Assembly (NCBI RefSeq): GCF_041053055.1
Contig: NZ_CP163443.1
Coordinates: forward strand, 1,116,001 to 1,180,000
Direction: 5' to 3'
From: Streptomyces sp. R41
GTDB taxonomy: Bacteria; Actinomycetota; Actinomycetes; Streptomycetales; Streptomycetaceae
DNA length: 64,000 bases
The notes beneath the pieces are model-generated. The model saw only the letters and a list, made by a program, of their open reading frames with translations, made no database searches and was not told the origin of the DNA. A program made the position numbers and the translations under genes. Positions 1 to 64,000 of this stretch are shown one piece after another (positions within the stretch are counted from its first letter, which is position 1; each line of letters begins with the position of its first letter).

Positions 1-117
1 ACAGTCGAATTCCAAGAGGCGAGGGGGGCCGTCCCGCTTGGCCTGATTCCGGCAGCGGGATCTCCCCTGCCGGATGGGGTCAACCTGGCGACAGCCTGGC
101 AACCGACAGGCTCCTAG
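1..117 (+). CDS. C-terminal end of a gene entering from the left edge
   Basis: The first 38 codons of the window are open in frame 1 and stop at a TAG at 115-117. The tail is rich in Gly, Pro and Ala and matches no family I know. Codon use is only moderately GC-biased, so it could be the real end of an upstream gene or a chance open stretch. No start is visible. Confidence 0.3.
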   Translation, partial: TVEFQEARGAVPLGLIPAAGSPLPDGVNLATAWQPTGS

Positions 118-510
118 TTGGGGTCAGGGCCGCATATGGCTAACGTGCCTCATGACCCCGTGTATACCCGTGAGGCAAGTACGCGATTTTGGGCGGTGCC
201 TCACATGCCTCACGCCTTCTCGAAACCCCAGATAGCGGCGCCGTAGGCCTCATCATCCTTTTGGTCCGGGGCCACCTTTGACCTGGTGGGAACGGCTGTG
301 CCCCACAAGGCGGGGCCCAGCACATTGCACTAGGCCCTCCCGCCCTCCCGGACGCGCGCCCCGAAGCAGACGGCGGTGCGGTTCTTACCGACACCCCTTC
401 TTCCGGGACCAAAAGATCTTGCTCAGGCTTTCAACCGTTCTGGCTCGCTGGCCTTGTAGTGGGGAGGACTGTGGCATGGGGCCACGGCGGGATGCAGGCG
501 GAGTCGCCCG
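118..510. other. Intergenic, no gene recognised
   Basis: About 390 bases in which open frames on both strands look like low-quality overlaps without ribosome binding sites. It should hold the promoter of the small-protein/sigma-factor pair that follows. Confidence 0.4.
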
Positions 511-783
511 GTGAGTGTTGAGGTTCTGGTCCCGATAGGGACTGTACTTCTGGCCGTAGTTGGGCTGGTCTTGCGGTCCCGCGCTGGAAGCTCGAATCTC
601 TGGGACGTCCTGCACGAGCTCGCGCGAGGCCGGGCCAGAGCTGGACTGGAGCGGGAGCGCCGGGCCACTTTGGTCGCCATGCTCGATCGGCTGCCCGGCA
701 ACGGGTTGAGGGTGGAAGATACAGCCCAGGGTCGCCGCACGGTCATCGCCGGAGACAGCGTCAGAGAGCGGTCTCCTGGTTGA
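511..783 (+). CDS. Small membrane protein upstream of a sigma factor
   Basis: A 90-residue protein starting at GTG with a GCGGAG-type ribosome site about 8 bases upstream. Residues 4-22 form one hydrophobic segment (VLVPIGTVLLAVVGLVL). The rest is a short cytosolic-looking domain rich in Arg and Glu containing WDVLHELARGRARAG. It ends about 30 bases before the sigma-factor start, so the two are probably co-transcribed. I do not recognise the family. A role linked to the sigma factor is inferred from position only. Confidence 0.6.
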   Translation: MSVEVLVPIGTVLLAVVGLVLRSRAGSSNLWDVLHELARGRARAGLERERRATLVAMLDRLPGNGLRVEDTAQGRRTVIAGDSVRERSPG

Positions 784-812
784 GCGGGCGGCAGGGGGAG
801 AGGGGTACATGC

Positions 813-1178
813 GTGGAGCCGGGAGCGGAGGAGTTCGCTCGATTCTTCACCCAGTGGGAACCTCAAGTCCGGCGCTATCTGATCTGGTTGGAAGGCGATC
901 TCGCCTTGACCGACGACGCGGCCCAAGAAGCAATGATCGCCGCGCATCGGTACTGGAGCCGGATCCAAACGCTGGAGAACGTGAGGGGCTGGCTGTTCAA
1001 AATCGCCCGCCAAAGGCTGAGCCGAGAACAGATGACCAGGCAGCGTCAGGGCCTGAGCACGGATCCGCATGAGCTTCCGGGCCAGACGGCAGGCGGTCGT
1101 GACGCCCTGGCGTTGAGGGAAGAACAGCTCACCATTCTGGAAGCTGTCCGCAAGCTGCCTTCGCGGGACGGCAATCAC
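813..1178 (+). pseudogene. ECF sigma factor truncated after region 2
   Basis: The start is taken as the GTG at 813, which has GGGGAGAGG 7-15 bases upstream. Residues 5-70 match sigma-70 region 2, with DDAAQEAMIAAHRYW followed by VRGWLFKIARQRL. The linker reaches EEQLTILEAVRKLPSR, where region 4 should begin. At about 1165-1178 the match stops and the frame continues to a stop at 1304 through sequence that is antisense to the neighbouring amine oxidase. Region 4, which contacts the -35 element, is therefore missing, and the product should not work as a normal sigma factor. The break lies exactly at the end of the convergent gene, so a deletion joined two unrelated loci. Confidence 0.75.
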
Positions 1179-2737
1179 GCGATCGGCTTACGCAGCCGCT
1201 GCCTCACGTCCGCCAGGATTTCGCCGGCAGCCCGCTCCCCCGTCTCGACGGCCCCGTTCAGGAAGCCCTGGAAGTCGATCGACGTGTGCTCGCCGGCGAA
1301 GTAGCAGTTCCCCTCCCGCTCGCGCTCGACTCCTGCGAACTTCGTGTACTGACCCACCTGCCAGTACGCGTACGACCCCTTCGTCCACGGGTGGCCGAGC
1401 CAGAAGTCGATCGTCGCGAGACCGTTCCACTGCGCGCTGATCCCGGGCAGGACGGGCTCGATCTGGCGGAGGAACCGACGCGCCCGGGTCTGGGGCGTGC
1501 CGGTGCCGAAGCTCGCCCCGATCGTGCCTCCTGTGTAGTCGACGAGGATGCCGGAGGCTCCCGGCTGGGCGCGGCTCACGTCCCATGTGCTCTGGTAGCC
1601 GGTGTCGGCGAACGTCTCGCCGTTGGAACCGAGGCCTTCCCAGTGCCTTGTCCTGAACTGGAGGTGGAGCTTCGAGTTCGTGCCCATGCCCAGCTCGGCG
1701 ATCGCCGTCTGCTTGAGGGCCTTGAAGCCGGCCTGTGTGAAGTCGACCGAGGAGCGAAGGATCGAGAAGGGCAGCGTGAGCACGACCTGGTCGGCCGTGA
1801 CGTCCTTCACGTTGGTCCCCTGCTGGAAGGAGAGCGTGTAGGTGCCGTCCGTGTTCAGCCTGATCGCGATGAGTTCGGAGCTGAGGGTGATCTGCCCCGG
1901 GAGGGTCTCGGCGAGGCGGGCCGGGATCTGATCGTTGCCGCCTGCCACGTGGTACTTCTCGTTTGAGGCGCCGAAGATGTGCAACTGCCCTTGACCGTGA
2001 TAGCCGAGCAGGTAGAGCAGGTTGAGCGCGCTCTGCTGGGTCGAATCGCCCCCGTACTCGATGGTGTAGGCGACGTCCAGCAGTTGCCCGAGCTTCGAGC
2101 TGACTCCACCGGGCACGCTTTCGTTGATCCAGTCGACGATCGACATCTGGTCCAGCTGGCGCCCGCGCGGGGTGCTGCTCGTGTAGAGCGTCGGGTAGCC
2201 GGCTGCCACGACGTCCGAATGCAGTTTCCTCCAGACCCGCCGCAGGTCAGCAGCTGCCTGCGCGAATGTGTAGGGGGCGCCGTCGAAGAAGCCGAGCGAC
2301 TCGGTCCCGTTCTGCTCCGCGACCAGGAGATTGTCCAGCCTGAGGCCGAGTTCCTGCGCAAGGTGGCGGATCGCGGTATGGCCCTGGTCGATGAGCTCGC
2401 CGCCGTGCTCGGCCTGCTGCCCGTCCGCGAACGCCCCGCGCAGGGTCCAGCAGCGACCGCCCACCCGGTCCGAGGACTCGTGCACCTGCGCGGTGTGGCC
2501 GGCCTGCTTCAGCCGGTAGGCCGTGGTGAGGCCCGCGAGCCCCGCGCCGACGACCACGATCCGGGGGGCGGTCGCCGCATTCGCCGACGGGGCCAGCCAC
2601 CCCAGAGACTTCGCGCTCGCGGCGGCGAGCCCCAGCATCCCCGCGTCTCGAAGCAGCCCCCGCCGCGTCAGCCCGCGCGGAGCGCTCAGCGTGGCGGCCA
2701 GATCCTGAAGCGACTGTGCAAGCGGCGTGCGGGCCAT
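1175..2737 (-). CDS. Secreted flavin-containing monoamine oxidase
   Basis: A 520-residue protein of the flavin amine oxidase family, which oxidises primary amines to aldehydes with release of ammonia and hydrogen peroxide. The N-terminus carries a twin-arginine-like signal (TRRGLLRDAGMLGLAAASA, residues about 24-42). An FAD dinucleotide fold follows, with VVVGAGLAGLTTAYRL at about 61-76 and the family motif RVGGRCW near residue 92. The C-terminal FAD contact region contains FAGEHTS. Length is normal. The ATG start has AGGAAAG about 6 bases upstream. Its stop codon coincides with the breakpoint of the truncated sigma factor, so the last few residues may have been altered. Substrate cannot be told from sequence. 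No operon partner is visible. Confidence 0.88.
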   Translation of the reverse strand: MARTPLAQSLQDLAATLSAPRGLTRRGLLRDAGMLGLAAASAKSLGWLAPSANAATAPRIVVVGAGLAGLTTAYRLKQAGHTAQVHESSDRVGGRCWTLRGAFADGQQAEHGGELIDQGHTAIRHLAQELGLRLDNLLVAEQNGTESLGFFDGAPYTFAQAAADLRRVWRKLHSDVVAAGYPTLYTSSTPRGRQLDQMSIVDWINESVPGGVSSKLGQLLDVAYTIEYGGDSTQQSALNLLYLLGYHGQGQLHIFGASNEKYHVAGGNDQIPARLAETLPGQITLSSELIAIRLNTDGTYTLSFQQGTNVKDVTADQVVLTLPFSILRSSVDFTQAGFKALKQTAIAELGMGTNSKLHLQFRTRHWEGLGSNGETFADTGYQSTWDVSRAQPGASGILVDYTGGTIGASFGTGTPQTRARRFLRQIEPVLPGISAQWNGLATIDFWLGHPWTKGSYAYWQVGQYTKFAGVEREREGNCYFAGEHTSIDFQGFLNGAVETGERAAGEILADVRQRLRKPIA

Positions 2738-3160
2738 AGGTCTTTCCTAATGATCAGGTTTCATAGGAAGTGCGAGGGTTCTACGCAATTCTCCCCCTGC
2801 CATGCCAGAGACCCGACTGCGACACCTCAGGCAGATCCACTTTTTCCAGCGCGCCAAAGGCGGCCGTGGGGACCATCGGTACAGCTGGTTGGCGCTAGAC
2901 ACTCGATCTTGGTCGCGTAGCACGTCGGACGCACGATCGTGGGGCCTTGGCTGAACCTGGGCGGTGGGCCAGCGGGGGGCGGCTGACGTCGGCGAGTCTG
3001 TTGCCGTACGAGAGGACCCGTGCGATGCCCGGCGGATCTGTCACCCCATGAGCAAGCTGGAGTTCTTCATTGACCGCACCCGGCGCTGCCTGGCAGATCG
3101 CCCCGAGCGCGACGGCAGGCATGGTGTCCGGGCCCGCCTACGGCCCCTCACCAGCCACGA
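2738..3160. other. Intergenic, no gene recognised
   Basis: About 420 bases upstream of the amine oxidase. It should contain that gene's promoter. Open frames on either strand lack ribosome sites or family features. Confidence 0.4.
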
Positions 3161-3200
3161 GTGTGAAGGGCTCCCACGCCGCAGGAAGCCCCTCACGCAT
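3161..3200. repeat. Degenerate copy of the hydrolase terminator
   Basis: This segment (TGTGAAGGGCTCCCA, then AAGCCCCTCACGCAT) is a decayed version of the perfect hairpin at 3983-4023. Both lie just past the 3' end of a hydrolase coding segment, so the duplication included the terminator. Confidence 0.7.
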
Positions 3201-3239
3201 CGGGCCCATCATGTGGAGACCCGGGGCCGTCTACGTGAC

Positions 3240-3560
3240 GGGTCGCGCCACACCACTTTCGTCGACGATGAACCGCCCGTTCGGGGCACTGTTAAAGGTT
3301 CCACTCTTGATCCACTCGATCAGCGCCGCCTTGAACGTGGCATGAGGTCCGGCCCAAGGTTCATCGGGGCGCCCCGCCGTAAGGGGTTCCCGATTCTGGC
3401 GTGCAGCGTGGGCCGGAGCAGCCCTGCTGCAGGAAGACGTGACTTGCGCACTGCACTTGCAGCAGCACCTTGTTCGTCATCGATGCCGGGAGAGCGTTGT
3501 AGATGGTGGTCGCGTTGGCCGGCGCCGCGTACAGCTCGGTCCTCGACTTCAACATCATCG
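3240..3560 (-). pseudogene. Duplicated C-terminal fragment of the secreted hydrolase
   Basis: On the minus strand this encodes a version of the last 90-100 residues of the hydrolase at 4061-5653. Shared stretches include TIYNALPASMTNKVLLQVQC and CSGPRCTPESGTPYGG, against IYNALPASMTNKVLVQVQC and CSGQRCTPQSGTPYGG in the intact gene. The nucleotide match is obvious down to the final codons, but the frame is broken and there is no start, nucleophile or N-terminal half. It is the residue of an unequal duplication or of a deleted tandem paralogue. Confidence 0.85.
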
Positions 3561-3982
3561 GCGGCCCCCAGCGGTATGGAGCACCCCCATGCTCCCACCG
3601 CAAGCCCCCAGGTGTTGCTGGAACTCGTCAACACTGTTCCCCGCGAACTCCCGGCGTTGCCCGCGCTGAACGACAACCGTTGCTGGAACTCCCCTACATA
3701 CTCAGCCCTGCGCACGCTGCGGCCAGCCCACCCACCGGTACGGATCGGGCGGCGGCCCGCTGTGCCCGGTGTGCCGACCTGAAGTCGAGCAGACCCAGCG
3801 GAAGTAACCGGGCGAGCAAACGACGAAGACCCGCACATAGTGCGGGTCTCGCCGGACGGAGACACTGGCGACGAACGGCGGGCGCGTCGCGAGGGCCTAC
3901 ACGGAATCAACGAACCGTCCGGCAAGTGGTCACTGGCCGTCAGAGTCCTGGCTCGGACACCAGGGAGCAAGCCGCTCGCCAC
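3561..3982. other. Degenerate spacer between the hydrolase copies
   Basis: No gene recognised. It contains a 13-bp direct repeat (GTTGCTGGAACTC) at about 3614 and 3679 and the hairpin listed separately at 3827-3849. Confidence 0.4.
3827..3849. terminator. Hairpin, possible terminator
   Basis: A perfect 10-bp stem, AGACCCGCAC with GTGCGGGTCT, and a 3-base loop. It lies in the spacer between the hydrolase fragment and the intact hydrolase. Confidence 0.5.
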
Positions 3983-4023
3983 ATGTGTGAGGGGCTCCCA
4001 CGATGTGGGAGCCCCTCACACAT
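3983..4023. terminator. Strong terminator hairpin after the hydrolase
   Basis: A perfect 18-bp stem (3983-4000 with 4006-4023) and a 5-base loop, 38 bases past the stop codon of the minus-strand hydrolase. A degenerate copy lies at 3161-3200. Confidence 0.85.
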
Positions 4024-4060
4024 TTTGGGGCGGCACTCATCTGGAGGCCCGTGAGCGGCT

Positions 4061-5653
4061 CTATGTGCCGGAGCTCGCCACGCCACTCGCGTCGACGGTG
4101 AACTGTCCGTTCGCGGCGCCGTTGAAGGTCCCGTTCTTGATCCACTCGATCAGTGCCGCTTTGAGCGTGGCATGGGGTCCGGCCCAGGGTTCGCCGGGGC
4201 GCCCGCCGTACGGGGTTCCCGATTGTGGCGTGCAACGCTGGCCGGAACAGCCCTCGTTGAGGAGTGCGTGGCTCGCGCATTGGACCTGCACGAGCACCTT
4301 GTTCGTCATCGATGCCGGCAGAGCGTTGTAGATGGCAGGCGCGTTGGCCGGCGGCGCGACCGTGTCCTCGAAACCGTGGATGACCAGAGAGGGCGTGGTC
4401 AGCTGTCCCGCGACGGTGGTGTTCCAGCCGTAGCTGGAGAACACCGGTGATCGGGTGAGGCCGGTCGGGTTGTTGGGGTCGGTCCCTCCCCACTCGCGCC
4501 CCACGGTTTCCTGCTCCAGCATCTGCGACCGCAACTGCTCCGGGCTGCCCGGTACGACGTGGCCGGTGCAGGCCGCCTCGCGCTCTGGCGGCATGCGCCA
4601 GAGCGCGGCCGCGGCGGATGAGGGGTCGCTGACGCGCAGCGGGAACGTGGCGAAGCCGGTCGGCGGCGGCGTTTCCTCGGTCGGGAAGCCGAAGGCCGAC
4701 GACAGGAAGACGACGCGATTGACCTTGGCGATGTAGCCGGCGCTTCCGGGAAGGACCGGATTGGCCGCGTACAGCGTCCGGGCGGCGAGCTGCCCGCCGA
4801 ACGACCAGCCGAGCAGGGTGACCTTGCCGTCCGTCGGCTTCGAGCGCGCGATGGCGTCGTCGATGACCTGGCGGATGTCCCGCACGAAGGTGTCGACGCG
4901 TGCGAAGCGGACGTTGCTCGAGTGAGCGCGCCGCTCCCCGCCCAGCGAATTCGTCAGGAGCAGCGTCCCCTGCTGATCGAGGGGGAACGGGACATGAGTG
5001 CGGTCGCACCCCTCGGGGTGGGGACAGGTGCCATCCGCGTTGTAGGGCCTGAGGCTCGCGTTGCCGGGATCGTCCAGACCGTCCTCGAAGTGCGTCGAGC
5101 GGCCGAAGCCGATCAGATTGGGGGCGAAGGTGTCGACTCCCGCCCGGGCGAGGGCCTTCTGCACACTCAGCTCGCCGCCGCCGGTGGCGGGGTGTCGCAG
5201 GTCGAACACCGGCGGCCCGGTTTGGGTCCCGCCGTGGATCAGCACCGCAGCCCTGTTGGGCACCGACCGGCATTTGCCGTTCGCGTACACCGGGCTGACG
5301 CGGTGTACCTGGAGCCTGGCCGGGCGCCCGTCGAACTGCGGGTCCGGCATCAGCCCGGGCGGCACCCTGAACCTCAGCCAGTGATCCCGGACTGCGACGC
5401 CGGTCGGTACCTCGTCGCAGAGCTTGGACAACGGTACGAGGCGGCTGGAAGCAGCCATTGATTCGCCAGAGCCGACGGCACCCATGATCAGGCACAGAGA
5501 CAGCACGAGCCACCGCTTCCGGGCCCCGGCCCCGCGGAGCCTCCCGGAGCGAAGGGTTCCGGACAGCCATGCCCGTCGCCGGTTCCGCAACCTCGGTCTG
5601 TGGTTCGCGTACCCGTCCGTCGGGCGCTCGTGACTGTCTGGTCTGGCGTGCAT
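4061..5653 (-). CDS. Secreted alpha/beta hydrolase
   Basis: A 530-residue alpha/beta-hydrolase. The start is the ATG at 5653 with AGGAG 6-7 bases upstream; the frame stays open further upstream but is not coding-like there. An Arg-rich N-terminus leads to a hydrophobic signal segment (WLVLSLCLIMGAVGSGESMA, residues about 48-67), indicating export. The nucleophile elbow is GWSFGG. The acid is probably the Asp in HGFEDTVAPP and the catalytic His the one in QCASHALL near the C-terminus. Several cysteines fit an extracellular protein. The substrate is not evident; an esterase or lipase-like role is most likely. It stands alone with its own terminator. Confidence 0.8.
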   Translation of the reverse strand: MHARPDSHERPTDGYANHRPRLRNRRRAWLSGTLRSGRLRGAGARKRWLVLSLCLIMGAVGSGESMAASSRLVPLSKLCDEVPTGVAVRDHWLRFRVPPGLMPDPQFDGRPARLQVHRVSPVYANGKCRSVPNRAAVLIHGGTQTGPPVFDLRHPATGGGELSVQKALARAGVDTFAPNLIGFGRSTHFEDGLDDPGNASLRPYNADGTCPHPEGCDRTHVPFPLDQQGTLLLTNSLGGERRAHSSNVRFARVDTFVRDIRQVIDDAIARSKPTDGKVTLLGWSFGGQLAARTLYAANPVLPGSAGYIAKVNRVVFLSSAFGFPTEETPPPTGFATFPLRVSDPSSAAAALWRMPPEREAACTGHVVPGSPEQLRSQMLEQETVGREWGGTDPNNPTGLTRSPVFSSYGWNTTVAGQLTTPSLVIHGFEDTVAPPANAPAIYNALPASMTNKVLVQVQCASHALLNEGCSGQRCTPQSGTPYGGRPGEPWAGPHATLKAALIEWIKNGTFNGAANGQFTVDASGVASSGT

Positions 5654-5683
5654 TGCATCTCCTGCCTGGGCTGTTGCGCATCG

Positions 5684-5716
5684 GGCGGGTACGGCCGCCC
5701 TCGTGCCGTACCCGCC
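5684..5716. terminator. Hairpin between LodB-like and hydrolase genes
   Basis: A 12-bp perfect stem (5684-5695 with 5705-5716) and a 9-base loop. It is placed to end the LodA/LodB transcript before the hydrolase gene. Confidence 0.65.
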
Positions 5717-5955
5717 TGTCGTCCGGGGTGGGCCGTCAGCAGCATCCTTCGGTGGGGCGTGGCACCCTGCCAGGCAGGCTCGGCCGATCGGACGCGGACC
5801 CGCACAGGCAGCCTCCCGCGCAGATGGGCCCGGCCATCGACGCCGCCCCGGAGGTCGCGACGAAGCCCACGAGAGTGGTGGGCTACGTGGTTGACGACGA
5901 GGTGTTGGTCGACGAGGTGGTCGATGGCAGTTCGCAGGCGGCGTCCCCAGGGGCG

Positions 5956-6996
5956 TCAGCCGAAGCCGCAGGCCCCCAGCTGTGCGTATCTGGCGGACAA
6001 GTGGGCCATGTCCCGTTCCGCGCCCTCGTGCAGCCATCGCTGATACATCCCCGCCGCCTGCTCCGCCTCCAGGGCCCGGTCGGCGACCGCCGCCGTCAGC
6101 GAGCCCGCCGTCCAGCCGGACAGGAGGGCCCGCAGCACCCCGTGCGAGGAGGCCGGGTCCAGCAGGACACCCGCGTCGCCGGCCAGGAACCAGCCCGGCC
6201 CGGCGGCGGCCGGACACAACCGCCAGCTGACGTCCGCCGCCCGTGCCGGCCCCTCCGGCACGAGGCCCGCGAACTCCTCCGGCAACCCACTCCGCTGCGG
6301 CTGCACCGGTACGAAATCCAGCCGCATCCACTGGTACCGCTCGGGCGCCACCCGCGCGGTCCACGTCCAGCCGGTGCGGTCCGCGACGATCGCCGGTGCC
6401 GCGTCCCGCTCCGGGCAGGACCCGGCGGCGTACCCGTACCGGATCAGCAGCCGGGGCGAACGCAGCGGGCCGGTCAGGCCGAGGGCTCGGCTGAGCCAGC
6501 GGGCCCGGCCCGTGGCGTCGATGACGGTACCGGTGCGCAGCGGTGCCGCGGCCCCGTTGAACCGCACGCCGGTCACCGCACCGCCCTCCACCACCGGTTC
6601 CAGGACCCGGCAGCCGAGCCGGACGTCCGCGCCCGCCTGCCGGGCCCGGTCCAGCAGCAGCGCGTCCAGCCGCTGCCGGTCCACCTGAAAGCCGCGCCAG
6701 GACCCGTTGCCGTCCTGCCCGAACGGCTCGAACCGGGACGCTGCGCCCCACCCGACCGTGATGCCCTCGTGCCGGGCCCCGACCGCGTCCCCGAAGCCGT
6801 CGGGCAGCAGCCGGGCCAGCAGGGTCTCGGCGCCCGGATGCAGGGCCTCGCCCGGCCGTGCCCCGGGGCCGGGCGCGCGCTCGGCGAGGACCGTCCGCAG
6901 CCCGCCGGCTGCGCAGACGATCGCCGCCGCGCACCCGGCGGGCCCGGCCCCGGCGATCAGGACGTCGGCGTCGGCACCGACGCGTCGCGCGTCCAT
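5956..6996 (-). CDS. LodB/GoxB-like FAD-dependent oxidoreductase
   Basis: A 346-residue flavoprotein with an N-terminal FAD fold (LIAGAGPAGCAAAI, residues about 13-26) and the second FAD motif FLAGDAGVLLDPASSHG at about 271-287, typical of the geranylgeranyl-reductase/halogenase-like group. In known systems LodB or GoxB is needed to build the cysteine tryptophylquinone cofactor of the neighbouring LodA-type oxidase. The start overlaps the end of the LodA-like frame by 40 bases, so the genes are translationally coupled. That coupling is the main reason for this call over a generic monooxygenase. The C-terminus ends in a Cys-Gly-Phe-Gly tail. Confidence 0.7.
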   Translation of the reverse strand: MDARRVGADADVLIAGAGPAGCAAAIVCAAGGLRTVLAERAPGPGARPGEALHPGAETLLARLLPDGFGDAVGARHEGITVGWGAASRFEPFGQDGNGSWRGFQVDRQRLDALLLDRARQAGADVRLGCRVLEPVVEGGAVTGVRFNGAAAPLRTGTVIDATGRARWLSRALGLTGPLRSPRLLIRYGYAAGSCPERDAAPAIVADRTGWTWTARVAPERYQWMRLDFVPVQPQRSGLPEEFAGLVPEGPARAADVSWRLCPAAAGPGWFLAGDAGVLLDPASSHGVLRALLSGWTAGSLTAAVADRALEAEQAAGMYQRWLHEGAERDMAHLSARYAQLGACGFG

Positions 6997-9483
6997 GGGC
7001 CTCCGTCCCTACGCAGCAGCACCGCCCGGCCGTCGGTGTAGGCCGTCACGTCCTCGGCGATCTCCACCAGGACCTTCTGGATGTCGCCCGGATCCCGGCT
7101 CTCCGCTCCCGGCCGGTAGACCCTGAAGCGGTAGCGGCGCGGGCCGGCCAGCCGGCTCCTGGTGGCCTGCTCGGCTTCCGCCAGGCCCGCGTCGCCCGCC
7201 TCCACCACCGTGAACGACAGGACCGCCCACGCCGACTTGGCCTTGAGGATCTCGATGACCGCGCGGTCCCCGAACCGGGCCGCGAAGTCCGGGTCGTGGA
7301 TGCCCAGACCCCAGTACACCGCCGACATGGCCAGCACCCGCGCCTTGGTCTCGGCAAGGTCCACGCGGGCGGTGAGGTGCGCGGTCAGACGGTCCTGGGT
7401 GGTGATGTAGTCCGCCCGGTCGATGTCCTGGTACCGCGACCACCTGGCGCCCGCCGACGGTCTTGGCCTCAGGCCCGCGGATCCCGTCCCACGGCAGCCG
7501 GCCCAGCCCGCGGACCACTTCCATGCCGATCTCCGCGTCCGTCAGCGGCACGATCGTCGGCCATGGATAGGCGAAGCCGGGCGCGTCCTTGAGCGGGCTG
7601 AAGGTCCGGGTCGCGTCCGGCGCCACGGACGGCCAGTAACTGCCCAGTGCCGCACACAGCTTGGCGTCCTCCAGGAAGGGCGTGCCCAGGCTGTACGCCT
7701 GCATGTACCGCTGGAGCGGTGCTCCGGGCTCGTTGTAGACGAGCCCCTGGCTGACTTCCCAGCCCGGGTCGGTCACTCCGGCCGCCGCGTCCGGCAGGCC
7801 CGTGTACCGGCCGCGCGCGTCGTCGGGCAGGGGCCGCGTCACCGGTTGCCCGGGCGCAGGCTGTCCGACCACCGCGGTGAGCGTGTCGTCGTAGATGTCG
7901 AAGCCCTTGGGGAGGGTGATGTCGCCGGCGAACCGGAACTCCGAGAGCGGGCGCGGCGATACCGCCCACAGCGCGTCCCGGATTGCCTCGGGAACGGCCG
8001 TACGCCACCACACCGCGAGATCGTGCTGGTTGACGTACGGGAAGAAGTCGGGGGGCGCGACACTGCAGAAGGCCGGCTTGAAGATGTCGATCTCCCGGCT
8101 GAGCTGCGGGCAGTGGACGGAGACGAAGCCGTCTCCGGCGAAGTCGATCCAGTGCTGGGCCCGGTAGCCGCCTTCCCGGATGATCGCGTCCATGTCCGGG
8201 TCGAGGTTGAGGTCCTCCAGTCGACCGTCGTCGTTCAGGCGGTGCCGGATGTTGACGTACTCGGGTGACCGCCGGTCGTTGTCGGGTGCGCTGCCCTCCT
8301 CGTACGTCGGCTCGGTCTCGACCGCGCCGGGGATCAGCTGGACGGAGGAGAAGTACAGGATGCCTGGGTCCTGGACCAGGTCGGAGGAGACGTTGAAGGT
8401 CAGCCACTCCCCTTCGAACCGGGCCCGGTTGGCGAACGGGTGGGGCCGCGGGGCGAGGACCCCCGAGCCGTGTGCCTGCTGCGGGGGCAGCAGGGCCGCG
8501 ATCTTGTCGCCGTTGATGGTGAAGGGGAACGCGTCCAGGTCCTTGCCGGTCCACTCGGTCGGATAGCCCTGCTCCCGCAGGAAGAGGTGCATCCGCTTGA
8601 GCTTCTCGTTGACCAGGTGGGAATCGAGGGAGAGCGACAGGTCCAGGCCGGCCACGCACTCCCGGCCGGGGAACAGCTTGTGCAGCGGCACCCAGAAGGA
8701 CCGATCGTCGTCGCCGGACACGACGTCCCGGGGCCCGAAGAGACGGTCGTCTGCGCCGGTCACCTGCATGGCGATGTACGGGGCGAAGCGCTGCGGCACA
8801 GTCCGGAAGACGAACGGCCGCTTCGGGTCGAGCGGGACGAACTGGCGGTTCCGGGCGTCGTAGTGCGGCCCGGTCTTGCCCATGCGGGTGATCCCGGTCC
8901 GGGAGAAGCAGAGGTCCGCGTGCCGGCCGTGCACGGAGCCGGTGGCGTCGCGGTAGTCGAGGGCGAAGACGACGACGCCGAGCGGGTTCTCCCCGGCAGT
9001 CTCCCGGAGCTTGTCCAGGGTGGGTGGCCGGACCCCGTAGACGTAGTTCTCCACTGCCTCGATCTCGGCGAGGGTCGGGAACGCGCCGAGGGTCCGCCCG
9101 TGGCCGTCGGTGAGTACGGCCGCAGAGGCGAACGCGTGGTAGAGCAGGCTCCGTGCCGGGTTGCCCGGCTCGATGCCCCGGGCCGGGAGCGTCGGGGCGA
9201 AGTCCCCGAAGCCGGGGACCGCACGGTCGAGGTCGGGGATCGGCTTGGTCAGCTCGGCCGCCAGATCCCGGGCCCCGATGTCCAGCACGCCTCTCGTCAC
9301 GGTGCGCAGGAGCGTGCGCCAGCCGTGGTCGGCGAGCCGGGCGCAGGCGCCCGCGACCGGCTCGGCCAGGGGTCTTGAGGGTGACGCGGCCACTGCCTCG
9401 TACTGCACGGTGAGCCCGGGAAACCCGAGCAGGAGCCCGCCGGCGGCGGCCCCCTTCATGAGATCGCGCCGCGAGAGCACCAC
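6957..9483 (-). pseudogene. LodA-like quinoprotein oxidase with a frameshift
   Basis: Together the two frames encode about 840 residues resembling the LodA family (lysine epsilon-oxidase and glycine oxidase, cysteine tryptophylquinone cofactor). The GTG at 9483 has AGGAGG 8 bases upstream, better than earlier starts. A twin-arginine-like segment opens the protein (SRRDLMKGAAAGGLLLGF). The first frame carries conserved-looking regions AFCSVAPPDFFPYVN and AKLCAALGSYWPSVAPD; the Trp in the latter is my candidate cofactor residue. At about 7433-7437 the frame shifts by one base. The reading then continues as RYQDIDRADYITTQDRL and MSAVYWGLGIHDPDFAARFG to a stop at 6957. Whether this is true decay or an assembly error cannot be told here. 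Confidence 0.7.
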
Positions 9484-9549
9484 GCCGTCTGCCTCCTGGG
9501 GTGTGGCCCCCCTCACCGATCGGTGATTCTGGCGGCTCGCAGGCGGGGA

Positions 9550-9568
9550 GTCCGCGACCGACGCGGAC
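9550..9568. terminator. Small hairpin downstream of a split gene
   Basis: A 7-bp perfect stem (GTCCGCG with CGCGGAC) and a 5-base spacer, 20 bases past the stop codon of the minus-strand remnant at 9588. Confidence 0.4.
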
Positions 9569-9587
9569 TTGCCTCCTAACGGCCTAA

Positions 9588-10161
9588 CTAGTGCGGGAAG
9601 CGGCGAGGTGGGCGAGTGACTATGGATTCGCGGAACTCGGCAATCCGCGAGTGGACTTGGCGCATCAGGTGGGTGTCCTCGATCCGATCCAGGTAGAGCC
9701 AGCGGGCTGCCAGGCCCGGAAGGTCGAAGGCGAAGTACAGGGACATCAGCGGGTTCACGAACAACTCGCTGCCCCGGGTGCGGTCATTGAGCCCTCCCCC
9801 CGCTGAAGCAGGAGGGATTCCTGGCTCAGGCTGCCTGCGGGTCCAGCGGACCTACGGGTCTTACACCCTCAACACCAGCCGGGTCGGAACCTGCCCGGTT
9901 TGGCTACAAGCAAAAGAGTTGCTGTGCCGGCTTGGCTCTCGCTCAGCACGGTGTGCGCGCTTGGTTCTCGCAACGCACATCGAGCACGTTACCCGACGGT
10001 CTTTCGCCCTGGAGGCGAAACCCCGTTCCCTGCCCTGCTCCGCAGGAGTCCGATTCCTCCCCGGCCTGAAGGCCGGGGCATCCTCGGAGAGAGCAGGTGA
10101 AGTCGCCGTGCTGCAGGGCGAGTTCGTGCTCAGTGCCCCGGGCACGGCGGCGGAACTCCAT
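9588..10161 (-). pseudogene. Small gene split by an IS605-like remnant
   Basis: The N-terminal part (MEFRRRARGTEHELALQHGD, start at 10161) and the C-terminal part (GSELFVNPLMSLYFAFDLP, then GLAARWLYLDRIEDTHLMR, stop at 9588) lie on either side of about 300 bases of non-coding inserted DNA. Joined, they would make a protein of about 90 residues. The start lies 27 bases past the stop of the upstream gene at 10188, so the two formed an operon. Family unknown. Confidence 0.6.
9787..10090. mobile_element. IS200/IS605-type end remnant without transposase
   Basis: A segment of about 300 bases with no open frame and hairpins at both ends. The right end holds a perfect 8-bp stem with a TGAA loop (10059-10078, CCCCGGCC/GGCCGGGG) flanked by GATTCCT. 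The left end has CCCTCC pairing with GGAGGG and GGATTCCT. Ends of this style are known for TnpB-carrying IS605-family elements in actinobacteria, where the 3' part also makes the guide RNA scaffold. It is probably an internally deleted or non-autonomous copy. Confidence 0.6.
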
Positions 10162-10187
10162 CTTGGCCAGGCGTGGGACGGTGCCGG

Positions 10188-10760
10188 TCAGGCGCGGGCT
10201 TGGAGCAGAGCGAGAACGGCGGCCGCGTATGCCCGGGAGCGGTCCCACACCGCGAAGTAGTCGGTGTGCATCTGGTTGGCCTCTTCCATCCGGGCGCTCG
10301 GGATGCGCATGCCGTCGCCGCGTCCGAGGAAGAGGTTGGCGCGGCGGCTCAACTCCGGGCTCAGTCCGCGGGTCGGCGGCACCGGCTCGCCCTCCCCCTC
10401 GGCGCCACTGAGGACGTAGGCCTCGTACAAGGAGTCCCGCTTGCGGTAGCCGAGGAGGCTGGCCTGCAGCAGCCGGGCCTGCTTGGCAACCTCCTGCACC
10501 AGCAGGTCGTCCGGGCTGCCGATCCTCAGCTCCGGTCCCGGGGACGGGATCGCCCGCCAGATGCCCGCGTACGAGGAGTTGATACTGCTCATCCACCACT
10601 CGGGCACATAACCGCCAGGCAGCACGCGCGGCTGCGGCAGGCGCCGGGGAGGACGCTTTCCCTCCGCACGCCGGGCGAGCAGCCTGCGCGCCGAACGCAG
10701 CAAGGCAGCGTCGTGGGCCTTCATCAAGACCACCGCGACCCTCACCGCAGGTGGCTCCAC
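10188..10760 (-). CDS. Hypothetical protein
   Basis: A 190-residue soluble protein of unknown function. The annotated ATG could be replaced by an internal GTG a few codons later (GAGGG upstream). Features are an Arg-rich first third, the stretch EWWMSSINSSYAGIWRAI in the middle, LVQEVAKQARLLQASLLGYR, and a C-terminal NQMHTDYFAVWDRSRAYAAA. There is no signal peptide, membrane segment or known motif. The split small gene at 9588-10161 followed it in the same operon. Confidence 0.65.
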   Translation of the reverse strand: MEPPAVRVAVVLMKAHDAALLRSARRLLARRAEGKRPPRRLPQPRVLPGGYVPEWWMSSINSSYAGIWRAIPSPGPELRIGSPDDLLVQEVAKQARLLQASLLGYRKRDSLYEAYVLSGAEGEGEPVPPTRGLSPELSRRANLFLGRGDGMRIPSARMEEANQMHTDYFAVWDRSRAYAAAVLALLQARA

Positions 10761-11147
10761 CAGCCGTAACCAAGATCGGCTGGACGGTCGCCGCTGGAGA
10801 GCGCGGAGCGTCCGGAAGGATCACGTATCACTTGCGAGTCCGCAGGTCTGCGCTGGTGAGGCGGGCCCTCCCAAGGAGCTGCACCCATGGCACAACCCTC
10901 CCGCATGCCAGCAGGGCACGCTGCTCCGCAGCTCCCCGTTGGCGGAATCCTGCCGTCAAAACCCCGGCTTCGTGTTGGTGGCAGGCACTGCTCTCCCCTC
11001 GGGTCCCGGTGGCCGCCGAAGGCGATCCTGTCCGCGGCAATCGTCCTCCTGTCCACCGGATCGTTCGGGAAGGCTCAGCCGCCGGTCAACTCCGAATCGT
11101 ACGACCCAAGGCCGTCCGCGGGTCCCGCTCAGGAAGGTCCAGGGGCA
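10761..11147. other. Intergenic, no gene recognised
   Basis: About 390 bases between the hypothetical gene and the end of the TRAP binding protein. Open frames look like chance. It should include the promoter of the gene at 10760. Confidence 0.4.
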
Positions 11148-12194
11148 TCAGCAGTGCAGGGCGGGTCCAGGCTTCACTCCCTTCACCAGCGACTTCACCA
11201 GCGTGAACAACTCGCCGGTCTGGGGGGCGTGCTCCAGTCGGGTGTCGACCGGCGCGACCGCCACACGGTACGCCGCGAGCTGCGCTGGACTGGCTTGCCC
11301 CACGACCAGCCCTCCCGCGCAGAGTTGGGTGAGCTCATCCGCATCCTCTGACTGCAGTTCCGACATCGTGTCTTCGAAGGCGGCGGCCGCGGCCTGGGTG
11401 AGCGCCTGGCGTTGCTCGGGACTCAGGCGCTTCAGCGCGGTGTCACTGATGAAGGGGACGACCATGCGGGGCCACAGCACCTGATTCCCTGTGAGGTACT
11501 TCTTGGAGGAGACGTAGCCCTCGTGGTTGAAGGAGGCGATCGAGGACTCGATGCCGTCCATGTCGCTGACCGACCCGGACAGCGGATACCAGCGGGTGCG
11601 TGCGCCCAGAGCGTGGAAGGTGTCGTCTGCCAGCTTCGACTGTGCCACGCCGACGAGCCGCCCGTGCAGACCGGTGGGGGTCGGGGCCGAGCGACTCGCG
11701 GTGAACAGGTAGCGAAACTGGCCCGGGAGCAGGCCGAGGCCAGTGATACCGGGGACGCTCAGTGCGGTAGCAAGCCGCTTGTAAAGGGGGCTCTTGAACA
11801 GCCGTTCCTGGGCCGCGTAACTGGTGATCAGCTCTGGCGCGCTGAGCATCCGCACCGGGCCGGGGAAGGCCCGCGTGCCTGCCACCCCCAGATCCGCTTT
11901 GCCCGCCTGGACGTCCGCGATCGTGCCGTCCTCGTAGGCGAGCTGGCCCGTCCGCCACTCGAGCTTGGCGTCGATCTGCAGGGATCCCCCGGTCGCCTCG
12001 CCGACCTGTTGGATGAACCGGTCAACCGAAGACGTGGTGCCGTAGGGCACGGCCATCGTCAGATGGACCACCTTTGGGGACGCCCCCGCCGAGGCGGATG
12101 TGGACTGCTGCGCCTTCGGTGCGCCCGACGTGCAAGCGGCGAGCGCCAGCAGTGGCGCGAGCAGCAGCGCCGAGACTCCCAGGACCCTTCTCAC
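11148..12194 (-). CDS. TRAP-type solute-binding lipoprotein (DctP family)
   Basis: A 348-residue exported lipoprotein. The GTG start at 12194 has AAGGAGGTG 6 bases upstream. A lipobox LALAAC ends the signal peptide near residue 20, so the mature protein would be anchored to the outer face of the membrane. The body matches DctP periplasmic binding proteins, with MAVPYGTTSSVDRFIQQV early, GKADLGVAGTRAFPG in the first lobe and a helical tail ending in EDTMSELQSEDADE. No TRAP membrane subunits (DctQ/DctM) are present nearby, so it may work with a distant transporter or as a receptor. Confidence 0.8.
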   Translation of the reverse strand: MRRVLGVSALLLAPLLALAACTSGAPKAQQSTSASAGASPKVVHLTMAVPYGTTSSVDRFIQQVGEATGGSLQIDAKLEWRTGQLAYEDGTIADVQAGKADLGVAGTRAFPGPVRMLSAPELITSYAAQERLFKSPLYKRLATALSVPGITGLGLLPGQFRYLFTASRSAPTPTGLHGRLVGVAQSKLADDTFHALGARTRWYPLSGSVSDMDGIESSIASFNHEGYVSSKKYLTGNQVLWPRMVVPFISDTALKRLSPEQRQALTQAAAAAFEDTMSELQSEDADELTQLCAGGLVVGQASPAQLAAYRVAVAPVDTRLEHAPQTGELFTLVKSLVKGVKPGPALHC

Positions 12195-12241
12195 CTTGAC
12201 ACCTCCTTGCGCCCTCGGGCGCTCCCTCGTTCACAGTGCAG

Positions 12242-12367
12242 TCACCGCGTCGGGCGCAGGCTCGCCCGTGCGCGCCGTGCCGGGCACTCCGACCGCCCCC
12301 GCAGCACCAAGTCGTGCAGCAGGAGCGTGGATACCTCGTTCAGCAGCTGCGCGTCGTCCACTGCCAC
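12242..12367 (-). CDS. Possible short protein upstream of the TRAP lipoprotein
   Basis: A 41-codon frame from GTG at 12367 with GAGGG upstream. The first 20 residues (AVDDAQLLNEVSTLLLHDLV) have good codon bias, but the rest is Arg-rich and may be out of frame. It ends shortly before the DctP ribosome site. It may be the remnant of a longer protein. Confidence 0.25.
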   Translation of the reverse strand: MAVDDAQLLNEVSTLLLHDLVLRGRSECPARRARASLRPTR

Positions 12368-12379
12368 AAGGAGCTACCC

Positions 12380-12639
12380 TCATCGGAATTTGAGGGTTCG
12401 GAGCATGCCTTCGAACCGTGTGACGGCGGCCGAATGATCCTGGACCTGAGTGAGATCTATCGAGGTCCATGCCACCAGCGGCCTGCTAGGAGCGTCGATG
12501 ACGACCACTCGAAGCTCGTAGTCGTCGAATGTGAGGGCTTAGCGGCTCGTCCTGCGCCGCCACCGCAGGCCGCCACAGCGAGCAGGGCGCACGCGCCCAC
12601 AGTGGAAACCACTATTTGACGAGCGCGCGTACGCCTCAT
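12380..12639 (-). pseudogene. Short lipoprotein with a frameshift
   Basis: From the ATG at 12639 the product begins MRRTRARQIVVSTVGACALL and reaches the lipobox VAAC, clearly an exported lipoprotein. About 12 codons after the lipobox the coding character moves to another frame (LTFDDYELRVVVIDAPSRPL and then VAWTSIDLTQVQDHSAAVTR), which ends at a TGA at 12380-12382. Without the frameshift near 12540 the product would be about 85 residues. Family unknown. Confidence 0.55.
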
Positions 12640-12774
12640 CCGGCCACCCCCCAGGTCGTGCAGTACAACTTTGGGGTCGCTGCATCGGCTGCGGCAAGAG
12701 CGAAGACGGGTAAACCGATCGTCACGGTTTCGGTGCTGCACGGGTTATCACCCAAACGTCGTGTCCCAGATACG

Positions 12775-12917
12775 CATGGACGGCCGGCGGCACGCATCAT
12801 GCGGTGGCAGTAGCCCTCCGGCCGGCCGCCCCGCCCCTGAAACGACGCCGGAACGTGCAGCAACGGCCGAATGACCCGCCACTCCGCGTCTGTCAGATCC
12901 GAGCCGTAACACCGCAC
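12775..12917 (-). pseudogene. IS5-type transposase, N-terminal fragment
   Basis: From 12917 the minus strand reads SDLTDAEWRVIRPLL and GRGGRPEGYCHRM, the usual N-terminal pattern of IS5-family transposases with the DUF4096-like start. The match ends after about 45 residues. No DDE catalytic domain remains. Confidence 0.75.
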
Positions 12918-12984
12918 GCGGTCGGAGATGGGTGCAGCTCTCCTCCGGGGAAGCCTTGAGCTGGGAGAACGCTGGTTGAGGGTG

Positions 12985-13182
12985 TGGGCGGGGTAGGTGT
13001 CCTTCTACTGTGGCGGTGGAGCCGCTGTCGATTCCGGCCCAGATCCGTTCCAGGAAGTGCTGGAGCCTGAGCCGTTGGGCGTGGTGCATCGGCAACCGCT
13101 CGATCTCTTCCGGCGGCACGAACCGGAGCTCGGTGGACTCGTCGGAGATTGCCAGCGTTCGGACGCAGGCCGGATGAAACAC
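12985..13182 (-). pseudogene. NUDIX hydrolase, C-terminal fragment
   Basis: The minus strand encodes SDESTELRFVPPEEIERLPM and HHAQRLRLQHFLE, typical of the last part of small NUDIX hydrolases (helix after the strand that follows the Nudix box). The Nudix box itself and everything before it are absent. Confidence 0.65.
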
Positions 13183-13187
13183 GGAAA

Positions 13188-13217
13188 GGGCCCGCCAGTA
13201 TCGCTACTGGCGGACCC
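13188..13217. terminator. Hairpin terminator
   Basis: A 13-bp stem (13188-13200 with 13205-13217) with one mismatch and a 4-base loop, between the NUDIX fragment and the toxin-immunity remnant. Confidence 0.7.
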
Positions 13218-13269
13218 CCGCGAACTTCACCGCCGGTGTCGCTTCACCGCCGGTTTCCAGCGACCGTGG

Positions 13270-13737
13270 TCAACTCGCTCCGTTCGTCACCGGCGATCCC
13301 GTCAGGCTCTCGGCGGCCCGATTCCTCAATGAGCTGAACCATCCCTTTTGAGGTTCGCAGAGGACACCGGTTCGGATGAGCTCGTGACACTGTTGGAGGA
13401 GAGCGGATTTTTGCGGGACGGGGGTCACACCCGCACTCGCCGCGAACCTCTCCAGCCGCCAGATGTCAAACGCCTCCCAGCCACCCGGCAGTAGGTCAAT
13501 GTCGACCTCCATTCCGTCCGGACCGGTCAAGCGGCATCCTCGCCCGTGAACGGAATAGACGAGGCCGTCGGCTGTCCGCGCCGTCCGTGCGAGCGCTCCA
13601 GAACGAACACCCTGCAGCACGACGTCCAGCCTCTCGAACTCCGGAAACTCTCGAAGCATTGCGCTCCTGTTGTGATCAAGGACATTCAGGAATCTCTCGA
13701 CCACTGGTACGACCGGATTCTCGACTGAACTCACCAT
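13270..13737 (-). CDS. Probable immunity protein of the ParB-like toxin
   Basis: A 155-residue soluble protein whose start overlaps the end of the ParB-like toxin frame by 7 bases. That tight order, toxin then immunity, is the rule in polymorphic toxin loci. Residues 1-60 include a helix pair (VVERFLNVLDHNRSAMLREF) and a strand-rich middle (VDIDLLPGGWEAFDIWRLER). The end is Gly/Ser/Thr-rich. No membrane segment. GC content is lower than in the neighbours, as in other immunity genes. I cannot name the family with certainty; the role is inferred from position. Confidence 0.55.
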   Translation of the reverse strand: MVSSVENPVVPVVERFLNVLDHNRSAMLREFPEFERLDVVLQGVRSGALARTARTADGLVYSVHGRGCRLTGPDGMEVDIDLLPGGWEAFDIWRLERFAASAGVTPVPQKSALLQQCHELIRTGVLCEPQKGWFSSLRNRAAESLTGSPVTNGAS

Positions 13738-14030
13738 CCCCTACGCTCCCTTCGAGCTGCGAAAGGAAAGTCTCGGCCCACTTCGACCGCCGACCAGGTG
13801 ACATGATCAGCGTCCCTGTAGCCGTAGGCCTTCACCTCTTCGAGCGAGATGGACCGATACTGGACATCGATACCTGCCTTCTTGGCGGCAGCAACCCGAT
13901 GATGCCCGTTGATCACATACTTGCGGTTGTTCTGTTCGAAGACCTCGATGGGGTCACCCTGCCACCCTGCTGTCGGCGATCTCATCAACGCGCTGACGCG
14001 AGGCAGCTCTGTCGGCGTACACCTGAACGT
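13731..14030 (-). pseudogene. ParB/sulfiredoxin-fold toxin domain, cut off by ISL3
   Basis: The segment encodes about 100 residues with the hallmark of ParB-like nuclease toxins, VINGHHRVAAAKKAG followed by IDVQYRSIS. Its upstream neighbour in the ancestral gene was a Hint domain, now found at 15558-15785 beyond the inserted ISL3 element. The apparent N-terminus MISGYENLARAT of the open frame comes from the element's inverted repeat. In polymorphic toxins this domain is the C-terminal effector released by the Hint domain. Here it is disconnected from any delivery module. Confidence 0.7.
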
Positions 14031-14085
14031 GGCTCTGGCAAGATTTTCGTAGCCGGAGATCATCTCGGTGTGGCGGTCACCGGAG
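14031..14085. repeat. Left inverted repeat of the ISL3 element
   Basis: 55 bp, the exact reverse complement of 15503-15557. Longer than the 15-40 bp usual for the family. Confidence 0.9.
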
Positions 14086-15490
14086 CCGCGTATCGGCGGC
14101 GTAGGTGGGCGATCAGCACGACTCGGTGACGCAGGAGCGGGACCCCAGCGCGTCCCGCGATGATGCGTTTCTGGAGCTTGACGTCGGTGATGCGGCCTTC
14201 GTTGACCCTGGAGTTGTAGGGCGTGGAGATGCCCTGGGTGACCGCCTGCTGGTCTTCGCGCAGGGCTGTGGCAATGCCGGCGAGGGGCGCCAGCCCGCTG
14301 GAAGCGAGCTGGTCGAGCCAGCCGGGCAGCAGTGCGGCATCGCGGGCGCCGAGCATGCCGGCGAACTGGCGGACCAGGTCGTGGGTGTGGCGGAGTTCCG
14401 GGCAGTGTCCGAGGAGCCGATGCAGGCTCTGTGCGGTCTGTGGACCGTGCCTGTCGGGTGCGGTGATGATCCAGCGCGCGGCCTCACGCGGGGAGGGCGG
14501 GCGTTCACGCGGCTCGTCCAGGGGCAGGCCCCGCCGCAGGGGTGCGACGGCCATTTTCACGCGCTGGTAGTGGCCCAGGTAGCCTTTGGCCAGGAGTTCC
14601 TGGTGAAGGATCTTGGCGCTGTGTTCGCCCTCGTCACAGCGTTGTTGCAGGTAGTCGAGGTAGGGGTCCAGGGTGGACGGGCGGCGCATCACCTCGTGCC
14701 AGGTGCGGGCCCGGGCGTACTTGCGGACGGTGCGTCGGTCCAGGCCGAGTTCGCGGGCCGCGGCGCTGTAGGCAGATGGAAGCGGTCGCTGACCTGGACA
14801 GCCTTCGGAGCACCGTTCGCGATGCCCTGCCGGTAGGTCAGCGAGCCGCCCCGGCAGGCGACTTCGACACCGGGATGCGCATGCAGCCACCGGCTGAGCT
14901 GTTCGGCTTCCCTTCCTTCCCAGAGCGTCAGCGGCAGCCGGGTGGTCGCGTCGACCAGGAGAGTGCCGTAGGTGTCGCCGTAGAGCGCGAAGTCGTCCAC
15001 CCCCAGCACTCTCGGTGTGACCAGCGGAGGCAGGGGTATGCGCATCAGCTGGGAGAGCACGGTGCACCGCGAGAGCTCGATGTTGAGGACGCGCAGCATC
15101 CGGGTCCCGCCTCGGCCGGCCAGCATCACACCGACTGCCTCGACCAGGTGCTGCAGCAGCGGCGTGCGCCGCTGATAGCGGACCGTAAGCTCCGGCACCT
15201 GTTCGGCAAAGGTCACCTTCGGGCAGACCGTGTTCTCGCAGTACAGACGGCGCACGCTCAAGTCGATCCGCACCGGGCGGCCGCCGAGCGCGGTGTCAGC
15301 GAGATGCCGCACATAACGGCTGTGGCACCACTCGCTTCTCGTCCCGCACCCCGTACACCCCGTCGAGGTGCCGGATCTGGTCCGGGCCCTGACCACTACG
15401 CAAGGGCCGGAGACATCGACCGTCTCCACCAGCACATTCGCCAAATGCGGTAGCACAGAGGGAAGTTCAGCAGACCACAGCCTGACACTG
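14086..15490 (-). pseudogene. ISL3 transposase, internally deleted
   Basis: The N-terminal half includes the Cys-rich zinc-binding region (TGCTGCGTRSEWCHSRYVRH) and the start of the DDE domain (VLGVDDFALYGDTYGTLLVD), and reaches VQVSDRFHL near 14790. The other frame then resumes at SAYSAAARELGLDRRTVRKY and runs to the C-terminal ISTPYNSRVNEGRITDVKLQ. The middle portion between the two, including part of the catalytic core, is missing, so the element cannot move by itself. Confidence 0.8.
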
Positions 15491-15502
15491 CCCGTTATGC
15501 AG

Positions 15503-15557
15503 CTCCGGTGACCGCCACACCGAGATGATCTCCGGCTACGAAAATCTTGCCAGAGCC
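15503..15557. repeat. Right inverted repeat of the ISL3 element
   Basis: The perfect partner of 14031-14085. It lies immediately after the surviving Hint segment. Confidence 0.9.
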
Positions 15558-15785
15558 AGAGAAGTCCGTACGCCGACACAGCTCCATCCAGCGACTCGGT
15601 CCGCTCCAGCGAATGAGGACTGACAGTGCAGTTGTGGACGAGCACGGGCGTGGCCCCTGCCAGCACATAGTACGTGTGGAGGGTGCCCGCGGTGAGGTCG
15701 TATGTGGTGGTGTGCTGGTGGAAGTTGCGGACGCCGAGAATGACGACGGTAGTGCCGTCGGCCTGGCCCAGTTTGTTGCCAGGGC
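15558..15785 (-). pseudogene. Orphan Hint-domain end of a second toxin cassette
   Basis: The minus strand encodes the last part of a pretoxin Hint domain, from GQADGTTVVILGVRNFHQHT through GTLHTYYVLAGATPVLVHNC. About 20 residues of the toxin linker follow (TVSPHSLERTESLDGAV) before the ISL3 element. DNA at 15660-15778 is nearly identical to 17277-17395 in the intact Rhs-Hint gene, but the sequence after the His-Asn-Cys junction is unrelated. This is the pattern of a displaced toxin cassette sharing the Hint segment as recombination homology. It is truncated upstream by an IS630 remnant. Confidence 0.8.
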
Positions 15786-16403
15786 GGCGACCGATAAGCG
15801 TCGGCGGGAGCGGCCGCGGACCCGCACGATCGGCGTGTGGCCGCGACGGGACCAGGTGCGATTGGTCGGCGGCGTCATCGAGAACCCGGCCACGTCCTCA
15901 AACACGAGCCAGGCGTCGAGCGCCGCCGCGGCATTCCACGTGCGGCCAGGTCTCCTTCACCCAGCCCGCCACCGCTGCCTCGTTACGCTCGACGGCCCGA
16001 CGGGCCGGAACCTGGCAGGTCCAGCCGTGCCGCTTGAGCAGTGCCGCGACACCCTGAACGGTGTAACTCCTGTGGAAGCGGCGCCCGATCAGGGTCTTGA
16101 TCCGCGACAGCGTGCAGGTATGGTTTGGCCAGCCGTGCGCGAGAGGACCTCCAGCTCGAGGACCGCGAACAGCTCATCGCTCAGTAGCGGCAGCGAGGCC
16201 GGGCCCTTCGAGGCCAGGGTCTGTGGTCCGTCCTCGCTCCACGCCTTCCGCCAGCGCTGCACCGAGCGGACGGTGACGCGCAGGTCGCGGGCGACAGTGG
16301 ACGCGTCGTCACCTCTGGCGAATCGCTCGGCCGCCTCCATGCGCAACCGCTCCCGAAACGCCCGGCGCTCAGCGGTCAGTCCGCCACCCTGCGCGTACCT
16401 CAT
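15786..16403 (-). pseudogene. IS630-family transposase remnant
   Basis: The N-terminal part from 16403 is an intact-looking helix-turn-helix region (DASTVARDLRVTVRSVQRWR). After a frame break, WVKETWPHVE and then EDVAGFSMTPPTNRTWSRRG with VRVRGRSRRRLSVAALA represent part of the DDE domain. The match ends abruptly at the Hint fragment. The last acidic residue region is missing. Confidence 0.75.
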
Positions 16404-16472
16404 GAAGATGGCATACCGCGGGGATCACCAATCGTCAGCCTCCCCGACACCACGCCTTGAAGGTCAGTAGTA

Positions 16473-16949
16473 TCACCTCAAAAGGAACTCAGCCTTTTCA
16501 GAGATCTCAGCTGCAAGCGGAGTCTCCAAGACCGATGAGAATCTCGCTCCGATATCCTCGATAACATCGTAGAGAAACCGACCTATGGCTTGCCGAAATT
16601 CTGAGAGCCTACAGGACCCCTGAAAATCTCCGAAGCTTGGAGAAATTGTGACCATCTCGCCAGATCGATGAAACCGAATCTCGGCATCAGATTCCGTGAA
16701 GTAATACTTGGCGTCAGTGTCGCCAGCTACGCCAAGCGTCGTGTAGATGTCGGCAAGCGAGAGGGAGAAATGCAAAAGCGGTACCCACCCCAGGTTCGTC
16801 TCCCAGCAGTTGCTATCAACCCGGATAGAAACATCGCCTGGGAAGAAGTACCACAGAAGCTCGCCTCGCGTAGCGGACGCACAATCGCGTCGATGCTCCC
16901 ATCCAACAGGATCCGGCCGCTCTTCAAGCCTGCCACGGAATTCGATCAT
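16473..16949 (-). CDS. Immunity protein for the Rhs-Hint toxin
   Basis: A 158-residue soluble protein whose ATG overlaps the toxin stop by 4 bases (ATGA), so the pair is translationally coupled. It is strand-rich with many aromatic residues (ELLWYFFPGDVSIRV, EIRFHRSGEMVTISPSFG) and a helical C-terminus (FRQAIGRFLYDVIEDIGARF). Its AT content is visibly higher than the surroundings, as often seen for recently exchanged immunity genes. I infer it neutralises the adjacent toxin. I do not recognise a named family. Confidence 0.6.
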   Translation of the reverse strand: MIEFRGRLEERPDPVGWEHRRDCASATRGELLWYFFPGDVSIRVDSNCWETNLGWVPLLHFSLSLADIYTTLGVAGDTDAKYYFTESDAEIRFHRSGEMVTISPSFGDFQGSCRLSEFRQAIGRFLYDVIEDIGARFSSVLETPLAAEISEKAEFLLR

Positions 16950-18841
16950 CGGATTGGGTGCATCGTTTGGACGTTGCGGTCTTCATCAACCCAGACCCGC
17001 ACCTTGGTCTCACCGTTCTCGCCAACAACTCGACCAAGATCATGGTCGTGAGCGTGGTTGCCGGTCACAGAGTCGACCTTACTCGGCGTAGGACTCCCGC
17101 TTACAACCTCATTTGCCATGTCTTCAAAATCATCCGGATCGACATCTTCACTGAACTTGCTTCCCGTAGCAGGTGAGCCCGGTCCGTGCCTCGGCAAAAT
17201 GTGCGTGTCGATCCTCTCGTCGGACAGACTAACCGGGCCGCCACAATTGTGAACGAGTACCGAGGTGGCTCCCGCCAGCACATAGTACGTGTGGAGGGTT
17301 CCGACGGTGAGGTCGTACGTGGTGGTGTGCTGATGGAAGTTTCGGACGCCGAGGATGACGACGGTAGTGCCGTCGGCGTGGCGGAGTTTGGTGCCGGGGG
17401 TGAGGTCGTGGGCGTCGGTCCAGCGGTGGTGGGTGACGTCCCAGAAGGGGTGGTGCCATGTCGTGGTGAGCTTGGCCTGGTGGCTCGGCGGCGGCCCGCG
17501 CTTGGGCGCCGTGCCCATGGTGAGCTCGGTGAAGTCCTTGTCCGTAGTGGTGATGATGACGTTCTGGACCGGCTCCGGGGCCGTGACACCGGTCTGCGGG
17601 TCGGTGGCCAGGACCGTGTCGCCGGCCTTGACCGTGCTGATCGGTTTCGATGAGCCGTCCGCCAGGCGGACGCCGGTACTGGGTATGAAGCTGTGCACCG
17701 CGCAGCCTGCCGCGTCTTCGGCCGCGCCAGCCCCGGCGCTTTCGGCCTTGCGGGCTTCTGAGATGGCGTGTTCGGCCTTGACCGCGTCCTCCGCCAGTTT
17801 CGCGGCTTCTTCTGCGTCCTTGACCGCCGTGTAGGCGCGGTCGAGGGAGCGCCAGACCTTGAAGGCTTCGACGCCGACCTTGATGGCTTTGAAGATCTTG
17901 CCCCAGGGGACGGCTGTCAGGGCTGTGTTGATGCAGCCCATGACGTCGCCCTTGGTGAAGCAGTTGTAGGCGTCGGTGAGGCCGATGACGTCCGCGACCA
18001 GGTTGAGCAGGCGGTGTTTGAGGCCGGATGCCTGCTTCTTCGCCGCGGCGGCGGCCGCGTCGGCGGTGGCCTTGGCCCGCTGCACGGCGCGGGCTTCGGC
18101 CTGCGGGTCGTACGTCTCCTTGCTGATGTTGCCGCCGCTGGCGCCGAGGTTGTGGCCGTCGGAGCACTTGCCGTGGTGGCAAACGGAGTGGTTTGAGCCG
18201 CCGGGGTCGACCGGGCCGGTTGTGACGTAGCGCTCGGGGTTGCTCTTGCTGGTGCCGGTGCCGCCGATGGGGTAGCCGACGCCGCACTGGTCGGCCATGC
18301 ACAGTCCGGACGGGTCGGAGTGGGTGACCGGGGAGTCGGCGGAGTAGTCGTAGGCGTTCCAGGTTTGCGGGGCGCCGGTGTCCAGCAGGGGGTCGGGGCT
18401 GAGGAAGCGGCCGATGGAGGGGTCGTATTCGCGGGCGCCGAGGTTGGTCAGGCCCGTGTTGTCGTCCTGGGTGCCGCCGACGTATCCCCGTTGCCCGGTC
18501 CAGGTTCCGGACTGGTCGCGTGTTTCGCCGAAGGGTTTGTACTGGCGGCGGGTGACCTGCTGGGTCTGGGAGTCGATGGCCAGGGTGCTGGTGCCCTGGC
18601 GGTCGGGGATCAGGTAGGTGAAGTGTCCGTCGGAGGAGTGGGTGGCCACGGTCTGGCCGGCGATGGAGATGTAGCGCACCCCGTCGGCGGTGGTGGCGCC
18701 CTTCTTGAGGGTGATCTCCTCGTCGCCGGTGTAGAGGGTGGTGGCGTCGGGGCTGTGACGGATCAGCAGGCTGCCGTCGGCGTCGTAGAGGTACTTGGTG
18801 TCGCCGCACGTGGCCGCGGCCGAGGAATTCTGTGCCGCCAT
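16946..18841 (-). CDS. 5'-truncated Rhs protein with Hint domain and C-terminal toxin
   Basis: 631 residues remain of what is normally a protein of around 2000. Residues about 12-190 are Rhs/YD-repeat end with the core signature GRFLSPDPLL. An Ala-rich helical region follows (about 240-375). Then comes a pretoxin Hint domain from Cys-380 (CAVHSFIPSTG) through TTTWHHPFWD to VLVHNC at about 530. The last 98 residues form the toxin, with ERIDTHILPRHG near its start and GRVVGENGETKVRVWVDEDR near its end. That pattern suggests a BECR-type RNase, but this is uncertain. There is no ribosome site at the apparent ATG, and the upstream DNA is unrelated, so the Rhs shell and secretion part are lost. It is followed directly by its immunity gene. 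Confidence 0.75.
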   Translation of the reverse strand: MAAQNSSAAATCGDTKYLYDADGSLLIRHSPDATTLYTGDEEITLKKGATTADGVRYISIAGQTVATHSSDGHFTYLIPDRQGTSTLAIDSQTQQVTRRQYKPFGETRDQSGTWTGQRGYVGGTQDDNTGLTNLGAREYDPSIGRFLSPDPLLDTGAPQTWNAYDYSADSPVTHSDPSGLCMADQCGVGYPIGGTGTSKSNPERYVTTGPVDPGGSNHSVCHHGKCSDGHNLGASGGNISKETYDPQAEARAVQRAKATADAAAAAAKKQASGLKHRLLNLVADVIGLTDAYNCFTKGDVMGCINTALTAVPWGKIFKAIKVGVEAFKVWRSLDRAYTAVKDAEEAAKLAEDAVKAEHAISEARKAESAGAGAAEDAAGCAVHSFIPSTGVRLADGSSKPISTVKAGDTVLATDPQTGVTAPEPVQNVIITTTDKDFTELTMGTAPKRGPPPSHQAKLTTTWHHPFWDVTHHRWTDAHDLTPGTKLRHADGTTVVILGVRNFHQHTTTYDLTVGTLHTYYVLAGATSVLVHNCGGPVSLSDERIDTHILPRHGPGSPATGSKFSEDVDPDDFEDMANEVVSGSPTPSKVDSVTGNHAHDHDLGRVVGENGETKVRVWVDEDRNVQTMHPIR

Positions 18842-18949
18842 ATCGCTGCACAGCCCACCTGGAGCGTTCGCCCGCGCTCGGGGGCACGAGGATGCAGTAG
18901 TGGTGGGTGCACAGGTCGAGGAAGACCAGGCCGCCCTGACCCAGAGGCG

Positions 18950-19023
18950 GCAACCGGCAGCTCAAGCGAGCGATGTTCCTGTCCGCGTTCGCCGCCCTGC
19001 ACGATCCCGCCTCCCGCACCTAC
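18950..19023 (+). pseudogene. IS110-type transposase, C-terminal scrap
   Basis: About 24 codons on the plus strand read NRQLKRAMFLSAFAALHDP and SRTYYD, a well-conserved stretch near the end of IS110-family transposases. Nothing else of the element is visible. It lies at the broken upstream edge of the Rhs gene. Confidence 0.7.
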
Positions 19024-19029
19024 TACGAT

Positions 19030-19215
19030 CCTCGGGCCCGATGCCGAGTTCGGCGAGCACGGCGCGGATGTCGTCCAGTGCGGCTGTGACGTCGTCCTCG
19101 TCGACGAAGGTCTCGACTTCGAGGAACGTCCCGTCGATCTCAGGGACGCGGACGAGGGTGGCGAGCATCTGCCGGCCGCGGGACTCGAAGTCGTAGCACT
19201 CGGCGATCCAGCGGC
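19030..19215 (-). pseudogene. CYTH-domain protein, C-terminal fragment
   Basis: The minus strand encodes RWIAECYDFESRGRQMLATL, then FLEVETFVDEDDVTAALDDI and RAVLAELGI, the usual end of class IV adenylate-cyclase/CYTH proteins. The N-terminal part with the ExExK motif is absent, and the sequence runs into an unrelated fragment near 19220. Confidence 0.6.
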
Positions 19216-19235
19216 TTCGCGAATTTCTGGCTAGC

Positions 19236-19694
19236 TCGTCGGCGCGTTTTGAGGAGAAGCGGGTCGGCGAGTACGACCTGAGCATTCGTGCGGAGAGCCT
19301 CGGCATCATGGACACCGGGGGTGTCGACGGGCATCGGCCGATTCTGGTCTCTCTCATGGGGCCTGGTATCGGTGACGAGGCCGTCTTCGAAGCCGAGCAC
19401 GCCGACGAAGTCGACCAGAAGCCTCTCATCGGCTTCGCCCCGACCCACGCGGTCGACGTCATCGCGTTCTGCAACAGTCCAGTCGACCACACCGTTGCAA
19501 CCCTTTTGACCGCCGCCATCATGGATGTGATCGGCGGTGTCGCCAACGCCGAACTGCGGGAGGACCAAGTGCCGATCGTCGCTGGCCTGCCGGGCATCAT
19601 CGCAACGATGACCAATCCATGGCTCGCTGCGTACGGCTCGGCGGAGTTCCTTAGGGCGTGGACCGAACAGCCCGGTTTCCGGCTCCTGAAGTAG
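19236..19694 (+). pseudogene. 5'-truncated small protein, DUF6368-like
   Basis: The plus strand reads in one frame from about 19236 to a stop at 19694, including FEEKRVGEYDLSIRAESLGI, IGFAPTHAVDVIAFCNSPVD and FLRAWTEQPGFRLLK. The C-terminal half resembles a small Streptomyces family I recall as DUF6368. The N-terminus is cut off where the CYTH fragment begins. An internal ATG at 19308 leaves 128 residues, unlikely to be a whole domain. Confidence 0.5.
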
Positions 19695-19776
19695 CCGGAA
19701 CTCGTCCAGTCGGCTCACGCGAGCAGTACCCGTTTGCGCAACAGCGGGAAGCGGGCGCGGCCGAACGCACCAGTCA

Positions 19777-19814
19777 GGCCCAGGCCGGGGCGGGGTGCCG
19801 CCCCGGCCTGGGCC
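19777..19814. terminator. Strong GC-rich terminator
   Basis: A perfect 17-bp stem (19777-19793 with 19798-19814) and a 4-base loop, 8 bases past the stop of the minus-strand propeller gene. It can end both convergent transcripts. Confidence 0.85.
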
Positions 19815-19821
19815 CTTCGGG

Positions 19822-21177
19822 TCAGTCGCCGGTCCGCGGCAGCAGGGAGACGATCTTGCTGCCGTTCCGGGCGACCAGCACATCCTCGTAGAGCAGGAGT
19901 TGGGGCGAGTCCCCGAGGCCGGGCCCCGGTCCCGGCTCGGCGGTGTCGACGTGACCGCGCCAGACCTGCTCACCCGTGCGCAGATCGAGGCCGGACAGAT
20001 CTCCGGTCGGGCTGAAGAAGTACACGACCCCCTGCCCCGCCGACACCACGGGAGACGCGATGCCCGACATCGTGTCCTTAGCGGGCATCTTGACGCCCAC
20101 CGGGCCTGTCCACAGAGTCTTTCCCGTGGTCAGCGAGTAGGCCGAGGCCTTGCCCTTCCAGGACACGGAGATCAAACGATCACCGACGACATCCGAGTTG
20201 GCCGCCTGCCCCTCGATCCGATAGGAGTGCGAGGTCTGCTCCCCGGAGCCGCTGATGGTGGTCAGCTGCATGTCCTTGCCGGCCGCATCCTTCACTCCGA
20301 TCAGGACCATCCGGTCCCCCGAGGTCCCGACGAGCTCCTGCCTGCCGGGGAGGGTCATGACCTTCTTGGCACTTCCGGTGGCGGGATCGAGACGGAAGAC
20401 GTCGGTGTCGCCCGGCTCCTCGGTGTCCCGCGTACACAGGAGATGGGGCACACCGCTCAGCACCGCCCGTTGACACACGATGCCCTTGTCCCAGGTGTGG
20501 CGCCACTTCTCCTTACCGGTCAGCGGATCGAGGGCCGACATCGTGCGAAGCGACGGGGTGTTCGCCAGCACCGCGCCGTCGATGAGCATGGCGGCCTGGC
20601 CGGTGCGGTCATCCTGCGGCATCTCGATCGCCCACAGCACATCGCCGGTGTCGGCGTCCACCGCCATCAGATCGGTGCCGCCCGCGTAGTCCCCGTTCGG
20701 CAGCTTCTCCGCGGTGTGATTGCGGTAGGCATAGACCACCCCATCGCGCACGGCGAACGGGTGGTCGATCCCGTCGCCTTCGCGATTGACCTTGACAGTC
20801 CACAGCCGCTTGCCGGTGTTGGCGTCGAACTTGGCGGCGTCGTACTTGGACCCACTGCAGTACAGCGCGGAACCGTCCACCAGGCAGCCCCGCTCACTGG
20901 CACCCGGGGCGCCGCTCTGCCACGGCTTCCAGCCCTCCGGCGACACCGCCGGCCGCACAGGCCGGTCATGCTCGGCCGCACCGCCGCCCCCGAAGCCGAA
21001 CACCGCCCCCACAGTGATCGCGGCAACGGCCACCGCCGCCCCCGCGGCCTGCGAGAAACGGCGCCGGCTGCGCCGCCGCACCACCTTCTCGACCAGGTCC
21101 CCGGGCGCCCGCACCCGGTCCAGGGCGACCGCGTGCAGCGTCTCCCGGACCTTCTCCTCCACCTGTTCCGTCGTCAT
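19822..21177 (-). CDS. Membrane-anchored PQQ-like beta-propeller protein, sigma partner
   Basis: A 451-residue protein. The ATG at 21177 overlaps the sigma-factor stop by 4 bases and has GAAGGGG upstream. An N-terminal cytosolic stretch of about 45 residues (EQVEEKVRETLHAVALDRVR) precedes an RRRSRRR stop-transfer-type segment and one membrane helix (AAGAAVAVAAITVGAVFGFG). The extracellular part is made of PQQ-like propeller blades with repeated GxxxW-type turns such as DANTGKRLWTVK, DADTGDVLWAIE and DLRTGEQVWRG. The layout resembles a transmembrane regulator of the adjacent sigma factor: a short inside domain and a large outside sensor. Anti-sigma function is inference. Confidence 0.8.
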   Translation of the reverse strand: MTTEQVEEKVRETLHAVALDRVRAPGDLVEKVVRRRSRRRFSQAAGAAVAVAAITVGAVFGFGGGGAAEHDRPVRPAVSPEGWKPWQSGAPGASERGCLVDGSALYCSGSKYDAAKFDANTGKRLWTVKVNREGDGIDHPFAVRDGVVYAYRNHTAEKLPNGDYAGGTDLMAVDADTGDVLWAIEMPQDDRTGQAAMLIDGAVLANTPSLRTMSALDPLTGKEKWRHTWDKGIVCQRAVLSGVPHLLCTRDTEEPGDTDVFRLDPATGSAKKVMTLPGRQELVGTSGDRMVLIGVKDAAGKDMQLTTISGSGEQTSHSYRIEGQAANSDVVGDRLISVSWKGKASAYSLTTGKTLWTGPVGVKMPAKDTMSGIASPVVSAGQGVVYFFSPTGDLSGLDLRTGEQVWRGHVDTAEPGPGPGLGDSPQLLLYEDVLVARNGSKIVSLLPRTGD

Positions 21178-21725
21178 CCCTGGATCCCCTTCGACGTATA
21201 GCTGAGCGGCCGCACCTGTTCCGCATGCCCTTCGGGCCCGAGCTCCGGTACGAGCACCCGGAGCTTGGCGAGCGACCTGTGCGCCGTACTGCGCACCGTG
21301 CCGACCGGGCACCCCAGCAGCGCCGCGACCTCGGCCTCCGGCAGGTCCTCGAAGTAGCGCAGCACGACCACGGCCCGCTGCCGCTTCGTCAGACGACCGA
21401 GCGCCGCCCACAGCGCGATCCGCAGCTCGGAGTCCGACCCGGCGTCGGCCTCCCCGCCGGACTCGGGCAGTACCGGCACCGTCGTCTCGGCGCGGTGCCT
21501 GCGCAGCCGCCAGCGGTTGACCTGCTGGCGATACATCACCTGGCGGACATACGCCTCGGGCTGCTCGATGTGCGCCCAGCGCCCGTAGGCCTTCATCAGC
21601 GCAATCTGCAGCAGATCCTCCGCGGAATGCCGGTCCCCGCCGGTGAGCAGCACCGCGAGCCCCAGCAGCGCGGTGGAGCGCATCGCTACGAACTCCCGGA
21701 ACTCGTCGTGACTCGAGGCCTTCAT
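21174..21725 (-). CDS. SigE-family ECF RNA polymerase sigma factor
   Basis: 183 residues with both sigma regions. Region 2 spans about 8-75 (AEDLLQIALMKAYGRW, YVRQVMYRQQVNRWR) and region 4 about 105-160 (LTKRQRAVVVLRYFEDLPEA, LLGCPVGTVRSTAHRSLAKL). It belongs to the SigE-like ECF group common in Streptomyces. The 4-base overlap with the propeller gene shows a coupled operon. The C-terminal tail after region 4 is short and polar. Confidence 0.88.
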   Translation of the reverse strand: MKASSHDEFREFVAMRSTALLGLAVLLTGGDRHSAEDLLQIALMKAYGRWAHIEQPEAYVRQVMYRQQVNRWRLRRHRAETTVPVLPESGGEADAGSDSELRIALWAALGRLTKRQRAVVVLRYFEDLPEAEVAALLGCPVGTVRSTAHRSLAKLRVLVPELGPEGHAEQVRPLSYTSKGIQG

Positions 21726-22436
21726 CGACCCTCCCCTTCTCTCAACATCACGACGCGATGAGCCACCCGCAGCTATCCCTCAGCGGGCGAGATTGTGTGT
21801 TCACACCAAGTTGGTGACAACTTTCGCGCTCCGCCACGAGATTGACGCGCGCGACAAGCCCACTCCGTCACGGAGTCCTCACCGCAGGTCCCATGACCCG
21901 CCGCCCCGCGCTTCTCGCCTCCGCCATCGCGACCGCACGCGCAGCAGGGCTCGTCACCGTCCCGTAGCCCGCCGTCACGGCGGAGCCGAGGATCAGCGAC
22001 ACCCGGGGCAGGACCCGCATATCCCCGCTGGACGGGCAGCAGGTGTCAGGGAGTCCGCGTTACGACAAACTCGCAGTCGCTACGAAGCCACCGGCCAACT
22101 CGCCCTGATACGACACACACTGTGACCACATCTCAAACAGGCCTTAGCGGAACGGGGCGCAGGCTGCGCAGCGCGCACTACCGTCTGGCAGCCACGTCGC
22201 GGTCGCATAAGGGAGGAGTTCGTTGATGGCGCCTGGTACTGCGCACTGATCAAGCTGGCTGCGCATTCCTCTACCGAAAGAAGCATCGACGCAGGGTCAG
22301 ATGCGCGCCACAGTCTGGACAGGGTATGCGCTACTCACCTTGACTGAGCGATCACGCACACTCTCCGCTCAGTGCAAATGCACAACTCACAGCCCCGGCA
22401 CCTCAGTTGCCCACACGTACGGGGATGTGGTCGCCG
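21726..22436. other. Intergenic with a decayed secretory fragment
   Basis: About 710 bases. The first part should hold the promoter of the sigma operon. The possible secreted-protein fragment at 21894-22111 is listed separately. The rest, to the end of the FG-GAP gene, shows no gene. Confidence 0.4.
21894..22111 (+). pseudogene. Possible start of a secreted protein, interrupted
   Basis: MTRRPALLASAIATARAAGL followed by VTVP and a TAG looks like a signal peptide with an in-frame stop. The same frame then continues as AVTAEPRISDTRGRTRISPL up to another stop. Probably the residue of an exported protein gene; weak evidence. Confidence 0.3.
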
Positions 22437-23945
22437 TCAGTCGGCCACCGAGGCTCCGAACAGGGCCCCGGTCGCGGGCAGGCCCATGGTGGACGGGCCG
22501 AACGAGAAGGAACCGCTCGCGGTGATGCCGCTGGAGGTGGCCGAGAAGACCCACGCGGCACCGTTGTTCGCGTTCTCCGCCCAGTCGCCGACGACCATGC
22601 CGTCCTTCTTGTCGCCGTTGGCGTCGACGAGGGCGGTCTCGCCGCCGAAACGGTCCAGCTTCTCGGCAGTGCCGGGTACCCCGGCGGTGTTCTGGCTGAA
22701 CGACTTGATGCCGGTGGTGGTCAGACCGTTCGCGCTGCCGCGCAGCACGAGCACGGTGCCGGCGTCGGTGAGGCCGTCGAAGTCCTCGCCGGGCAGGCCG
22801 GTCACCACGTCGAGGTAGCCGTCGCCGTTGGTGTCGCCGATCGACAGGCCCGAGCCCATGCCGTCACGCCACTCCCCCACGCCCGGCACGCCCGCGGTGT
22901 CCTGGTTGATCCACACCGGCTTGCGGGTGGTGGACACGCCGTTCGGGCCGCCGTGGACGACGGCGATCGCACCGCCCTTGACCGGGAGGCCGACGTCGTA
23001 GTCGGTGCCGTCGACGGAGTGGCCGACGACGATCTCGGCGTGACCGTCCTTGTCGAGGTCGCCGATCTCGACGTCCTCGCCGCGGACGAGCCGGCCCTGG
23101 GCGTCCTTGAGGAGGCCCTTGTACGTGAACCCGGACGGACCGCCCACCAGCAGGGCGACCCCACCAGTACCGATCTCGCCGTCCTGCTGCCTGGCGCTGA
23201 CCGCCAGATCGGCAATGCCGTCGCCGGTCACGTCACCGGCGGCCATCGCGATGGCGTACCACTCCTCGCCGGGGACGAGGGTGAAACGGGTCGTCCTCGC
23301 GCTGCCGCCGTCCCGCTGGAATGGGCCGTGCAGCACCGAGCCGTCGCCCGGGGTGTTCTCGTCGCCGTAGTCGTCGCCCGACGCCGCCACGTCCGGGTTC
23401 TTGTCCCCGTCGACGTCGGCGACCACGAAGGAGCCGCGGGAGTTCGCCGGCACGTTCCTCAGCAGGATCGGCGTGGCGGACAGCCCCTTGGGGCCGCCCC
23501 AGTTGACGGCCAGGAATCGTCCGTTGTAGCCGCTGATCGGCGACATGTCCACGAGCGACAGCAGGTCGGCGTAGCCGTCCCGGTCGAGGTCGCCGCTCTG
23601 CAGGTCGCTGCCGTAGCGCGTCTGTGGCTGCGTCGTCGACCGGCTCGACCAGGTCAGCACCTGCTTGCGCGAGGTCGACAGCCCGCTGGACGAGCCGTAC
23701 AGCACCCTGACGGCCCCCGCCTTCGCCTGCCCGTTCAACGTGGTGCCCGGCGCGCCGATCGCCAGGTCGGGGTAGCCGTCGCCGTTGAAATCGTCGTGCA
23801 GGCGCTTGGTGCTGGGCGTGGTGGCGGTCGTCGCGGCCGGGGTGGCGGCGTTGACGACGGGAGCCAGCACGGCACCGCTGACAAGGGCGATACCGGCGGC
23901 GAGGACGAGCCGACTGCGGCGCCGGGGAAGGGAACGGGAAGCCAT
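22437..23945 (-). CDS. Secreted FG-GAP/VCBS repeat protein
   Basis: A 502-residue exported protein with a Sec signal (SRLVLAAGIALVSGAVLAPV, residues about 11-30). The body is a seven-bladed integrin-alpha-like propeller. Calcium-type loops are DFNGDGYPDLA, DLDRDGYADLL, DVDGDKNPDVA, DVTGDGIADLA, DLDKDGHAEIV, DTNGDGYLDVV and the degenerate DANGDKKDGMV. Such proteins are abundant in Streptomyces secretomes; their function is mostly unknown. An AAGGA site lies 6 bases before the ATG, immediately next to a three-copy tandem repeat. Confidence 0.88.
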   Translation of the reverse strand: MASRSLPRRRSRLVLAAGIALVSGAVLAPVVNAATPAATTATTPSTKRLHDDFNGDGYPDLAIGAPGTTLNGQAKAGAVRVLYGSSSGLSTSRKQVLTWSSRSTTQPQTRYGSDLQSGDLDRDGYADLLSLVDMSPISGYNGRFLAVNWGGPKGLSATPILLRNVPANSRGSFVVADVDGDKNPDVAASGDDYGDENTPGDGSVLHGPFQRDGGSARTTRFTLVPGEEWYAIAMAAGDVTGDGIADLAVSARQQDGEIGTGGVALLVGGPSGFTYKGLLKDAQGRLVRGEDVEIGDLDKDGHAEIVVGHSVDGTDYDVGLPVKGGAIAVVHGGPNGVSTTRKPVWINQDTAGVPGVGEWRDGMGSGLSIGDTNGDGYLDVVTGLPGEDFDGLTDAGTVLVLRGSANGLTTTGIKSFSQNTAGVPGTAEKLDRFGGETALVDANGDKKDGMVVGDWAENANNGAAWVFSATSSGITASGSFSFGPSTMGLPATGALFGASVAD

Positions 23946-23955
23946 GGTTGTCCTT

Positions 23956-24030
23956 ACGTAGGCGGAGAAGAAGGCGCGTAACGTAGGCGGAGAAGAAGGC
24001 GCGTAACGTAGGCGGAGAAGAAGGCGCGTA
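23956..24030. repeat. Three perfect 25-bp tandem copies in the FG-GAP leader
   Basis: Copies at 23956-23980, 23981-24005 and 24006-24030 are identical. They lie 10 bases upstream of the FG-GAP start codon and would be transcribed as part of its 5' leader. Confidence 0.95.
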
Positions 24031-24038
24031 AGGGGGGA

Positions 24039-24150
24039 TCAGCGCGGGAACGCGTCGCCGAGCCAGGCGCCGCTCGCGACCGTGCCGAGAGTGCGGGCGC
24101 CGAAGGGGATGGAGCCCTTGGCCATGACACCGGCGGACCCAGAGCGGAAC
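24039..24150 (-). pseudogene. C-terminal scrap of a second FG-GAP protein
   Basis: The minus strand reads SGSAGVMAKGSIPFGARTLG and TVASGAWLGDAFPR to a stop at 24039. This matches the layout of the last 30 residues of the adjacent FG-GAP protein (SGITASGSFSFGPSTMGLPA). A tandem paralogue was deleted, leaving only its end. Confidence 0.65.
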
Positions 24151-24299
24151 ACTTATACGGCACCGGCGTACGCGTCCTCACGCCGCCCAGTACGACTCAC
24201 TAGAGCGACGGTTGGTTGTGTTGGGGTACGCCGCGACTTTCCCTGCCGTTAAGAGGTCGTTTTCTCCTGCTGTTTCATTCCGTGATGCGGATTTGGTCC

Positions 24300-24525
24300 T
24301 GTGATGTCGGGTCGCGCCAGGAATGGTGGCTCCACCGGTGAGGCGGCGGGCCATCAGGTCGGTCATCGTGGGGTGGATCATGGCTTCGGAATGGTGGGGG
24401 TGGGTTTCGTAGTCGCGCGCGAGGCGGCGGCGCAACATCAGCCAGGCGTCTCCATGCACGCTCACGAAGCGCACCTCAACGCCGAAGTGGCTCTGGTCGA
24501 CATCTCTGGACGGTCACGATCGTTG
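24300..24525 (-). pseudogene. IS5-type transposase, C-terminal fragment
   Basis: The minus strand encodes WLMLRRRLARDYETHPHHSE and AMIHPTMTDLMARRLTG, the common end of IS5-family transposases. It is cut at 24525 by the IS3 insertion, so that insertion is younger. The catalytic domain is absent on the other side. Confidence 0.75.
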
Positions 24526-24565
24526 TGAGCTTGCTCCGCTTTGACGGACACCATCGGTGTGGTGG

Positions 24566-25438
24566 TCAGGCCGCGAGTGCGGTCTCGTACTCGGCGGGAC
24601 TGCGGTAGCCGAGGCTGCTGTGCAGCCGGTGCAAGTTGTACCAGCCCTCGATGAAGTCGAAGATCGCGGTGCGGGCTGCGGCCCGACTGCGCCAGGAGCT
24701 CGTGTCGAGCAACTCCCGTTTGATGGTGGCGAAGAACGACTCGGCTAGCGCGTTGTCCCAGCACTGCCCGGTGCGCCCGACGGAAAGCCGAACGCCCAAC
24801 TCCCTTGCCAGGGCGGCGAATTGCTGACTGGTGTACTGACAGCCGCGATCCGAGTGAAAGATCACCGGCCGGGCGGGACGACGCAGGCGACAGGCGGACC
24901 TGAGAGCGTCCGCGACCAGTTCGGTCCGCAGGTGGTCGGCGGTGGACCAGCCGACCACGCGGCGGGAGGCGATGTCGATGACGGTGGCCAGATAGAGCCA
25001 GCCCTCGTCGGTGGCAACGTAGGTGATGTCACCGCACCAGCGGGTGTCGAGGCCGTCCTGGGCGGGAGCGAAGTCGCGAACGACGAGGTCGGGCCGAGCG
25101 GCGGCCCGCGGGTCGGGGATCGTCGTCAGCTGCCGCCGCCTGCGGTGCCGGCCCTGCAGTCCGGCGCTGCGCATCAGTCTGGCGATGCGGCGGCGGCCGC
25201 AGCCCTCGCCCTGCCGCTGCAGGACGGCGTGGATGCGCGGGGCTCCGTAGGTTCCGCGGGAGGTCTCATGGACTTCGGTGATCTTCTCGGTCAGCTCGGC
25301 ATCGCGGACCGCCTGCGAACCGGGCCTGCCACTGCGACGGGCATAGAAGGCGGCTCGGGAGACCTTAAGCAGTTCACACGCGCGCTTGACGTTGTGACCG
25401 TCTCGCTTCTCCGCCTCGATGAACGGATGCACCGTCAC
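24566..25438 (-). CDS. IS3 transposase OrfB (DDE integrase)
   Basis: 290 residues. An N-terminal HTH_21-like region (YGAPRIHAVLQRQGEGCGRR) precedes an rve integrase core with the DDE residues in WCGDITYVATDEGWLYLATV, FHSDRGCQYTS and DNALAESFFATIKRE. It ends in the family motif YNLHRLHSSLGYRSPAEYE. The GTG start overlaps the orfA stop by 4 bases, allowing coupling or a frameshifted OrfAB fusion. Confidence 0.93.
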   Translation of the reverse strand: MTVHPFIEAEKRDGHNVKRACELLKVSRAAFYARRSGRPGSQAVRDAELTEKITEVHETSRGTYGAPRIHAVLQRQGEGCGRRRIARLMRSAGLQGRHRRRRQLTTIPDPRAAARPDLVVRDFAPAQDGLDTRWCGDITYVATDEGWLYLATVIDIASRRVVGWSTADHLRTELVADALRSACRLRRPARPVIFHSDRGCQYTSQQFAALARELGVRLSVGRTGQCWDNALAESFFATIKRELLDTSSWRSRAAARTAIFDFIEGWYNLHRLHSSLGYRSPAEYETALAA

Positions 25439-25752
25439 CGGGTCTCCTTCGCGAAGAAAGCCGTGGCCCGCTTGAGGACCTCCACGTCCTCCCGCAACCT
25501 GCGGTTCTCCCGCCGCAACGCGGCCAGCTCCTCGCGCTCGCTGCTGGTCAGCCCGTCACGCTCGCCCGCGTCGACCTCGGCCTGGCTGACCCACAGCCGC
25601 ACCGCCGTCTCCGTCAGATCGAAGTCCTTGGCGACCTGACCAACCGAACGGTCACCGCGCCGGCACAGCTCGACGATCTCGGCCTTGAACTCCGGCGTGA
25701 ACGAACGGCGAGGCCGAGGCTTCTTCTTCCCCATGCTCTCCATGATGGACAT
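25435..25752 (-). CDS. IS3 transposase OrfA
   Basis: 105 residues. A helix-turn-helix (RRSFTPEFKAEIVELCRRGD, then VGQVAKDFDLTETAVRLWV) binds the element ends, and a leucine-zipper-like coil follows (EREELAALRRENRRLREDVE). An upstream ATG pair allows two starts; the longer is given. Confidence 0.93.
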   Translation of the reverse strand: MSIMESMGKKKPRPRRSFTPEFKAEIVELCRRGDRSVGQVAKDFDLTETAVRLWVSQAEVDAGERDGLTSSEREELAALRRENRRLREDVEVLKRATAFFAKETR

Positions 25753-26057
25753 CCTTCCGGGGCAGAACCCCTGATCTCAGATGTCCGTCAAAGCGGATCA
25801 AGCCCAGTTGTTCGCAGCGATCAGCTGTGTGGGGTGGGAATGCCCAGGTCGTGCAGGTCATGTCCGTGGTGCCGCAGCTCTCCTTCCAAAGGCGACCGGA
25901 TGGGTGCTCGACCGGTTCATCGAAGCGGACCTGACGGTTGTGGTCGAAGCGCCCGCAGTGCTTCGACCACCGCTGCGTTTGGGGAAACGGCGTGGTCGGT
26001 GCAAGGGACGCATAATCTTGAGCCTGTTGGGGACATCCGTCGATCGTCGGGGGAGCG

Positions 26058-27266
26058 ATGGCAGCGGAGCGGGTCAGAAAGAGACGCCTGCGGCAGGTGC
26101 GGGCCGTCTGGCAGGTACCGGGGGCCCCGGGCAAGAATCACGACGCCGTGGGCGGTTGGTGCACGGCGGGACTGGTGGTCCGAGGGCGTCCGGACGGGCT
26201 GCACGGATACGACGTGGAGACCGGTGAACCCCGCTGGTCCTGGATCGCTCCTGACCGCAGACTGCTGCTCGCCATGAGCCGCGCGGCCGAGGACGGGGTG
26301 GGCCTGGCTGTCCACGCCGACGAGAACGGCCCAGGTGAGTGGGGCGCCGATTGCGCCGTCACCGCTTTCAGCACCGAAGACGGCAACGCCTTGTGGTCCG
26401 TTCCCTATGACTTCAGCAACGAGCCCTGGAGATACGACTACGACCGCTTCGCCGACGCCATCGCACTTGCCCCGGACCGGGCCGTCGTCCTGGCACAGGG
26501 AAGCCCCACGGCCCACGCGCTGCGCAGCGGGAACATCGTCTGGCCGCCGATAGCACCCCTGAAGGGTGACGGCCGGCTTGCGGTCTGCGGGCACGGCATC
26601 GTCCAGATCGGGCTCGCCGACGGCCACGTCACCGTCCGCTGCCTCGACGCCTCCGAGGGCGCCATCCGCTGGGAAGTCAGGCCGTCCACCGACGGTCCCG
26701 TCGGGGAGGTCCACGTGCTGTATGAGGATCCCCTCGCCATCCTCTGCCTGGGAAAGGGACGCCGTGCGGAAGAGATGCTGCTGGTCCTCGACGGCGAGGA
26801 CGGGCAGCCGACCGCCCGGATACCGGTCCAGGGCCTGCACGGTGAGCTGTGCGTCCAGTCCCCGTACGGGCTGCTGGACGACCAGCCGGTGGCGGCCGTC
26901 CGGGACTTGCTGGTCGCCATGGTCCGTCCCCCGGGTGCCTACGGGGACCATCTGACCGCGTTCGCCCTCGATGGTGGAACGCCACGTTGGACATGGCGGT
27001 CCAAGGGAACGATCAGCGGCGTCTTTGCGCTCGGCGACAACGTTGTGGCGGTAAGCAAGTGGCAATCCTCTGAGGGACCGGACGGCACCGTCCATGTTCA
27101 CCAGCTCAACGGCGCCACCGGTGCGGTGATGAAGGTGCGCCGGCTGCATGGATGCCAAGCCGGCATGCGCGGCCGGTATTACCTCGATGGAGACCGGCGC
27201 CTCGTCCGCATTGCCCGCTGGGGTGAAGGGACCTGGCATCCGGTGCAGATGTTCCGGCTGCGCTGA
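26058..27266 (+). CDS. Cytosolic PQQ-like beta-propeller protein
   Basis: A 402-residue protein with no signal peptide or membrane helix. GGGGGAG lies 4-10 bases before the ATG. The sequence is a repeat of propeller blades ending in aromatic turns: DVETGEPRWSW, STEDGNALWSV, DASEGAIRWEV, ALDGGTPRWTWRS. It is about as long as a seven- or eight-bladed propeller. No heme, PQQ-ligand or enzymatic motif is visible, so a scaffold or sensor role is more likely than dehydrogenase activity. It lies just inside the IS3 copy 1 boundary with no co-oriented partner. Confidence 0.8.
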   Translation: MAAERVRKRRLRQVRAVWQVPGAPGKNHDAVGGWCTAGLVVRGRPDGLHGYDVETGEPRWSWIAPDRRLLLAMSRAAEDGVGLAVHADENGPGEWGADCAVTAFSTEDGNALWSVPYDFSNEPWRYDYDRFADAIALAPDRAVVLAQGSPTAHALRSGNIVWPPIAPLKGDGRLAVCGHGIVQIGLADGHVTVRCLDASEGAIRWEVRPSTDGPVGEVHVLYEDPLAILCLGKGRRAEEMLLVLDGEDGQPTARIPVQGLHGELCVQSPYGLLDDQPVAAVRDLLVAMVRPPGAYGDHLTAFALDGGTPRWTWRSKGTISGVFALGDNVVAVSKWQSSEGPDGTVHVHQLNGATGAVMKVRRLHGCQAGMRGRYYLDGDRRLVRIARWGEGTWHPVQMFRLR

Positions 27267-27360
27267 CACGTAAGGCTAGGGTTGCGAACAGCACGGTGTC
27301 GGTCTCCGTGCAAGCATGACGGGGGAATTCGCGCCCTGATCTGTGATCGTTAGAGGGCGG

Positions 27361-27435
27361 TCACAATCGCAGCAGGACACGGGTGCGGAGGAGCCGGAAG
27401 GATCCGCGGCCGTACATCTGCCGCTTGATCACCAT
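27361..27435 (-). pseudogene. Transposase C-terminal tail, ISL3-like
   Basis: 24 codons on the minus strand, VIKRQMYGRGSFRLLRTRVL then LRL and a stop. The KRQMYGR motif at the very end is typical of ISL3-type transposases. The rest of the element is gone. Confidence 0.5.
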
Positions 27436-27577
27436 AGACACCTGACAGGTACCGCTTACCTGCAAATGGGTTACGCGGCGCCCCGGTGACCAGGGATTGG
27501 GTGCCCACCATCTGTCGTTGCCTGTCGTGGTTGGCCACCCTCGGACGGCCCACAGACGGCCCAGTCTCGGCCCCCGA

Positions 27578-27670
27578 GGAGCCGCTAGTGCTAGCGACAG
27601 GGGCCGCTAACGTTAGCGGCCCCGCTAGCGACCAAAGCCGCTCGGGATCAGTGTGTTAGCGGTTAGCGAG
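27578..27670. repeat. Cluster of GCTAGC/GTTAGC palindromes
   Basis: The core is a perfect 24-bp palindrome at 27600-27623 (GGGGCCGCTAACGTTAGCGG plus CCCC). Around it are CGCTAGTGCTAGCG, CGCTAGCG, and a direct pair GTTAGCGGTTAGCG near 27655-27668. All are built from the same 6-7 base word. The layout resembles a multi-site protein-binding region. Confidence 0.75.
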
Positions 27671-27752
27671 CCATCCGGACAGACGCCAGAATCGTGCCGC
27701 TCGGGGTCCTGAGAGGAGCGCCGGCCGGACGCTACGCGGCCGTAGTCACGCG

Positions 27753-27786
27753 CGAACGGCCAGGCGCCTGCGCACCTGGCCGTTCG
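27753..27786. terminator. Terminator after the small secreted protein
   Basis: A perfect 12-bp stem (27753-27764 with 27775-27786) and a 10-base loop, 10 bases past the stop codon of the minus-strand gene at 27797. Confidence 0.75.
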
Positions 27787-27796
27787 ACAGCCGCCG

Positions 27797-28159
27797 TCAG
27801 GCGCTTTGCCAGCCGGAAGTACGCCCGCCCCGCCAGACAACTTCGATCTGAGTGATTACGGTGCCGGTCGGCGCGTTGAACTCATAACAGCTGCCGTTGG
27901 CCCCATCACCGTCGGCAACGTCGTAGATCTTGCCGCCGGTGACCTTGAAGCGGCCGTAGACCCCCACACCGTCCGCTTTCTCGTCGCATACCGCCCCCCT
28001 CGTGTGGTCGTACGACGCCCAGATCGACCCGAGCAGCGTTCCGTCCGCGGCCTTGACGAAGGCGGACCCGTAGTGGGCCGCCGCGGGCGTCGCAACGGCG
28101 AGCACGCAGGCTGCCGAGGCAGCAGCGGCGACGGTAAGGAATGAGGTGGTTCTGATCAA
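27797..28159 (-). CDS. Small secreted protein, paralogue A
   Basis: 120 residues with a Sec signal (TVAAAASAACVLAVATPAAA) and a mature part of about 90 residues. It shares with the upstream neighbour the core V-C-D-x3-ADG-x-GVYGRFK-x4-GKIYDVAD-x-DGA-x-G-x-C, including two cysteines that probably form a disulfide. The pair is tandem, 27 bases apart, both minus strand and probably one transcript ending at the hairpin 27753-27786. Function unknown. Strand-rich composition and export suggest a small beta-fold extracellular protein. Confidence 0.75.
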   Translation of the reverse strand: MIRTTSFLTVAAAASAACVLAVATPAAAHYGSAFVKAADGTLLGSIWASYDHTRGAVCDEKADGVGVYGRFKVTGGKIYDVADGDGANGSCYEFNAPTGTVITQIEVVWRGGRTSGWQSA

Positions 28160-28186
28160 CGTGATCTCCCTCGTGAAGGGTCGTCT

Positions 28187-28555
28187 TCAGGACGTCTTCC
28201 AGCCAGAACCGCGCGGTGGATCGCTCCGCAAGACTGCTTCGAACTCGATGATGTACTTGCCGATCGGCGCGGTGAACCCGGGGCAGATGCCCCCAGCACC
28301 ATCGGAATCGGCAACGTCGTAGATCTTGCCGTCGTTGAGCTTGAAGCGGCCGTAGACGCCCAGACCGTCCGCATCCCTGTCGCAGACACTCCCATGCTCG
28401 TGGCCGTCGTAGACCGTGGTCTGCGCGGCCACCACAAAACCGGCATGCGTATAGACATAGGCATTCATCGTGTGGGCCGCTGCGGGCGTCGCGAAAGTCA
28501 GCATGCCGGCGATCGTGGCACTGGCGACGCCCAAGACTGGGATGGTCTTTCTCAA
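28187..28555 (-). CDS. Small secreted protein, paralogue B
   Basis: 122 residues with a Sec signal (GVASATIAGMLTFATPAAAH). The mature part opens HTMNAYVYTHAGFVVAAQTT and then follows the shared core (GVYGRFKLNDGKIYDVADSD) with both conserved cysteines. The sequence has diverged more outside the core than inside, suggesting an old tandem duplication with selection on the core. It is the first gene of the pair. Family not recognised. Confidence 0.75.
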   Translation of the reverse strand: MRKTIPVLGVASATIAGMLTFATPAAAHTMNAYVYTHAGFVVAAQTTVYDGHEHGSVCDRDADGLGVYGRFKLNDGKIYDVADSDGAGGICPGFTAPIGKYIIEFEAVLRSDPPRGSGWKTS

Positions 28556-28766
28556 GGTGATCCCCCCGTGAATGTTCGAGTCGTCTGTGATTCAAGTCAC
28601 GCGAGTCGGAATGCTGGCATGTACCGCACAAGGCGTCAATGGCCCCACAGAGGGTGCCTCCCCACTTCATGTCCGCAGCCGCCGAGCGCGCCGCCGGGCG
28701 CGGGCCTTGATGAGGTAGAGAAATCTGCAGCTCCGGTCTTCCCGCGGTCCGTGTTCCGTCCTCTGC

Positions 28767-28868
28767 CTTGTCGCTTGTCGCTTGTCTTGTCGCTTGTCGG
28801 CTCGCAGGTCAGAGGCCGTATCAGAGTGCCGCTGCAGTACGACTTTGTCTGAGGCGACAAGCGACAAG
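28767..28868. repeat. Iteron-like CTTGTCG heptamers in inverted arrangement
   Basis: 28767-28799 holds CTTGTCG twice, a shortened CTTGT, then CTTGTCG twice more. 28855-28868 holds two copies in the opposite direction (CGACAAG). The 55-base spacer has no obvious gene. The arms could pair over 14 bp. Confidence 0.85.
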
Positions 28869-29264
28869 CGTGCCGACGGGCCGCCCCGCGACGCGGGGTG
28901 CGTCATGAGAAGAGCAGGAAGGAGCGGCCTACGGCCGCGCGACCCTTCGCAGCTCGCTACGCTCGCGCGGAGACCCGCCGTCGGGGCGAAGGCGGGGACG
29001 CCTTCCTGAGGGCCCGGACCCCCTTGCGCGGGGTGTGGAAGGTGCGTAAGGGCGTGAACGGCCACCCATGGCCCCGTGGTTGCGTCGACAGCAGCAGTTT
29101 CCGCCCGCCCTACGCGCGCATGCGCGTAGGGCCCCTCCCCGGAAACCCCAGCGACTCGGAAACCCGCAGGTCGGAGCCAGTTGCAGGGGTCAACTGGCGC
29201 TGTCGACGCAACCGACGGCATCAACCGCCGCAAATCGGGCGGGCTGGCGACCCGGTATAACGAC

Positions 29265-29322
29265 CGCGTGCACAAGCAAGAGCACGCCTCGCCCCGTGGT
29301 GCTCCTCTTGCTTGTGCACGCG
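29265..29322. repeat. Long inverted repeat, 18-bp perfect arms
   Basis: Arms 29265-29282 and 29305-29322 are perfect reverse complements (CGCGTGCACAAGCAAGAG and its partner) around 22 bases. The loop itself contains CAC/GTG extensions that lengthen the stem with a small bulge. No T-run follows, so it is not a standard terminator. Confidence 0.85.
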
Positions 29323-29838
29323 AGGACGGCAATCCAGGGGGCGGCGGACGCGCCCGCCTGGAATGCCGTCCTGGGGGCCTTCCAAGGGGTGGACGGCGAT
29401 GTGTCCGTGCATGCTGATGATCAGGTTGGCGAGGGTGTCCCCGCGGAGCTCGCGGCATTCCTGCGGGGTCGCTGTCCGCGATGAACGCACGGCTGCCGCA
29501 TCCAGAAAAAGGGGCCCGCCATGGCCGCTGCCGCTGTCGTCACCGCCGCGCCCGCGCTGCCGCGCCAGGCGGTCTGGGGCATTTCCGTCAGCATGCCGAT
29601 CCGGAGCCGGTTGCCGTCAGGGGCGCACAGCTCTCACGCGCCCACGGAGCGCCCTTGTCCATGTCGCCCCTCGCCGCAGATCGGCCGACCGAGGAGGGGC
29701 GGACGTGACAGGGATCTGCCGCAGCGCTTCTCTCTGGCTGTCAAAATCCCGGACCCAGCCCGACCGAAAGGCCGTTGGCAACCTTTTCGCCTCCTGCGGC
29801 AACTGAGGAGCGCAAGACCTACTCGCTCTTCCGAACGG

Positions 29839-30798
29839 ATGGACATGCAGGAAACAAGGCAGGCCGCGCGGCACCGCAAGCGCAGACGCGGGCTGATGAC
29901 GGGCACAACTGCGGCGCTGATCATCGCAGGCCTTCTTGTCTGGCTGGTCGTGACCATGCAACCCGACAGCAAGACCGATGCCAGGCGTGCCACGGCCACG
30001 CCCGTTGCCGACTCCCAGAAGACTCTCCCGCCCACATCGCCGGGTCAGAAGCCGTCCACAGCCTCCCCGTCCCCCGCCTCTGCGACCGGCACGGCCTCCG
30101 CGACCACTCCGAAGGCCTCCGCGACCACGTCGACGCCTCAGTCATCGGCCACCCCGCGCAGGGCTCCTGCCACGGCATCCTTGGCCGGACGGATCCGACC
30201 CAAGGTCACCTACCAAGGAGTTGCCACTGTCTACAAGGCCGGGACCGGGGACGGCGCCTGCTCGTACGGCCCGAGCAGCGACATGATGATCGCGGCCATG
30301 AACACCACCGACTACGAAACGTCCAAGGCCTGCGGGGCATACGTGCTCGTCCGCGCGGCGAACGGCGCCTCCGTCACGGTTCGGATCACCAACGAATGCC
30401 CACTGCCCTGCGCACCTGGGCAACTCGACCTCAGTGAACAGGCCTTCGCCAAACTGGCCGCTCCCTCGACCGGCCGGATCGCGATCACCTGGAGCCTGTT
30501 GAGCCCCAGCACGTCCGACACGATCTCGATCCGCTACAAGACCGGGTCCAGCCCCTACTGGTGCGCCATCCAGGCGATCGGCCACCGTAACCCGCTCGCG
30601 CGGCTGGAGGTCCGCACCAGCAGCGGCTGGCGCCAACTGACCCGCACCGGCTACAACTACTTCCTCTCCCCCGACGGCAGCGGGTGCGGCGGCGCCATAA
30701 GGATCACCGACATCTACGGAGAACGACTGACCATCAACGGGATCACTCTGCGGCCGGAAGCCGTGCAGCCGACGCGGCTCCAGTTCGCACGGCACTGA
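29839..30798 (+). CDS. Bacterial expansin (EXLX1-like)
   Basis: 319 residues. The ATG at 29839 is chosen because it precedes a basic stretch and one membrane helix (GTTAALIIAGLLVWLVVTMQ); the open frame extends upstream without coding character. A Ser/Thr/Pro-rich linker (about 45-115) leads to domain 1, a six-stranded double-psi barrel (VATVYKAGTGDGACSYGPSS to AITWSLLSP), and domain 2, a CBM63-like module (SPYWCAIQAIGHRNPLARLE to GERLTINGITL). Expansins loosen plant cell walls and bind cellulose without hydrolysis. Asp is kept in QLDLS, but the usual Asp of the TDxxP motif is Asn (ITNECP), with extra cysteines. No neighbouring cellulase. Confidence 0.88.
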   Translation: MDMQETRQAARHRKRRRGLMTGTTAALIIAGLLVWLVVTMQPDSKTDARRATATPVADSQKTLPPTSPGQKPSTASPSPASATGTASATTPKASATTSTPQSSATPRRAPATASLAGRIRPKVTYQGVATVYKAGTGDGACSYGPSSDMMIAAMNTTDYETSKACGAYVLVRAANGASVTVRITNECPLPCAPGQLDLSEQAFAKLAAPSTGRIAITWSLLSPSTSDTISIRYKTGSSPYWCAIQAIGHRNPLARLEVRTSSGWRQLTRTGYNYFLSPDGSGCGGAIRITDIYGERLTINGITLRPEAVQPTRLQFARH

Positions 30799-31016
30799 CC
30801 CGCAGCCCACCCTGGCGCCCCTCCGAACGGAACGCTCGGCCACGAGGCACTGCCGCCTACGAGTTCGGCTACGGCTTGGCCGCCGTCCTGTACTCCAGCG
30901 ATACGCAGCACCGTCCCACCCCCGGCCGCCACGACCCCCCTCGGCTGTGGCGGCCATGGCTCCACCCCCACCAGCTCTCGCCAGAGGCAGGTCCAGATTT
31001 CTTCAGGGGCAAGTAG

Positions 31017-31403
31017 CTAGGGGCGGTCCGGGTCCAGGGCGTCGCGGACGGCGGCCATGATGGCCTCGGTATCGGCGCCCAGCGCGCGGGCGGAAGAGGT
31101 GAAATCGCGCGCAAGGGTGGCGAGTTGGGAGGCGTATGGGCGGGTCGGGCCAGCTGGAAGTGCCGCGACCCGGGAGCCCGCCCCGCGCCGGGTGCGGATC
31201 AGCTCGGCGGCCTCCAGCTCGCGGTAGGCGCGGGCCACGGTGCCTGGTGCGAGGCCGAGGTCTGTGGCCAGCTGGCGCACGGTCGGCAGCCGGTCGCCCT
31301 CGGCCAGCTGGCCGGTGACGATCAGCGCGCCGAGTTGCGCGCGGATCTGCGCGTACGGCGGTACCTGGCTGGCAGTATCGACGCGGACGGCGGGCTCATT
31401 CAT
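31017..31403 (-). CDS. GntR-family regulator, YtrA-like
   Basis: 128 residues from the ATG at 31403 (an earlier ATG adds 8 residues that lie inside the upstream gene). Residues about 10-75 form the winged helix (PPYAQIRAQLGALIVTGQLA, VRQLATDLGLAPGTVARAYR). The short all-helical C-terminus is the YtrA type, which senses cell-wall stress or small ligands and usually represses its own transporter operon. It overlaps the membrane-protein gene by 8 bases and is the second gene of that operon. Two matched inverted sites upstream are its likely operators. Confidence 0.88.
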   Translation of the reverse strand: MNEPAVRVDTASQVPPYAQIRAQLGALIVTGQLAEGDRLPTVRQLATDLGLAPGTVARAYRELEAAELIRTRRGAGSRVAALPAGPTRPYASQLATLARDFTSSARALGADTEAIMAAVRDALDPDRP

Positions 31404-32187
31404 CGTCGGGGGACCCCTTTGCCGCATCGTCGTCGACGGCCCGGGGGGCCACCACGGTGATCAGGGACCAGGCGACGGTGAACAGGTTCAGCAGGGCCAA
31501 AGGGTAGAACACCCAGAAGGTGAGCGCGCCCATCGAACCGGCGCAGCCCGTCTCCGTGAGCGAGATGGAGATCATCAGCACGGCGTACAGCTGCTGGCTC
31601 GACACCAGCAGGCCCCAGGCCCCGGTGACTGCCCACGCGCGGTCGCGACGCTGCTGCTCCCCGCCCGGTCCGTGGGCGATGCGGCGCAGAGCCCACACGC
31701 AGGTTGGGGTGGCTATGGCGAGGGCGCCGAACGTCGGGAGGCTGTAGTACATGCCTGGCCAGGGGCCCAGGGACGCCGGCATCCCGTTGCAGGTGACGGC
31801 GATGACCTTGCCCGTGCTGAAAATACGGTCGGGGTCGACGGAGGCCGTGGCGGCCGTGATGGCCAGCAGCACGGCAAGCGAGACCCCCTGAAGGGCAATC
31901 AGGGGGCCCATGCGTGGTGGCACATGGTCTCTGACCAGGCGCGGGGCGAGACTCGCCGTGCGTACCGCGTCCTGGGGGATCAGGGTCAGCGCGTCGGCAA
32001 GAAGGACGCCTGCCACCGCGCACAGGCCGAAGGCCGTGATGCAGAACACGACGCGCTGCTCGAACTCGACGTGCCCCAGTGTGGACAGCGCCTGTGCGGC
32101 CACGATGCCGATGGCCAGGCCGGACCAGCGGGCGTAGTAGTTGGCGTGATCGAGGAAGCAGCGCTGGAACGGGGCGGTGCCGAGCAT
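31396..32187 (-). CDS. Multi-pass membrane protein in a GntR operon
   Basis: 263 residues with about six hydrophobic helices, for example GLAIGIVAAQALSTLG, VVFCITAFGLCAVAGVLLAD, ALQGVSLAVLLAITAATA and FWVFYPLALLNLFTVAWSLI. A His/Cys-containing N-terminus (CFLDHANYYARW) precedes the first helix. No ATP-binding partner is present, unlike most YtrA-regulated ABC operons. The gene comes first in the transcript, directly behind the twin operators. Family not recognised. Confidence 0.75.
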   Translation of the reverse strand: MLGTAPFQRCFLDHANYYARWSGLAIGIVAAQALSTLGHVEFEQRVVFCITAFGLCAVAGVLLADALTLIPQDAVRTASLAPRLVRDHVPPRMGPLIALQGVSLAVLLAITAATASVDPDRIFSTGKVIAVTCNGMPASLGPWPGMYYSLPTFGALAIATPTCVWALRRIAHGPGGEQQRRDRAWAVTGAWGLLVSSQQLYAVLMISISLTETGCAGSMGALTFWVFYPLALLNLFTVAWSLITVVAPRAVDDDAAKGSPDDE

Positions 32188-32206
32188 AGGGAGATCCCCT
32201 CAGATC

Positions 32207-32272
32207 ATCTTGTACCAAGCAGCAAGCACAAGATGCCCTAGTTGGAATCTTGTGTCAAACATCCGATACAAG
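32207..32272. promoter_or_regulatory. Twin operators CTTGT-N14-ACAAG
   Basis: Two sites with exactly the same architecture, 32209-32232 and 32249-32272, each CTTGT, 14 bases, ACAAG. The first extends to ATCTTGT/ACAAGAT. Centres are 40 bp apart, about four helical turns. They lie 22 bases upstream of the membrane-protein start and are the probable binding sites of the GntR regulator. Confidence 0.8.
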
Positions 32273-32296
32273 GCGATGCAGAGGGAGGTGGATTCT

Positions 32297-32570
32297 GGCG
32301 CGGGACAGCCCTTGGGACTCCAGCCGGACTTCTGCATTCGTCCTGGTCAACGGCTCGCTGGCGTCGGTTGCGGACGACGAGATCGGCGTGGCCCTCGAAC
32401 TGCTCTGGGGCACCGCGGCGATGAACACGTGGAACTCCCGCCGGGCGGGAGTGCTGTCCTGGCTCGGCTGGTCCCGTGAGCGCGGCTACGAGGGGCCGAC
32501 GGTCCCGGCCTGGGCGAAGCGGCTGGCTGTGCCCCGGACCTCTGAGCGCGGATGGCGCCATCGTGTCGGC
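32297..32570 (+). pseudogene. Tyrosine recombinase fragment
   Basis: One frame reads TSAFVLVNGSLASVADDEIG, VALELLWGTAAMNTWNSRRA and GVLSWLGWSRERGYEGPTVP. This pattern is typical of the N-terminal SAM-like core-binding domain of actinobacterial phage-type integrases. The catalytic domain with the R-H-R-Y residues does not follow. It may be the relic of an integrated element between the IS3 copies. Confidence 0.6.
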
Positions 32571-33031
32571 GAAGGCGATGTCGCCGAATTTTACGGGCAA
32601 GTTGGGGCGTTGTGCTGGGACGATGACTGTGCTTCTCCTCTGGGGGCACCGATGCGCCTGTCGAAACTGTCGGCGGCAATCCGCCGAAGTGGGCTCATCG
32701 ACCGGGCTTCACCCCGTCGTCCATGTCCACGCGGTCACGCTGTCGAAGTGGACCCGCTGGGCGCTCTGGCTCCACTGACCGGCAGCATCGTCTGCCCGGG
32801 GCCGCGCGCCGCCCCGCCGTCGCGCGCGAGAGGGCAGGGTGACGCCCCGATCCCCTCGCCCGCTGCCAGCGCTCCCGCCCCACCCCCCTTTCCTTTCCTG
32901 GTGTTCGAGGCGGGCGTGGGTGGCGTAGAGGGGATGTCGGGCTGGCGACCACGGCCGGACCAGCGTGGTGACCTGCGTGTATGCAGACCGGGCCCGAGAA
33001 CGGACGGGCGGCTGTCGTACTCGAGCTGTAG
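32571..33031. other. No gene recognised up to IS3 copy 2
   Basis: About 460 bases, GC-rich, with no supported gene on either strand. It ends at the IS3 target duplication GTAG (33028-33031). Confidence 0.4.
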
Positions 33032-33085
33032 TGGGCTTGATCCGCTTTGACGGACATCTGAGATCAGGGGTTCTGCCCCGGAAGG

Positions 33086-33403
33086 ATGTCCATCATGGAG
33101 AGCATGGGGAAGAAGAAGCCTCGGCCTCGCCGTTCGTTCACGCCGGAGTTCAAGGCCGAGATCGTCGAGCTGTGCCGGCGCGGTGACCGTTCGGTTGGTC
33201 AGGTCGCCAAGGACTTCGATCTGACGGAGACGGCGGTGCGGCTGTGGGTCAGCCAGGCCGAGGTCGACGCGGGCGAGCGTGACGGGCTGACCAGCAGCGA
33301 GCGCGAGGAGCTGGCCGCGTTGCGGCGGGAGAACCGCAGGTTGCGGGAGGACGTGGAGGTCCTCAAGCGGGCCACGGCTTTCTTCGCGAAGGAGACCCGG
33401 TGA
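33086..33403 (+). CDS. IS3 transposase OrfA, copy 2
   Basis: 105 residues, identical in sequence to the product at 25435-25752: helix-turn-helix plus coil. It begins 54 bases inside the left end of copy 2. Confidence 0.93.
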   Translation: MSIMESMGKKKPRPRRSFTPEFKAEIVELCRRGDRSVGQVAKDFDLTETAVRLWVSQAEVDAGERDGLTSSEREELAALRRENRRLREDVEVLKRATAFFAKETR

Positions 33404-34272
33404 CGGTGCATCCGTTCATCGAGGCGGAGAAGCGAGACGGTCACAACGTCAAGCGCGCGTGTGAACTGCTTAAGGTCTCCCGAGCCGCCTTCTATGCCCG
33501 TCGCAGTGGCAGGCCCGGTTCGCAGGCGGTCCGCGATGCCGAGCTGACCGAGAAGATCACCGAAGTCCATGAGACCTCCCGCGGAACCTACGGAGCCCCG
33601 CGCATCCACGCCGTCCTGCAGCGGCAGGGCGAGGGCTGCGGCCGCCGCCGCATCGCCAGACTGATGCGCAGCGCCGGACTGCAGGGCCGGCACCGCAGGC
33701 GGCGGCAGCTGACGACGATCCCCGACCCGCGGGCCGCCGCTCGGCCCGACCTCGTCGTTCGCGACTTCGCTCCCGCCCAGGACGGCCTCGACACCCGCTG
33801 GTGCGGTGACATCACCTACGTTGCCACCGACGAGGGCTGGCTCTATCTGGCCACCGTCATCGACATCGCCTCCCGCCGCGTGGTCGGCTGGTCCACCGCC
33901 GACCACCTGCGGACCGAACTGGTCGCGGACGCTCTCAGGTCCGCCTGTCGCCTGCGTCGTCCCGCCCGGCCGGTGATCTTTCACTCGGATCGCGGCTGTC
34001 AGTACACCAGTCAGCAATTCGCCGCCCTGGCAAGGGAGTTGGGCGTTCGGCTTTCCGTCGGGCGCACCGGGCAGTGCTGGGACAACGCGCTAGCCGAGTC
34101 GTTCTTCGCCACCATCAAACGGGAGTTGCTCGACACGAGCTCCTGGCGCAGTCGGGCCGCAGCCCGCACCGCGATCTTCGACTTCATCGAGGGCTGGTAC
34201 AACTTGCACCGGCTGCACAGCAGCCTCGGCTACCGCAGTCCCGCCGAGTACGAGACCGCACTCGCGGCCTGA
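33400..34272 (+). CDS. IS3 transposase OrfB, copy 2
   Basis: 290 residues, identical to the product at 24566-25438, with an intact DDE triad. The GTG start overlaps the orfA stop by 4 bases. Identity of both copies implies recent transposition or gene conversion. Confidence 0.93.
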   Translation: MTVHPFIEAEKRDGHNVKRACELLKVSRAAFYARRSGRPGSQAVRDAELTEKITEVHETSRGTYGAPRIHAVLQRQGEGCGRRRIARLMRSAGLQGRHRRRRQLTTIPDPRAAARPDLVVRDFAPAQDGLDTRWCGDITYVATDEGWLYLATVIDIASRRVVGWSTADHLRTELVADALRSACRLRRPARPVIFHSDRGCQYTSQQFAALARELGVRLSVGRTGQCWDNALAESFFATIKRELLDTSSWRSRAAARTAIFDFIEGWYNLHRLHSSLGYRSPAEYETALAA

Positions 34273-34355
34273 CCACCACACCGATGGTGTCCGTCAAAGC
34301 GGAGCAAGCTCAGTAGATCGTGATCCGAGAGAGGCGCGTCGGCGAGGGACGGCCG

Positions 34356-34817
34356 TTATTCCACCCACATCCCGTCGCGCATGATGACTCTCCCGCGTAG
34401 TTCCGGCTCGCCGCGCCAAGCGCGCACAGTCCTCGGGACCACTCGTACATACAGAAAGGAACCCTCTTCCACGCGTGGATCCCACCCGAACTTGTCGGCG
34501 AACGCCTCCGCTGCGCCTCCGGGCACCTCTTGGTCCGGGAAGCACTCCGCCTCACCCTGGAGGAGCACGACGTCGAAGGTGTCCGGTAGCGCCAGGCGCA
34601 CGCGCGGCTCTTTGCGGACGTTCCGCGCAGTCACGGAAGTGGCGCTCGTGCACATCCACACTGCCCGCCCATCCCACAAGAACCACAGCGGCACCTGATG
34701 CGGCCCGTGATCAGGGTGAGCCGTCGACACCCATACATCCCGCTCGTCAACAAGCCGCTCCAGAGCGTCGCGCATACGCTCCGCCGTCTGGCGGCGAGCG
34801 ATTCCCGTGGTCTCCAT
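34356..34817 (-). CDS. PNPOx-like flavin/F420-binding protein
   Basis: 153 residues with the split-barrel fold of the pyridoxamine 5'-phosphate oxidase superfamily. The opening strand is VWVSTAHPDHGPHQVPLWFL, followed by the cofactor-contact strand (WMCTSATSVTARNVRKEPRV) and the C-terminal RVVPRTVRAWRGEPELRGR. Actinobacterial members often use F420 to reduce small molecules. No catalytic residue identifies the substrate. It stands alone beside IS3 copy 2. Confidence 0.75.
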   Translation of the reverse strand: METTGIARRQTAERMRDALERLVDERDVWVSTAHPDHGPHQVPLWFLWDGRAVWMCTSATSVTARNVRKEPRVRLALPDTFDVVLLQGEAECFPDQEVPGGAAEAFADKFGWDPRVEEGSFLYVRVVPRTVRAWRGEPELRGRVIMRDGMWVE

Positions 34818-35300
34818 GAGGACCGACCCTAGCCAAGCAGGCGCGAAGCGCGCCTCAGGCGCAGGACCTACTCCCAGCGACCGATGAACCCCTCAGCTTT
34901 CGGCTCGGGCGACCGACTTCGGTGCTCACAGTGGCCAGCGGAAGTGCTCAGTCACCCTTGTCTCCGGTAATGGCTGGCTCGTGATCGCGCCCGGTGGCTG
35001 CGTCGCCAGGCGGACCAGCTGAGCCGGTGGGCCGGGCCGTGAACGGGCCGGACAACAACACTGAAGCTCGGCCATCTTGAAGTGTGACGTCCGCTGTTGT
35101 TCGTTTCTGCGCCGTTCCTCTAGGCTCAAGGAGCGTCTGCAACTACCGCATGACATCTGCCCGGTGACGAAGTCGGCGTGGGGTGCGCGTCCCCGCTCCA
35201 CGCCACTACTGGACGGCTTCAGGCGCAGCCACGGGTCGGGTCATTTGGACGCCGACGACCCCGTGTGGCGCGTCCCGCCGGGCGGCGAAAGGGATGCGCC
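34818..35300. other. Intergenic between PNPOx-like and MFS genes
   Basis: About 480 bases with divergent promoters expected. No gene supported. A weak frame precedes the MFS start and is judged untranslated because the GTG at 35301 has a better ribosome site. Confidence 0.4.
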
Positions 35301-36638
35301 GTGCCTTCGGCTTCGGCGAACTACCGTGCTCTGCTGCGCACTTCGGGTGCCGCGGCCTTCTTCCTTCCCGCTGCTGCCGGGCGTCTGGGCATCGCCATGA
35401 CGGGGATCGGCATCGTGTGGCTGGTGCACGCACGCACCGGGTCGTATGCCGCCGCGGGTCTCGTCACCGGCGGATTCGCTGTCGCGGACGCCGTCGCCGG
35501 GCCCCAGCTCGGGCGCCTTGTCGACCGGTTCGGGCAGGCGCGGGTGCTTCCCTGCGCGCTGGGCGCACATGCCGGGGCCGTGGCGCTGCTGCTCGCCGGC
35601 GCCGTTCCGGACCTCGTCGCCGGAGTGCTCGTCGGGGCAACGCTGCCCCAACTCGGTGCCCTGTCCGCCGCTCGCTGGTCCGCTCTGCTGTCCGGCGAAC
35701 GGGCTGCCGCGCTGCCCACCGCCTTCGCCCTGGAGGCCCTCGCCAACGGCGTGTCCTACCTGGCCGGCCCGGCCCTGGTGAGCGTCCTCGGTGCGGCGGG
35801 CCGCCCGGGCGCCGGGGTGCTGCTCGCCGCCGGGCTCGTCGTCGGCGGCGGGCTCGCCCTCGCCGCCCAGCGCCGCACCATGCCGCCCCTCACCGGACGC
35901 GCCGAACGCCGGCACGCCGGACGCGCTCTGCTCCGCTCCGCATTCCTGCGGCAGGTCGCGCTCGGCCTCGCGCTCGGGGTGTTCTTCGGCGCGATGCAGG
36001 TGTCCGTCGCCGCGTATGCCGTCGGACGCGGCACGCCGGACGCGGCAGCGCTGCTCTACTTCGCCTCCAACTGCACCAATCTGGTGGGTGGTTGGGCCTA
36101 CGGATCACGGCGCTACGGCGGCTCGCCCCGGCGCCGCCAGGCCGCAGCCGCCGCCTGCCTCACCCTCGCGAGCCTCCCGCTGACCTTCCTCGACGCGCCC
36201 CTCGCGGTCGCCGTCACCCTCGCCCTGACCGGACTCGCCGTGCCGGTCCTACTGATCCTCGCTTCCGTCCTCACAGAGTCGTCGGTCCCGCGCGCCGTCC
36301 TCACCCAGGCGTTCATCTGGGGCAACTCCGCAAGCGCCGCAGGATCAGCAGCCGCCGCGGCGGTCGCGGGGCGGGTGGTGGACACGGGCGGCGCACACAG
36401 CGGTTTCGGTGTGGCGGCGGGGGCCGCGGTGGCGATGACGGTCCTGGCGCTCGGCGGTCTGCGGGACTCATCGCCAGACGTGCCGAAGTCGTCCGCACCC
36501 GCGGAAACCACGGCGCCGAACCCGTCGGCAACCCCGAGACTGAACGCGGCGCGCGCACACGAGTCCGGCGCAGGCGGCGAAGCCGACCGCGGGCGCCGCG
36601 TAGTCGTGCATGCCGGCTGGGTTGCGCGGTGCCGGTAG
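35301..36638 (+). CDS. MFS transporter
   Basis: 445 residues. The GTG at 35301 has GGGAT upstream. About 12 membrane helices can be counted, beginning AAGRLGIAMTGIGIVWLVHA and including VALGLALGVFFGAMQVSVAA and LTGLAVPVLLILASVLTESS. The loop between helices 2 and 3 has the motif QLGRLVDRFGQARVL, the MFS A-motif (G-x3-D-R-x-G). The C-terminal 50 residues are polar and probably disordered. Drug or metabolite export is likely; substrate unknown. Confidence 0.85.
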   Translation: MPSASANYRALLRTSGAAAFFLPAAAGRLGIAMTGIGIVWLVHARTGSYAAAGLVTGGFAVADAVAGPQLGRLVDRFGQARVLPCALGAHAGAVALLLAGAVPDLVAGVLVGATLPQLGALSAARWSALLSGERAAALPTAFALEALANGVSYLAGPALVSVLGAAGRPGAGVLLAAGLVVGGGLALAAQRRTMPPLTGRAERRHAGRALLRSAFLRQVALGLALGVFFGAMQVSVAAYAVGRGTPDAAALLYFASNCTNLVGGWAYGSRRYGGSPRRRQAAAAACLTLASLPLTFLDAPLAVAVTLALTGLAVPVLLILASVLTESSVPRAVLTQAFIWGNSASAAGSAAAAAVAGRVVDTGGAHSGFGVAAGAAVAMTVLALGGLRDSSPDVPKSSAPAETTAPNPSATPRLNAARAHESGAGGEADRGRRVVVHAGWVARCR

Positions 36639-37389
36639 GCGTCGGATGACGATCGTCGGCGCCATGGGCCCCCTGAAGATTTGACTCGCGGAGGAGACCG
36701 TATCTGCTTGCCGGTGAGGGCAGTTGGGCTGCGGACTTCGTGGTCATCCGGCATCCCCGCCTTCGACCAGATCGTCGCGTGCACCAGCACGACGCGGGGT
36801 TCCGCCCGATAGCGGAACGCTGCCGGGGCGGCTGCCCCGGCGTGGGACGTGAAGGGTCCCGCGGTCGCAGCATCGCAGAGCCGATCCCCTCCACACCGTC
36901 ACGCCCGCTGACAAATCTTGGGCGTGCGCGTCCAGTTTGAGTAAGCATGTTTCCGCCCGAAACGGCCTGTTCTCAGAAGAAAGACACGCGCTATCGCGGT
37001 CCTGCAATGTAACGAAAAGTCGAAGTTCGGAACGTTCAATGCATTTGGTGGATTGGTGACTCCTTTGCCGTGACCGCCGACTTCGCGCCGTCATGGCCTC
37101 CCTGCGATAGCACGGCGTTTCCGGGATGTTTCTACACGTTGCAAATATGTCCATTGGCGGCATAGGTGCACCTCGGGTATTGGAGGTGCCATCCCGTGAG
37201 GCTGAGCCGGCTAATCGATTTGCAGGTCATGTGTCATGTTTTGCAACGAACCATTCCCCGGTGCGATTACGCCACATTGATGAGCTGTCGTAGGGTGGCC
37301 GCGCCATTAACTGTCCAATCCGGTACCCGAGTTGACGGTTGGTCGACGGTGTACCGCCGTGTACCCCCAGGCTGATCGAGAGGACTCCA
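36639..37389. other. Long leader region of the conservon
   Basis: About 750 bases without a supported gene. The left part is GC-rich and contains the hairpin at 36822-36841. The right part (about 36930-37300) is relatively AT-rich and probably holds the promoter and control region of the conservon. Confidence 0.45.
36822..36841. terminator. Hairpin downstream of the MFS gene
   Basis: A perfect 8-bp stem GCCGGGGC/GCCCCGGC with a 4-base loop, about 180 bases past the MFS stop. Confidence 0.5.
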
Positions 37390-39093
37390 ATGTCTGAATC
37401 GCCGACATATGCAGTGCGCTCGGAGCCCGGTCGTACGGCCGCTGCGAGCCCGGAACGAAACAGGCACGGCAAGCCGCCGGCACAGCATGGGGAAACAGAC
37501 CCCGAAGCCCGCTCCCGTGCGATACGCCTCGCAGTCTTTCCCGCAGCCGCCATGGCAGCTGTCGCCGCGGCCGTGGTTGTTTTCGTTCTGCGCGCGCAGG
37601 CCGGCACGGCCGACGCCGCTACCTGGGGCGTTCTCGCCGGTAGCGCGGTGCTCGGTTGCGGTGTTCTGATCGTTGCCGCGCGGGCAGCCTCGGCCGATGC
37701 CCGTCGCATAGCCGGACGCCACGCATCCCTGCGCCGCACCGTTGCTCAGGGCGCGGCCGATCTGCGAGGGATGGTGCTCCAGCTGGAGCGGGGCGACGTG
37801 GTGGAGCAGTCGCTTTTCGCGCAGCCTGCTCCGCCCGCGGATGACCCCATCAGCCGTCTCACGTATGAGCTCACTCTCAGCCAGCTGCAGACCCGGGACG
37901 TCATTGCGCACGCCTCGCAGATAGCTCAGGGAACTGCCTCCGACAGCGAGGAGAACATCGAGGTCTTCGTCAACCTCGCCCGGCGCCTGCAGTCTCTGGT
38001 CCACCGGCAGATCAGCATGCTCGACGAGCTCGAGAACGAGGTCGAGGATCCCGAGCTCCTCAAGGGCCTCTTCCAGGTCGATCACCTGGCAACCCGTATC
38101 CGCCGGCATGCGGAGAACGTCGCCGTTCTCGGCGGCTCCGTGTCGCGCCGGCAGTGGACCAAGCCGGTGACGATGATGGAGGTGCTGCGGTCTTCGATCG
38201 CCGAGGTCGAGCACTACTCCCGGGTGAAGCTCGTTCCGCCGCTCGAGGGGACGCTGCGCGGCCACGCGGTCGCCGACGTCATCCACCTCTTGGCCGAGCT
38301 AGTCGAGAATGCCACCGGCTTCTCCGAGCCGAATACCCAAGTGCTGCTGCGGGCTCAGCGGGTGACCGCCGGACTGGCCGTCGAGGTCGAGGACCGAGGC
38401 CTGGGAATGTCCCAGCAGGAGCAGGACCGGATCAACTCCCTGCTCGCATACCCCGACCGCATCGACATCAGCAAGCTCCTTGCGGACGGCCGAATCGGTC
38501 TGTACGTGGTCTCTGCGCTTGCTCGCCGCCACGGCATCGCGGTCCGGCTTCAGAGCAACATCTACGGCGGCATCCAGGCAGTCCTGGTCCTGCCGCACGG
38601 ACTTCTCGGTGACGTGACCGCCGAGGCACCCCACCAGGCGGCCACCCAGGCACCCCGGCCGGTCCACGCCGCCCCTCCGCAGCGTCCCGCCGTGCAGCCG
38701 GGGCCTGAGGCGCGATACACACCGCCGGCGCTGGACACCTCGCAGCCGATGACGCAATCCCACCAGATGCCCCAGCGCCAACCGCAGCCTCAGCCCCGGC
38801 AGATGGCCACCCCGACACCCCCGCCGCATCAGCCCACGCCCCAGCAGCAAGCCCGGACCGCAGAACGTCCAGCGCCGCCGGCCCCCGGGCCGTACGACAG
38901 TGACGACCTGCGCACCGGGCGGCCGCGGCTGCCGCAGCGCCGAGCGCAAGAGCACCTGGCTCCGCAACTCCGGAACGCACCGACCACGCGCGCGACGGGC
39001 GACGCGGAACCCGAGCACGACCCGGGACTGATGGCCGCCTTCCAGCGAGGAGTCAGCCTCGCCGACGACGATTCCGACGAGAGCCCCAGCTGA
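37390..39093 (+). CDS. cvnA: Conservon sensor kinase-like protein CvnA
   Basis: 567 residues from ATG 37390 (GAGAGGA upstream). Two N-terminal membrane helices (AVFPAAAMAAVAAAVVVFVL and WGVLAGSAVLGCGVLIVAAR) precede a dimerisation-like helical region and a histidine-kinase-type ATPase domain with the N box LVENATGFSEP and G boxes DRGLGMS and DGRIGLYVVSALARRHG. The C-terminal 170 residues are Pro/Gln-rich and disordered. In Streptomyces, CvnA-D form a membrane complex likened to eukaryotic G-protein signalling that affects development and antibiotic production. First gene of the five-gene operon. Confidence 0.92.
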   Translation: MSESPTYAVRSEPGRTAAASPERNRHGKPPAQHGETDPEARSRAIRLAVFPAAAMAAVAAAVVVFVLRAQAGTADAATWGVLAGSAVLGCGVLIVAARAASADARRIAGRHASLRRTVAQGAADLRGMVLQLERGDVVEQSLFAQPAPPADDPISRLTYELTLSQLQTRDVIAHASQIAQGTASDSEENIEVFVNLARRLQSLVHRQISMLDELENEVEDPELLKGLFQVDHLATRIRRHAENVAVLGGSVSRRQWTKPVTMMEVLRSSIAEVEHYSRVKLVPPLEGTLRGHAVADVIHLLAELVENATGFSEPNTQVLLRAQRVTAGLAVEVEDRGLGMSQQEQDRINSLLAYPDRIDISKLLADGRIGLYVVSALARRHGIAVRLQSNIYGGIQAVLVLPHGLLGDVTAEAPHQAATQAPRPVHAAPPQRPAVQPGPEARYTPPALDTSQPMTQSHQMPQRQPQPQPRQMATPTPPPHQPTPQQQARTAERPAPPAPGPYDSDDLRTGRPRLPQRRAQEHLAPQLRNAPTTRATGDAEPEHDPGLMAAFQRGVSLADDDSDESPS

Positions 39094-39147
39094 CAACTCT
39101 CGCTGGCGCAGGCCCCGTACTCACCCCCAAGGAGAAAGACCGCCACC

Positions 39148-39585
39148 ATGGTGAGCGACACGCGTACTGGTTCGAACCAGAACCTCGACTGGCTCCTGCA
39201 GAGTCTTGTCCAGAGGGTTCCGCATACCCGCAGCGCACTGCTGCTGTCGTCCGACGGGCTGACCAAGGCCGTTTTCGGGCTGGAGACAGACGAAGCCGAC
39301 CACATGGCAGCCCTGGCGTCCGGCATGTACTCGCTCGCCCGCAGCGCTGGTGTCCGCTTCGCCGATGGCGCTGACGTACGTCAGGTGTTGGTCGAGCTGG
39401 ACACCGCCCTGCTCTTCGTATCCGCGGCGGGTTCCGGCGCCTGCCTGGCCGTGCTGGCCACACGGGACGCCGATGCGGCCGTGCTCGGCTACGAGATGGC
39501 CATGCTGGTCAAGAGCGTTCGCCCCTACTTCTCCACGCCAGCCCGACACCAGGCCCCCGCCACGCCGCGTGATGCGGGGCACTGA
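39148..39585 (+). CDS. cvnB: Roadblock/LC7 protein CvnB
   Basis: 145 residues, one roadblock/LC7 (MglB-like) domain: LDWLLQSLVQRVPHTRSALL, then ADHMAALASGMYSLARSAGV and YEMAMLVKSVRPYF. MglB-type proteins act as regulators of small GTPases, here presumably CvnD. AAGGAG lies 13 bases before the ATG. The gene is 54 bases after cvnA. Confidence 0.92.
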   Translation: MVSDTRTGSNQNLDWLLQSLVQRVPHTRSALLLSSDGLTKAVFGLETDEADHMAALASGMYSLARSAGVRFADGADVRQVLVELDTALLFVSAAGSGACLAVLATRDADAAVLGYEMAMLVKSVRPYFSTPARHQAPATPRDAGH

Positions 39586-39587
39586 GC

Positions 39588-39968
39588 ATGTCGGACGCGC
39601 AGGACGGGGCGTGGCTCGACGACGAGGCCGGACGACTGGTCCGGCCCTACGCCGTCAGCAACGGGCGCACCCGTCCCACCGCGCACTTCGACCTTCTGAC
39701 CCTCGTCATGGCCACCGGTACCCGGCCGAAGACCTACCTGGGCCCCGACTACGACCAGGTCCTCGCCCTGTGCGGCGGCCGTCCCCTGTCGGTGGCGGAG
39801 GTCGCAGCCCATCTGCGGCTGCCGGCCGCCATCACCAAAGTGCTTCTCTCCGACCTCGTCACGCACAGGGCGCTCACCACGAGGGCGCCCCGCCCCATCG
39901 AGGCGGCTCTCCCGACCGACCGAAACCTCCTGGAGGCGGTGCTGCATGGACTACGCAAGCGGCTCTGA
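39588..39968 (+). CDS. cvnC: DUF742 protein CvnC
   Basis: 126 residues of the DUF742 family: RLVRPYAVSNGRTRP at the start, TRPKTYLGPDYDQVLALCGG and SVAEVAAHLRLPAAITKVLL. The latter is a winged-helix-like segment. It follows cvnB by 2 bases and overlaps cvnD by 23 bases, so the three are translationally coupled. Confidence 0.92.
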   Translation: MSDAQDGAWLDDEAGRLVRPYAVSNGRTRPTAHFDLLTLVMATGTRPKTYLGPDYDQVLALCGGRPLSVAEVAAHLRLPAAITKVLLSDLVTHRALTTRAPRPIEAALPTDRNLLEAVLHGLRKRL

Positions 39969-40548
39969 CCCCTTCCCCACTGCCGTGAAGATCCTCATCG
40001 CCGGAGGATTCGGGGTAGGCAAGACCACCTTCGTCGGAGCAGTCAGCGAAATCGCACCGCTGAGCACCGAGGAGCTGCTGACCCAGGTCAGCGCCCGCAC
40101 GGATAGCCTGGTGGGCATCGAGGACAAGACCACCACCACCGTGGCGATGGACTTCGGCCGCATCACCCTCAGCCAGGACCACGTCCTTTACCTGTTCGGC
40201 ACACCCGGGCAGGAACGGTTCTGGTTCATGTGGGACGAACTGTCCAACGGGGCACTCGGAGCTGTGGTGCTCGCCGACACCCGCAGGCTCGACCAGTGTT
40301 TTGCCGCCGTCGACTTTTTCGAGCGCCGCGGCATCGGCTTCGTCGTCGCCGTCAACGAGTTCGAGGGCGCCTACAAGTACGACGCTGACGAAGTCCGCGC
40401 GGCCCTTGACCTCAAGCCCGACATACCCGTGGTGATGTGCGACGCCCGGCAGTGCAACTCCAGCACCCAAGTTCTGATCGCACTCATCGAGCACCTGCTT
40501 GCCCCGACTCCCGGCATGCCGGCCGCGGAGCCTACCCAGTTGCACTGA
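39946..40548 (+). CDS. cvnD: Conservon GTPase CvnD
   Basis: 200 residues. G1 is GGFGVGKTTFVGA, G3 is FGTPGQERFWFMW, and the G4-like stretch is VVAVNEFEGA rather than NKxD, as usual for the family. The Gln in G3 is kept. CvnD is the Ras/MglA-like switch of the conservon. The start lies inside cvnC. Confidence 0.92.
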   Translation: MDYASGSDPFPTAVKILIAGGFGVGKTTFVGAVSEIAPLSTEELLTQVSARTDSLVGIEDKTTTTVAMDFGRITLSQDHVLYLFGTPGQERFWFMWDELSNGALGAVVLADTRRLDQCFAAVDFFERRGIGFVVAVNEFEGAYKYDADEVRAALDLKPDIPVVMCDARQCNSSTQVLIALIEHLLAPTPGMPAAEPTQLH

Positions 40549-40579
40549 CGCACGCCCAGCGCCGTCGAATGGAGCCCGC

Positions 40580-41173
40580 ATGTCCGCGCCTGTTCCCTAC
40601 ACGCAATACGACCCGACCGGCCAGATGCTGGTGACGCCCCAAGACAGGGACGCACCGGCCCGGGTAGCCCGGCTGCGCGAACTGGGCATCGAGAATGTCC
40701 CCGTCCCGGAATTCGACGCGTTCGCCCGCAACTTGGCCCGCGAACTCGGCGCCCCGTACGCGATGGTCAACTTCATCGACGAGAACCGCCAGTACTTCGC
40801 CGGCCTCTTCACCCCTGCGGACGACCAGCCCGGCGTTGAACTGGAACCGCAGCAGGGGGCCAGCACGGGCCGGGTCATGGCGCGCGATCACGGCTGGTGC
40901 CCGCATGTCGTGGTGCGGCGCAGGGCGCTGGTGCTGGAAGACGTCTGCGACTACCCGAGGTTTGCTGGGAACCCCGTGGTGGACGAGATCGGCATCCGCT
41001 CGTACCTGGGCGCGCCACTGATCGATTGGAACTCAGGCATTGCCCTCGGCACCATCTGCGTGATCGACACGGACATCCGCCCGTGGGGCCGGGAGGGCTT
41101 GGAGATCATCAAGGCTAATGCGCGGGAGATGGTCGACCTGCTCCATCAGCGGGAGGACAGGGGCGGAATCTGA
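40580..41173 (+). CDS. GAF-domain protein downstream of the conservon
   Basis: 197 residues, a single GAF domain: FARNLARELGAPYAMVNFID, GWCPHVVVRRRALVLEDVCD, and GIRSYLGAPLIDWNSGIALG. ICVIDTDIRPW is typical of light- or ligand-sensing GAF modules in front of histidine kinases. No output domain follows. It is 31 bases after cvnD and probably co-transcribed. Many conservons carry such an extra gene. Confidence 0.85.
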   Translation: MSAPVPYTQYDPTGQMLVTPQDRDAPARVARLRELGIENVPVPEFDAFARNLARELGAPYAMVNFIDENRQYFAGLFTPADDQPGVELEPQQGASTGRVMARDHGWCPHVVVRRRALVLEDVCDYPRFAGNPVVDEIGIRSYLGAPLIDWNSGIALGTICVIDTDIRPWGREGLEIIKANAREMVDLLHQREDRGGI

Positions 41174-41267
41174 CCGGGCACGGGCTGCCGCCGCTCTCGG
41201 CGGAGGTAGCCCCGACACCAAGGCGGGAGCTGCGGGCACGACGCTGTGTCCGTAGCTCCCCGTTCTT

Positions 41268-42515
41268 TCACACCCCAGCCGTCTCCAGCCGGCCTTCTTC
41301 CAGGTGGTCCGTCGGCCCCAGGCGTACCAGGTCCGCCAGCCGCTCAGACCAGTGCCCCTTGGCCGTACCGAGCGCGACCTCCCCCAGGCGCAGGAGCTGG
41401 ATGTCAGAGGTGCCGGCCGGTGCGTAGATGTGGTGGGCGTCGCGCAGATAGCGCTCGATGGGGCGGTCGGTGAACAGGCCGCTGGCGGCGTGGATGTCCA
41501 TGCCATCACGGGCCGACTCGATGGCGGACTCCACATTGAGGTACTTGGCATTCATCAGTTCCACGTCACACGGCAGACCCTGGTCCAGCAGATGCACGGC
41601 GTAGTACGCAGCCAGCCGAGCCGTCATCAGCCGGTGTTTCATCATTCCCAGCTTGATCTTGATGTTGCTGAGCTCCCCGAGCGCCGCGCCGTACCGCTCG
41701 CGCTCAATGCACAGCGCAGTCGTCTCCTCAAATATGGCCTGGTGGATGCCGAGGCTGACGGCCGTCAGGTTGGGCCGGCCGTAGAGCACGCTGGAGGAGT
41801 ACGCGACAGCGAGGCCCTGGCCCTCCCCGCCGAGTAGATTCGCCATCGGTACCCGGCAGTTGTCGAAGATCAGCTTGCCGAAGCTGAAGCCGTGCAGCCC
41901 CATCGCCGACTGCTGCTGGGCCAGTGAGAAGCCGGGCCGGTCCGCCTCGACGAGGAAGGCTGACAGTCCCTTCGATCCCTCACCGGTGCGCACGATCACG
42001 CCGTGCAGGTCGCCGACATGGCTGTTGCCGACGAAGACTTTGTGTCCGTTGAGGATGTACTCGTCGCCGTCCCGGACGGCGGTACTGCTCATGCCGAGGA
42101 CATGGCCCCCTGACTCTTCCTCAGTGGTCGCGATCGTCGGCAGGCAATCGCCGGCGGCGATACGCGGCAGCCAGGTGGCCTTTTGGACATCGTTGCCAAA
42201 GTGGATGATCTTGGCCACGCCCAGCTGGGAAGCCTGCACCATGGCGCCCATGGCTCCACTGACCCGGGCCAGTTCCTCGATGATGATCGTCTTCGCCAGG
42301 TGCCCGGCTCCCATGCCCCCGTAGGTCCGGTCGATGGTGACGCCGATCCATCCCTGCTGAGCGATGAGCCGTGACACCTCGTGCGCTACCGTCCGGGACG
42401 CCTCCATCTCCGGTATGCGGGGCCGTACCTCGCGCTCGGCGAACTCCCGCACACGCTGCCGCAGATCCTCGTGCCATCTCTCGGTGAAGTACCGCTCCAC
42501 AAGCCCCTCCTCCAC
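41268..42515 (-). CDS. Acyl-CoA dehydrogenase-like flavoprotein with unusual active site
   Basis: 415 residues, full acyl-CoA dehydrogenase fold: an N-terminal helical domain (YGGMGAGHLAKTIIIEELAR), the beta domain with the FAD strand TEEESGGHVLGMSSTAVRDG, and a C-terminal helical domain. The usual catalytic Glu in YEGTxxIQ is absent; the site reads IYAPAGTSDIQLLRLG. The alternative Glu used by isovaleryl-CoA-type enzymes is not seen in VLYGRPNLTAVSLG either. GTG 42515 is used as start. About 30 in-frame upstream codons also look coding (PYPFGPGGS) but lack a start, so the N-terminus may be longer or trimmed. No partner genes. Confidence 0.8.
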   Translation of the reverse strand: MEEGLVERYFTERWHEDLRQRVREFAEREVRPRIPEMEASRTVAHEVSRLIAQQGWIGVTIDRTYGGMGAGHLAKTIIIEELARVSGAMGAMVQASQLGVAKIIHFGNDVQKATWLPRIAAGDCLPTIATTEEESGGHVLGMSSTAVRDGDEYILNGHKVFVGNSHVGDLHGVIVRTGEGSKGLSAFLVEADRPGFSLAQQQSAMGLHGFSFGKLIFDNCRVPMANLLGGEGQGLAVAYSSSVLYGRPNLTAVSLGIHQAIFEETTALCIERERYGAALGELSNIKIKLGMMKHRLMTARLAAYYAVHLLDQGLPCDVELMNAKYLNVESAIESARDGMDIHAASGLFTDRPIERYLRDAHHIYAPAGTSDIQLLRLGEVALGTAKGHWSERLADLVRLGPTDHLEEGRLETAGV

Positions 42516-42961
42516 GCTGCCTCCGGGTCCGAACGGATACGGAGGGACGTCCTCTTCGGGCAGTGGTTCTCTGCCTCCAGGCAGACCGTCTGTAAGATTG
42601 TCTTCTTATCGATCCATCTCGGCCAAGATCGCCAGCCACCTTTGACTCAAACTCTGCGTCTTGCGAAGCGATCCCAACTGTGCGATGTGGTAGATCACTT
42701 GCTCACGTCGGGACAGAAGCGGAAGTAAAGCGGCGAGAGTGCGAGCAGCGCCTCCCGATGCGGACGCCTGCCCGCCCACCAGGCAATTGCCCGGCGCACA
42801 GGCCGTCGTGCCGGAGCCCAATCAAGCACCCTCCTCGTGGCCGATAACTCCCTTCCCGTGAAGACCGATCGACGCTCCGTCCAGCGCACTTCAGCCATAG
42901 TCGCGGGAGTGGGGGTATACCGGTCCATCCATGGGCATGCATCGTGCGGCATTCTGCCGGT
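42516..42961. other. Degenerate region between ACAD and Ku fragment
   Basis: No supported gene. It includes an AT-richer patch (42590-42720) and weak minus-strand frames, one with FTGRELSATRRVLDWAPARR. The promoter of the acyl-CoA dehydrogenase should be here. Confidence 0.4.
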
Positions 42962-43276
42962 TCAATGAACGCCCCAGTCGCTCCCGGCCGGACCGCGCGC
43001 ACTTGGCGACCGCGACCTTCGACGAGCGCTCCAGGGCCTGGCACAGCAGCGAATAGGGCTTCGCTGCTCCCCGCCCATCCGCCTGCGGGTAATACCCTTC
43101 GCCGATTCGGATCGGGTCGACGCTGCCGTCCGGCACGAACGCTTCGATCTCGATCGCCGTCGGCAGCTGCAGCTCCCGCAGCTCCTCATCCAGCACCGGG
43201 ACGATCGTGTCCTTCGACAGCTGATTGCCGTTGCCGATCTTCGCGGTCGACACCTCGCGGTCCTCGACTTCGCACG
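42962..43276 (-). pseudogene. Ku-protein internal fragment
   Basis: The minus strand reads CEVEDREVSTAKIGNGNQLS, ELRELQLPTAIEIEAFVPDG and PYSLLCQALERSSKVAVAKC, clearly the central beta-barrel part of bacterial Ku (end-joining DNA repair). The N-terminal start and C-terminal arm are missing. The frame upstream (PDAGLAGISGCPVCRRGRTC) does not belong to Ku. Confidence 0.8.
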
Positions 43277-43633
43277 CACATGTGCGACCGCGCCGGCAGA
43301 CAGGACAACCCGAGATCCCGGCCAGCCCGGCGTCCGGCTGCGTCTCTTCCTTGACCTGCGCCAGACACTCCCCCATCAGGACGGGCCATAGCTGCTCACG
43401 TGCCGCCGCCGCGGATACCGGATGGCCCCGACGCAAGGGGCATGGCCCGCCGCTACGGGGGAGAGCGACGGGCCACGTCTGGCTCTACCGTGCCACGCGC
43501 GCCTCTTGCATGGGCGGTTTCTGGGTGAACTGGCCTGTCCTCACCGCGGCGTACGCGTTCGGAGCCGGCGGGGCCGTCGGCGGTGAAACGCAGCAGATGC
43601 TCGTGCTGGCGCGGTCGGCCTCGATGCGGATCG
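43277..43633. other. Degenerate region, no gene recognised
   Basis: About 360 bases between the Ku and Doc remnants. Open frames have no known family or ribosome sites. Confidence 0.35.
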
Positions 43634-43941
43634 TCATTCCGTGGTCCAGTCGCGAAGCTGGGCGGCGATCTCCTGGACGCCGGCTCCCTTGTGCTTGGCG
43701 CGCATGACGAGTGCGAGGGCCTGTTCCGGCTCGTACTGCATGTAGTGCCCGTTCGCGTTCAGGAACACGTCGGCGACCAGCACGCGAAAAACAGGTTCTT
43801 GTTCTCCAGCGGCTCATGCAGGGCGACCGACTCGAGCACCGCGGCGGCCTTGAGCCAGTCGCTGGAGTAGTCACCGACTTCGTCGGTTCCGGGCTCAACA
43901 ACTTGCTTCACAATGAGGGCCAGCCACAGCCGCATCGGTGA
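43634..43941 (-). pseudogene. Doc/Fic-like toxin with a frameshift
   Basis: Two frames together read SDWLKAAAVLESVALHEPLE then NKNLFF, and after a one-base shift near 43785 RVLVADVFLNANGHYMQYEP, ALALVMRAKHKGAGVQEIAA and LRDWTTE. The layout is that of death-on-curing toxins, but the catalytic loop is degraded (HEPLENKN in place of H-x-F-x2-G/A-N-K-R). No antitoxin is seen upstream. Confidence 0.6.
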
Positions 43942-44195
43942 CACGCCGTGCGCCTTCTGCCTCGCTCACAGTCCCGAGACCACCCTGCCTCGTGTGGGCG
44001 GCCGTCACAATCCGGGAGCCGGCGGCATCCAGGGCTTCGGCGTAGTCGGGTGACGTCCGATTTGTGCTCGAGCGAGGCCGACGTCGACAAGATCAAGACG
44101 GTTCGCGCAATCGCCATGCCATGGGAGGGGGCGGCGGCGTCCAGCCATGGTGTGAACCCGCCGCCCCATCCTCCGCCCCAGCGCTTGCTTCACCT
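43942..44195. other. Upstream region of the DUF2975/XRE pair
   Basis: No gene recognised. It contains copy A of a 32-bp direct repeat (44029-44060). Confidence 0.4.
44029..44060. repeat. 32-bp direct repeat, copy A
   Basis: Begins CCAGGGCTTCGGCGTAGTCG. It matches copy B at 45194-45225 at 28 of 32 positions. The two copies flank the DUF2975/XRE gene pair. Confidence 0.7.
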
Positions 44196-44229
44196 ATCGA
44201 AACTCGATAGATTCCCATCGTAACTCGAT
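44196..44229. promoter_or_regulatory. Direct pair of ATCGWAACTCGAT sites
   Basis: Two 13-bp sites, 44196-44208 (ATCGAAACTCGAT) and 44217-44229 (ATCGTAACTCGAT), 21 bp centre to centre. Each is itself an inverted repeat (ATCGA/TCGAT). They end 13 bases before the DUF2975 GTG start and are good candidates for autoregulation by the XRE protein. Confidence 0.7.
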
Positions 44230-44242
44230 GGAAGGATGGGTC

Positions 44243-44734
44243 GTGGGGAAGCTGACAGTGCGTGCGCTGCGCGCCGTGCTCGCGGTGGTGCTCGCCGGCA
44301 CCGTGTTCGTACAGGCATTGATGGTGTGGGTGTTGGCCAGCGGGAGCGACCCGGAGGACGGGTCGCTCCCGCTGACCCCGCTCCGCGTGATCACGTTCCT
44401 GGGCATGGTGTCGGTCCAGGTCGCTCTGGTCTGCGTATGGCGGCTGGTGACGATGGTGCGACGCGGAACCGTGTTCTCCCACGCCGCCTTCCGGTACGTG
44501 GACGGCGTGATCGGCGCGATCGTGGCGGTTGCCCTGTTGTGGTTCGCGGTCACGGCCCTCAATGCGCCGGGCCAGCGGGACGACCCGGGGGTCACCGTCA
44601 TCATGGGCGGGATCGGCATGGCCATCCTCGGGGTCGCGCTCATCGTGCTCGTGCTGCGGATGCTGCTCGCCCAGGCCGTCGCGCGCGACGTCGAAGCGGC
44701 GCAGATGCAGGCAGAGTTGGACGAGGTGATCTGA
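44243..44734 (+). CDS. DUF2975 membrane protein
   Basis: 163 residues from the GTG at 44243, which has GGAAGG upstream; an ATG 15 bases earlier overlaps the putative operator and is less likely. Four membrane helices: AVLAVVLAGTVFVQALMVWV, VITFLGMVSVQVALVCVW, VIGAIVAVALLWFAVTAL and GIGMAILGVALIVLVLRMLL. DUF2975 proteins are usually paired with a small XRE regulator, exactly as here (1-base overlap). The role is unknown, probably a membrane partner of the regulator. Confidence 0.85.
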   Translation: MGKLTVRALRAVLAVVLAGTVFVQALMVWVLASGSDPEDGSLPLTPLRVITFLGMVSVQVALVCVWRLVTMVRRGTVFSHAAFRYVDGVIGAIVAVALLWFAVTALNAPGQRDDPGVTVIMGGIGMAILGVALIVLVLRMLLAQAVARDVEAAQMQAELDEVI

Positions 44735-44955
44735 TGCCGATCGCCGTCGACATCGACGTGATGCTGGCCAGGCGGAAGATGTCCGTGGGCGAGCTCGCGG
44801 ACCGGGTAGGAATCACGCCCGCCAACCTGGCGGTACTCAAGAACGGCCGCGCCAAGGCGGTCCGCTTCGCGACGCTCGCCGCGCTCTGCGAGGTGCTCAA
44901 GTGCCAGCCGGGCGACCTGCTGCGCTGGGAGGCCGAGGACGCCGCCGGCGGATGA
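44734..44955 (+). CDS. XRE-family (Cro/CI-type) regulator
   Basis: 73 residues, almost only a helix-turn-helix: DVMLARRKMSVGELADRVGI, TPANLAVLKNGRAKAVRFAT and LAALCEVLKCQPGDLL. This YozG-like subtype accompanies DUF2975 proteins. The ATG overlaps the DUF2975 stop (TGATG). Confidence 0.9.
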   Translation: MPIAVDIDVMLARRKMSVGELADRVGITPANLAVLKNGRAKAVRFATLAALCEVLKCQPGDLLRWEAEDAAGG

Positions 44956-45145
44956 CGTGCCCCGGGGCAGGCGTGAAAACGCCCGACACCACCGGCCCGT
45001 GACACGGCACATGGACCGCATGGACATGGATCGCCGATCACCCACAGCACCGTCCCGACACCGTGGGCAGATCCCGGTTGACCTGCACCGCACCGCACCG
45101 TCCCTGCCGACGATCGCGACCTGCGAACGTGCCCCCACCGCAAGC

Positions 45146-45174
45146 CCCCGCCCTTCCAGCGCGGAAGGGCGGGG
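45146..45174. terminator. GC-rich hairpin
   Basis: A perfect 12-bp stem (CCCCGCCCTTCC/GGAAGGGCGGGG) with a 5-base loop. It may end the DUF2975/XRE transcript, or may be a mobile-element end given the adjacent repeat. Confidence 0.65.
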
Positions 45175-45193
45175 TTCGTCGTTGGGCCGGCAG

Positions 45194-45225
45194 CCAGGGC
45201 TTCGCCGTAGTCGCTTGACGCCCGA
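45194..45225. repeat. 32-bp direct repeat, copy B
   Basis: Begins CCAGGGCTTCGCCGTAGTCG; partner of 44029-44060. It lies 20 bases right of the hairpin at 45146-45174. Confidence 0.7.
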
Positions 45226-45459
45226 ATATGACGAACTGCCAGTTCGCGGGCCTGACTGCGCAACTCCACCCGGGCCGCCGGCTCTTTGCCGGGACTCGAC
45301 CAGAACGGATGCCACCAAAGGCGAATCGACGGCATCAGCAGGCGGCGACGGAGCGTCGTGTTCGCCGTAGTACGGGGCGCGGCGAGGGCGTCGTAGGTGC
45401 GGTTCCAGGTTACCGAGGGGTGCTTGAGGAAGCCGCAGCACGGCTCCTCGCCATTCTGT

Positions 45460-45469
45460 ACCGATCGGT
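45460..45469. promoter_or_regulatory. Palindromic TetR operator
   Basis: ACCGATCGGT, a perfect 10-bp palindrome in the context TGTACCGATCGGTGTA, 22 bases before the TetR start. Probable autoregulatory site overlapping the promoter. Confidence 0.65.
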
Positions 45470-45491
45470 GTAAAAGTGTTACTGTCCATGC

Positions 45492-46100
45492 ATGACCACG
45501 AACCAGCGCCCAGCACTCGGCCGGCCCCGCGCCTTCGACGTCGACCAGGCGCTCGACCGTGCGATGCAGGTTTTCTGGCATCAGGGCTACGAGGGAGCCT
45601 CGCTCAGCGACCTGACGGGCGCCATGGGCATCACGCGTACCAGCATGTACGCGGCCTACGGCAACAAGGCGGATCTCTTCCGCAAGGCACTGCAGCGGTA
45701 CACGGCCGGGCCGGCCGGCTACGTGTACGAAGCGCTCAAGGAGCCGACCGCGCGGACAGTGGCCGAGCGCATACTCCAGGGCGCGGCTTGCGCGACCACC
45801 CTGCCGGGCCGGCCGGCTGGGTGCCTCGGCGTACAGGGCGCGCTCGCCGTCGGCGAGAGTGGCCGAAGCGCGAACGAGGCTCTCATCAGGTGGCGCCGCG
45901 ACGGTGAGGACGCCATCCGGGAGCGGTTCGTGCGCGCCCGCGCGGAAGGTGATCTGCCCCCGGACGCCGACCCCGCGGCCCTGGCCCGCTACCTCCTCAC
46001 CTTCGCCTACGGGATTTCCGTCCAGGCCGCCACCGGCGTCCCCCGTGACGAACTGCTCCAGGTCGCACAGAGTGCGCTGCGGGCCTGGCCCGCAACCTGA
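45492..46100 (+). CDS. TetR/AcrR-family regulator
   Basis: 202 residues. The N-terminal helix-turn-helix (ALDRAMQVFWHQGYEGASLS, DLTGAMGITRTSMYAAYGNK, ADLFRKAL) is typical. The C-terminal part has the form seen in regulators of dehalogenase and oxidoreductase genes (RPAGCLGVQGALAVGESGRS, YLLTFAYGISVQAATGVPRD). The adjacent NTF2-like and hydrolase genes downstream are plausible targets. The palindrome just upstream suggests autoregulation. Confidence 0.9.
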   Translation: MTTNQRPALGRPRAFDVDQALDRAMQVFWHQGYEGASLSDLTGAMGITRTSMYAAYGNKADLFRKALQRYTAGPAGYVYEALKEPTARTVAERILQGAACATTLPGRPAGCLGVQGALAVGESGRSANEALIRWRRDGEDAIRERFVRARAEGDLPPDADPAALARYLLTFAYGISVQAATGVPRDELLQVAQSALRAWPAT

Positions 46101-46341
46101 ACACCCAGGCACGCCGGGCGGGGCCGGCAAGGACCAGCGCACCGGACCCGACCTCCCGGGCGGCGGACGCACGGCGCTCGCGGGACTGCACAGTGGCGCG
46201 ACGTGATGGCCGACTCTGCCGGTCAGCAGCGGACAGGGGCGGCAGGCTCCTTCCCGGAAAGAGGCAGACCTCACCCCCCTACCAGCAGTCATGCGCAATG
46301 ACATTGACATTGCGTGCTCTCCACAAGGAAAGGCTTTGATC

Positions 46342-46740
46342 ATGACTACGCGAGACGTCGTCGAGAAATTCTTCCACCTGCTGGCAAGCGGAGACCCCGA
46401 CAAGATCACAGATGTCTTCGCCGACGACATCGACTGGTACGTTCCCGGGTCGGCGGATCTGCCCTGGACGGGGCCGCGCACCAAGGGCAGCGAGGTAGCC
46501 GACTATTTCAGGACCCTGGGCGCGAACATCGTGCCCGAGAAGAACGTCGACGATATCGAGGCGCTCCTCGTCGACGGTGAACACGCGGTCATGCTGGGAC
46601 GGTTCACCCGAGTGGCGAAGGGCACGGGCCGGACGTTCATGACGCCCATCGCCATGCACCTTCAGGTGGCAGGCGACAAGATCGTCAAGCTGCATCTTTA
46701 TGAGGACACCCTCGCGGTAGCCGAGGCATACGCCAAGTGA
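46342..46740 (+). CDS. NTF2-like/SnoaL-type protein
   Basis: 132 residues. The ATG at 46342 is preceded by AAGGAAAGG. The cone-shaped alpha+beta fold is shown by VVEKFFHLLASGDPDKITDV, FADDIDWYVPGSADLPWTGP and VAGDKIVKLHLYEDTLAVAE. Such proteins are isomerases, cyclases or ligand binders; His/Asp in the pocket cannot be assigned. It lies 241 bases after the TetR gene on the same strand and before the decayed haloperoxidase, a grouping often regulated together. Confidence 0.82.
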   Translation: MTTRDVVEKFFHLLASGDPDKITDVFADDIDWYVPGSADLPWTGPRTKGSEVADYFRTLGANIVPEKNVDDIEALLVDGEHAVMLGRFTRVAKGTGRTFMTPIAMHLQVAGDKIVKLHLYEDTLAVAEAYAK

Positions 46741-46886
46741 GCAGCCTCGGCCGTACGGGGATGAGCGCGGGCGCGCGCCTGCATTCGGTGCGACACGCAA
46801 CGTGGAAGTGACAGGCGCTCAGCGATCGCCCGGCACACTGTGCTCTCCCCCAGGCATCGCCTCGACTTACCGACCGATCGAGTCGA

Positions 46887-47090
46887 CGGCACCGATCATC
46901 ACCATCAGGGACGACACCGCGATCTTCTACAAGAACTGGGATACCGGGCAGCCTGTGGTCTTCAGCCATGGCTAGCCTCTCAACGCCGACGTCTACGACC
47001 CCAGGCCCAATCGATGGCCGACAACGGACTCCGTGTCATCGCCCATGCCCGCCGAGGGCCGGGACGCATCCGACGCAGAGACAGCGGCCC
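46887..47090 (+). pseudogene. Haloperoxidase-type alpha/beta hydrolase, decayed start
   Basis: The plus strand reads PIITIRDDTAIFYKNWDTGQ and PVVFSHG, then a TAG where the family has Trp (HGWPL), PLNADVYD, and after a frame change QSMADNGLRVIAHARRG. This is the N-terminal third of a non-heme chloroperoxidase-like hydrolase with a nonsense mutation and a frameshift. The nucleophile region is absent. Confidence 0.75.
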
Positions 47091-47367
47091 TCGACATCTC
47101 TTGCAATCTGTTGGGTCCGGTGATTCAGCGACCTGCACATGAATTTCGCGATCCCATTCATTGGTTTTGCTGCGTTGCCCTCCCTGCGGGTCAGGTCTAG
47201 CGTGAGAAAGACGGCAACCGGCGCCATCTGCCGCGAGGCACCACGCCGCCGAGGGAAAATAGTTCCCGAGCCTCCACGGCGACCGTCCTGACCTTGGTCG
47301 CATCCAACCGGGTTTTATACGGGCGGATTTGACGCCCTCCCGCGCCCGTGGGCGCCCGGAGGTTGAT

Positions 47368-48234
47368 GTGCTTCCCACACGACACAAGACCGCAACCATC
47401 AAGGGCCAAGAAGTCTTCTACCGCGAGGCCGGCCCCAGCGACGCACCGGTCGTGCTGTTGCTGCACGGATTCCCGAGCAGTTCCCACATGTTCCGCCATC
47501 TCGTCCCCGCGCTGGCCGACGACTATCACGTGATCGCCAGCGACCACATCGGATACGGCCACTCCGCCATGCCCAAGGTGGACGCATTCGACTACACCTT
47601 CGACAACCTCGCCGGCGTCACCGCCGGACTGCTCAACCACCTGGGTATCAAGCGCTTCGCCATGTATGTGCACGACTACGGAGCGCCGATCGGCTGGCGC
47701 CTTGCGCTCGACCCTTCCTTCGACGTCAGCGCGATCATCTCGCAGAGCGGCAATGCCTACATGGAAGGCTTCGCCAAGCCCTTCTGGGACGACTTGTTCG
47801 CGTACGCCACCCATCCCGGCCGCGACACGGAGCCGGGCGCACGGGCCAAGCTCAGCCCGAGTACGACCCGTTGGCAGTACGAGAACGGCGCACCCGACAC
47901 CAGACTGGTCAGCCCCGACACCTGGACACTCGACCAGCTCCTGCTGGAACGGCCGGGCAACGACGAGATCCAGCTGGCGCTGTTCCGCGACTACCCGAAG
48001 AACATCGAGGGGTACCCGAAGCTGCACGAGTACTTCCGCACCAGCCAGGTTCCCCTGCTCGCGGTATGGGGCCAGGGGGACGAGATCTTCGGACCGGACG
48101 GCGCACGGGCGTTCTCCCGTGACCTGCCCGAGGCGGAAGTCCACCTGCTGCCTGCCGGGCACTTCGCCCTGGAGACGCACCTGGACGCCATCAGCGGATA
48201 CATCCACGGATTCCTCGGACGCGTCCTGACCTGA
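47368..48234 (+). CDS. Alpha/beta hydrolase, haloalkane dehalogenase/epoxide hydrolase type
   Basis: 288 residues. The GTG at 47368 has GGAGG 6 bases upstream and is preferred over the earlier ATG. The oxyanion motif is LLLHGFPSSSHMFRHL. The nucleophile position reads VHDYGAPIGW, an Asp nucleophile as in dehalogenases and epoxide hydrolases rather than Ser. The acid may be the Glu or Asp in AVWGQGDEIFGPDGA, and the general base the His in LLPAGHFALETH. A cap domain lies between (residues about 140-200). Target compound unknown. It stands near the TetR regulator and NTF2-like protein. Confidence 0.85.
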   Translation: MLPTRHKTATIKGQEVFYREAGPSDAPVVLLLHGFPSSSHMFRHLVPALADDYHVIASDHIGYGHSAMPKVDAFDYTFDNLAGVTAGLLNHLGIKRFAMYVHDYGAPIGWRLALDPSFDVSAIISQSGNAYMEGFAKPFWDDLFAYATHPGRDTEPGARAKLSPSTTRWQYENGAPDTRLVSPDTWTLDQLLLERPGNDEIQLALFRDYPKNIEGYPKLHEYFRTSQVPLLAVWGQGDEIFGPDGARAFSRDLPEAEVHLLPAGHFALETHLDAISGYIHGFLGRVLT

Positions 48235-48694
48235 AGCGTGGCGAGACCCGCGCACCTCCAGCTGAACATGATGTGTAAGCGGCGGAGAAGCACGTACCGA
48301 TTCACGCACGGTTCAGTCGGCCGATGCCAGGTCGGCCGTCGCAGGCTCTTTCGGCGCGAGGCACTACATGGTGCCCGGGGACACAGCCCGATGTCGCATC
48401 GGGCTGCCCCAATCGACACGGCGGCCAGAAGGTCAGAAGCTGACGCGACGTGCTTCCCTGTCGGAGCGCGCACGGGAGGCATCGCAGGAGAGGTGGCGGG
48501 TGGCCACGGCACGGGCCGGGGGCGACACGGGTGTGTGAGTGCGCGATCCCCAGCACTGTGTGGTGCGTGCCCCAGCCCGGTTCGCGGCGATGCAGTGAGT
48601 GCGCGTCGACGCCAGCGGCCGGGACTGGAACGGGGCGGCGGCTACCGCGCCAGTCCCCTGCGGCCGATGGGTCCACCGCATCCGGCCGGCGCGG
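48235..48694. other. Intergenic, hairpin only
   Basis: No gene supported. It holds the hairpin listed at 48384-48406. Confidence 0.4.
48384..48406. terminator. Terminator-like hairpin
   Basis: A perfect 10-bp stem (CAGCCCGATG/CATCGGGCTG) with a 3-base loop, 150 bases downstream of the hydrolase. Confidence 0.6.
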
Positions 48695-49048
48695 TCAGGC
48701 CGCTCCCGTGCCGGGTATGCGCTCCCACGCCATCCCGTACAGGACGACCGACACTGCCATCACGCCCGCCGCCGTGAAGACGCCCGGCGCCCAACTGCCC
48801 GTTGCGTCGCGCGGGATGCCGCTGACGACCGGGCTCGCCACCGCGCCGATCTCGGCCACCAGATTGAACAGGCCAAAGAGCGAACCGCGGTGCTCCTCGG
48901 CGGCCAGGTCTCCCAGGATGCTGTGGACGATCGGCTGCAGCGCATTGAAGAAGAGGCCGGAGCAGAACAGGATCAGGCCGAGCAGCAGGGACGGCTTGCC
49001 GTCACCGAGCAGGCTCACCCTGAACGCGATGGCAAGGAGCGTGTGCAC
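48695..49048 (-). pseudogene. MFS transporter, C-terminal fragment
   Basis: About 117 residues holding the last four membrane helices, e.g. LLLGLILFCSGLFFNALQPI, HSILGDLAAEEHRGSLFGLF, NLVAEIGAVASPVVSG and GVFTAAGVMAVSVVLYGMAW. The first two thirds of the transporter are missing; sequence before about 49055 is unrelated. Confidence 0.7.
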
Positions 49049-49676
49049 CGCCGCGCAAGTCGAAGACGTACAGCGGCATGCGCCAGGCGCCGCCGCCCAT
49101 CCCCCAGTTGCCGCCCCAGTCGATGAGGGGCGGGGTAGCGACGATGCCGACGGTCAGCGTTCTGGGGCGCTGGATGCAAGCCGTCACCGGGCATAACGCC
49201 TGTCGGCAGACGTGGTGGCAGCCCGGTATGGGTATCAACCGCCGACGTCCTGCGGGTACGTCTTCCAACGAGCCGGGCTCCATGAGGCAGATGCCGGGTC
49301 AACTGCGTTGCCACGTGGCGGCGTTCGCGTTCCCTGCACGCGGCGGCCCGCCCGGTACTGCGTCGGCCGACGCCCTCCACCATCCAGCCCGGCTGCACAC
49401 ATCCCACCCGCAGTGGACGTCCGCCTCACCCAGACTCCCGAACGACAGGCAGCACACCGCCACCGTTGAGACGGACACGCGCCCACGCCCCCGGCGCCCG
49501 TCGAAGGCGCGCAGGTCGGGCATGGTTGCACTTCCCGCAGCCCCCTGTCAGGAAAACAAGGACTTGAGCAGTCACGGATTCCCATTTCTTGGCTGCTGCC
49601 GCTGCGACGGATACGTTGGTCCGCAGGCAGGCACCGATCGAGAGCGTCACCGCCGGTGTTCGCCAGACATGAGGCG
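49049..49676. other. Degenerate region, no gene recognised
   Basis: About 630 bases of low-quality overlapping frames. A short minus-strand stretch near 49060-49160 (TPPLIDWGGNWGMGGGAWRM) looks like real protein but has no start or context. Confidence 0.35.
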
Positions 49677-49702
49677 GGGGCCGATCATCAAGACCGACCC
49701 CC
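49677..49702. terminator. Terminator after the 34-residue peptide
   Basis: Read on the minus strand, GGGGGTCG pairs with CGGCCCCC across about ten bases (one G-U pair), directly downstream of the short gene at 49716-49820. Confidence 0.5.
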
Positions 49703-49715
49703 TTGGGTGAGCGCG

Positions 49716-49820
49716 TCAGACTAGACGGCTGAGCTGCAGGGTCAGATCCAGCGTCCACTGGATCAACATGACCACCAGCGTCCAGAACGTCCAGTCTGGC
49801 GACTCATCGAGCTTGTGCAC
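49716..49820 (-). CDS. 34-residue membrane peptide
   Basis: A short gene with an excellent ribosome site: AAGGAGG sits 6 bases before the GTG at 49820. The product starts VHKLDESPDWTFWTLVVMLI and continues QWTLDLTLQLSRLV. A polar, acidic N-terminus of about 9 residues is followed by one strongly hydrophobic Trp-rich helix, which fits a single-pass membrane peptide. A terminator-like hairpin follows. Peptides of this size act as type I toxins, regulators of membrane proteins, or holin-like factors; nothing here decides between them. Confidence 0.6.
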   Translation of the reverse strand: MHKLDESPDWTFWTLVVMLIQWTLDLTLQLSRLV

Positions 49821-50453
49821 CTACTACCTCCTTCCTCTTCCGGGAGCTCCACCAGAAGAGAGCGAAGGCCGCTCGACGGCTCGCTGAGAACTCTATGGGT
49901 GTTCCAGACGGCCAAGACCCAATCTCCAGCGAATAACAGAAGTTGTTCGCACACAGCCCTGAAGTAGCTGATAATGCCGCCCCGTTCGGGGACCCCGAGC
50001 AAGCGAACACCTCGCTGACCTGGACCGACGTCGGCTGAGCGGCAATCGCGGCGTGCAGGTACTCGGTTGGGATGCCGACTCAGCTCTCCGCGGCCATGCC
50101 GGATGCGCCCTCAGCGCCAACGTCCGTGCTGTCCGGCCAACGGCACGGAGGCCGGCCAGCGTGCAACAGAGCCAACTGCCGCCCCGAGGGCACCGCAGCC
50201 CTACGCAGGCGCGCCGCTTGGGCACCGCCGGGGACGGCCTCGGGGTGTTCTTCCAGACTCGCCGCGATCATGCCGCTCCCTCTTCGCAGGCAGAGCAGGG
50301 CCAGCCATCTGGACTGGTGCCTGAACCCCATCACGCACTGTTGCGGATCGTGCGCGCCGCGCACCGGTCGCGGCCGGTCGGGTTTGGACTGGTTTTTCCC
50401 GGTCAGTCGTATTCATAGATCGCACAGTCGAAGCAGTGAGGACGTGATCCGCA
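49821..50453. other. Intergenic left of the stress island
   Basis: About 630 bases. It holds the promoter of the short peptide on one side and of the CsbD gene on the other. No other gene supported. Confidence 0.4.
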
Positions 50454-50633
50454 GTGGCCAAGAACCAGAAGGCGCGGGCCAAGACGGAGCAGGTCAAGGG
50501 CAAGGCCGAGGAGGCCGCCGGGCGTGCTGTCGGCGACGAGCGTCTGACTGCCGAAGGCAAGGCGGAGCAGGTGAAGGGTGACACCCGCCAGGCCAAGGAA
50601 AAGATGAAGGACATCTTCCGGCACTCACGATGA
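50454..50633 (+). CDS. CsbD-like stress protein
   Basis: 59 residues from the GTG at 50454 (GAGGA upstream). The highly charged, Lys/Glu/Gln-rich sequence has the family repeats AKTEQVKGKAEEAAGRAVGD and EGKAEQVKGDTRQAKEKMKD. CsbD proteins are small, largely helical general-stress proteins, usually under a SigB-type sigma factor; their exact action is unknown. It has its own terminator directly after. It marks the left edge of the stress-related island. Confidence 0.88.
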   Translation: MAKNQKARAKTEQVKGKAEEAAGRAVGDERLTAEGKAEQVKGDTRQAKEKMKDIFRHSR

Positions 50634-50640
50634 CATGACC

Positions 50641-50674
50641 CAGGGCCCGCCGCACGCTCGTGCGGCGGGCCCTG
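50641..50674. terminator. Strong terminator after CsbD-like gene
   Basis: A perfect 14-bp stem (50641-50654 with 50661-50674) and a 6-base loop. Confidence 0.9.
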
Positions 50675-50719
50675 CACCTGCCCAGGCGAGCGTCCCGGGC
50701 CGCGCTTGTGCTGATGAGG

Positions 50720-51055
50720 TCAGGCCGTGAGGGCCTGCCGGGGTGCACTTGCCGGGGCCTGTGCGCCGCGCACGGCGGGGCGCACCGGGTACGTGGTCTT
50801 CGCCGGATCGACGACCGGCTCCCCCAGCACGATCCGGCCCGCCGCGTGCAGCGCGTCGCACTCGTCGGTGGGCAGTGCCACATAGCAACCTCCCTGACCG
50901 GCACCCGAACTGAGGGGCTGCCAGTAGCCGTACCGGCGACGGCCGTTGGCGTGCACGGTGAGACAGACAGGAACGCGCTGCACGGTGATGAGACGCAGAA
51001 CCTCGGCACCGCCGGGGCCGAGTGGAGCGGGCGTGCGCGGGAGGGTTCGGAGCAT
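50720..51055 (-). CDS. Hypothetical protein
   Basis: 111 residues from the ATG at 51055 (GGAG upstream). The core is strand-rich: GGAEVLRLITVQRVPVCLTV, NGRRRYGYWQPLSSGAG and CDALHAAGRIVLGEPVVDPA. The ends are disordered and Pro/Ala-rich. It resembles small Streptomyces proteins of unknown function that sit near CsbD genes. Convergent with the CsbD gene across its terminator. Confidence 0.7.
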   Translation of the reverse strand: MLRTLPRTPAPLGPGGAEVLRLITVQRVPVCLTVHANGRRRYGYWQPLSSGAGQGGCYVALPTDECDALHAAGRIVLGEPVVDPAKTTYPVRPAVRGAQAPASAPRQALTA

Positions 51056-51422
51056 CGTCAGCGGTCTCCGCTCAGGGCTCGCGGCACGGCGCGGCGGTGA
51101 AGAGTGGGCGTCATGTGCGAGCGGGCCTTTCGACGGACGGGTTCGATCACGTACCGCCGGGAGCGGTGGCGTTCTCGCTGCCAGGGCATTGTTCCTGAGG
51201 GCACTGACAACGCACTCAGGGCCATTCCGGAGCACTCCCCGAAGCCCACCGGCAGTGAGCGGCGTCTGTGCGCGACAGCACCGCTTGAACGTGAATCGAC
51301 AGGGTCGGCCGCGCGCGTGCAGGCGCACGAGGACGCGTGGTCAGCGCGGCGGGGACGCGAGGGTGGCAAGATGGAACCGAGCGTGAGCGACGCGGGCGCT
51401 TCAACAAATAAGCAGGTGGCAC
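51056..51422. other. Divergent promoter region
   Basis: About 370 bases between the hypothetical gene and the GAF-ANTAR gene. No gene recognised; both promoters should be here. Confidence 0.4.
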
Positions 51423-52127
51423 ATGTCGCACGAGCACGGCGAGGTCTGGGAGGAATTCGCTGTCGCCCTGGCGGACATGGCGCGGGATCTGCTCGCCCAG
51501 GACTCGGTCCAGGACACGTTGGACCGCATCGTGGATCATGCGACGGTTCTGATCAACGGATGCGACGACGCCGGCATTCTCACCGTGCGGCGGGGTGAGG
51601 TGCGGGCTCTGGCGGCCACGAGCGAGGTGGTGCGCCGCGCGGACCGGATCCAGCAGGATCTGGGCGAAGGCCCGTGCTTCGAAGCCGTGGCTGACCGTCA
51701 GCAGATCTACGCCATCGAGGACTTGGGCCGGCCGAATGAGCGCTGGTCCCGCTTCGCCCCCGAGCTGAGGAAGCTGGGGATGGGGAGCATGATGGGCATC
51801 CTCCTCTTCACCGAGGACGACGAGCTCGGCGCGCTCAATCTGTACTCCCGGCGGCCGCACACCTTCGACGAGGCCGCTCGGCGGGCCGGCTGGATCCTCG
51901 CCTCTCACGCGGCCGTGGCCTTCTCCGCGGCCCGTACACATCAGCAGCTCGGCCACGCCCTGGAGACCCGTCACGAGATCGGCGAGGCCATGGGCATCCT
52001 CATGGAGCGCTACGGGTTGACGGAGGACACGGCCTTCAAGCTGCTCAAGAAGGCATCGCAGGACCACAACATCAAACTGCGCGCGATCGCCCGCCAGATC
52101 TGCGAGACCGGAGAGAAGCCCGGCTGA
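51423..52127 (+). CDS. GAF-ANTAR regulator
   Basis: 234 residues. A GAF domain at about 20-165 (ATVLINGCDDAGILTVRRGE, LGEGPCFEAVADRQQIYAIE, GMGSMMGILLFTEDDELGAL) is followed by an ANTAR RNA-binding domain at about 175-230 (HALETRHEIGEAMGILMERY, AFKLLKKASQDHNIKLRAIA). ANTAR proteins prevent transcription termination by binding paired hairpins in leader RNAs. This group is common in Streptomyces stress loci. No obvious two-hairpin target was noticed nearby. Confidence 0.9.
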   Translation: MSHEHGEVWEEFAVALADMARDLLAQDSVQDTLDRIVDHATVLINGCDDAGILTVRRGEVRALAATSEVVRRADRIQQDLGEGPCFEAVADRQQIYAIEDLGRPNERWSRFAPELRKLGMGSMMGILLFTEDDELGALNLYSRRPHTFDEAARRAGWILASHAAVAFSAARTHQQLGHALETRHEIGEAMGILMERYGLTEDTAFKLLKKASQDHNIKLRAIARQICETGEKPG

Positions 52128-52327
52128 CACCGATCCCCTCCTGGCCGAGGCGGCCGCGATGCCGCACGACGTCCGGCGGACGCCGGGCGGCACGTCCGGC
52201 TCAGGCGCCGTGGACACCTTGCGCCGGAGCAAGGTGAGGGTCTTCACGAGCATCGCCCCGCGAAGACCTCCTGGCCACGAAGGGTGATGTCCCGCCGGGC
52301 GCGAAGTGCCGCGACGGCGCCTGCTCA

Positions 52328-53707
52328 TCAGGCGGGCGCCGGGGATCGCCTTCTGCCCGGAGCCAGGGGGCCCAGTGCGAGCCGTGTGACGCGCGACCAG
52401 TCGGCCGCGGGTCGGCTCGGCGGTGCTCCCGGGCGGTCGCGCGGCACGCGGACCCGCAGTGCCCCGGGGGCGATCCGGCACACCACAGGTGCCGGCAGCA
52501 TCACGTGTTCCCCGTCTATGCCGGCCGGGACGGTGTCCGTGTCCGCTTCGACGACCACCTCGTGAGCGGTGAGCCGCAGGAGGCCCGCGGAACGGGCGCC
52601 GCGCACCATCCGCGCCGCCTGCGCGGCGTTCTCGACCCGCACGCACAGCACGCCGAGCAGTCCGGAGTCCAACCGCTCCCTACGCCCGGGGTGGGTCGAG
52701 TCGACGGCGCGCAGATAGGGATTGTTGCTGACGAGCAGCGCCTGCAGCCCGTCGGCGCGCGTCGCGTCGGCCCGCATCCGCAGCCTGGGCGCGTCGGGGC
52801 CGGTGAGAAGTCCCGGCAGCGCCTGCAGGGTCGTATGCACTTTCGCGTCGCGGTAGGCGGGGTCGCCGACAACAGCCGCGTAGGTTCCGAAGGAGGCGTT
52901 GTTGACGAACACCCGGTCGGCGGCGAACCCGAGGTCGACGCGGAGTTCGATGCCGTCGGCAAGGGCGTCCAGACCCGTCGTCGGATCGTCGCGGTCGAGG
53001 CCGAGGTCGAGGGCGAAGTGGTTGCGGGTGCCGGCGGGAATCACCAGGAAGGGCAGGTCGTGCCGCGCCGCCACCTCGGCCACCAGGGCCTGGGTACCGT
53101 CTCCGCCCGCCACCGCCAGCAGATCGGCTCCCTCGGCCACGGCCTGCCGGGCGAGTTCGGTCACGTCCTGCCCTTCGGTACCGAGCAGAACGACACGGGC
53201 GCCCGCCGCCCGCGCCTTGTCGACCAGGTGGAAACGTCCCACCTTGCCGCCGCCGGAGCGCGGATTCATCAGGATCCAGGGATGGTGGGGTGCCTCGGCG
53301 GGCTCACGCTCGTGTGCCGAAGGGATGTGTCCCGGCGCCACGGCGAACCGCGCCGCCGCCATGGCCAGCACCCACAGGGCCAGGGAGAAGAGGGCCGGCC
53401 CGAGCATGCCGTAGGCGGCGTACAGCGCCAGGACCGTGACCGGTGCGGTCAGGGACAGGACCACTCCCGCCACCCGCACCACACCGGTGTGGGCCAGAGT
53501 CCACCACACCCCGACGGCGGCGAGGGCCAGTCCGGCGATGCCGACCAGCGCCCAGAGCACGCTCCGCAGACCGGCTGCGACGAGCGCCACCAGCACGCTG
53601 GTCAGCAGGGCGAGCAGTGCCAGCCGCGCCCACCCGGGGCGGCCCTCACCGCCGCCTGCCGCGGGGTGGCCTGCTGGCCCGCTCGCCTCCGTGCGGTGTC
53701 GTCCCAC
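52328..53707 (-). CDS. Diacylglycerol-kinase-type lipid kinase with membrane helices
   Basis: 459 residues. Four membrane helices in the first 125 residues (ARLALLALLTSVLVALVAAG, LVGIAGLALAAVGVWWTLAH and two more) precede a DAGK catalytic domain: WILMNPRSGGGKVGRF, LAVAGGDGTQALVAEVAARH, FLVIPAGTRNHFALDLGLDR. GGDGT is the nucleotide-binding signature. It probably phosphorylates a membrane lipid. GTG start with GGGAGGG. It is the last gene of the run 54689 to 52328 with short gaps, so likely one operon with the two small membrane proteins. Confidence 0.88.
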   Translation of the reverse strand: MGRHRTEASGPAGHPAAGGGEGRPGWARLALLALLTSVLVALVAAGLRSVLWALVGIAGLALAAVGVWWTLAHTGVVRVAGVVLSLTAPVTVLALYAAYGMLGPALFSLALWVLAMAAARFAVAPGHIPSAHEREPAEAPHHPWILMNPRSGGGKVGRFHLVDKARAAGARVVLLGTEGQDVTELARQAVAEGADLLAVAGGDGTQALVAEVAARHDLPFLVIPAGTRNHFALDLGLDRDDPTTGLDALADGIELRVDLGFAADRVFVNNASFGTYAAVVGDPAYRDAKVHTTLQALPGLLTGPDAPRLRMRADATRADGLQALLVSNNPYLRAVDSTHPGRRERLDSGLLGVLCVRVENAAQAARMVRGARSAGLLRLTAHEVVVEADTDTVPAGIDGEHVMLPAPVVCRIAPGALRVRVPRDRPGAPPSRPAADWSRVTRLALGPLAPGRRRSPAPA

Positions 53708-53753
53708 GTGGCGCCCTCCCGCGGTTGCGGCTCGTGCGGTTCCCGCCGCCGGT

Positions 53754-54188
53754 TCACGGCGAGCGCGGGAACGGGCCGGAGGACCCTTCCTCCCGGGCCA
53801 CGCACAGGGCCCAGATGACGAACCCGGAGAAAGCGATCATCACGATCGACCAGACCGGGGAGTACGGCAGGGAGAGGAAGTTGGCGATGATGATGAATCC
53901 GGCGATGACCACCCCGGCCACGCGCGCCCACATCGCCGTCTGGAAGAGTCCGAGACTGACGATCACGGCGACGGCGCCCAGAACAAGGTGGACCCAGCCC
54001 CAGCCGGTGAGGTCGAACGCGAAGACGTAGTTGCGTGTCGTGACGAAGACGTCGTCCTGAGCGATCGCCATGATGCCTCTGAGGAGGTCGAGTACGCCTG
54101 CGATCATGAGCATGACGGCTGCGAATGCTGTCAGACCTTCGGCCCAGTGTCGCTTGGCCGGGTGTGCGTGCGTGGTGTGAGTCGTCAT
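53754..54188 (-). CDS. DUF7144-like four-helix membrane protein
   Basis: 144 residues with four membrane helices: GLTAFAAVMLMIAGVLDLLR, WVHLVLGAVAVIVSLGLFQT, VAGVVIAGFIIIANFLSLPY and WSIVMIAFSGFVIWALCVAR. This pattern is common in Streptomyces and resembles the DUF7144 family. A His-rich cytosolic start (MTTHTTHAHPAKRH) is notable. It lies between the SHOCT and lipid-kinase genes in the same direction. Confidence 0.78.
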   Translation of the reverse strand: MTTHTTHAHPAKRHWAEGLTAFAAVMLMIAGVLDLLRGIMAIAQDDVFVTTRNYVFAFDLTGWGWVHLVLGAVAVIVSLGLFQTAMWARVAGVVIAGFIIIANFLSLPYSPVWSIVMIAFSGFVIWALCVAREEGSSGPFPRSP

Positions 54189-54221
54189 CGTGCTGCCTCG
54201 TTTCGGTCTCGTGCGGTGCTG

Positions 54222-54689
54222 TCAGCCACTGGAGCTGGAGGAGCCGGCGCCCGAGCGTTGCGACGGGCCGGAGCCGCTCAGGACCAGTTCCTTCGCCCTG
54301 CGGAACTCCTCGTCCGTGATGTCGCCGCGGGCGCGGATTTCGGACAGCTTGGCGAGTTCGTCGGCGCTACTGCGGCCCTCGCCGCCCTTTGCGGTCTCCC
54401 GGACGTAGCTTTCGAAGGCCGCCTGCTGCTCCCGCGCCTGCGCCACCTCCCGCTGGCCCATGTTCTTGCCACGGGCGATCACGTAGACCAGGACGCCCAG
54501 GAAGGGCACGACGATGACGAACAGCAGCCAGCCGGCCTTGGCCCAACCGCTCAGCTTGTCGTCCCGGAAGATGTCGACGATGACCCGGAAGAGCAGGATG
54601 AACCACATGATCCACAGGAAGAACCACAGCATGGACCAGAAGACGCTCAGCAGCGGATAGTCGTACGCGAGGTACATCTGCGCGCTCAT
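54222..54689 (-). CDS. PLD nuclease-N-like membrane protein with SHOCT domain
   Basis: 155 residues from the ATG at 54689 (GGAGGAGAG upstream). Two membrane helices (VFWSMLWFFLWIMWFILLFR and AKAGWLLFVIVVPFLGVLVY) are followed by a coiled coil (MGQREVAQAREQQAAFESYV) and a C-terminal SHOCT motif (ELAKLSEIRARGDITDEEFR). The tail is poly-Ser/Gly. SHOCT is thought to be an oligomerisation module. First gene of the presumed operon running to 52328. A copy of the inverted motif lies 80 bases upstream. Confidence 0.85.
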   Translation of the reverse strand: MSAQMYLAYDYPLLSVFWSMLWFFLWIMWFILLFRVIVDIFRDDKLSGWAKAGWLLFVIVVPFLGVLVYVIARGKNMGQREVAQAREQQAAFESYVRETAKGGEGRSSADELAKLSEIRARGDITDEEFRRAKELVLSGSGPSQRSGAGSSSSSG

Positions 54690-54768
54690 GTCTCTCCTCC
54701 GTCCCGGGCCTCGGCCCGGCAGCCGTTCTGTGCCGTCTTCAGCGTGCCCACGGCACGGACCGGGCGGC

Positions 54769-54787
54769 CTCACCCGAGACGGGTGAG
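54769..54787. promoter_or_regulatory. Inverted motif CTCACCC-N5-GGGTGAG (site 1)
   Basis: Perfect: TCACCC, GAGAC, GGGTGA, extended by C/G on both sides. 80 bases upstream of the SHOCT gene start. It shares form and spacing with sites at 55651, 56767 and 59079. Confidence 0.7.
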
Positions 54788-54889
54788 CGGGTTTCCCGAC
54801 CATGGCTCACGGCTGGTGCTCGTCCTGGCCCTGACCGTGTCGGCCGTCGTCGCCGTCACAGATCCCACGCCGACATCGAGCGGAGCGCC

Positions 54890-55549
54890 TCAGGCCGTCT
54901 CGCCGCTTCCGTGCGGCCCCGCGACGCCGGACCTGCGGAGTGCGGCGCGCCATGCGAACGCGACCGCCACCTCGACCAGGCCGAGCAGGACGAGCCACAG
55001 ACCGAGCAGCCGGGTCAGCGCCCGGGCCGACTCGGTGGGCAGGGCCAGTACCACGATCCCCGCGAGGACGGCGATCACCGCGGCACCGATGACGAAGCCG
55101 CGGTGGGGCAGGTCCTTGGCAGCGATGGCTCCGTAGAGGGTGAGGATGCCGGACACCAGCCAGACGATCCCGACGATCAGCGAGAGCGCGGCGATGGTCT
55201 GCAACGGGTTCCGCAGACACAGCACCCCGGCCAGGACGAACAGCACCGCGAGGAGCAGCCCGGGCAGCCGTTCGCCGAGCTCGTCCCGGCCGAAGGCCGC
55301 GACGAACCGGAACGCCCCCATCACGAGCAGGTACAGGCCGATGAGGACCGCGAGGACGTGCAGGGTCTCGTCCGGCCAGACCAGTACCAGGATGCCCGGC
55401 ACGAGCGTGGCGACCGCCGAACCCAGGATCCACGTCCACGAGCGCCCGAGTTCCGCCAGCACGTCCGCGGGGTCGCCGGCCGGCTCGGCCGCCCCGTCGG
55501 GCATGTGTTCCGGTCCGGTACGCGGTTCCGGACCACGCGACACGGTCAT
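54890..55549 (-). CDS. HdeD-like (DUF308) membrane protein
   Basis: 219 residues with six helices in three pairs: TWILGSAVATLVPGILVLVW, LAVLIGLYLLVMGAFRFVAA, LLLAVLFVLAGVLCLRNPLQ, ALSLIVGIVWLVSGILTLYG, FVIGAAVIAVLAGIVVLALP and GLWLVLLGLVEVAVAFAWRA. HdeD proteins are linked to acid and general stress. GGAGGAG lies 2-8 bases before the ATG. Site 2 of the shared motif lies 102 bases upstream, between this gene and the divergent potassium channel. Confidence 0.85.
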   Translation of the reverse strand: MTVSRGPEPRTGPEHMPDGAAEPAGDPADVLAELGRSWTWILGSAVATLVPGILVLVWPDETLHVLAVLIGLYLLVMGAFRFVAAFGRDELGERLPGLLLAVLFVLAGVLCLRNPLQTIAALSLIVGIVWLVSGILTLYGAIAAKDLPHRGFVIGAAVIAVLAGIVVLALPTESARALTRLLGLWLVLLGLVEVAVAFAWRAALRRSGVAGPHGSGETA

Positions 55550-55650
55550 GGCTCCTCCTCGCGCGATCGAGCGGATCGCTCCCGGACCGCCGACGGGGCG
55601 GTGTGTGGGGATCTCACCGGGCCAGCGTCCCGCCCGTCGCCGGTCACCGG

Positions 55651-55670
55651 GTCACCCCAGGCGGGTGATC
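55651..55670. promoter_or_regulatory. Inverted motif TCACCC-N5-GGGTGA (site 2)
   Basis: TCACCC, CAGGC, GGGTGA, perfect. It lies between divergent genes: 80 bases before the potassium-channel start and 102 before the HdeD-like start. Confidence 0.7.
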
Positions 55671-55749
55671 CGTGCGCACAGCCGGGGCGATGAGGTGGGT
55701 GCCGAAAGAGATGCGACGGCGTACGGCGGTAGGGACGAAGAGACACGAT

Positions 55750-56337
55750 ATGAACGATCCAGTGGCTCCCCGGACGGGGCCCGCCCGGTTCGGGCGGGCG
55801 ACGAATCGCCGACGACCCGGCCCGGGACTCCGGGCGAGGGCCGTGCCCGTCGCGCGAGCCGTGTTCGTCACGGCGGCCCTCGTCACCGCGTACTACCTGC
55901 TGCCCTTGGACGGAGGCAGCACGGGTGCCACTGCGGCCCTGTTCGCGTTCGGTCTGCTGGGGGTCGTCGTGGTCTTCTCCTGGGAGGTACGGGCCATCGC
56001 GCGCTCGCCCCATCCCCGTCTGAAGGCCGTCGAGGCCCTGAGCGCCACGCTGGCGTTGTATCTGGTGCTCTTCGCGAGCGCCTACTACCTGCTGGAGCAT
56101 TCCGCCCCGGGCTCCTTCAGCGAACCGCTGACCAGGACGGACGCCCTGTACTTCACGCTGACCACGTTCACCACCGTCGGGTTCGGCGACATCACCGCCC
56201 TTTCCCAGACGGGGCGGGTGGTGACGATGCTTCAGATGACCGGCGGACTGCTGCTCGTGGGCGTCGCCGCACGGGTGCTCGCAGGTGCGATCCGGGCGGG
56301 GCTGCGCCGCCAGGGCCGTGATTCTCCGCCGGAGTAA
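55750..56337 (+). CDS. Two-TM potassium channel
   Basis: 195 residues from the ATG at 55750. Four hydrophobic segments: VPVARAVFVTAALVTAYYLL, ALFAFGLLGVVVVFSWEVRA, LSATLALYLVLFASAYYLLE and the inner helix MTGGLLLVGVAARVLAGAIR. Between the last two lies the selectivity filter TLTTFTTVGFGD, a standard TVGFG potassium filter. No RCK domain. The Arg-rich N-terminus is cytosolic. Preceded by site 2 of the shared motif. Confidence 0.88.
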   Translation: MNDPVAPRTGPARFGRATNRRRPGPGLRARAVPVARAVFVTAALVTAYYLLPLDGGSTGATAALFAFGLLGVVVVFSWEVRAIARSPHPRLKAVEALSATLALYLVLFASAYYLLEHSAPGSFSEPLTRTDALYFTLTTFTTVGFGDITALSQTGRVVTMLQMTGGLLLVGVAARVLAGAIRAGLRRQGRDSPPE

Positions 56338-56481
56338 AGGATCGTCGGTACGGGACGGCGGTCCAGGAGGTTTCCACGGCCACACCGGACACCTGCGGGA
56401 CTTCGAGGCGTTGGGCGCCGCCACCCGCTCCGGCAGGATCCACGCCGAGAACCCCCGAGGGCCCCCGCACGGACGGACGCG

Positions 56482-56685
56482 TCACTCCGACTCCGGCAGC
56501 TGGCGCATCTCGAGGACCCGTAGACCCAGCGACTGACAGCGGGCCAGCAGCCCGTACAGATGCGCCTCGTCGACGACGGAACCGAACAGGATGGTCTGTC
56601 CGGACATCACCACGTGGTCCAGCTCCGGGAAGGCACTGGTCAGCGTCTCCGACATGTGTCCTTCGACGCGGATCTCGTAGCGCAT
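56482..56685 (-). CDS. Small ACT-like protein
   Basis: 67 residues from the ATG at 56685 (GGGGGAG 8 bases upstream). The sequence MRYEIRVEGHMSETLTSAFP, then VMSGQTILFGSVVDEAHLYG and LLARCQSLGLRVLEMRQL, has a beta-alpha-beta-beta-alpha-beta pattern like a single ACT-type fold. Similar short proteins are frequent in Streptomyces; the function is unknown. Site 3 of the shared motif lies about 82 bases upstream, in the gap to the 56814 gene. Confidence 0.75.
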   Translation of the reverse strand: MRYEIRVEGHMSETLTSAFPELDHVVMSGQTILFGSVVDEAHLYGLLARCQSLGLRVLEMRQLPESE

Positions 56686-56766
56686 GAGCTGCTCTCCCCC
56701 GGGTGTCCTGGGACCGGCGGGCTGCACCCCTTCCCTGCGATCCTCCGCCGCGGCACACCGCCCGGC

Positions 56767-56785
56767 CTCACCCCGTAGAGGTGAT
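56767..56785. promoter_or_regulatory. Inverted motif, site 3 (one mismatch)
   Basis: TCACCC, CGTAG, AGGTGA: same spacing, one change in the right arm. 82 bases upstream of the small ACT-like gene. Confidence 0.55.
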
Positions 56786-56813
56786 ACATCGCCCGGCACG
56801 CGCTCCACCTGCG

Positions 56814-57332
56814 TCAATGCTTCAGGAAGAGCTTGAACGAGATGATCAGCAGACCGAGCAGCAAATTCACCGAGGCGGCGACGGCCACCAGGCGCCACGA
56901 GGCACCGGCCCGCCGTGCCGCGGCCGCCGACCAGCCCACCTGGCCTGCCACGGCAACCGTGAGCGCCAGCCAGAGAGCGCCCGGTACGTCGAGACCCAGG
57001 AGAGGGCTGACGGCCACGGCCACGGCCGGCGGGATGGCGGCGTTGACGATCGGCCACTCGTCGCGGCACACATGCAGCACGGTCCGGCGATCGAGGTTCT
57101 GCGCCGCCAGGCGCGCCCCGAACAGCTGGGCGTGCACATGGGCGATCCAGAACACCACGCCGGTGAGCAACAGCAGCAGCACCAGCTCCAGGCGCGGGAA
57201 GGCACCCAGCGTGCCGGCGCCGACGACCACCGAGGCGGCGAGCATGGATCCGTAGACGCCACCGGTGTAGTCGGCATGGGTCCGCCGCTCGCCCGTGCGC
57301 GCTCGGGCCGGGACGTGCTCGGTCTCGGACAT
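56814..57332 (-). CDS. Membrane protein, unknown
   Basis: 172 residues from the ATG at 57332 (GGGAGG upstream), 17 bases after the exporter gene, so co-transcribed. Four or five membrane helices, for example SMLAASVVVGAGTLGAFPRL, LVLLLLLTGVVFWIAHVHAQ and VAVAASVNLLLGLLIISFKL. A His-containing cytosolic loop lies between helices 2 and 3. Family not recognised; it may be an accessory to the exporter. Confidence 0.72.
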   Translation of the reverse strand: MSETEHVPARARTGERRTHADYTGGVYGSMLAASVVVGAGTLGAFPRLELVLLLLLTGVVFWIAHVHAQLFGARLAAQNLDRRTVLHVCRDEWPIVNAAIPPAVAVAVSPLLGLDVPGALWLALTVAVAGQVGWSAAAARRAGASWRLVAVAASVNLLLGLLIISFKLFLKH

Positions 57333-57349
57333 CGCGGCCTCCCTCGAAG

Positions 57350-58969
57350 TCAGCGGCGCGAGCCGATCGCGTCGGCCGACGCGCCGGGTTGCTTGGGACC
57401 GCTGGCACGGGTCGGCAGATGCGGCGTGACCAGGAAGCCGGCCAGCGTGATTCCCCCGGTGGCGAGGATTGCCGCCTTCAGGCCGTCGAGCTGCGCCGAC
57501 GCGTACGAGTCTGTAAGGGCGTCGGCCTCGGACGGCGGCAGCCCGGCTTGTTCGGCCGCCGAGCGCACCTGCTCGGTCGGCACGAAGGTGATCCCGGCTT
57601 CGAGGGCGACACCGGTCTGCTGGCGGGTTTCCTCCGACAGCCTCGGGTGGTCCTCCACCTGCGTGGTGAAGGCGTGGGCCAGGGCGCCGATGAGTATCGA
57701 TCCGATGAGCGCGGTGCCCAGCGCGGAGCCCAGGTTCTGGGCGGTGAACTGCAGCCCGCCGACCTCGCTGCGTTCCTCCTCGCCCACGCTGGACTGCACG
57801 ACGTTGCCCAGCTGCGAGGCGAGCAGGCCCATGCCCACACCGAGCAGGGCCATGGCTCCGGCGAACTGCGCGTCGTCGATGACCGGGTCGATGGTGGCCA
57901 GCAGCCACACGATGGCGGCGGCCAGCGTCGCCAGCGCCAGTCGGACCACCCGGCGCGGTCCGGCCACCCGCCCCAGCCGGGCGGCGATCATGGAGGCCGC
58001 GAGCATGGTGACGGACACCGGGAGCAGCCGCAGCCCCGTCTGGAAGGCGTCGAAACCCTGAACCACCTGCAAGTACAGCGGGATGGTGAAGAACAGTCCC
58101 AGCAGGATGAGGTTCTGGCTCAGCAGTGACATCAGGCCGGATCGCAGCGCCGGCTTGTGCAGCAGGGGCAGATGCACCAGGGGCTCGGCACCGCGGGCCT
58201 CCCGCCGCCGCTCCCAGTGCACGAAGAGGGCCAGCACGGCCACCCCGGCGCCGACGACGAACAGCGTCGGCGCGAAGCCCAGGACGGTGAAGGGCGGGTT
58301 GCGGGGCTGCACCCATCCCCAGGAGCTGCTCTGCAGCACGCCGAGCACGCCCAGGGCCAGCCCGGCCGCCGATAGCGCGGCGCCGACTCCGTCCAGCCGG
58401 GGGCGCGGACCGGTCCGGGGGGATTCCGTGATCACCCGGTGGAAGCACAGCACGGCGATGACGACCACGACCTCACCGGCGAACACCAGCCGCCAGGTGA
58501 GGTACGTCGTCACCCAGCCGCCCAGCAGCGGGCCGACCGCGATTCCGGCCCCGGCGAGTCCGCCGATGACGCCGTAGGCGACGGCCCGGTCCGGTCCGCG
58601 GTAGGACTCGGCCACGAGGGCCGCCATGGCCGGCAGCACCATCGCGGCACCGAGTCCTTCGATGACCGACCAGCCCAGCGTGAGGACCCACAGGGTGGGA
58701 GCCGCGGCGGTCAGGGCCGACCCGGTGCCGTAGACGACGAGGCCGAGGAGAAAGAGACGACGTCGTCCGAAGATGTCTCCGAACCTGCCACCGATGATCA
58801 TGAACGCCGCCATGACCAGCGCGTACAGCGTGATGACGGCCTGGATGGCGGTGACCTCGGTGTCGAAGTCCTCGACCAGTTGGCTGATGGACACGTTCAT
58901 GACGGATGTGTCGAGGACCATCAGGAACTGGGCGGTGCCCAGCACGATAAGCGCCCGCCAGTGCGTCAC
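57350..58969 (-). CDS. DHA2-type drug:proton exporter, 14 helices
   Basis: 539 residues from the GTG at 58969 (GAGG 8 bases upstream); a GTG 9 bases earlier is an alternative. It belongs to the QacA/EmrB group: helix 1 LIVLGTAQFLMVLDTSVMNV carries the acidic D1 motif, and loop 2-3 has GGRFGDIFGRRRLFL (motif A). The antiporter motif C region is GVIGGLAGAGIAVGPLLGGW. Proton-driven export of hydrophobic compounds is likely. Site 4 of the shared motif lies 110 bases upstream. Confidence 0.9.
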   Translation of the reverse strand: MTHWRALIVLGTAQFLMVLDTSVMNVSISQLVEDFDTEVTAIQAVITLYALVMAAFMIIGGRFGDIFGRRRLFLLGLVVYGTGSALTAAAPTLWVLTLGWSVIEGLGAAMVLPAMAALVAESYRGPDRAVAYGVIGGLAGAGIAVGPLLGGWVTTYLTWRLVFAGEVVVVIAVLCFHRVITESPRTGPRPRLDGVGAALSAAGLALGVLGVLQSSSWGWVQPRNPPFTVLGFAPTLFVVGAGVAVLALFVHWERRREARGAEPLVHLPLLHKPALRSGLMSLLSQNLILLGLFFTIPLYLQVVQGFDAFQTGLRLLPVSVTMLAASMIAARLGRVAGPRRVVRLALATLAAAIVWLLATIDPVIDDAQFAGAMALLGVGMGLLASQLGNVVQSSVGEEERSEVGGLQFTAQNLGSALGTALIGSILIGALAHAFTTQVEDHPRLSEETRQQTGVALEAGITFVPTEQVRSAAEQAGLPPSEADALTDSYASAQLDGLKAAILATGGITLAGFLVTPHLPTRASGPKQPGASADAIGSRR

Positions 58970-59078
58970 GGTGTCCACCTCGCCGAGTCGGCCCGGGACG
59001 CCGGCGGAGTCGGCCGGGCAGCGACGGGCACCTGCCCTGCCGCCACCCCCATCGCATCCGAAGTACTCACCCGGCGCC

Positions 59079-59097
59079 TCACCCACCACGGGCGAGC
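59079..59097. promoter_or_regulatory. Inverted motif, site 4 (one mismatch)
   Basis: TCACCC, ACCAC, GGGCGA with matching C/G flanks. 102-110 bases upstream of the exporter start, between it and the LuxR gene end. Confidence 0.5.
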
Positions 59098-59163
59098 CGG
59101 ACGAGCCGCCGCGGCCCGTCATGGACCCGACCCTCATGGCCCGTACCCGTCCTTGGCGGCCCT

Positions 59164-61866
59164 TCACGATCGCGGTGACAGCAGCCGCAGCTCGCGCGCG
59201 CGCCGCACCGCGTCGTGGCGCCGGTTCACCGCCAGCTTTCGGTACACGCTCTTGAGGTGCGTCTTGACCGTGTTCACCGACACATACAGATCGGCGGCGA
59301 TCTCTTCCGTCGACATCATCTGAGCCAGTCGCTCCAGCACATCGCGCTCGCGTCCGCTCAGCTCCTCCACGACGGGCGCCGGTGGCTGGTCGCCGGGCCG
59401 AGGCAGCCCACCGTGTGACGGCGTTCCCGGTGTGAGCCAGCCCGCGGCCAGCTCTCGCAGGGGCACCATGCCCAGCAGAGGCCGGATCCACGGTCCGGCT
59501 TCGAGGAAGGGGCGCCGCAGCCGCTCGCGCCGTGCCTCATGGAGAGCCTGGGCGACGAGCCTGCGCGAGGTGGCGGAGTCCCCCGCCCCGTCCGCGGCCT
59601 GCGCCCTCACCAGCGAGGCCCGGACGGTCACCGCGGGGCCGGTGCGGCCCTCGGGACGCACTCTGTCGAGCAGGTCGATCGCCTCGACGGGCCTGCCCGC
59701 GGCGAGCTGGGCCCGTGCTGCCCCCACGACACACGCCGGCTGGTCGTCGGGCACCGCCTGCAGCAGCTCCGCTGCCGTCTCCGGCCGGCCTTCGGCCAGG
59801 TGCGCGGCGGCGGCCACCAGCGCCGTTTGCCCCTCCGCCCAGGGGGAGACCACGTCGGCGGCGACGGCCGGTTCCGCCGCTTCTAGCGCGGCGTGCGTGT
59901 CGCCGCGGGCCAAAAGCAGACGCGCGGTGGCGATGGCCCGCCCCGCTTCCATCACGGGGTCCCGCATCGCGCGGTGCGAGTCGGCCGCCGTGTCGAGGAG
60001 GGCCTGGGCCTGCCCCAGTTCGTTGCGGTCGACGGCCACGGCGGCCAGGACCAGCAGCTCGATGCCGGAGCCGGACGTCTGAGGCAGGCCGAACCGCTCC
60101 GTCTCCGTCATCGCCGCCAGGGCCTTGCGCTCCGCCCTGCCGAGCCAGCCGTTCAAGTAGTCGATCAGGGCCAGGTGGCCCAGGGACTCCTCGCGCGGGA
60201 GCGCCGTCGACGCTCCCTTGGAGCAGCTGGCCGCTGTGGTCAGGGCGGTACGTGCGTCCTCGAATCGCCCGGCCCACAGCCGCGTCGAGCCAAGGTGGGT
60301 CAGCAGGAGGGCGCTGAGTTCGGGATGCTCGTCCAGCAGGTGGGTGGGCAGCTCCTCCTGGAGTCTCTCGGCCGCCTCCGCGGCGATCTCCGCTCTTGCG
60401 GGCGAACCGGTCAGCCGGGCCGCCAGGGCTTCCAGCAGGGCACAGCTGAGGCGGGCCGCCGCCAGGCCGGACGAGTCGGCCCCCGCCGACGTCTGCTCCT
60501 CGGCCAGGCTCTGCTCGGCGTGCCGCAGGTGGCCCAGGCCGCGGTCGAGGTCGCCTCGGGACAGCTCACGGGCCGCGCGGACGAGGTCCGTGGCGGTGCT
60601 CGTGGCCTCGGGCCCCATCCGTGAGAACAGACCCGCCAGGTCGTCGCAGCGCAGGCCGGTGAAGAGCTGACCGATGGCGAGGTCGTCCACGAGGGCACCG
60701 GCGGTGAACTCCCAGTCGCCGGCGGCCGCACCGTGCCCCAGCGTCTCCGCGAGGGATCCGGAGCGCCGCAGCCATGCCGCGGCCCGCCGGTGGAGTTCGG
60801 GCTCAAGGCCGGGAGAGCGCACCTGCAGATGGGCATGGAGGATCTCCCCGAACAGCGGGTGGAGGCGGTACCAGGCGTGCCCGAGGTGCTCGACGAACGC
60901 GTTCTCGCGGTGCAACCCGGCCAGGATGGCCCCGGCGTCGGTCCGCTCCGTCAGCGCGTTCGCCAGCTCTGGACAGAAACGCTCGAGAACGCTGACCCGC
61001 AGCAGCAGATCCTGCGTCTCGGGGGTCTGCCGCTTGAGGACCTCCGCCAGCAGGAAGTCGGCGACCGTGGTGCGGTCGGCCTCGAACTCCTTCAGATACG
61101 TCTCCGGGTCCGGCATCTCCTGTGCTGCCAGGGCGCACAGCCGTAGTCCGGCGGCCCATCCCCGGGTGCGCTCCACGAGCGCGCCCGCGGCGTGCACCGG
61201 AAGGCACAGCCCGTGCAACTCCAGCAGCGCGGCCGCTTCCTCGGGGGTGAAGGCCAGCTCCGCGTTCCTGATCTCCGTCATGTCGCCCGCCGCCCGGTAA
61301 CGGTGCAGCGGCAGCAGCGGTTCCGTGCGGGTGACGAGGATCAGGCGCATGCCCCGTCCCGCGTGGTGCAGGACGAACTCCAGCTGCTCCGCGATCTCCT
61401 GGTCGGTCACCCGGTCGTATTCGTCGAGCACCACGATCAGGGGCCGGTCCCGAGCGCTCAGATCGGCGGCGAGCCGTGCCAGCAGCGTGTGGTCCACGCG
61501 GCTCGCGTCCGCGGGGAAGCCGACCTCGGCGGGCAGCGGCACACCGGAGGCGCGCAGAGCCTGGAGCAGATACGCCCAGAACATTCCGCACCCCTGCTCC
61601 GAGGCCTCGGTGGTGAGCCAGGCGACGGGCCGGTCCCGCCCCGCGGCCCAGTCGGCGACCAGCAGGGTCTTGCCCGCACCCGCGGCTCCGTTGACCATGG
61701 TCAACGGGGTCAGCAGAGCCTGGTCGAGGTGCTTGACCAACCGCTCCCGCCGCAGGAACGTCACGGGGCGCTTCGGCACGGCGAACCGCGTGCGCAGAAA
61801 CGGGTCTCCCTGGGGATCAGCACTCGGCGTGGTCGATTCCGGACCGTTGTCCTGGAGCCCAGTCAT
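59164..61866 (-). CDS. MalT-like LuxR-family transcriptional activator (STAND ATPase)
   Basis: 900 residues. The N-terminus has the DT-arm and P-loop (GAAGAGKTLLVADWAAG, residues about 40-55), then Walker B (PLIVVLDEYDRVTDQEIAEQ). The centre is a long helical repeat region (about 400-780) of TPR-like sensor type. The C-terminal 60 residues are a LuxR helix-turn-helix (LSGRERDVLERLAQMMSTEE, IAADLYVSVNTVKTHLKSVY). Such STAND proteins switch on by ligand and ATP binding. It sits head to head with the PP2C-type gene and beside the stress operons, so it is a candidate regulator of the shared motif sites. Confidence 0.9.
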   Translation of the reverse strand: MTGLQDNGPESTTPSADPQGDPFLRTRFAVPKRPVTFLRRERLVKHLDQALLTPLTMVNGAAGAGKTLLVADWAAGRDRPVAWLTTEASEQGCGMFWAYLLQALRASGVPLPAEVGFPADASRVDHTLLARLAADLSARDRPLIVVLDEYDRVTDQEIAEQLEFVLHHAGRGMRLILVTRTEPLLPLHRYRAAGDMTEIRNAELAFTPEEAAALLELHGLCLPVHAAGALVERTRGWAAGLRLCALAAQEMPDPETYLKEFEADRTTVADFLLAEVLKRQTPETQDLLLRVSVLERFCPELANALTERTDAGAILAGLHRENAFVEHLGHAWYRLHPLFGEILHAHLQVRSPGLEPELHRRAAAWLRRSGSLAETLGHGAAAGDWEFTAGALVDDLAIGQLFTGLRCDDLAGLFSRMGPEATSTATDLVRAARELSRGDLDRGLGHLRHAEQSLAEEQTSAGADSSGLAAARLSCALLEALAARLTGSPARAEIAAEAAERLQEELPTHLLDEHPELSALLLTHLGSTRLWAGRFEDARTALTTAASCSKGASTALPREESLGHLALIDYLNGWLGRAERKALAAMTETERFGLPQTSGSGIELLVLAAVAVDRNELGQAQALLDTAADSHRAMRDPVMEAGRAIATARLLLARGDTHAALEAAEPAVAADVVSPWAEGQTALVAAAAHLAEGRPETAAELLQAVPDDQPACVVGAARAQLAAGRPVEAIDLLDRVRPEGRTGPAVTVRASLVRAQAADGAGDSATSRRLVAQALHEARRERLRRPFLEAGPWIRPLLGMVPLRELAAGWLTPGTPSHGGLPRPGDQPPAPVVEELSGRERDVLERLAQMMSTEEIAADLYVSVNTVKTHLKSVYRKLAVNRRHDAVRRARELRLLSPRS

Positions 61867-62295
61867 GGCGCTCACCACCACTGTTCGTCAGGTCATGGGC
61901 AGCGCTCCTGCACTCAGCATCCCAGTGTTCCTTCGTGTACGCGCGCCACAGAGGCCCCAGTGGCCCCGCCCCAAGGGCGCCACGGCGGCCGCCGGACAGC
62001 TCACGTGGGTCTGCGGGACAGCGTCGCATGATCGGTGCTCCCTTCCGGCCGGAGCGTCCCGGGCACACGCGCGTCCCGGGCGCCGTATCGCGCCCCGCGT
62101 CTGCCACCCTCTTCGCGCCGGACCGCGCCGGGCCTCCCCGCCACGGGTGAGTTCCGGGCGCGCGGCGCCGGGAAACGGGTCCCGCACCCTCGCCATTCCT
62201 GCCCCGGCGCTCTGCGGGTGCGATCGCGCCGACCGCGCAGCACGCTGGAAGCACGCCCGGATACGGGGCAGTGGTGCGCAGGACGGAGCTCGGAG
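61867..62295. other. Divergent promoter region LuxR/PP2C
   Basis: About 430 bases. A half-conserved motif copy lies at 62134-62151 (CTCCCC, GCCAC, GGGTGA). No gene. Confidence 0.45.
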
Positions 62296-64000
62296 GTGGT
62301 CGCCTTGGCGCACAGCGATCCCGGCCGGCGAGTGGACGAGACGGCGGCCTCGATGCTGGAGGCGCTGTTCACCCAGTCACCGATCGGGCTGCACCTGCTG
62401 GACACCGATCTGCGGGTGGTAAGGGTCAACACCGCCACCCCCGTGATGCGTGGCGTGCCCCTGGACGACATGAAAGGGCGCCCGATCCGCGACGTCTACG
62501 ACATCGTCGAAGGCTGCAACGTGGAGGCGCTCCTGCGCGAGGTGCTGGAGAGCGGAGTCCCCCTCCTGCAGCGCGTCGTCCGGGCGCGTGGCGAGGGGAA
62601 CCCCCCGCAGGAACGGCAATTCGAGATCAGCGCGCTGCGCCTGGAGAGTCCGTCCCGCTCTGTGCTCGGATTGGCGGTCACCGCGATCGACGTCACCGAG
62701 CGGGAACGGGCCCGCACCCGCACCCAGGTGCTCGACGCCGTGCGCCGACACGTGGGACGCACCCTGGATCCGGCCGTGACCGGCGAGGAACTCGTCCCGA
62801 CCGTGGTCCCCGCGTTCGCCGATATCGCGATCGTGGAGGTGGTGGAGGCCGTGATCCGCGGCGACGACCCGCCCCCGGCCCCGCTGTCCACGGGCACGCC
62901 CCTGATGCGCACCGCGTTCCGCAGCGACCGCGCGCGGCCGCCGCAGGCCCATCCGGTGGGCGACGTCCATCGCCTACCGGCTCCGACCCCTTTCACCCAG
63001 GCCATGGCCGACCTGCGTCCGCGCGTGGTCGCGCTCCATCCGACCACCCCTTGGCTGTCCGTCGATCCCCCGCGCGCGCACGCGATCCACGCGTCGGGGG
63101 CCCATTCACTCCTCGTGGTTCCCCTGGCACTGCGCGACGCGGCCCTCGGCGTCGTCAGTCTGTACCGCAGCGGACACTCACCCCCCTTCGACGAAGGTGA
63201 CCGGGAGCTCGCGGTCGAACTGGCCACACACACCGCGTTGTGCATCGACAGCGCGCGGCGCTACACACGGGAGCACACGGTCGCCGCCACCGTGCACCGC
63301 CGACTGCTGCCCCGCCGCCCGGAGTCCCACGCATCACTGGAGACCGCCTACCTCTCCGCCACCGGCGCCGATCCCGGCGCCTGGTACGACACCATCGCCC
63401 TGTCCAGCGCCCGCACCGCCCTCGTCGTCGGCAAGGTGTCGGGAGGCGGCCTGAGCGCGGCCGCGACCATGGGGCAGCTGCGCACCGCCGTACGCTCCCT
63501 GTCGGCCTTCGACCTCGCCCCCGACGAGCTCCTCGCCCGCCTGCACGACACGGCGGGCCAGCTCGCCGCCGAACGGGCGCATCTCCCGCTCGGCGATCCG
63601 CTGCGCTGCGAAGCGCTCACCGCCGACTGTGTGTACGCGGTGCACGACCCCCTGACCGGCACGTGCGCGATGGCGGCGGCCGGCAATCTGGCCCCTCTCG
63701 TCGCGCAGCCCGACCACACTGTCACCAGCTGCGGCACACCGGCCGGGCCGCGGCTGGGCACGACGGAGGGCGCGCCCTTCGCGTCCGTCGACGTCGAGGT
63801 GCCGGACGGCAGCGTCCTGGTGTTCACCAGTGATCCGCTTCTCACCTCGTATCTCGCCGAATCCTCGGGCCCGTTGTCGTCGGCGGCGGACTATCGCGAC
63901 CGCCCGCTCCAGGACCTCTGCGACGCCGTCGTCTACGCGGTCCCGGCAGGTCTGGGGGCCGCCGATGCCGCGGTGATCGTCACGCGCACCCGGTCCTTTC
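62296..64000 (+). CDS. PAS-GAF-PP2C (SpoIIE-type) protein, probable pseudophosphatase, runs off the edge
   Basis: Open to the right edge, 568 codons visible. The start is GTG 62296 (GGAG upstream) or TTG 62305. A PAS domain (about 18-145: ALFTQSPIGLHLLDTDLRVV) precedes a GAF domain (about 150-335: SGAHSLLVVPLALRDAALGV) and a SpoIIE/PP2C domain from about 355. The PP2C metal ligands are lost: the usual GGDWYD is PGAWYD, GDVxGHG is GKVSGGG, and YTDGL is FTSDPLL. The fold is otherwise kept (SAAATMGQLRTAVRSL). I infer a catalytically dead sensor that may bind an anti-sigma antagonist rather than dephosphorylate it. Confidence 0.82.
   Translation, partial: MVALAHSDPGRRVDETAASMLEALFTQSPIGLHLLDTDLRVVRVNTATPVMRGVPLDDMKGRPIRDVYDIVEGCNVEALLREVLESGVPLLQRVVRARGEGNPPQERQFEISALRLESPSRSVLGLAVTAIDVTERERARTRTQVLDAVRRHVGRTLDPAVTGEELVPTVVPAFADIAIVEVVEAVIRGDDPPPAPLSTGTPLMRTAFRSDRARPPQAHPVGDVHRLPAPTPFTQAMADLRPRVVALHPTTPWLSVDPPRAHAIHASGAHSLLVVPLALRDAALGVVSLYRSGHSPPFDEGDRELAVELATHTALCIDSARRYTREHTVAATVHRRLLPRRPESHASLETAYLSATGADPGAWYDTIALSSARTALVVGKVSGGGLSAAATMGQLRTAVRSLSAFDLAPDELLARLHDTAGQLAAERAHLPLGDPLRCEALTADCVYAVHDPLTGTCAMAAAGNLAPLVAQPDHTVTSCGTPAGPRLGTTEGAPFASVDVEVPDGSVLVFTSDPLLTSYLAESSGPLSSAADYRDRPLQDLCDAVVYAVPAGLGAADAAVIVTRTRSF

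Follow-up and report, generated by a model that had tools for sequence, protein, structure and literature searches.

The question raised by a cluster of membrane-protein and exporter genes in Streptomyces sp. R41 is whether an inverted repeat, TCACCC-N5-GGGTGA, that recurs in front of them marks a single regulon and, if so, which protein reads it. We addressed it in a 64,000-nt stretch of the genome (the window), for which an earlier note made from sequence alone had proposed one regulon bound by a dimeric regulator.

A clustered palindrome ahead of stress genes

The motif in front of these stress genes is real. Two copies are perfect and two carry one mismatch (Table 1), as the earlier note had described, although its first three positions were one base too low; the spacing of about 80–110 bases to the start codon that it gave also holds, with 80 nt for SHOCT, 102 for HdeD, 82 for p67, 88 for the MFS gene and 81 for the K channel, given the starts used. 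In the window alone, seven copies with up to two mismatches compare with 4.8 expected from shuffling, a count that does not stand out. Across the whole genome, by contrast, matches with at most one mismatch occur at 26 places (9 for a reversed-pattern control), four of them inside 4.3 kb; with the density taken from the other 22 places, the Poisson chance of at least four copies in such an interval is 2.8e-10. The third perfect copy in the genome lies within a reading frame. A genome-wide matrix scan, one of the checks suggested at the outset, set the same four sites apart: under profile R1, whose training set included three of them, they took the top ranks (E 1.4e-8 to 2.3e-4; next match 0.03), and the p67 site, left out of training, ranked second in the genome (E 7.5e-6).

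Table 1. Genes, palindromic sites and candidate promoter elements, in window coordinates.
Feature	Position	Strand	Basis
Diacylglycerol-kinase-like protein, downstream of DUF7144	52328..53707	-	Pfam PF00781
DUF7144 membrane protein, second gene behind SHOCT	53754..54188	-	Pfam PF23636
SHOCT/PLDc_N membrane protein	54222..54689	-	Pfam PF09851, PF13396
Putative -10-like hexamer CACGCT (SHOCT)	54741..54746	-	A-N3-T at conserved distance; predicted from sequence
Site TCACCCGTCTCGGGTGA (gene orientation), SHOCT-DUF7144 operon	54770..54786	-	perfect TCACCC-N5-GGGTGA match
HdeD family membrane protein (DUF308)	54890..55549	-	Pfam PF03729
Putative -10-like hexamer GACGCT (HdeD)	55624..55629	-	predicted
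Site between HdeD (-) and K channel (+)	55652..55668	.	perfect match
Two-TM potassium-channel-like protein, divergent from HdeD	55750..56337	+	Pfam PF07885
p67, 67-aa protein, predicted ferredoxin-like (RAM/ACT-like) fold	56482..56685	-	without Pfam family
Putative -10-like hexamer GAGGAT (p67)	56740..56745	-	predicted
p67 site, sub-type TCACCT-N5-GGGTGA (gene orientation)	56768..56784	-	one mismatch
172-aa protein behind MFS	56814..57332	-	without Pfam family
MFS exporter	57350..58990	-	Pfam PF07690
Putative -10-like hexamer TGCGAT (MFS)	59051..59056	-	predicted
MFS gene site, sub-type TCGCCC-N5-GGGTGA (gene orientation)	59079..59095	-	one mismatch
LAL, 900-aa MalT-like regulator (ATPase, MalT-type TPR, C-terminal LuxR HTH)	59164..61866	-	Pfam PF00196, PF17874
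Weak copy CTCCCCGCCACGGGTGA ahead of PP2C gene, possibly decayed	62134..62150	+	3 mismatches

Conservation and promoter geometry

Conservation in related strains, another suggested check, proved strong. Among 80 named relatives, a site is kept ahead of p67 in 66 of 71 cases, ahead of the K channel in 15/15, ahead of HdeD in 37/43 and ahead of the MFS gene in 26/32, counts that are not independent because the species are related. For SHOCT orthologues, searching 220 nt gave a site in 25/26, 17/20 and 64/65 cases in three locus sets, the last being that of the named relatives, and the distance between gene and site is constant across species for the same genes. Where DUF7144 has been relocated in other species, it has its own perfect site at about 80 nt. 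HdeD genes closely behind p67 lack a site of their own in seven loci, yet three loci (L051, L066 and L069) keep one with HdeD directly after p67. The 172-aa gene behind MFS usually has none (own site in 5 of 45 named loci). The spacing is constrained too: in three partly overlapping locus sets, a gap of 5 gives 50 perfect plus 54 one-mismatch copies, 32 plus 38 and 121 plus 111, whereas every other gap tried gives 0–4 perfect and 0–22 one-mismatch copies.

Of 148 collected sites, 146 have a -10-like T at +28/+29, counted from the palindrome, and 145 have A-N3-T or T-N3-AT. Since this element lies at a fixed distance, the end of the palindrome is predicted to fall near -35; the position of the T would place the 3' end about 34 nt ahead of the start site, so that the palindrome would overlap -35. 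Changes are concentrated in the distal arm, which has 70, whereas the promoter-proximal arm, with 4, hardly varies.

The weaker copy reported before the PP2C gene is present, with an intact GGGTGA arm facing PP2C, but it is weak indeed, with 3 mismatches and 7.1 bits versus about 14.5–25 for the collected sites. Among random 330-bp pieces of the window, 0.8% reach such a score, and no -10-like T lies at the usual distance in the window sequence. In a relative (L176), a one-mismatch site ahead of PP2C has flanking sequence similar to that of the weak copy, which is perhaps a decayed relative of a site that faces PP2C in 4 of 9 distinct relatives.

A MalT-like regulator accompanies the sites

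The LuxR protein named as a candidate by the earlier note (59164–61866), a MalT-like (STAND) LAL by its predicted domains, is the DNA-binding protein whose gene goes together with the sites. MalT-type TPR (PF17874) and LuxR HTH (PF00196) matches exceed their cut-offs; in the N-terminal ATP-binding domain, AAA_22 is above its cut-off and AAA_16 just under, and the P-loop glycines, lysine and threonine are invariant in alignment A2. The LAL profile matches MalT chain 8bob_C at E 2.4e-59. Site-bearing HdeD loci fall in LAL-positive genomes in 30/30 cases, site-less ones in 1/10. R1 matches at E<=1e-4 occur in 50 of 54 LAL-positive versus 6 of 96 LAL-negative genomes, the first figure holding partly by construction because the loci that trained R1 came from genomes with LAL; in 5 of those 6 LAL-negative genomes, LAL is diverged, split or broken. 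Sites also lie close to five LALs that are only 36–40% alike but almost identical in the HTH, and LAL relatives of other families, one from another class, have the same site or a one-base variant nearby. When gene families present in at least 8 of 81 LAL loci are considered, one further DNA-binding type is recognised, a LacI type in 8 loci.

The association has exceptions. In the stretch around LAL, 10 of 80 named loci lack a perfect site and 5 of 80 lack any site with at most one mismatch; one genome (G138) has sites with no LAL found, and two (G136 and G039) have LAL relatives with no strong profile match. LAL's own promoter has a conserved site in 0/77 named loci, so no feedback loop backs the link between LAL and the sites.

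A proposed class II regulon and its alternatives

With a probability of roughly 0.82, we read the four palindromes as sites of the adjacent LAL, which would govern a class II activator regulon; binding and activation are what we infer here. One regulon under a dimeric LuxR-type regulator, as originally proposed, fits the comparative evidence of top-ranked sites, conservation and co-occurrence with LAL. LAL would be a MalT-like, one-component, ATP-dependent activator, acting once ligand and ATP are bound, two of its LuxR-type DNA-binding domains occupying TCACCC-N5-GGGTGA. With the promoter-proximal GGGTGA arm predicted to end at about -35, LAL would sit over a poor -35 region beside RNA polymerase and jointly switch on SHOCT-DUF7144(-DAGK), HdeD, the K channel, p67 and the MFS unit; the diacylglycerol-kinase-like gene, which recurs in 19/81 LAL loci, probably belongs to the SHOCT-DUF7144 operon. 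Sites, orientation, spacing, conservation, the fixed -10-like element and co-occurrence with LAL come from sequence comparison; from them we presume that LAL binds directly, that it activates and does not repress, that a ligand controls it and where transcription starts.

Could another regulator read the sites? The NarL-type alternative raised earlier takes concrete form in BldM, an orphan response regulator of Streptomyces development, which would place the cluster in the BldM regulon. BldM is general in the genus, whereas the sites follow the distribution of LAL. The footprinted BldM homodimer site, TCACcC-gnnc-GgGTGA in the available part of its source, has the same half-sites, but with a published spacer of 4 bp instead of 5 (PMC4125116); the motif was met again in S. 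griseus (PMC8914203), and the weak copy ahead of PP2C also fits a spacer-4 site with 2 mismatches. A gap of 4, that of the 16-bp BldM Group I site, yielded 0 perfect and 1, 2 and 7 one-mismatch copies in the three locus sets, against 50, 32 and 121 perfect copies for gap 5. Gap-4 matches with at most one mismatch number 73 in the genome (control 12) and none in the window; with 2 mismatches, 6 occur in the window, the chance expectation. A positive control failed, gap-4 matches with at most one mismatch being present in 0/7 chaplin loci. Binding by BldM is improbable.

An unlinked regulator co-inherited with LAL is similarly unlikely as the binding protein. Co-occurrence does not equal binding, and linkage is not obligatory because G129, G141, G124 and G100 encode LAL at another place in the genome; these four nevertheless still have LAL, the sites near distant LAL relatives speak against this option, and a MalT-like precedent has the same geometry (PMC7567727). 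Least credible is that the palindrome acts as a hairpin of the leader RNA instead of a protein site on DNA, as inverted repeats of 6 bp around a 5-base loop ahead of start codons might suggest: the 148 sites contain no compensatory double change, 74 one-sided changes comprise 21 that break a pair and 53 that leave a G-T pair, and the conserved -10-like element downstream of the repeat would put the repeat outside the transcript.

Streptomyces genomes hold many LAL regulators, few with a known site, and the LAL family has been called poorly studied (PMC3282765). We found no description of such a LAL regulon for Streptomyces in the literature searched. One LAL clade now has a precise predicted site, promoter geometry and target list in dozens of Streptomyces, making its function directly testable, and shared control is proposed for a group of poorly characterised proteins, some of them in the membrane (SHOCT, DUF7144, DUF308, DUF2252 and p67).

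Comparison with known systems

OsdR/DevR has a LuxR-type HTH, and that of BldM is of LuxR/NarL type. The OsdR/DevR dormancy regulon likewise joins a palindromic site to stress-related genes in Streptomyces, but that site, AGGGCCGATCGGCCCT in the available part of the source, differs in sequence from the four described here (PMC5069765). E. coli MalT resembles LAL in protein architecture and in position near -35, and its box, GGGGA(T/G)GAGG as quoted in PMC7567727, has TGAGG in common with the promoter-proximal half-site GGGTGAGG; its boxes, however, are described as repeats of one hexamer rather than a palindrome (PMC7567727), and its target genes are unrelated.

The closest comparison is with ACSP50_3915 of Actinoplanes sp. 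SE50/110, a MalT-like activator studied with mutants that governs a 'maltose-regulated large genomic region'; its site, TCATCC-N5-GGATGA, overlaps -35, with 34.4 +/- 1.0 nt between its 3' end and the start site (PMC7567727). Likened by architecture and site geometry rather than by protein sequence, both are MalT-like LuxR regulators within a poorly known, partly membrane-protein gene cluster, both systems have inverted hexamers 5 nt apart that are conserved among relatives, at promoters in the regulator's own neighbourhood, and both neighbourhoods include a class II glutamine amidotransferase gene, as far as the available part of the source goes (PMC7567727). The Actinoplanes system comprises 17 promoters in 51 genes with a maltose response shown, against four sites here, and its arms differ from TCACCC/GGGTGA (PMC7567727): perfect TCATCC-N5-GGATGA occurs 0 times in the 80 named loci and turned up instead close to a LAL from a different family (L318).

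BldM, with its homodimer palindrome TCACcCgnncGgGTGA, shares both the half-sites and the genus, and differs in spacer (4 not 5), developmental targets and being a response regulator (PMC4125116). Tentatively, BldM and LAL, from different LuxR-HTH families, may share the TCACCC/GGGTGA half-site and be separated by one base pair of spacing (4 versus 5), LAL relatives elsewhere in actinobacteria may read the one-base variant TCATCC/GGATGA, and the LAL regulon may be able to move as one block, also on a mobilizable plasmid. The identical half-sites would offer a clean system for how spacing alone separates regulons.

Palindromic sites in the window and the genome

The genome is a single contig of 10.46 Mb whose close relatives within the genus are Streptomyces. 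The window, its bases 1116001-1180000, contains all four copies of TCACCC-N5-GGGTGA claimed in the earlier note, two perfect and two with one mismatch, as a pattern scan confirmed. Genome-wide, 26 positions carry the motif with no more than one mismatch (9 for a reversed-pattern control), and four of the 26 are the window sites. The sole perfect copy beyond the window pair, the third in the genome, falls within a reading frame whose protein we take to resemble a CDP-alcohol phosphotransferase. R1, a sequence-only profile built from 73 site sequences, ranked the window sites first to fourth (E 1.4e-8, 7.5e-6, 1.3e-5 and 2.3e-4), clear of the fifth match (0.03), so the proposed genome-wide profile check favours them; R1 had been trained on three of the four, but not on the p67 site (rank 2). 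Given this drop, the regulon of this genome looks restricted to the cluster, judged from sequence. R1 matches at E<=0.01 reach up to 10 each in other genomes.

Features located in the window
Feature	Position	Strand	Remark
Palindromic site (SHOCT)	54770-54786		0 mismatches to TCACCC-N5-GGGTGA
Palindromic site (HdeD, K channel)	55652-55668		0 mismatches
Palindromic site (p67)	56768-56784		one mismatch
Palindromic site (MFS)	59079-59095		one mismatch
Weak copy	62134-62150		three mismatches, confined to the distal arm; GGGTGA arm intact, facing PP2C
Two-frame gene pair	24566-25752	-	presumably transposase-like
Two-frame gene pair	33086-34272	+	presumably transposase-like

The Pfam families here comprise SHOCT/PLDc_N, DUF308 (HdeD), a two-TM ion channel and an MFS exporter, and the 900-aa regulator (LAL) combines an ATPase, MalT-type TPR and LuxR HTH. 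Neither the 67-aa protein (p67) nor the 172-aa protein behind MFS (DUF172) matched a Pfam family. The earlier description of p67 as ACT-like is compatible with its confident predicted model (mean pLDDT 91.6, strand-helix-strand-strand-helix-strand), but the fold matches are only of the common ferredoxin-like kind. Elsewhere in the window, the two two-frame gene pairs, apparently identical, are oppositely oriented and separated by about 7 kb.

Conservation of spacing and target genes

An HdeD orthologue search of 150 genomes of the genus gave matches at E<=1e-20 in 80; 41 matches, own genome counted, were at least 58% identical. The first locus set comprises some 20 kb around each of the 40 other HdeD genes, less at some contig ends, and 35 kb of the own genome; the second, 28 LAL-centred loci; the third, 80 named loci (79 Streptomyces and one Kitasatospora aureofaciens). 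In the first set (766,618 bases) a gap of 5 yielded 50 perfect and 54 one-mismatch sites, with at most 1 and 8 for each other gap from 0 to 15. The corresponding counts were 32 and 38 against at most 1 and 8 in the second set, and 121 and 111 in the third, where no other gap from 0 to 11 exceeded 4 and 22; the sets are not independent, as some genomes recur (for example, L052 and L186 share one, as do L061 and L222), nor are species counts independent of one another. Gap-5 sites recur before the same genes across the three sets, which upholds the expectation of conservation in relatives.

Genes with a site of at most one mismatch within 220 nt, over genes tested
Gene	First set	Second set	Third set
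SHOCT	25/26	17/20	64/65
p67	27/29	17/21	66/71
MFS	15/18	1/2	26/32
HdeD	23/40	none to test	37/43
K channel	5/5	5/5	15/15
DUF2252	7/10	4/8	13/32
DUF7144	2/27	8/19	3/57
GH15	2/5	1/1	5/8
PP2C	2/4	none to test	4/7
DUF172	1/23	0/5	5/45
LAL	2/23	0/23	0/77
DAGK (diacylglycerol-kinase-like)	0/3	none to test	0/9
Class II amidotransferase	0/9	0/5	0/22

The usual site-to-gene distance is 80 nt, and 102 for HdeD. Sub-types recur by gene, mostly TCACCT-N5-GGGTGA before p67 and TCGCCC- or TCCCCC-N5-GGGTGA before MFS. DUF7144 as a rule follows SHOCT without its own site, and solitary DUF7144 genes have a perfect site about 80 nt ahead (L066, L069, L129-L132, L135, L138). Likewise, HdeD lies close behind p67 without its own site at seven loci (L055, L057, L059, L060, L065, L067, L073) and retains one behind p67 at L051, L066 and L069.

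Some relatives carry a GH15 or trehalase-like gene behind a site (L046 17765, L052 18731, L133 7454), often with PP2C opposite; such sites hint at a sugar-related signal. The 'weaker copy' noted earlier before PP2C is present with its proximal arm intact, yet PP2C stays off the firm member list. The window copy lacks a -10-like T at the expected distance. L176, the closest relative, carries a one-mismatch site within a similar stretch upstream of PP2C; among the 9 distinct relatives that have PP2C, 4 show a PP2C-facing site, there common to the divergent GH15 gene. The window copy could be in decay or serve as an auxiliary site.

Promoter geometry

When 148 sites ahead of five gene families were anchored on the palindrome, 146 had a T at 28 or 29 bases past its end, within A-N3-T in 130 and T-N3-AT in 15; this T is invariant in the 73-sequence alignment. 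If this T closes a -10 hexamer, the palindrome would end at about -35 and be centred near -43, where what is termed a class II activator sits. The promoter-proximal arm is changed in 4 sites and the distal arm in 70, an asymmetry that the choice of sites alone cannot produce, all 148 having been picked with at most one mismatch. An RNA hairpin is a very unlikely reading of the palindrome: compensatory double changes between the arms are absent among the 148 sites. For a DNA site read by an activator, we infer signal, sign of control, direct binding and start sites from sequence, as throughout this analysis.

LAL as the candidate regulator

LAL is found at E<=1e-150 in 54 of the 150 genomes, which include all 30 site-bearing HdeD loci versus 1 of 10 site-less ones (G039, LAL unlinked; Fisher p 3.7e-8), or 2 of 10 counting the split LAL of G053. 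R1 matches at E<=1e-4 occur in 50 of the 54 LAL-positive and 6 of the 96 remaining genomes (p 4e-28), the 50 of 54 being partly by construction, as training drew on LAL-positive genomes. Five of the six exceptions have a diverged, split or broken LAL; no LAL was found in the sixth, G138. In G122, G047, G058, G080 and G085 the best LAL stretch is only 36-40% identical with a nearly unchanged HTH, and each has a site of at most one mismatch inside the 1.5-kb LAL flanks; sites also persist around LALs of 41-55% identity (second set). Ten of 80 LAL loci lack a perfect site nearby and 5 lack any, some lying at contig ends or having the cluster elsewhere. Among neighbour families present in at least 8 of 81 LAL loci (rough gene caller), the only other recognised DNA-binding family is of LacI type (8 loci); one family (15 loci) matched no Pfam model. 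At L317 (G056:C1:3595851-3597682) LAL is in three pieces and seems broken; a perfect site persists beside it, and DUF2252 and SHOCT relatives lie close by.

On a 391-kb linear plasmid of S. anulatus, typed mobilizable, a LuxR-type regulator, MFS, a p67-sized gene, DUF308 and SHOCT accompany four sites of the same sub-types (L329, NZ_CP109126.1 17932-36456). A MobF relaxase gene is a few kb away; the regulon can therefore probably move as one unit.

Comparison with known systems

BldM, a NarL-type regulator and rival reader of the sites, has the same half-sites, but a spacer of 4 rather than 5 (available text of PMC4125116). Gap-4 matches with at most one mismatch number 73 in the own genome, versus 12 for the control, and none lies inside the window; the chaplin loci failed as a positive control for the gap-4 motif (0 of 7 with such a match). 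If BldM acts through gap-4 matches, one base pair of spacing would part the BldM and LAL systems.

The comparison was extended to 296 sampled genomes of the phylum. Twenty of the 24 extra-genus LAL loci scanned, among the matches listed, lack a site; also among the matches listed, L262 has one mixed site, L263 one perfect TCATCC-N5-GGATGA, L266 two perfect TCACCC-N5-GGGTGA and L284 two one-mismatch copies. The wider L263 locus (L318) holds two perfect TCATCC sites with DUF7144- and MFS-like genes, and at the L266 locus (L319) a p67 relative follows the two sites. The recognition-helix region reads NTVRTHVRS in the L263/L318 LAL versus NTVKTHLKS in most TCACCC-type LALs, a lead to residues that might read the changed base.

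In Actinoplanes, 17 promoters carry the box TCATCC-5 nt-GGATGA, its 3' end 34.4 +/- 1.0 nt ahead of the start site, and most of a 51-gene region loses or gains expression when a MalT-like regulator is deleted or overexpressed; the available text describes no binding assay for it (PMC7567727). Compared with that text, the geometry predicted for the window sites matches and each arm differs by one base. On this comparison, the LAL system is the putative Streptomyces counterpart of the Actinoplanes one, with a changed box.
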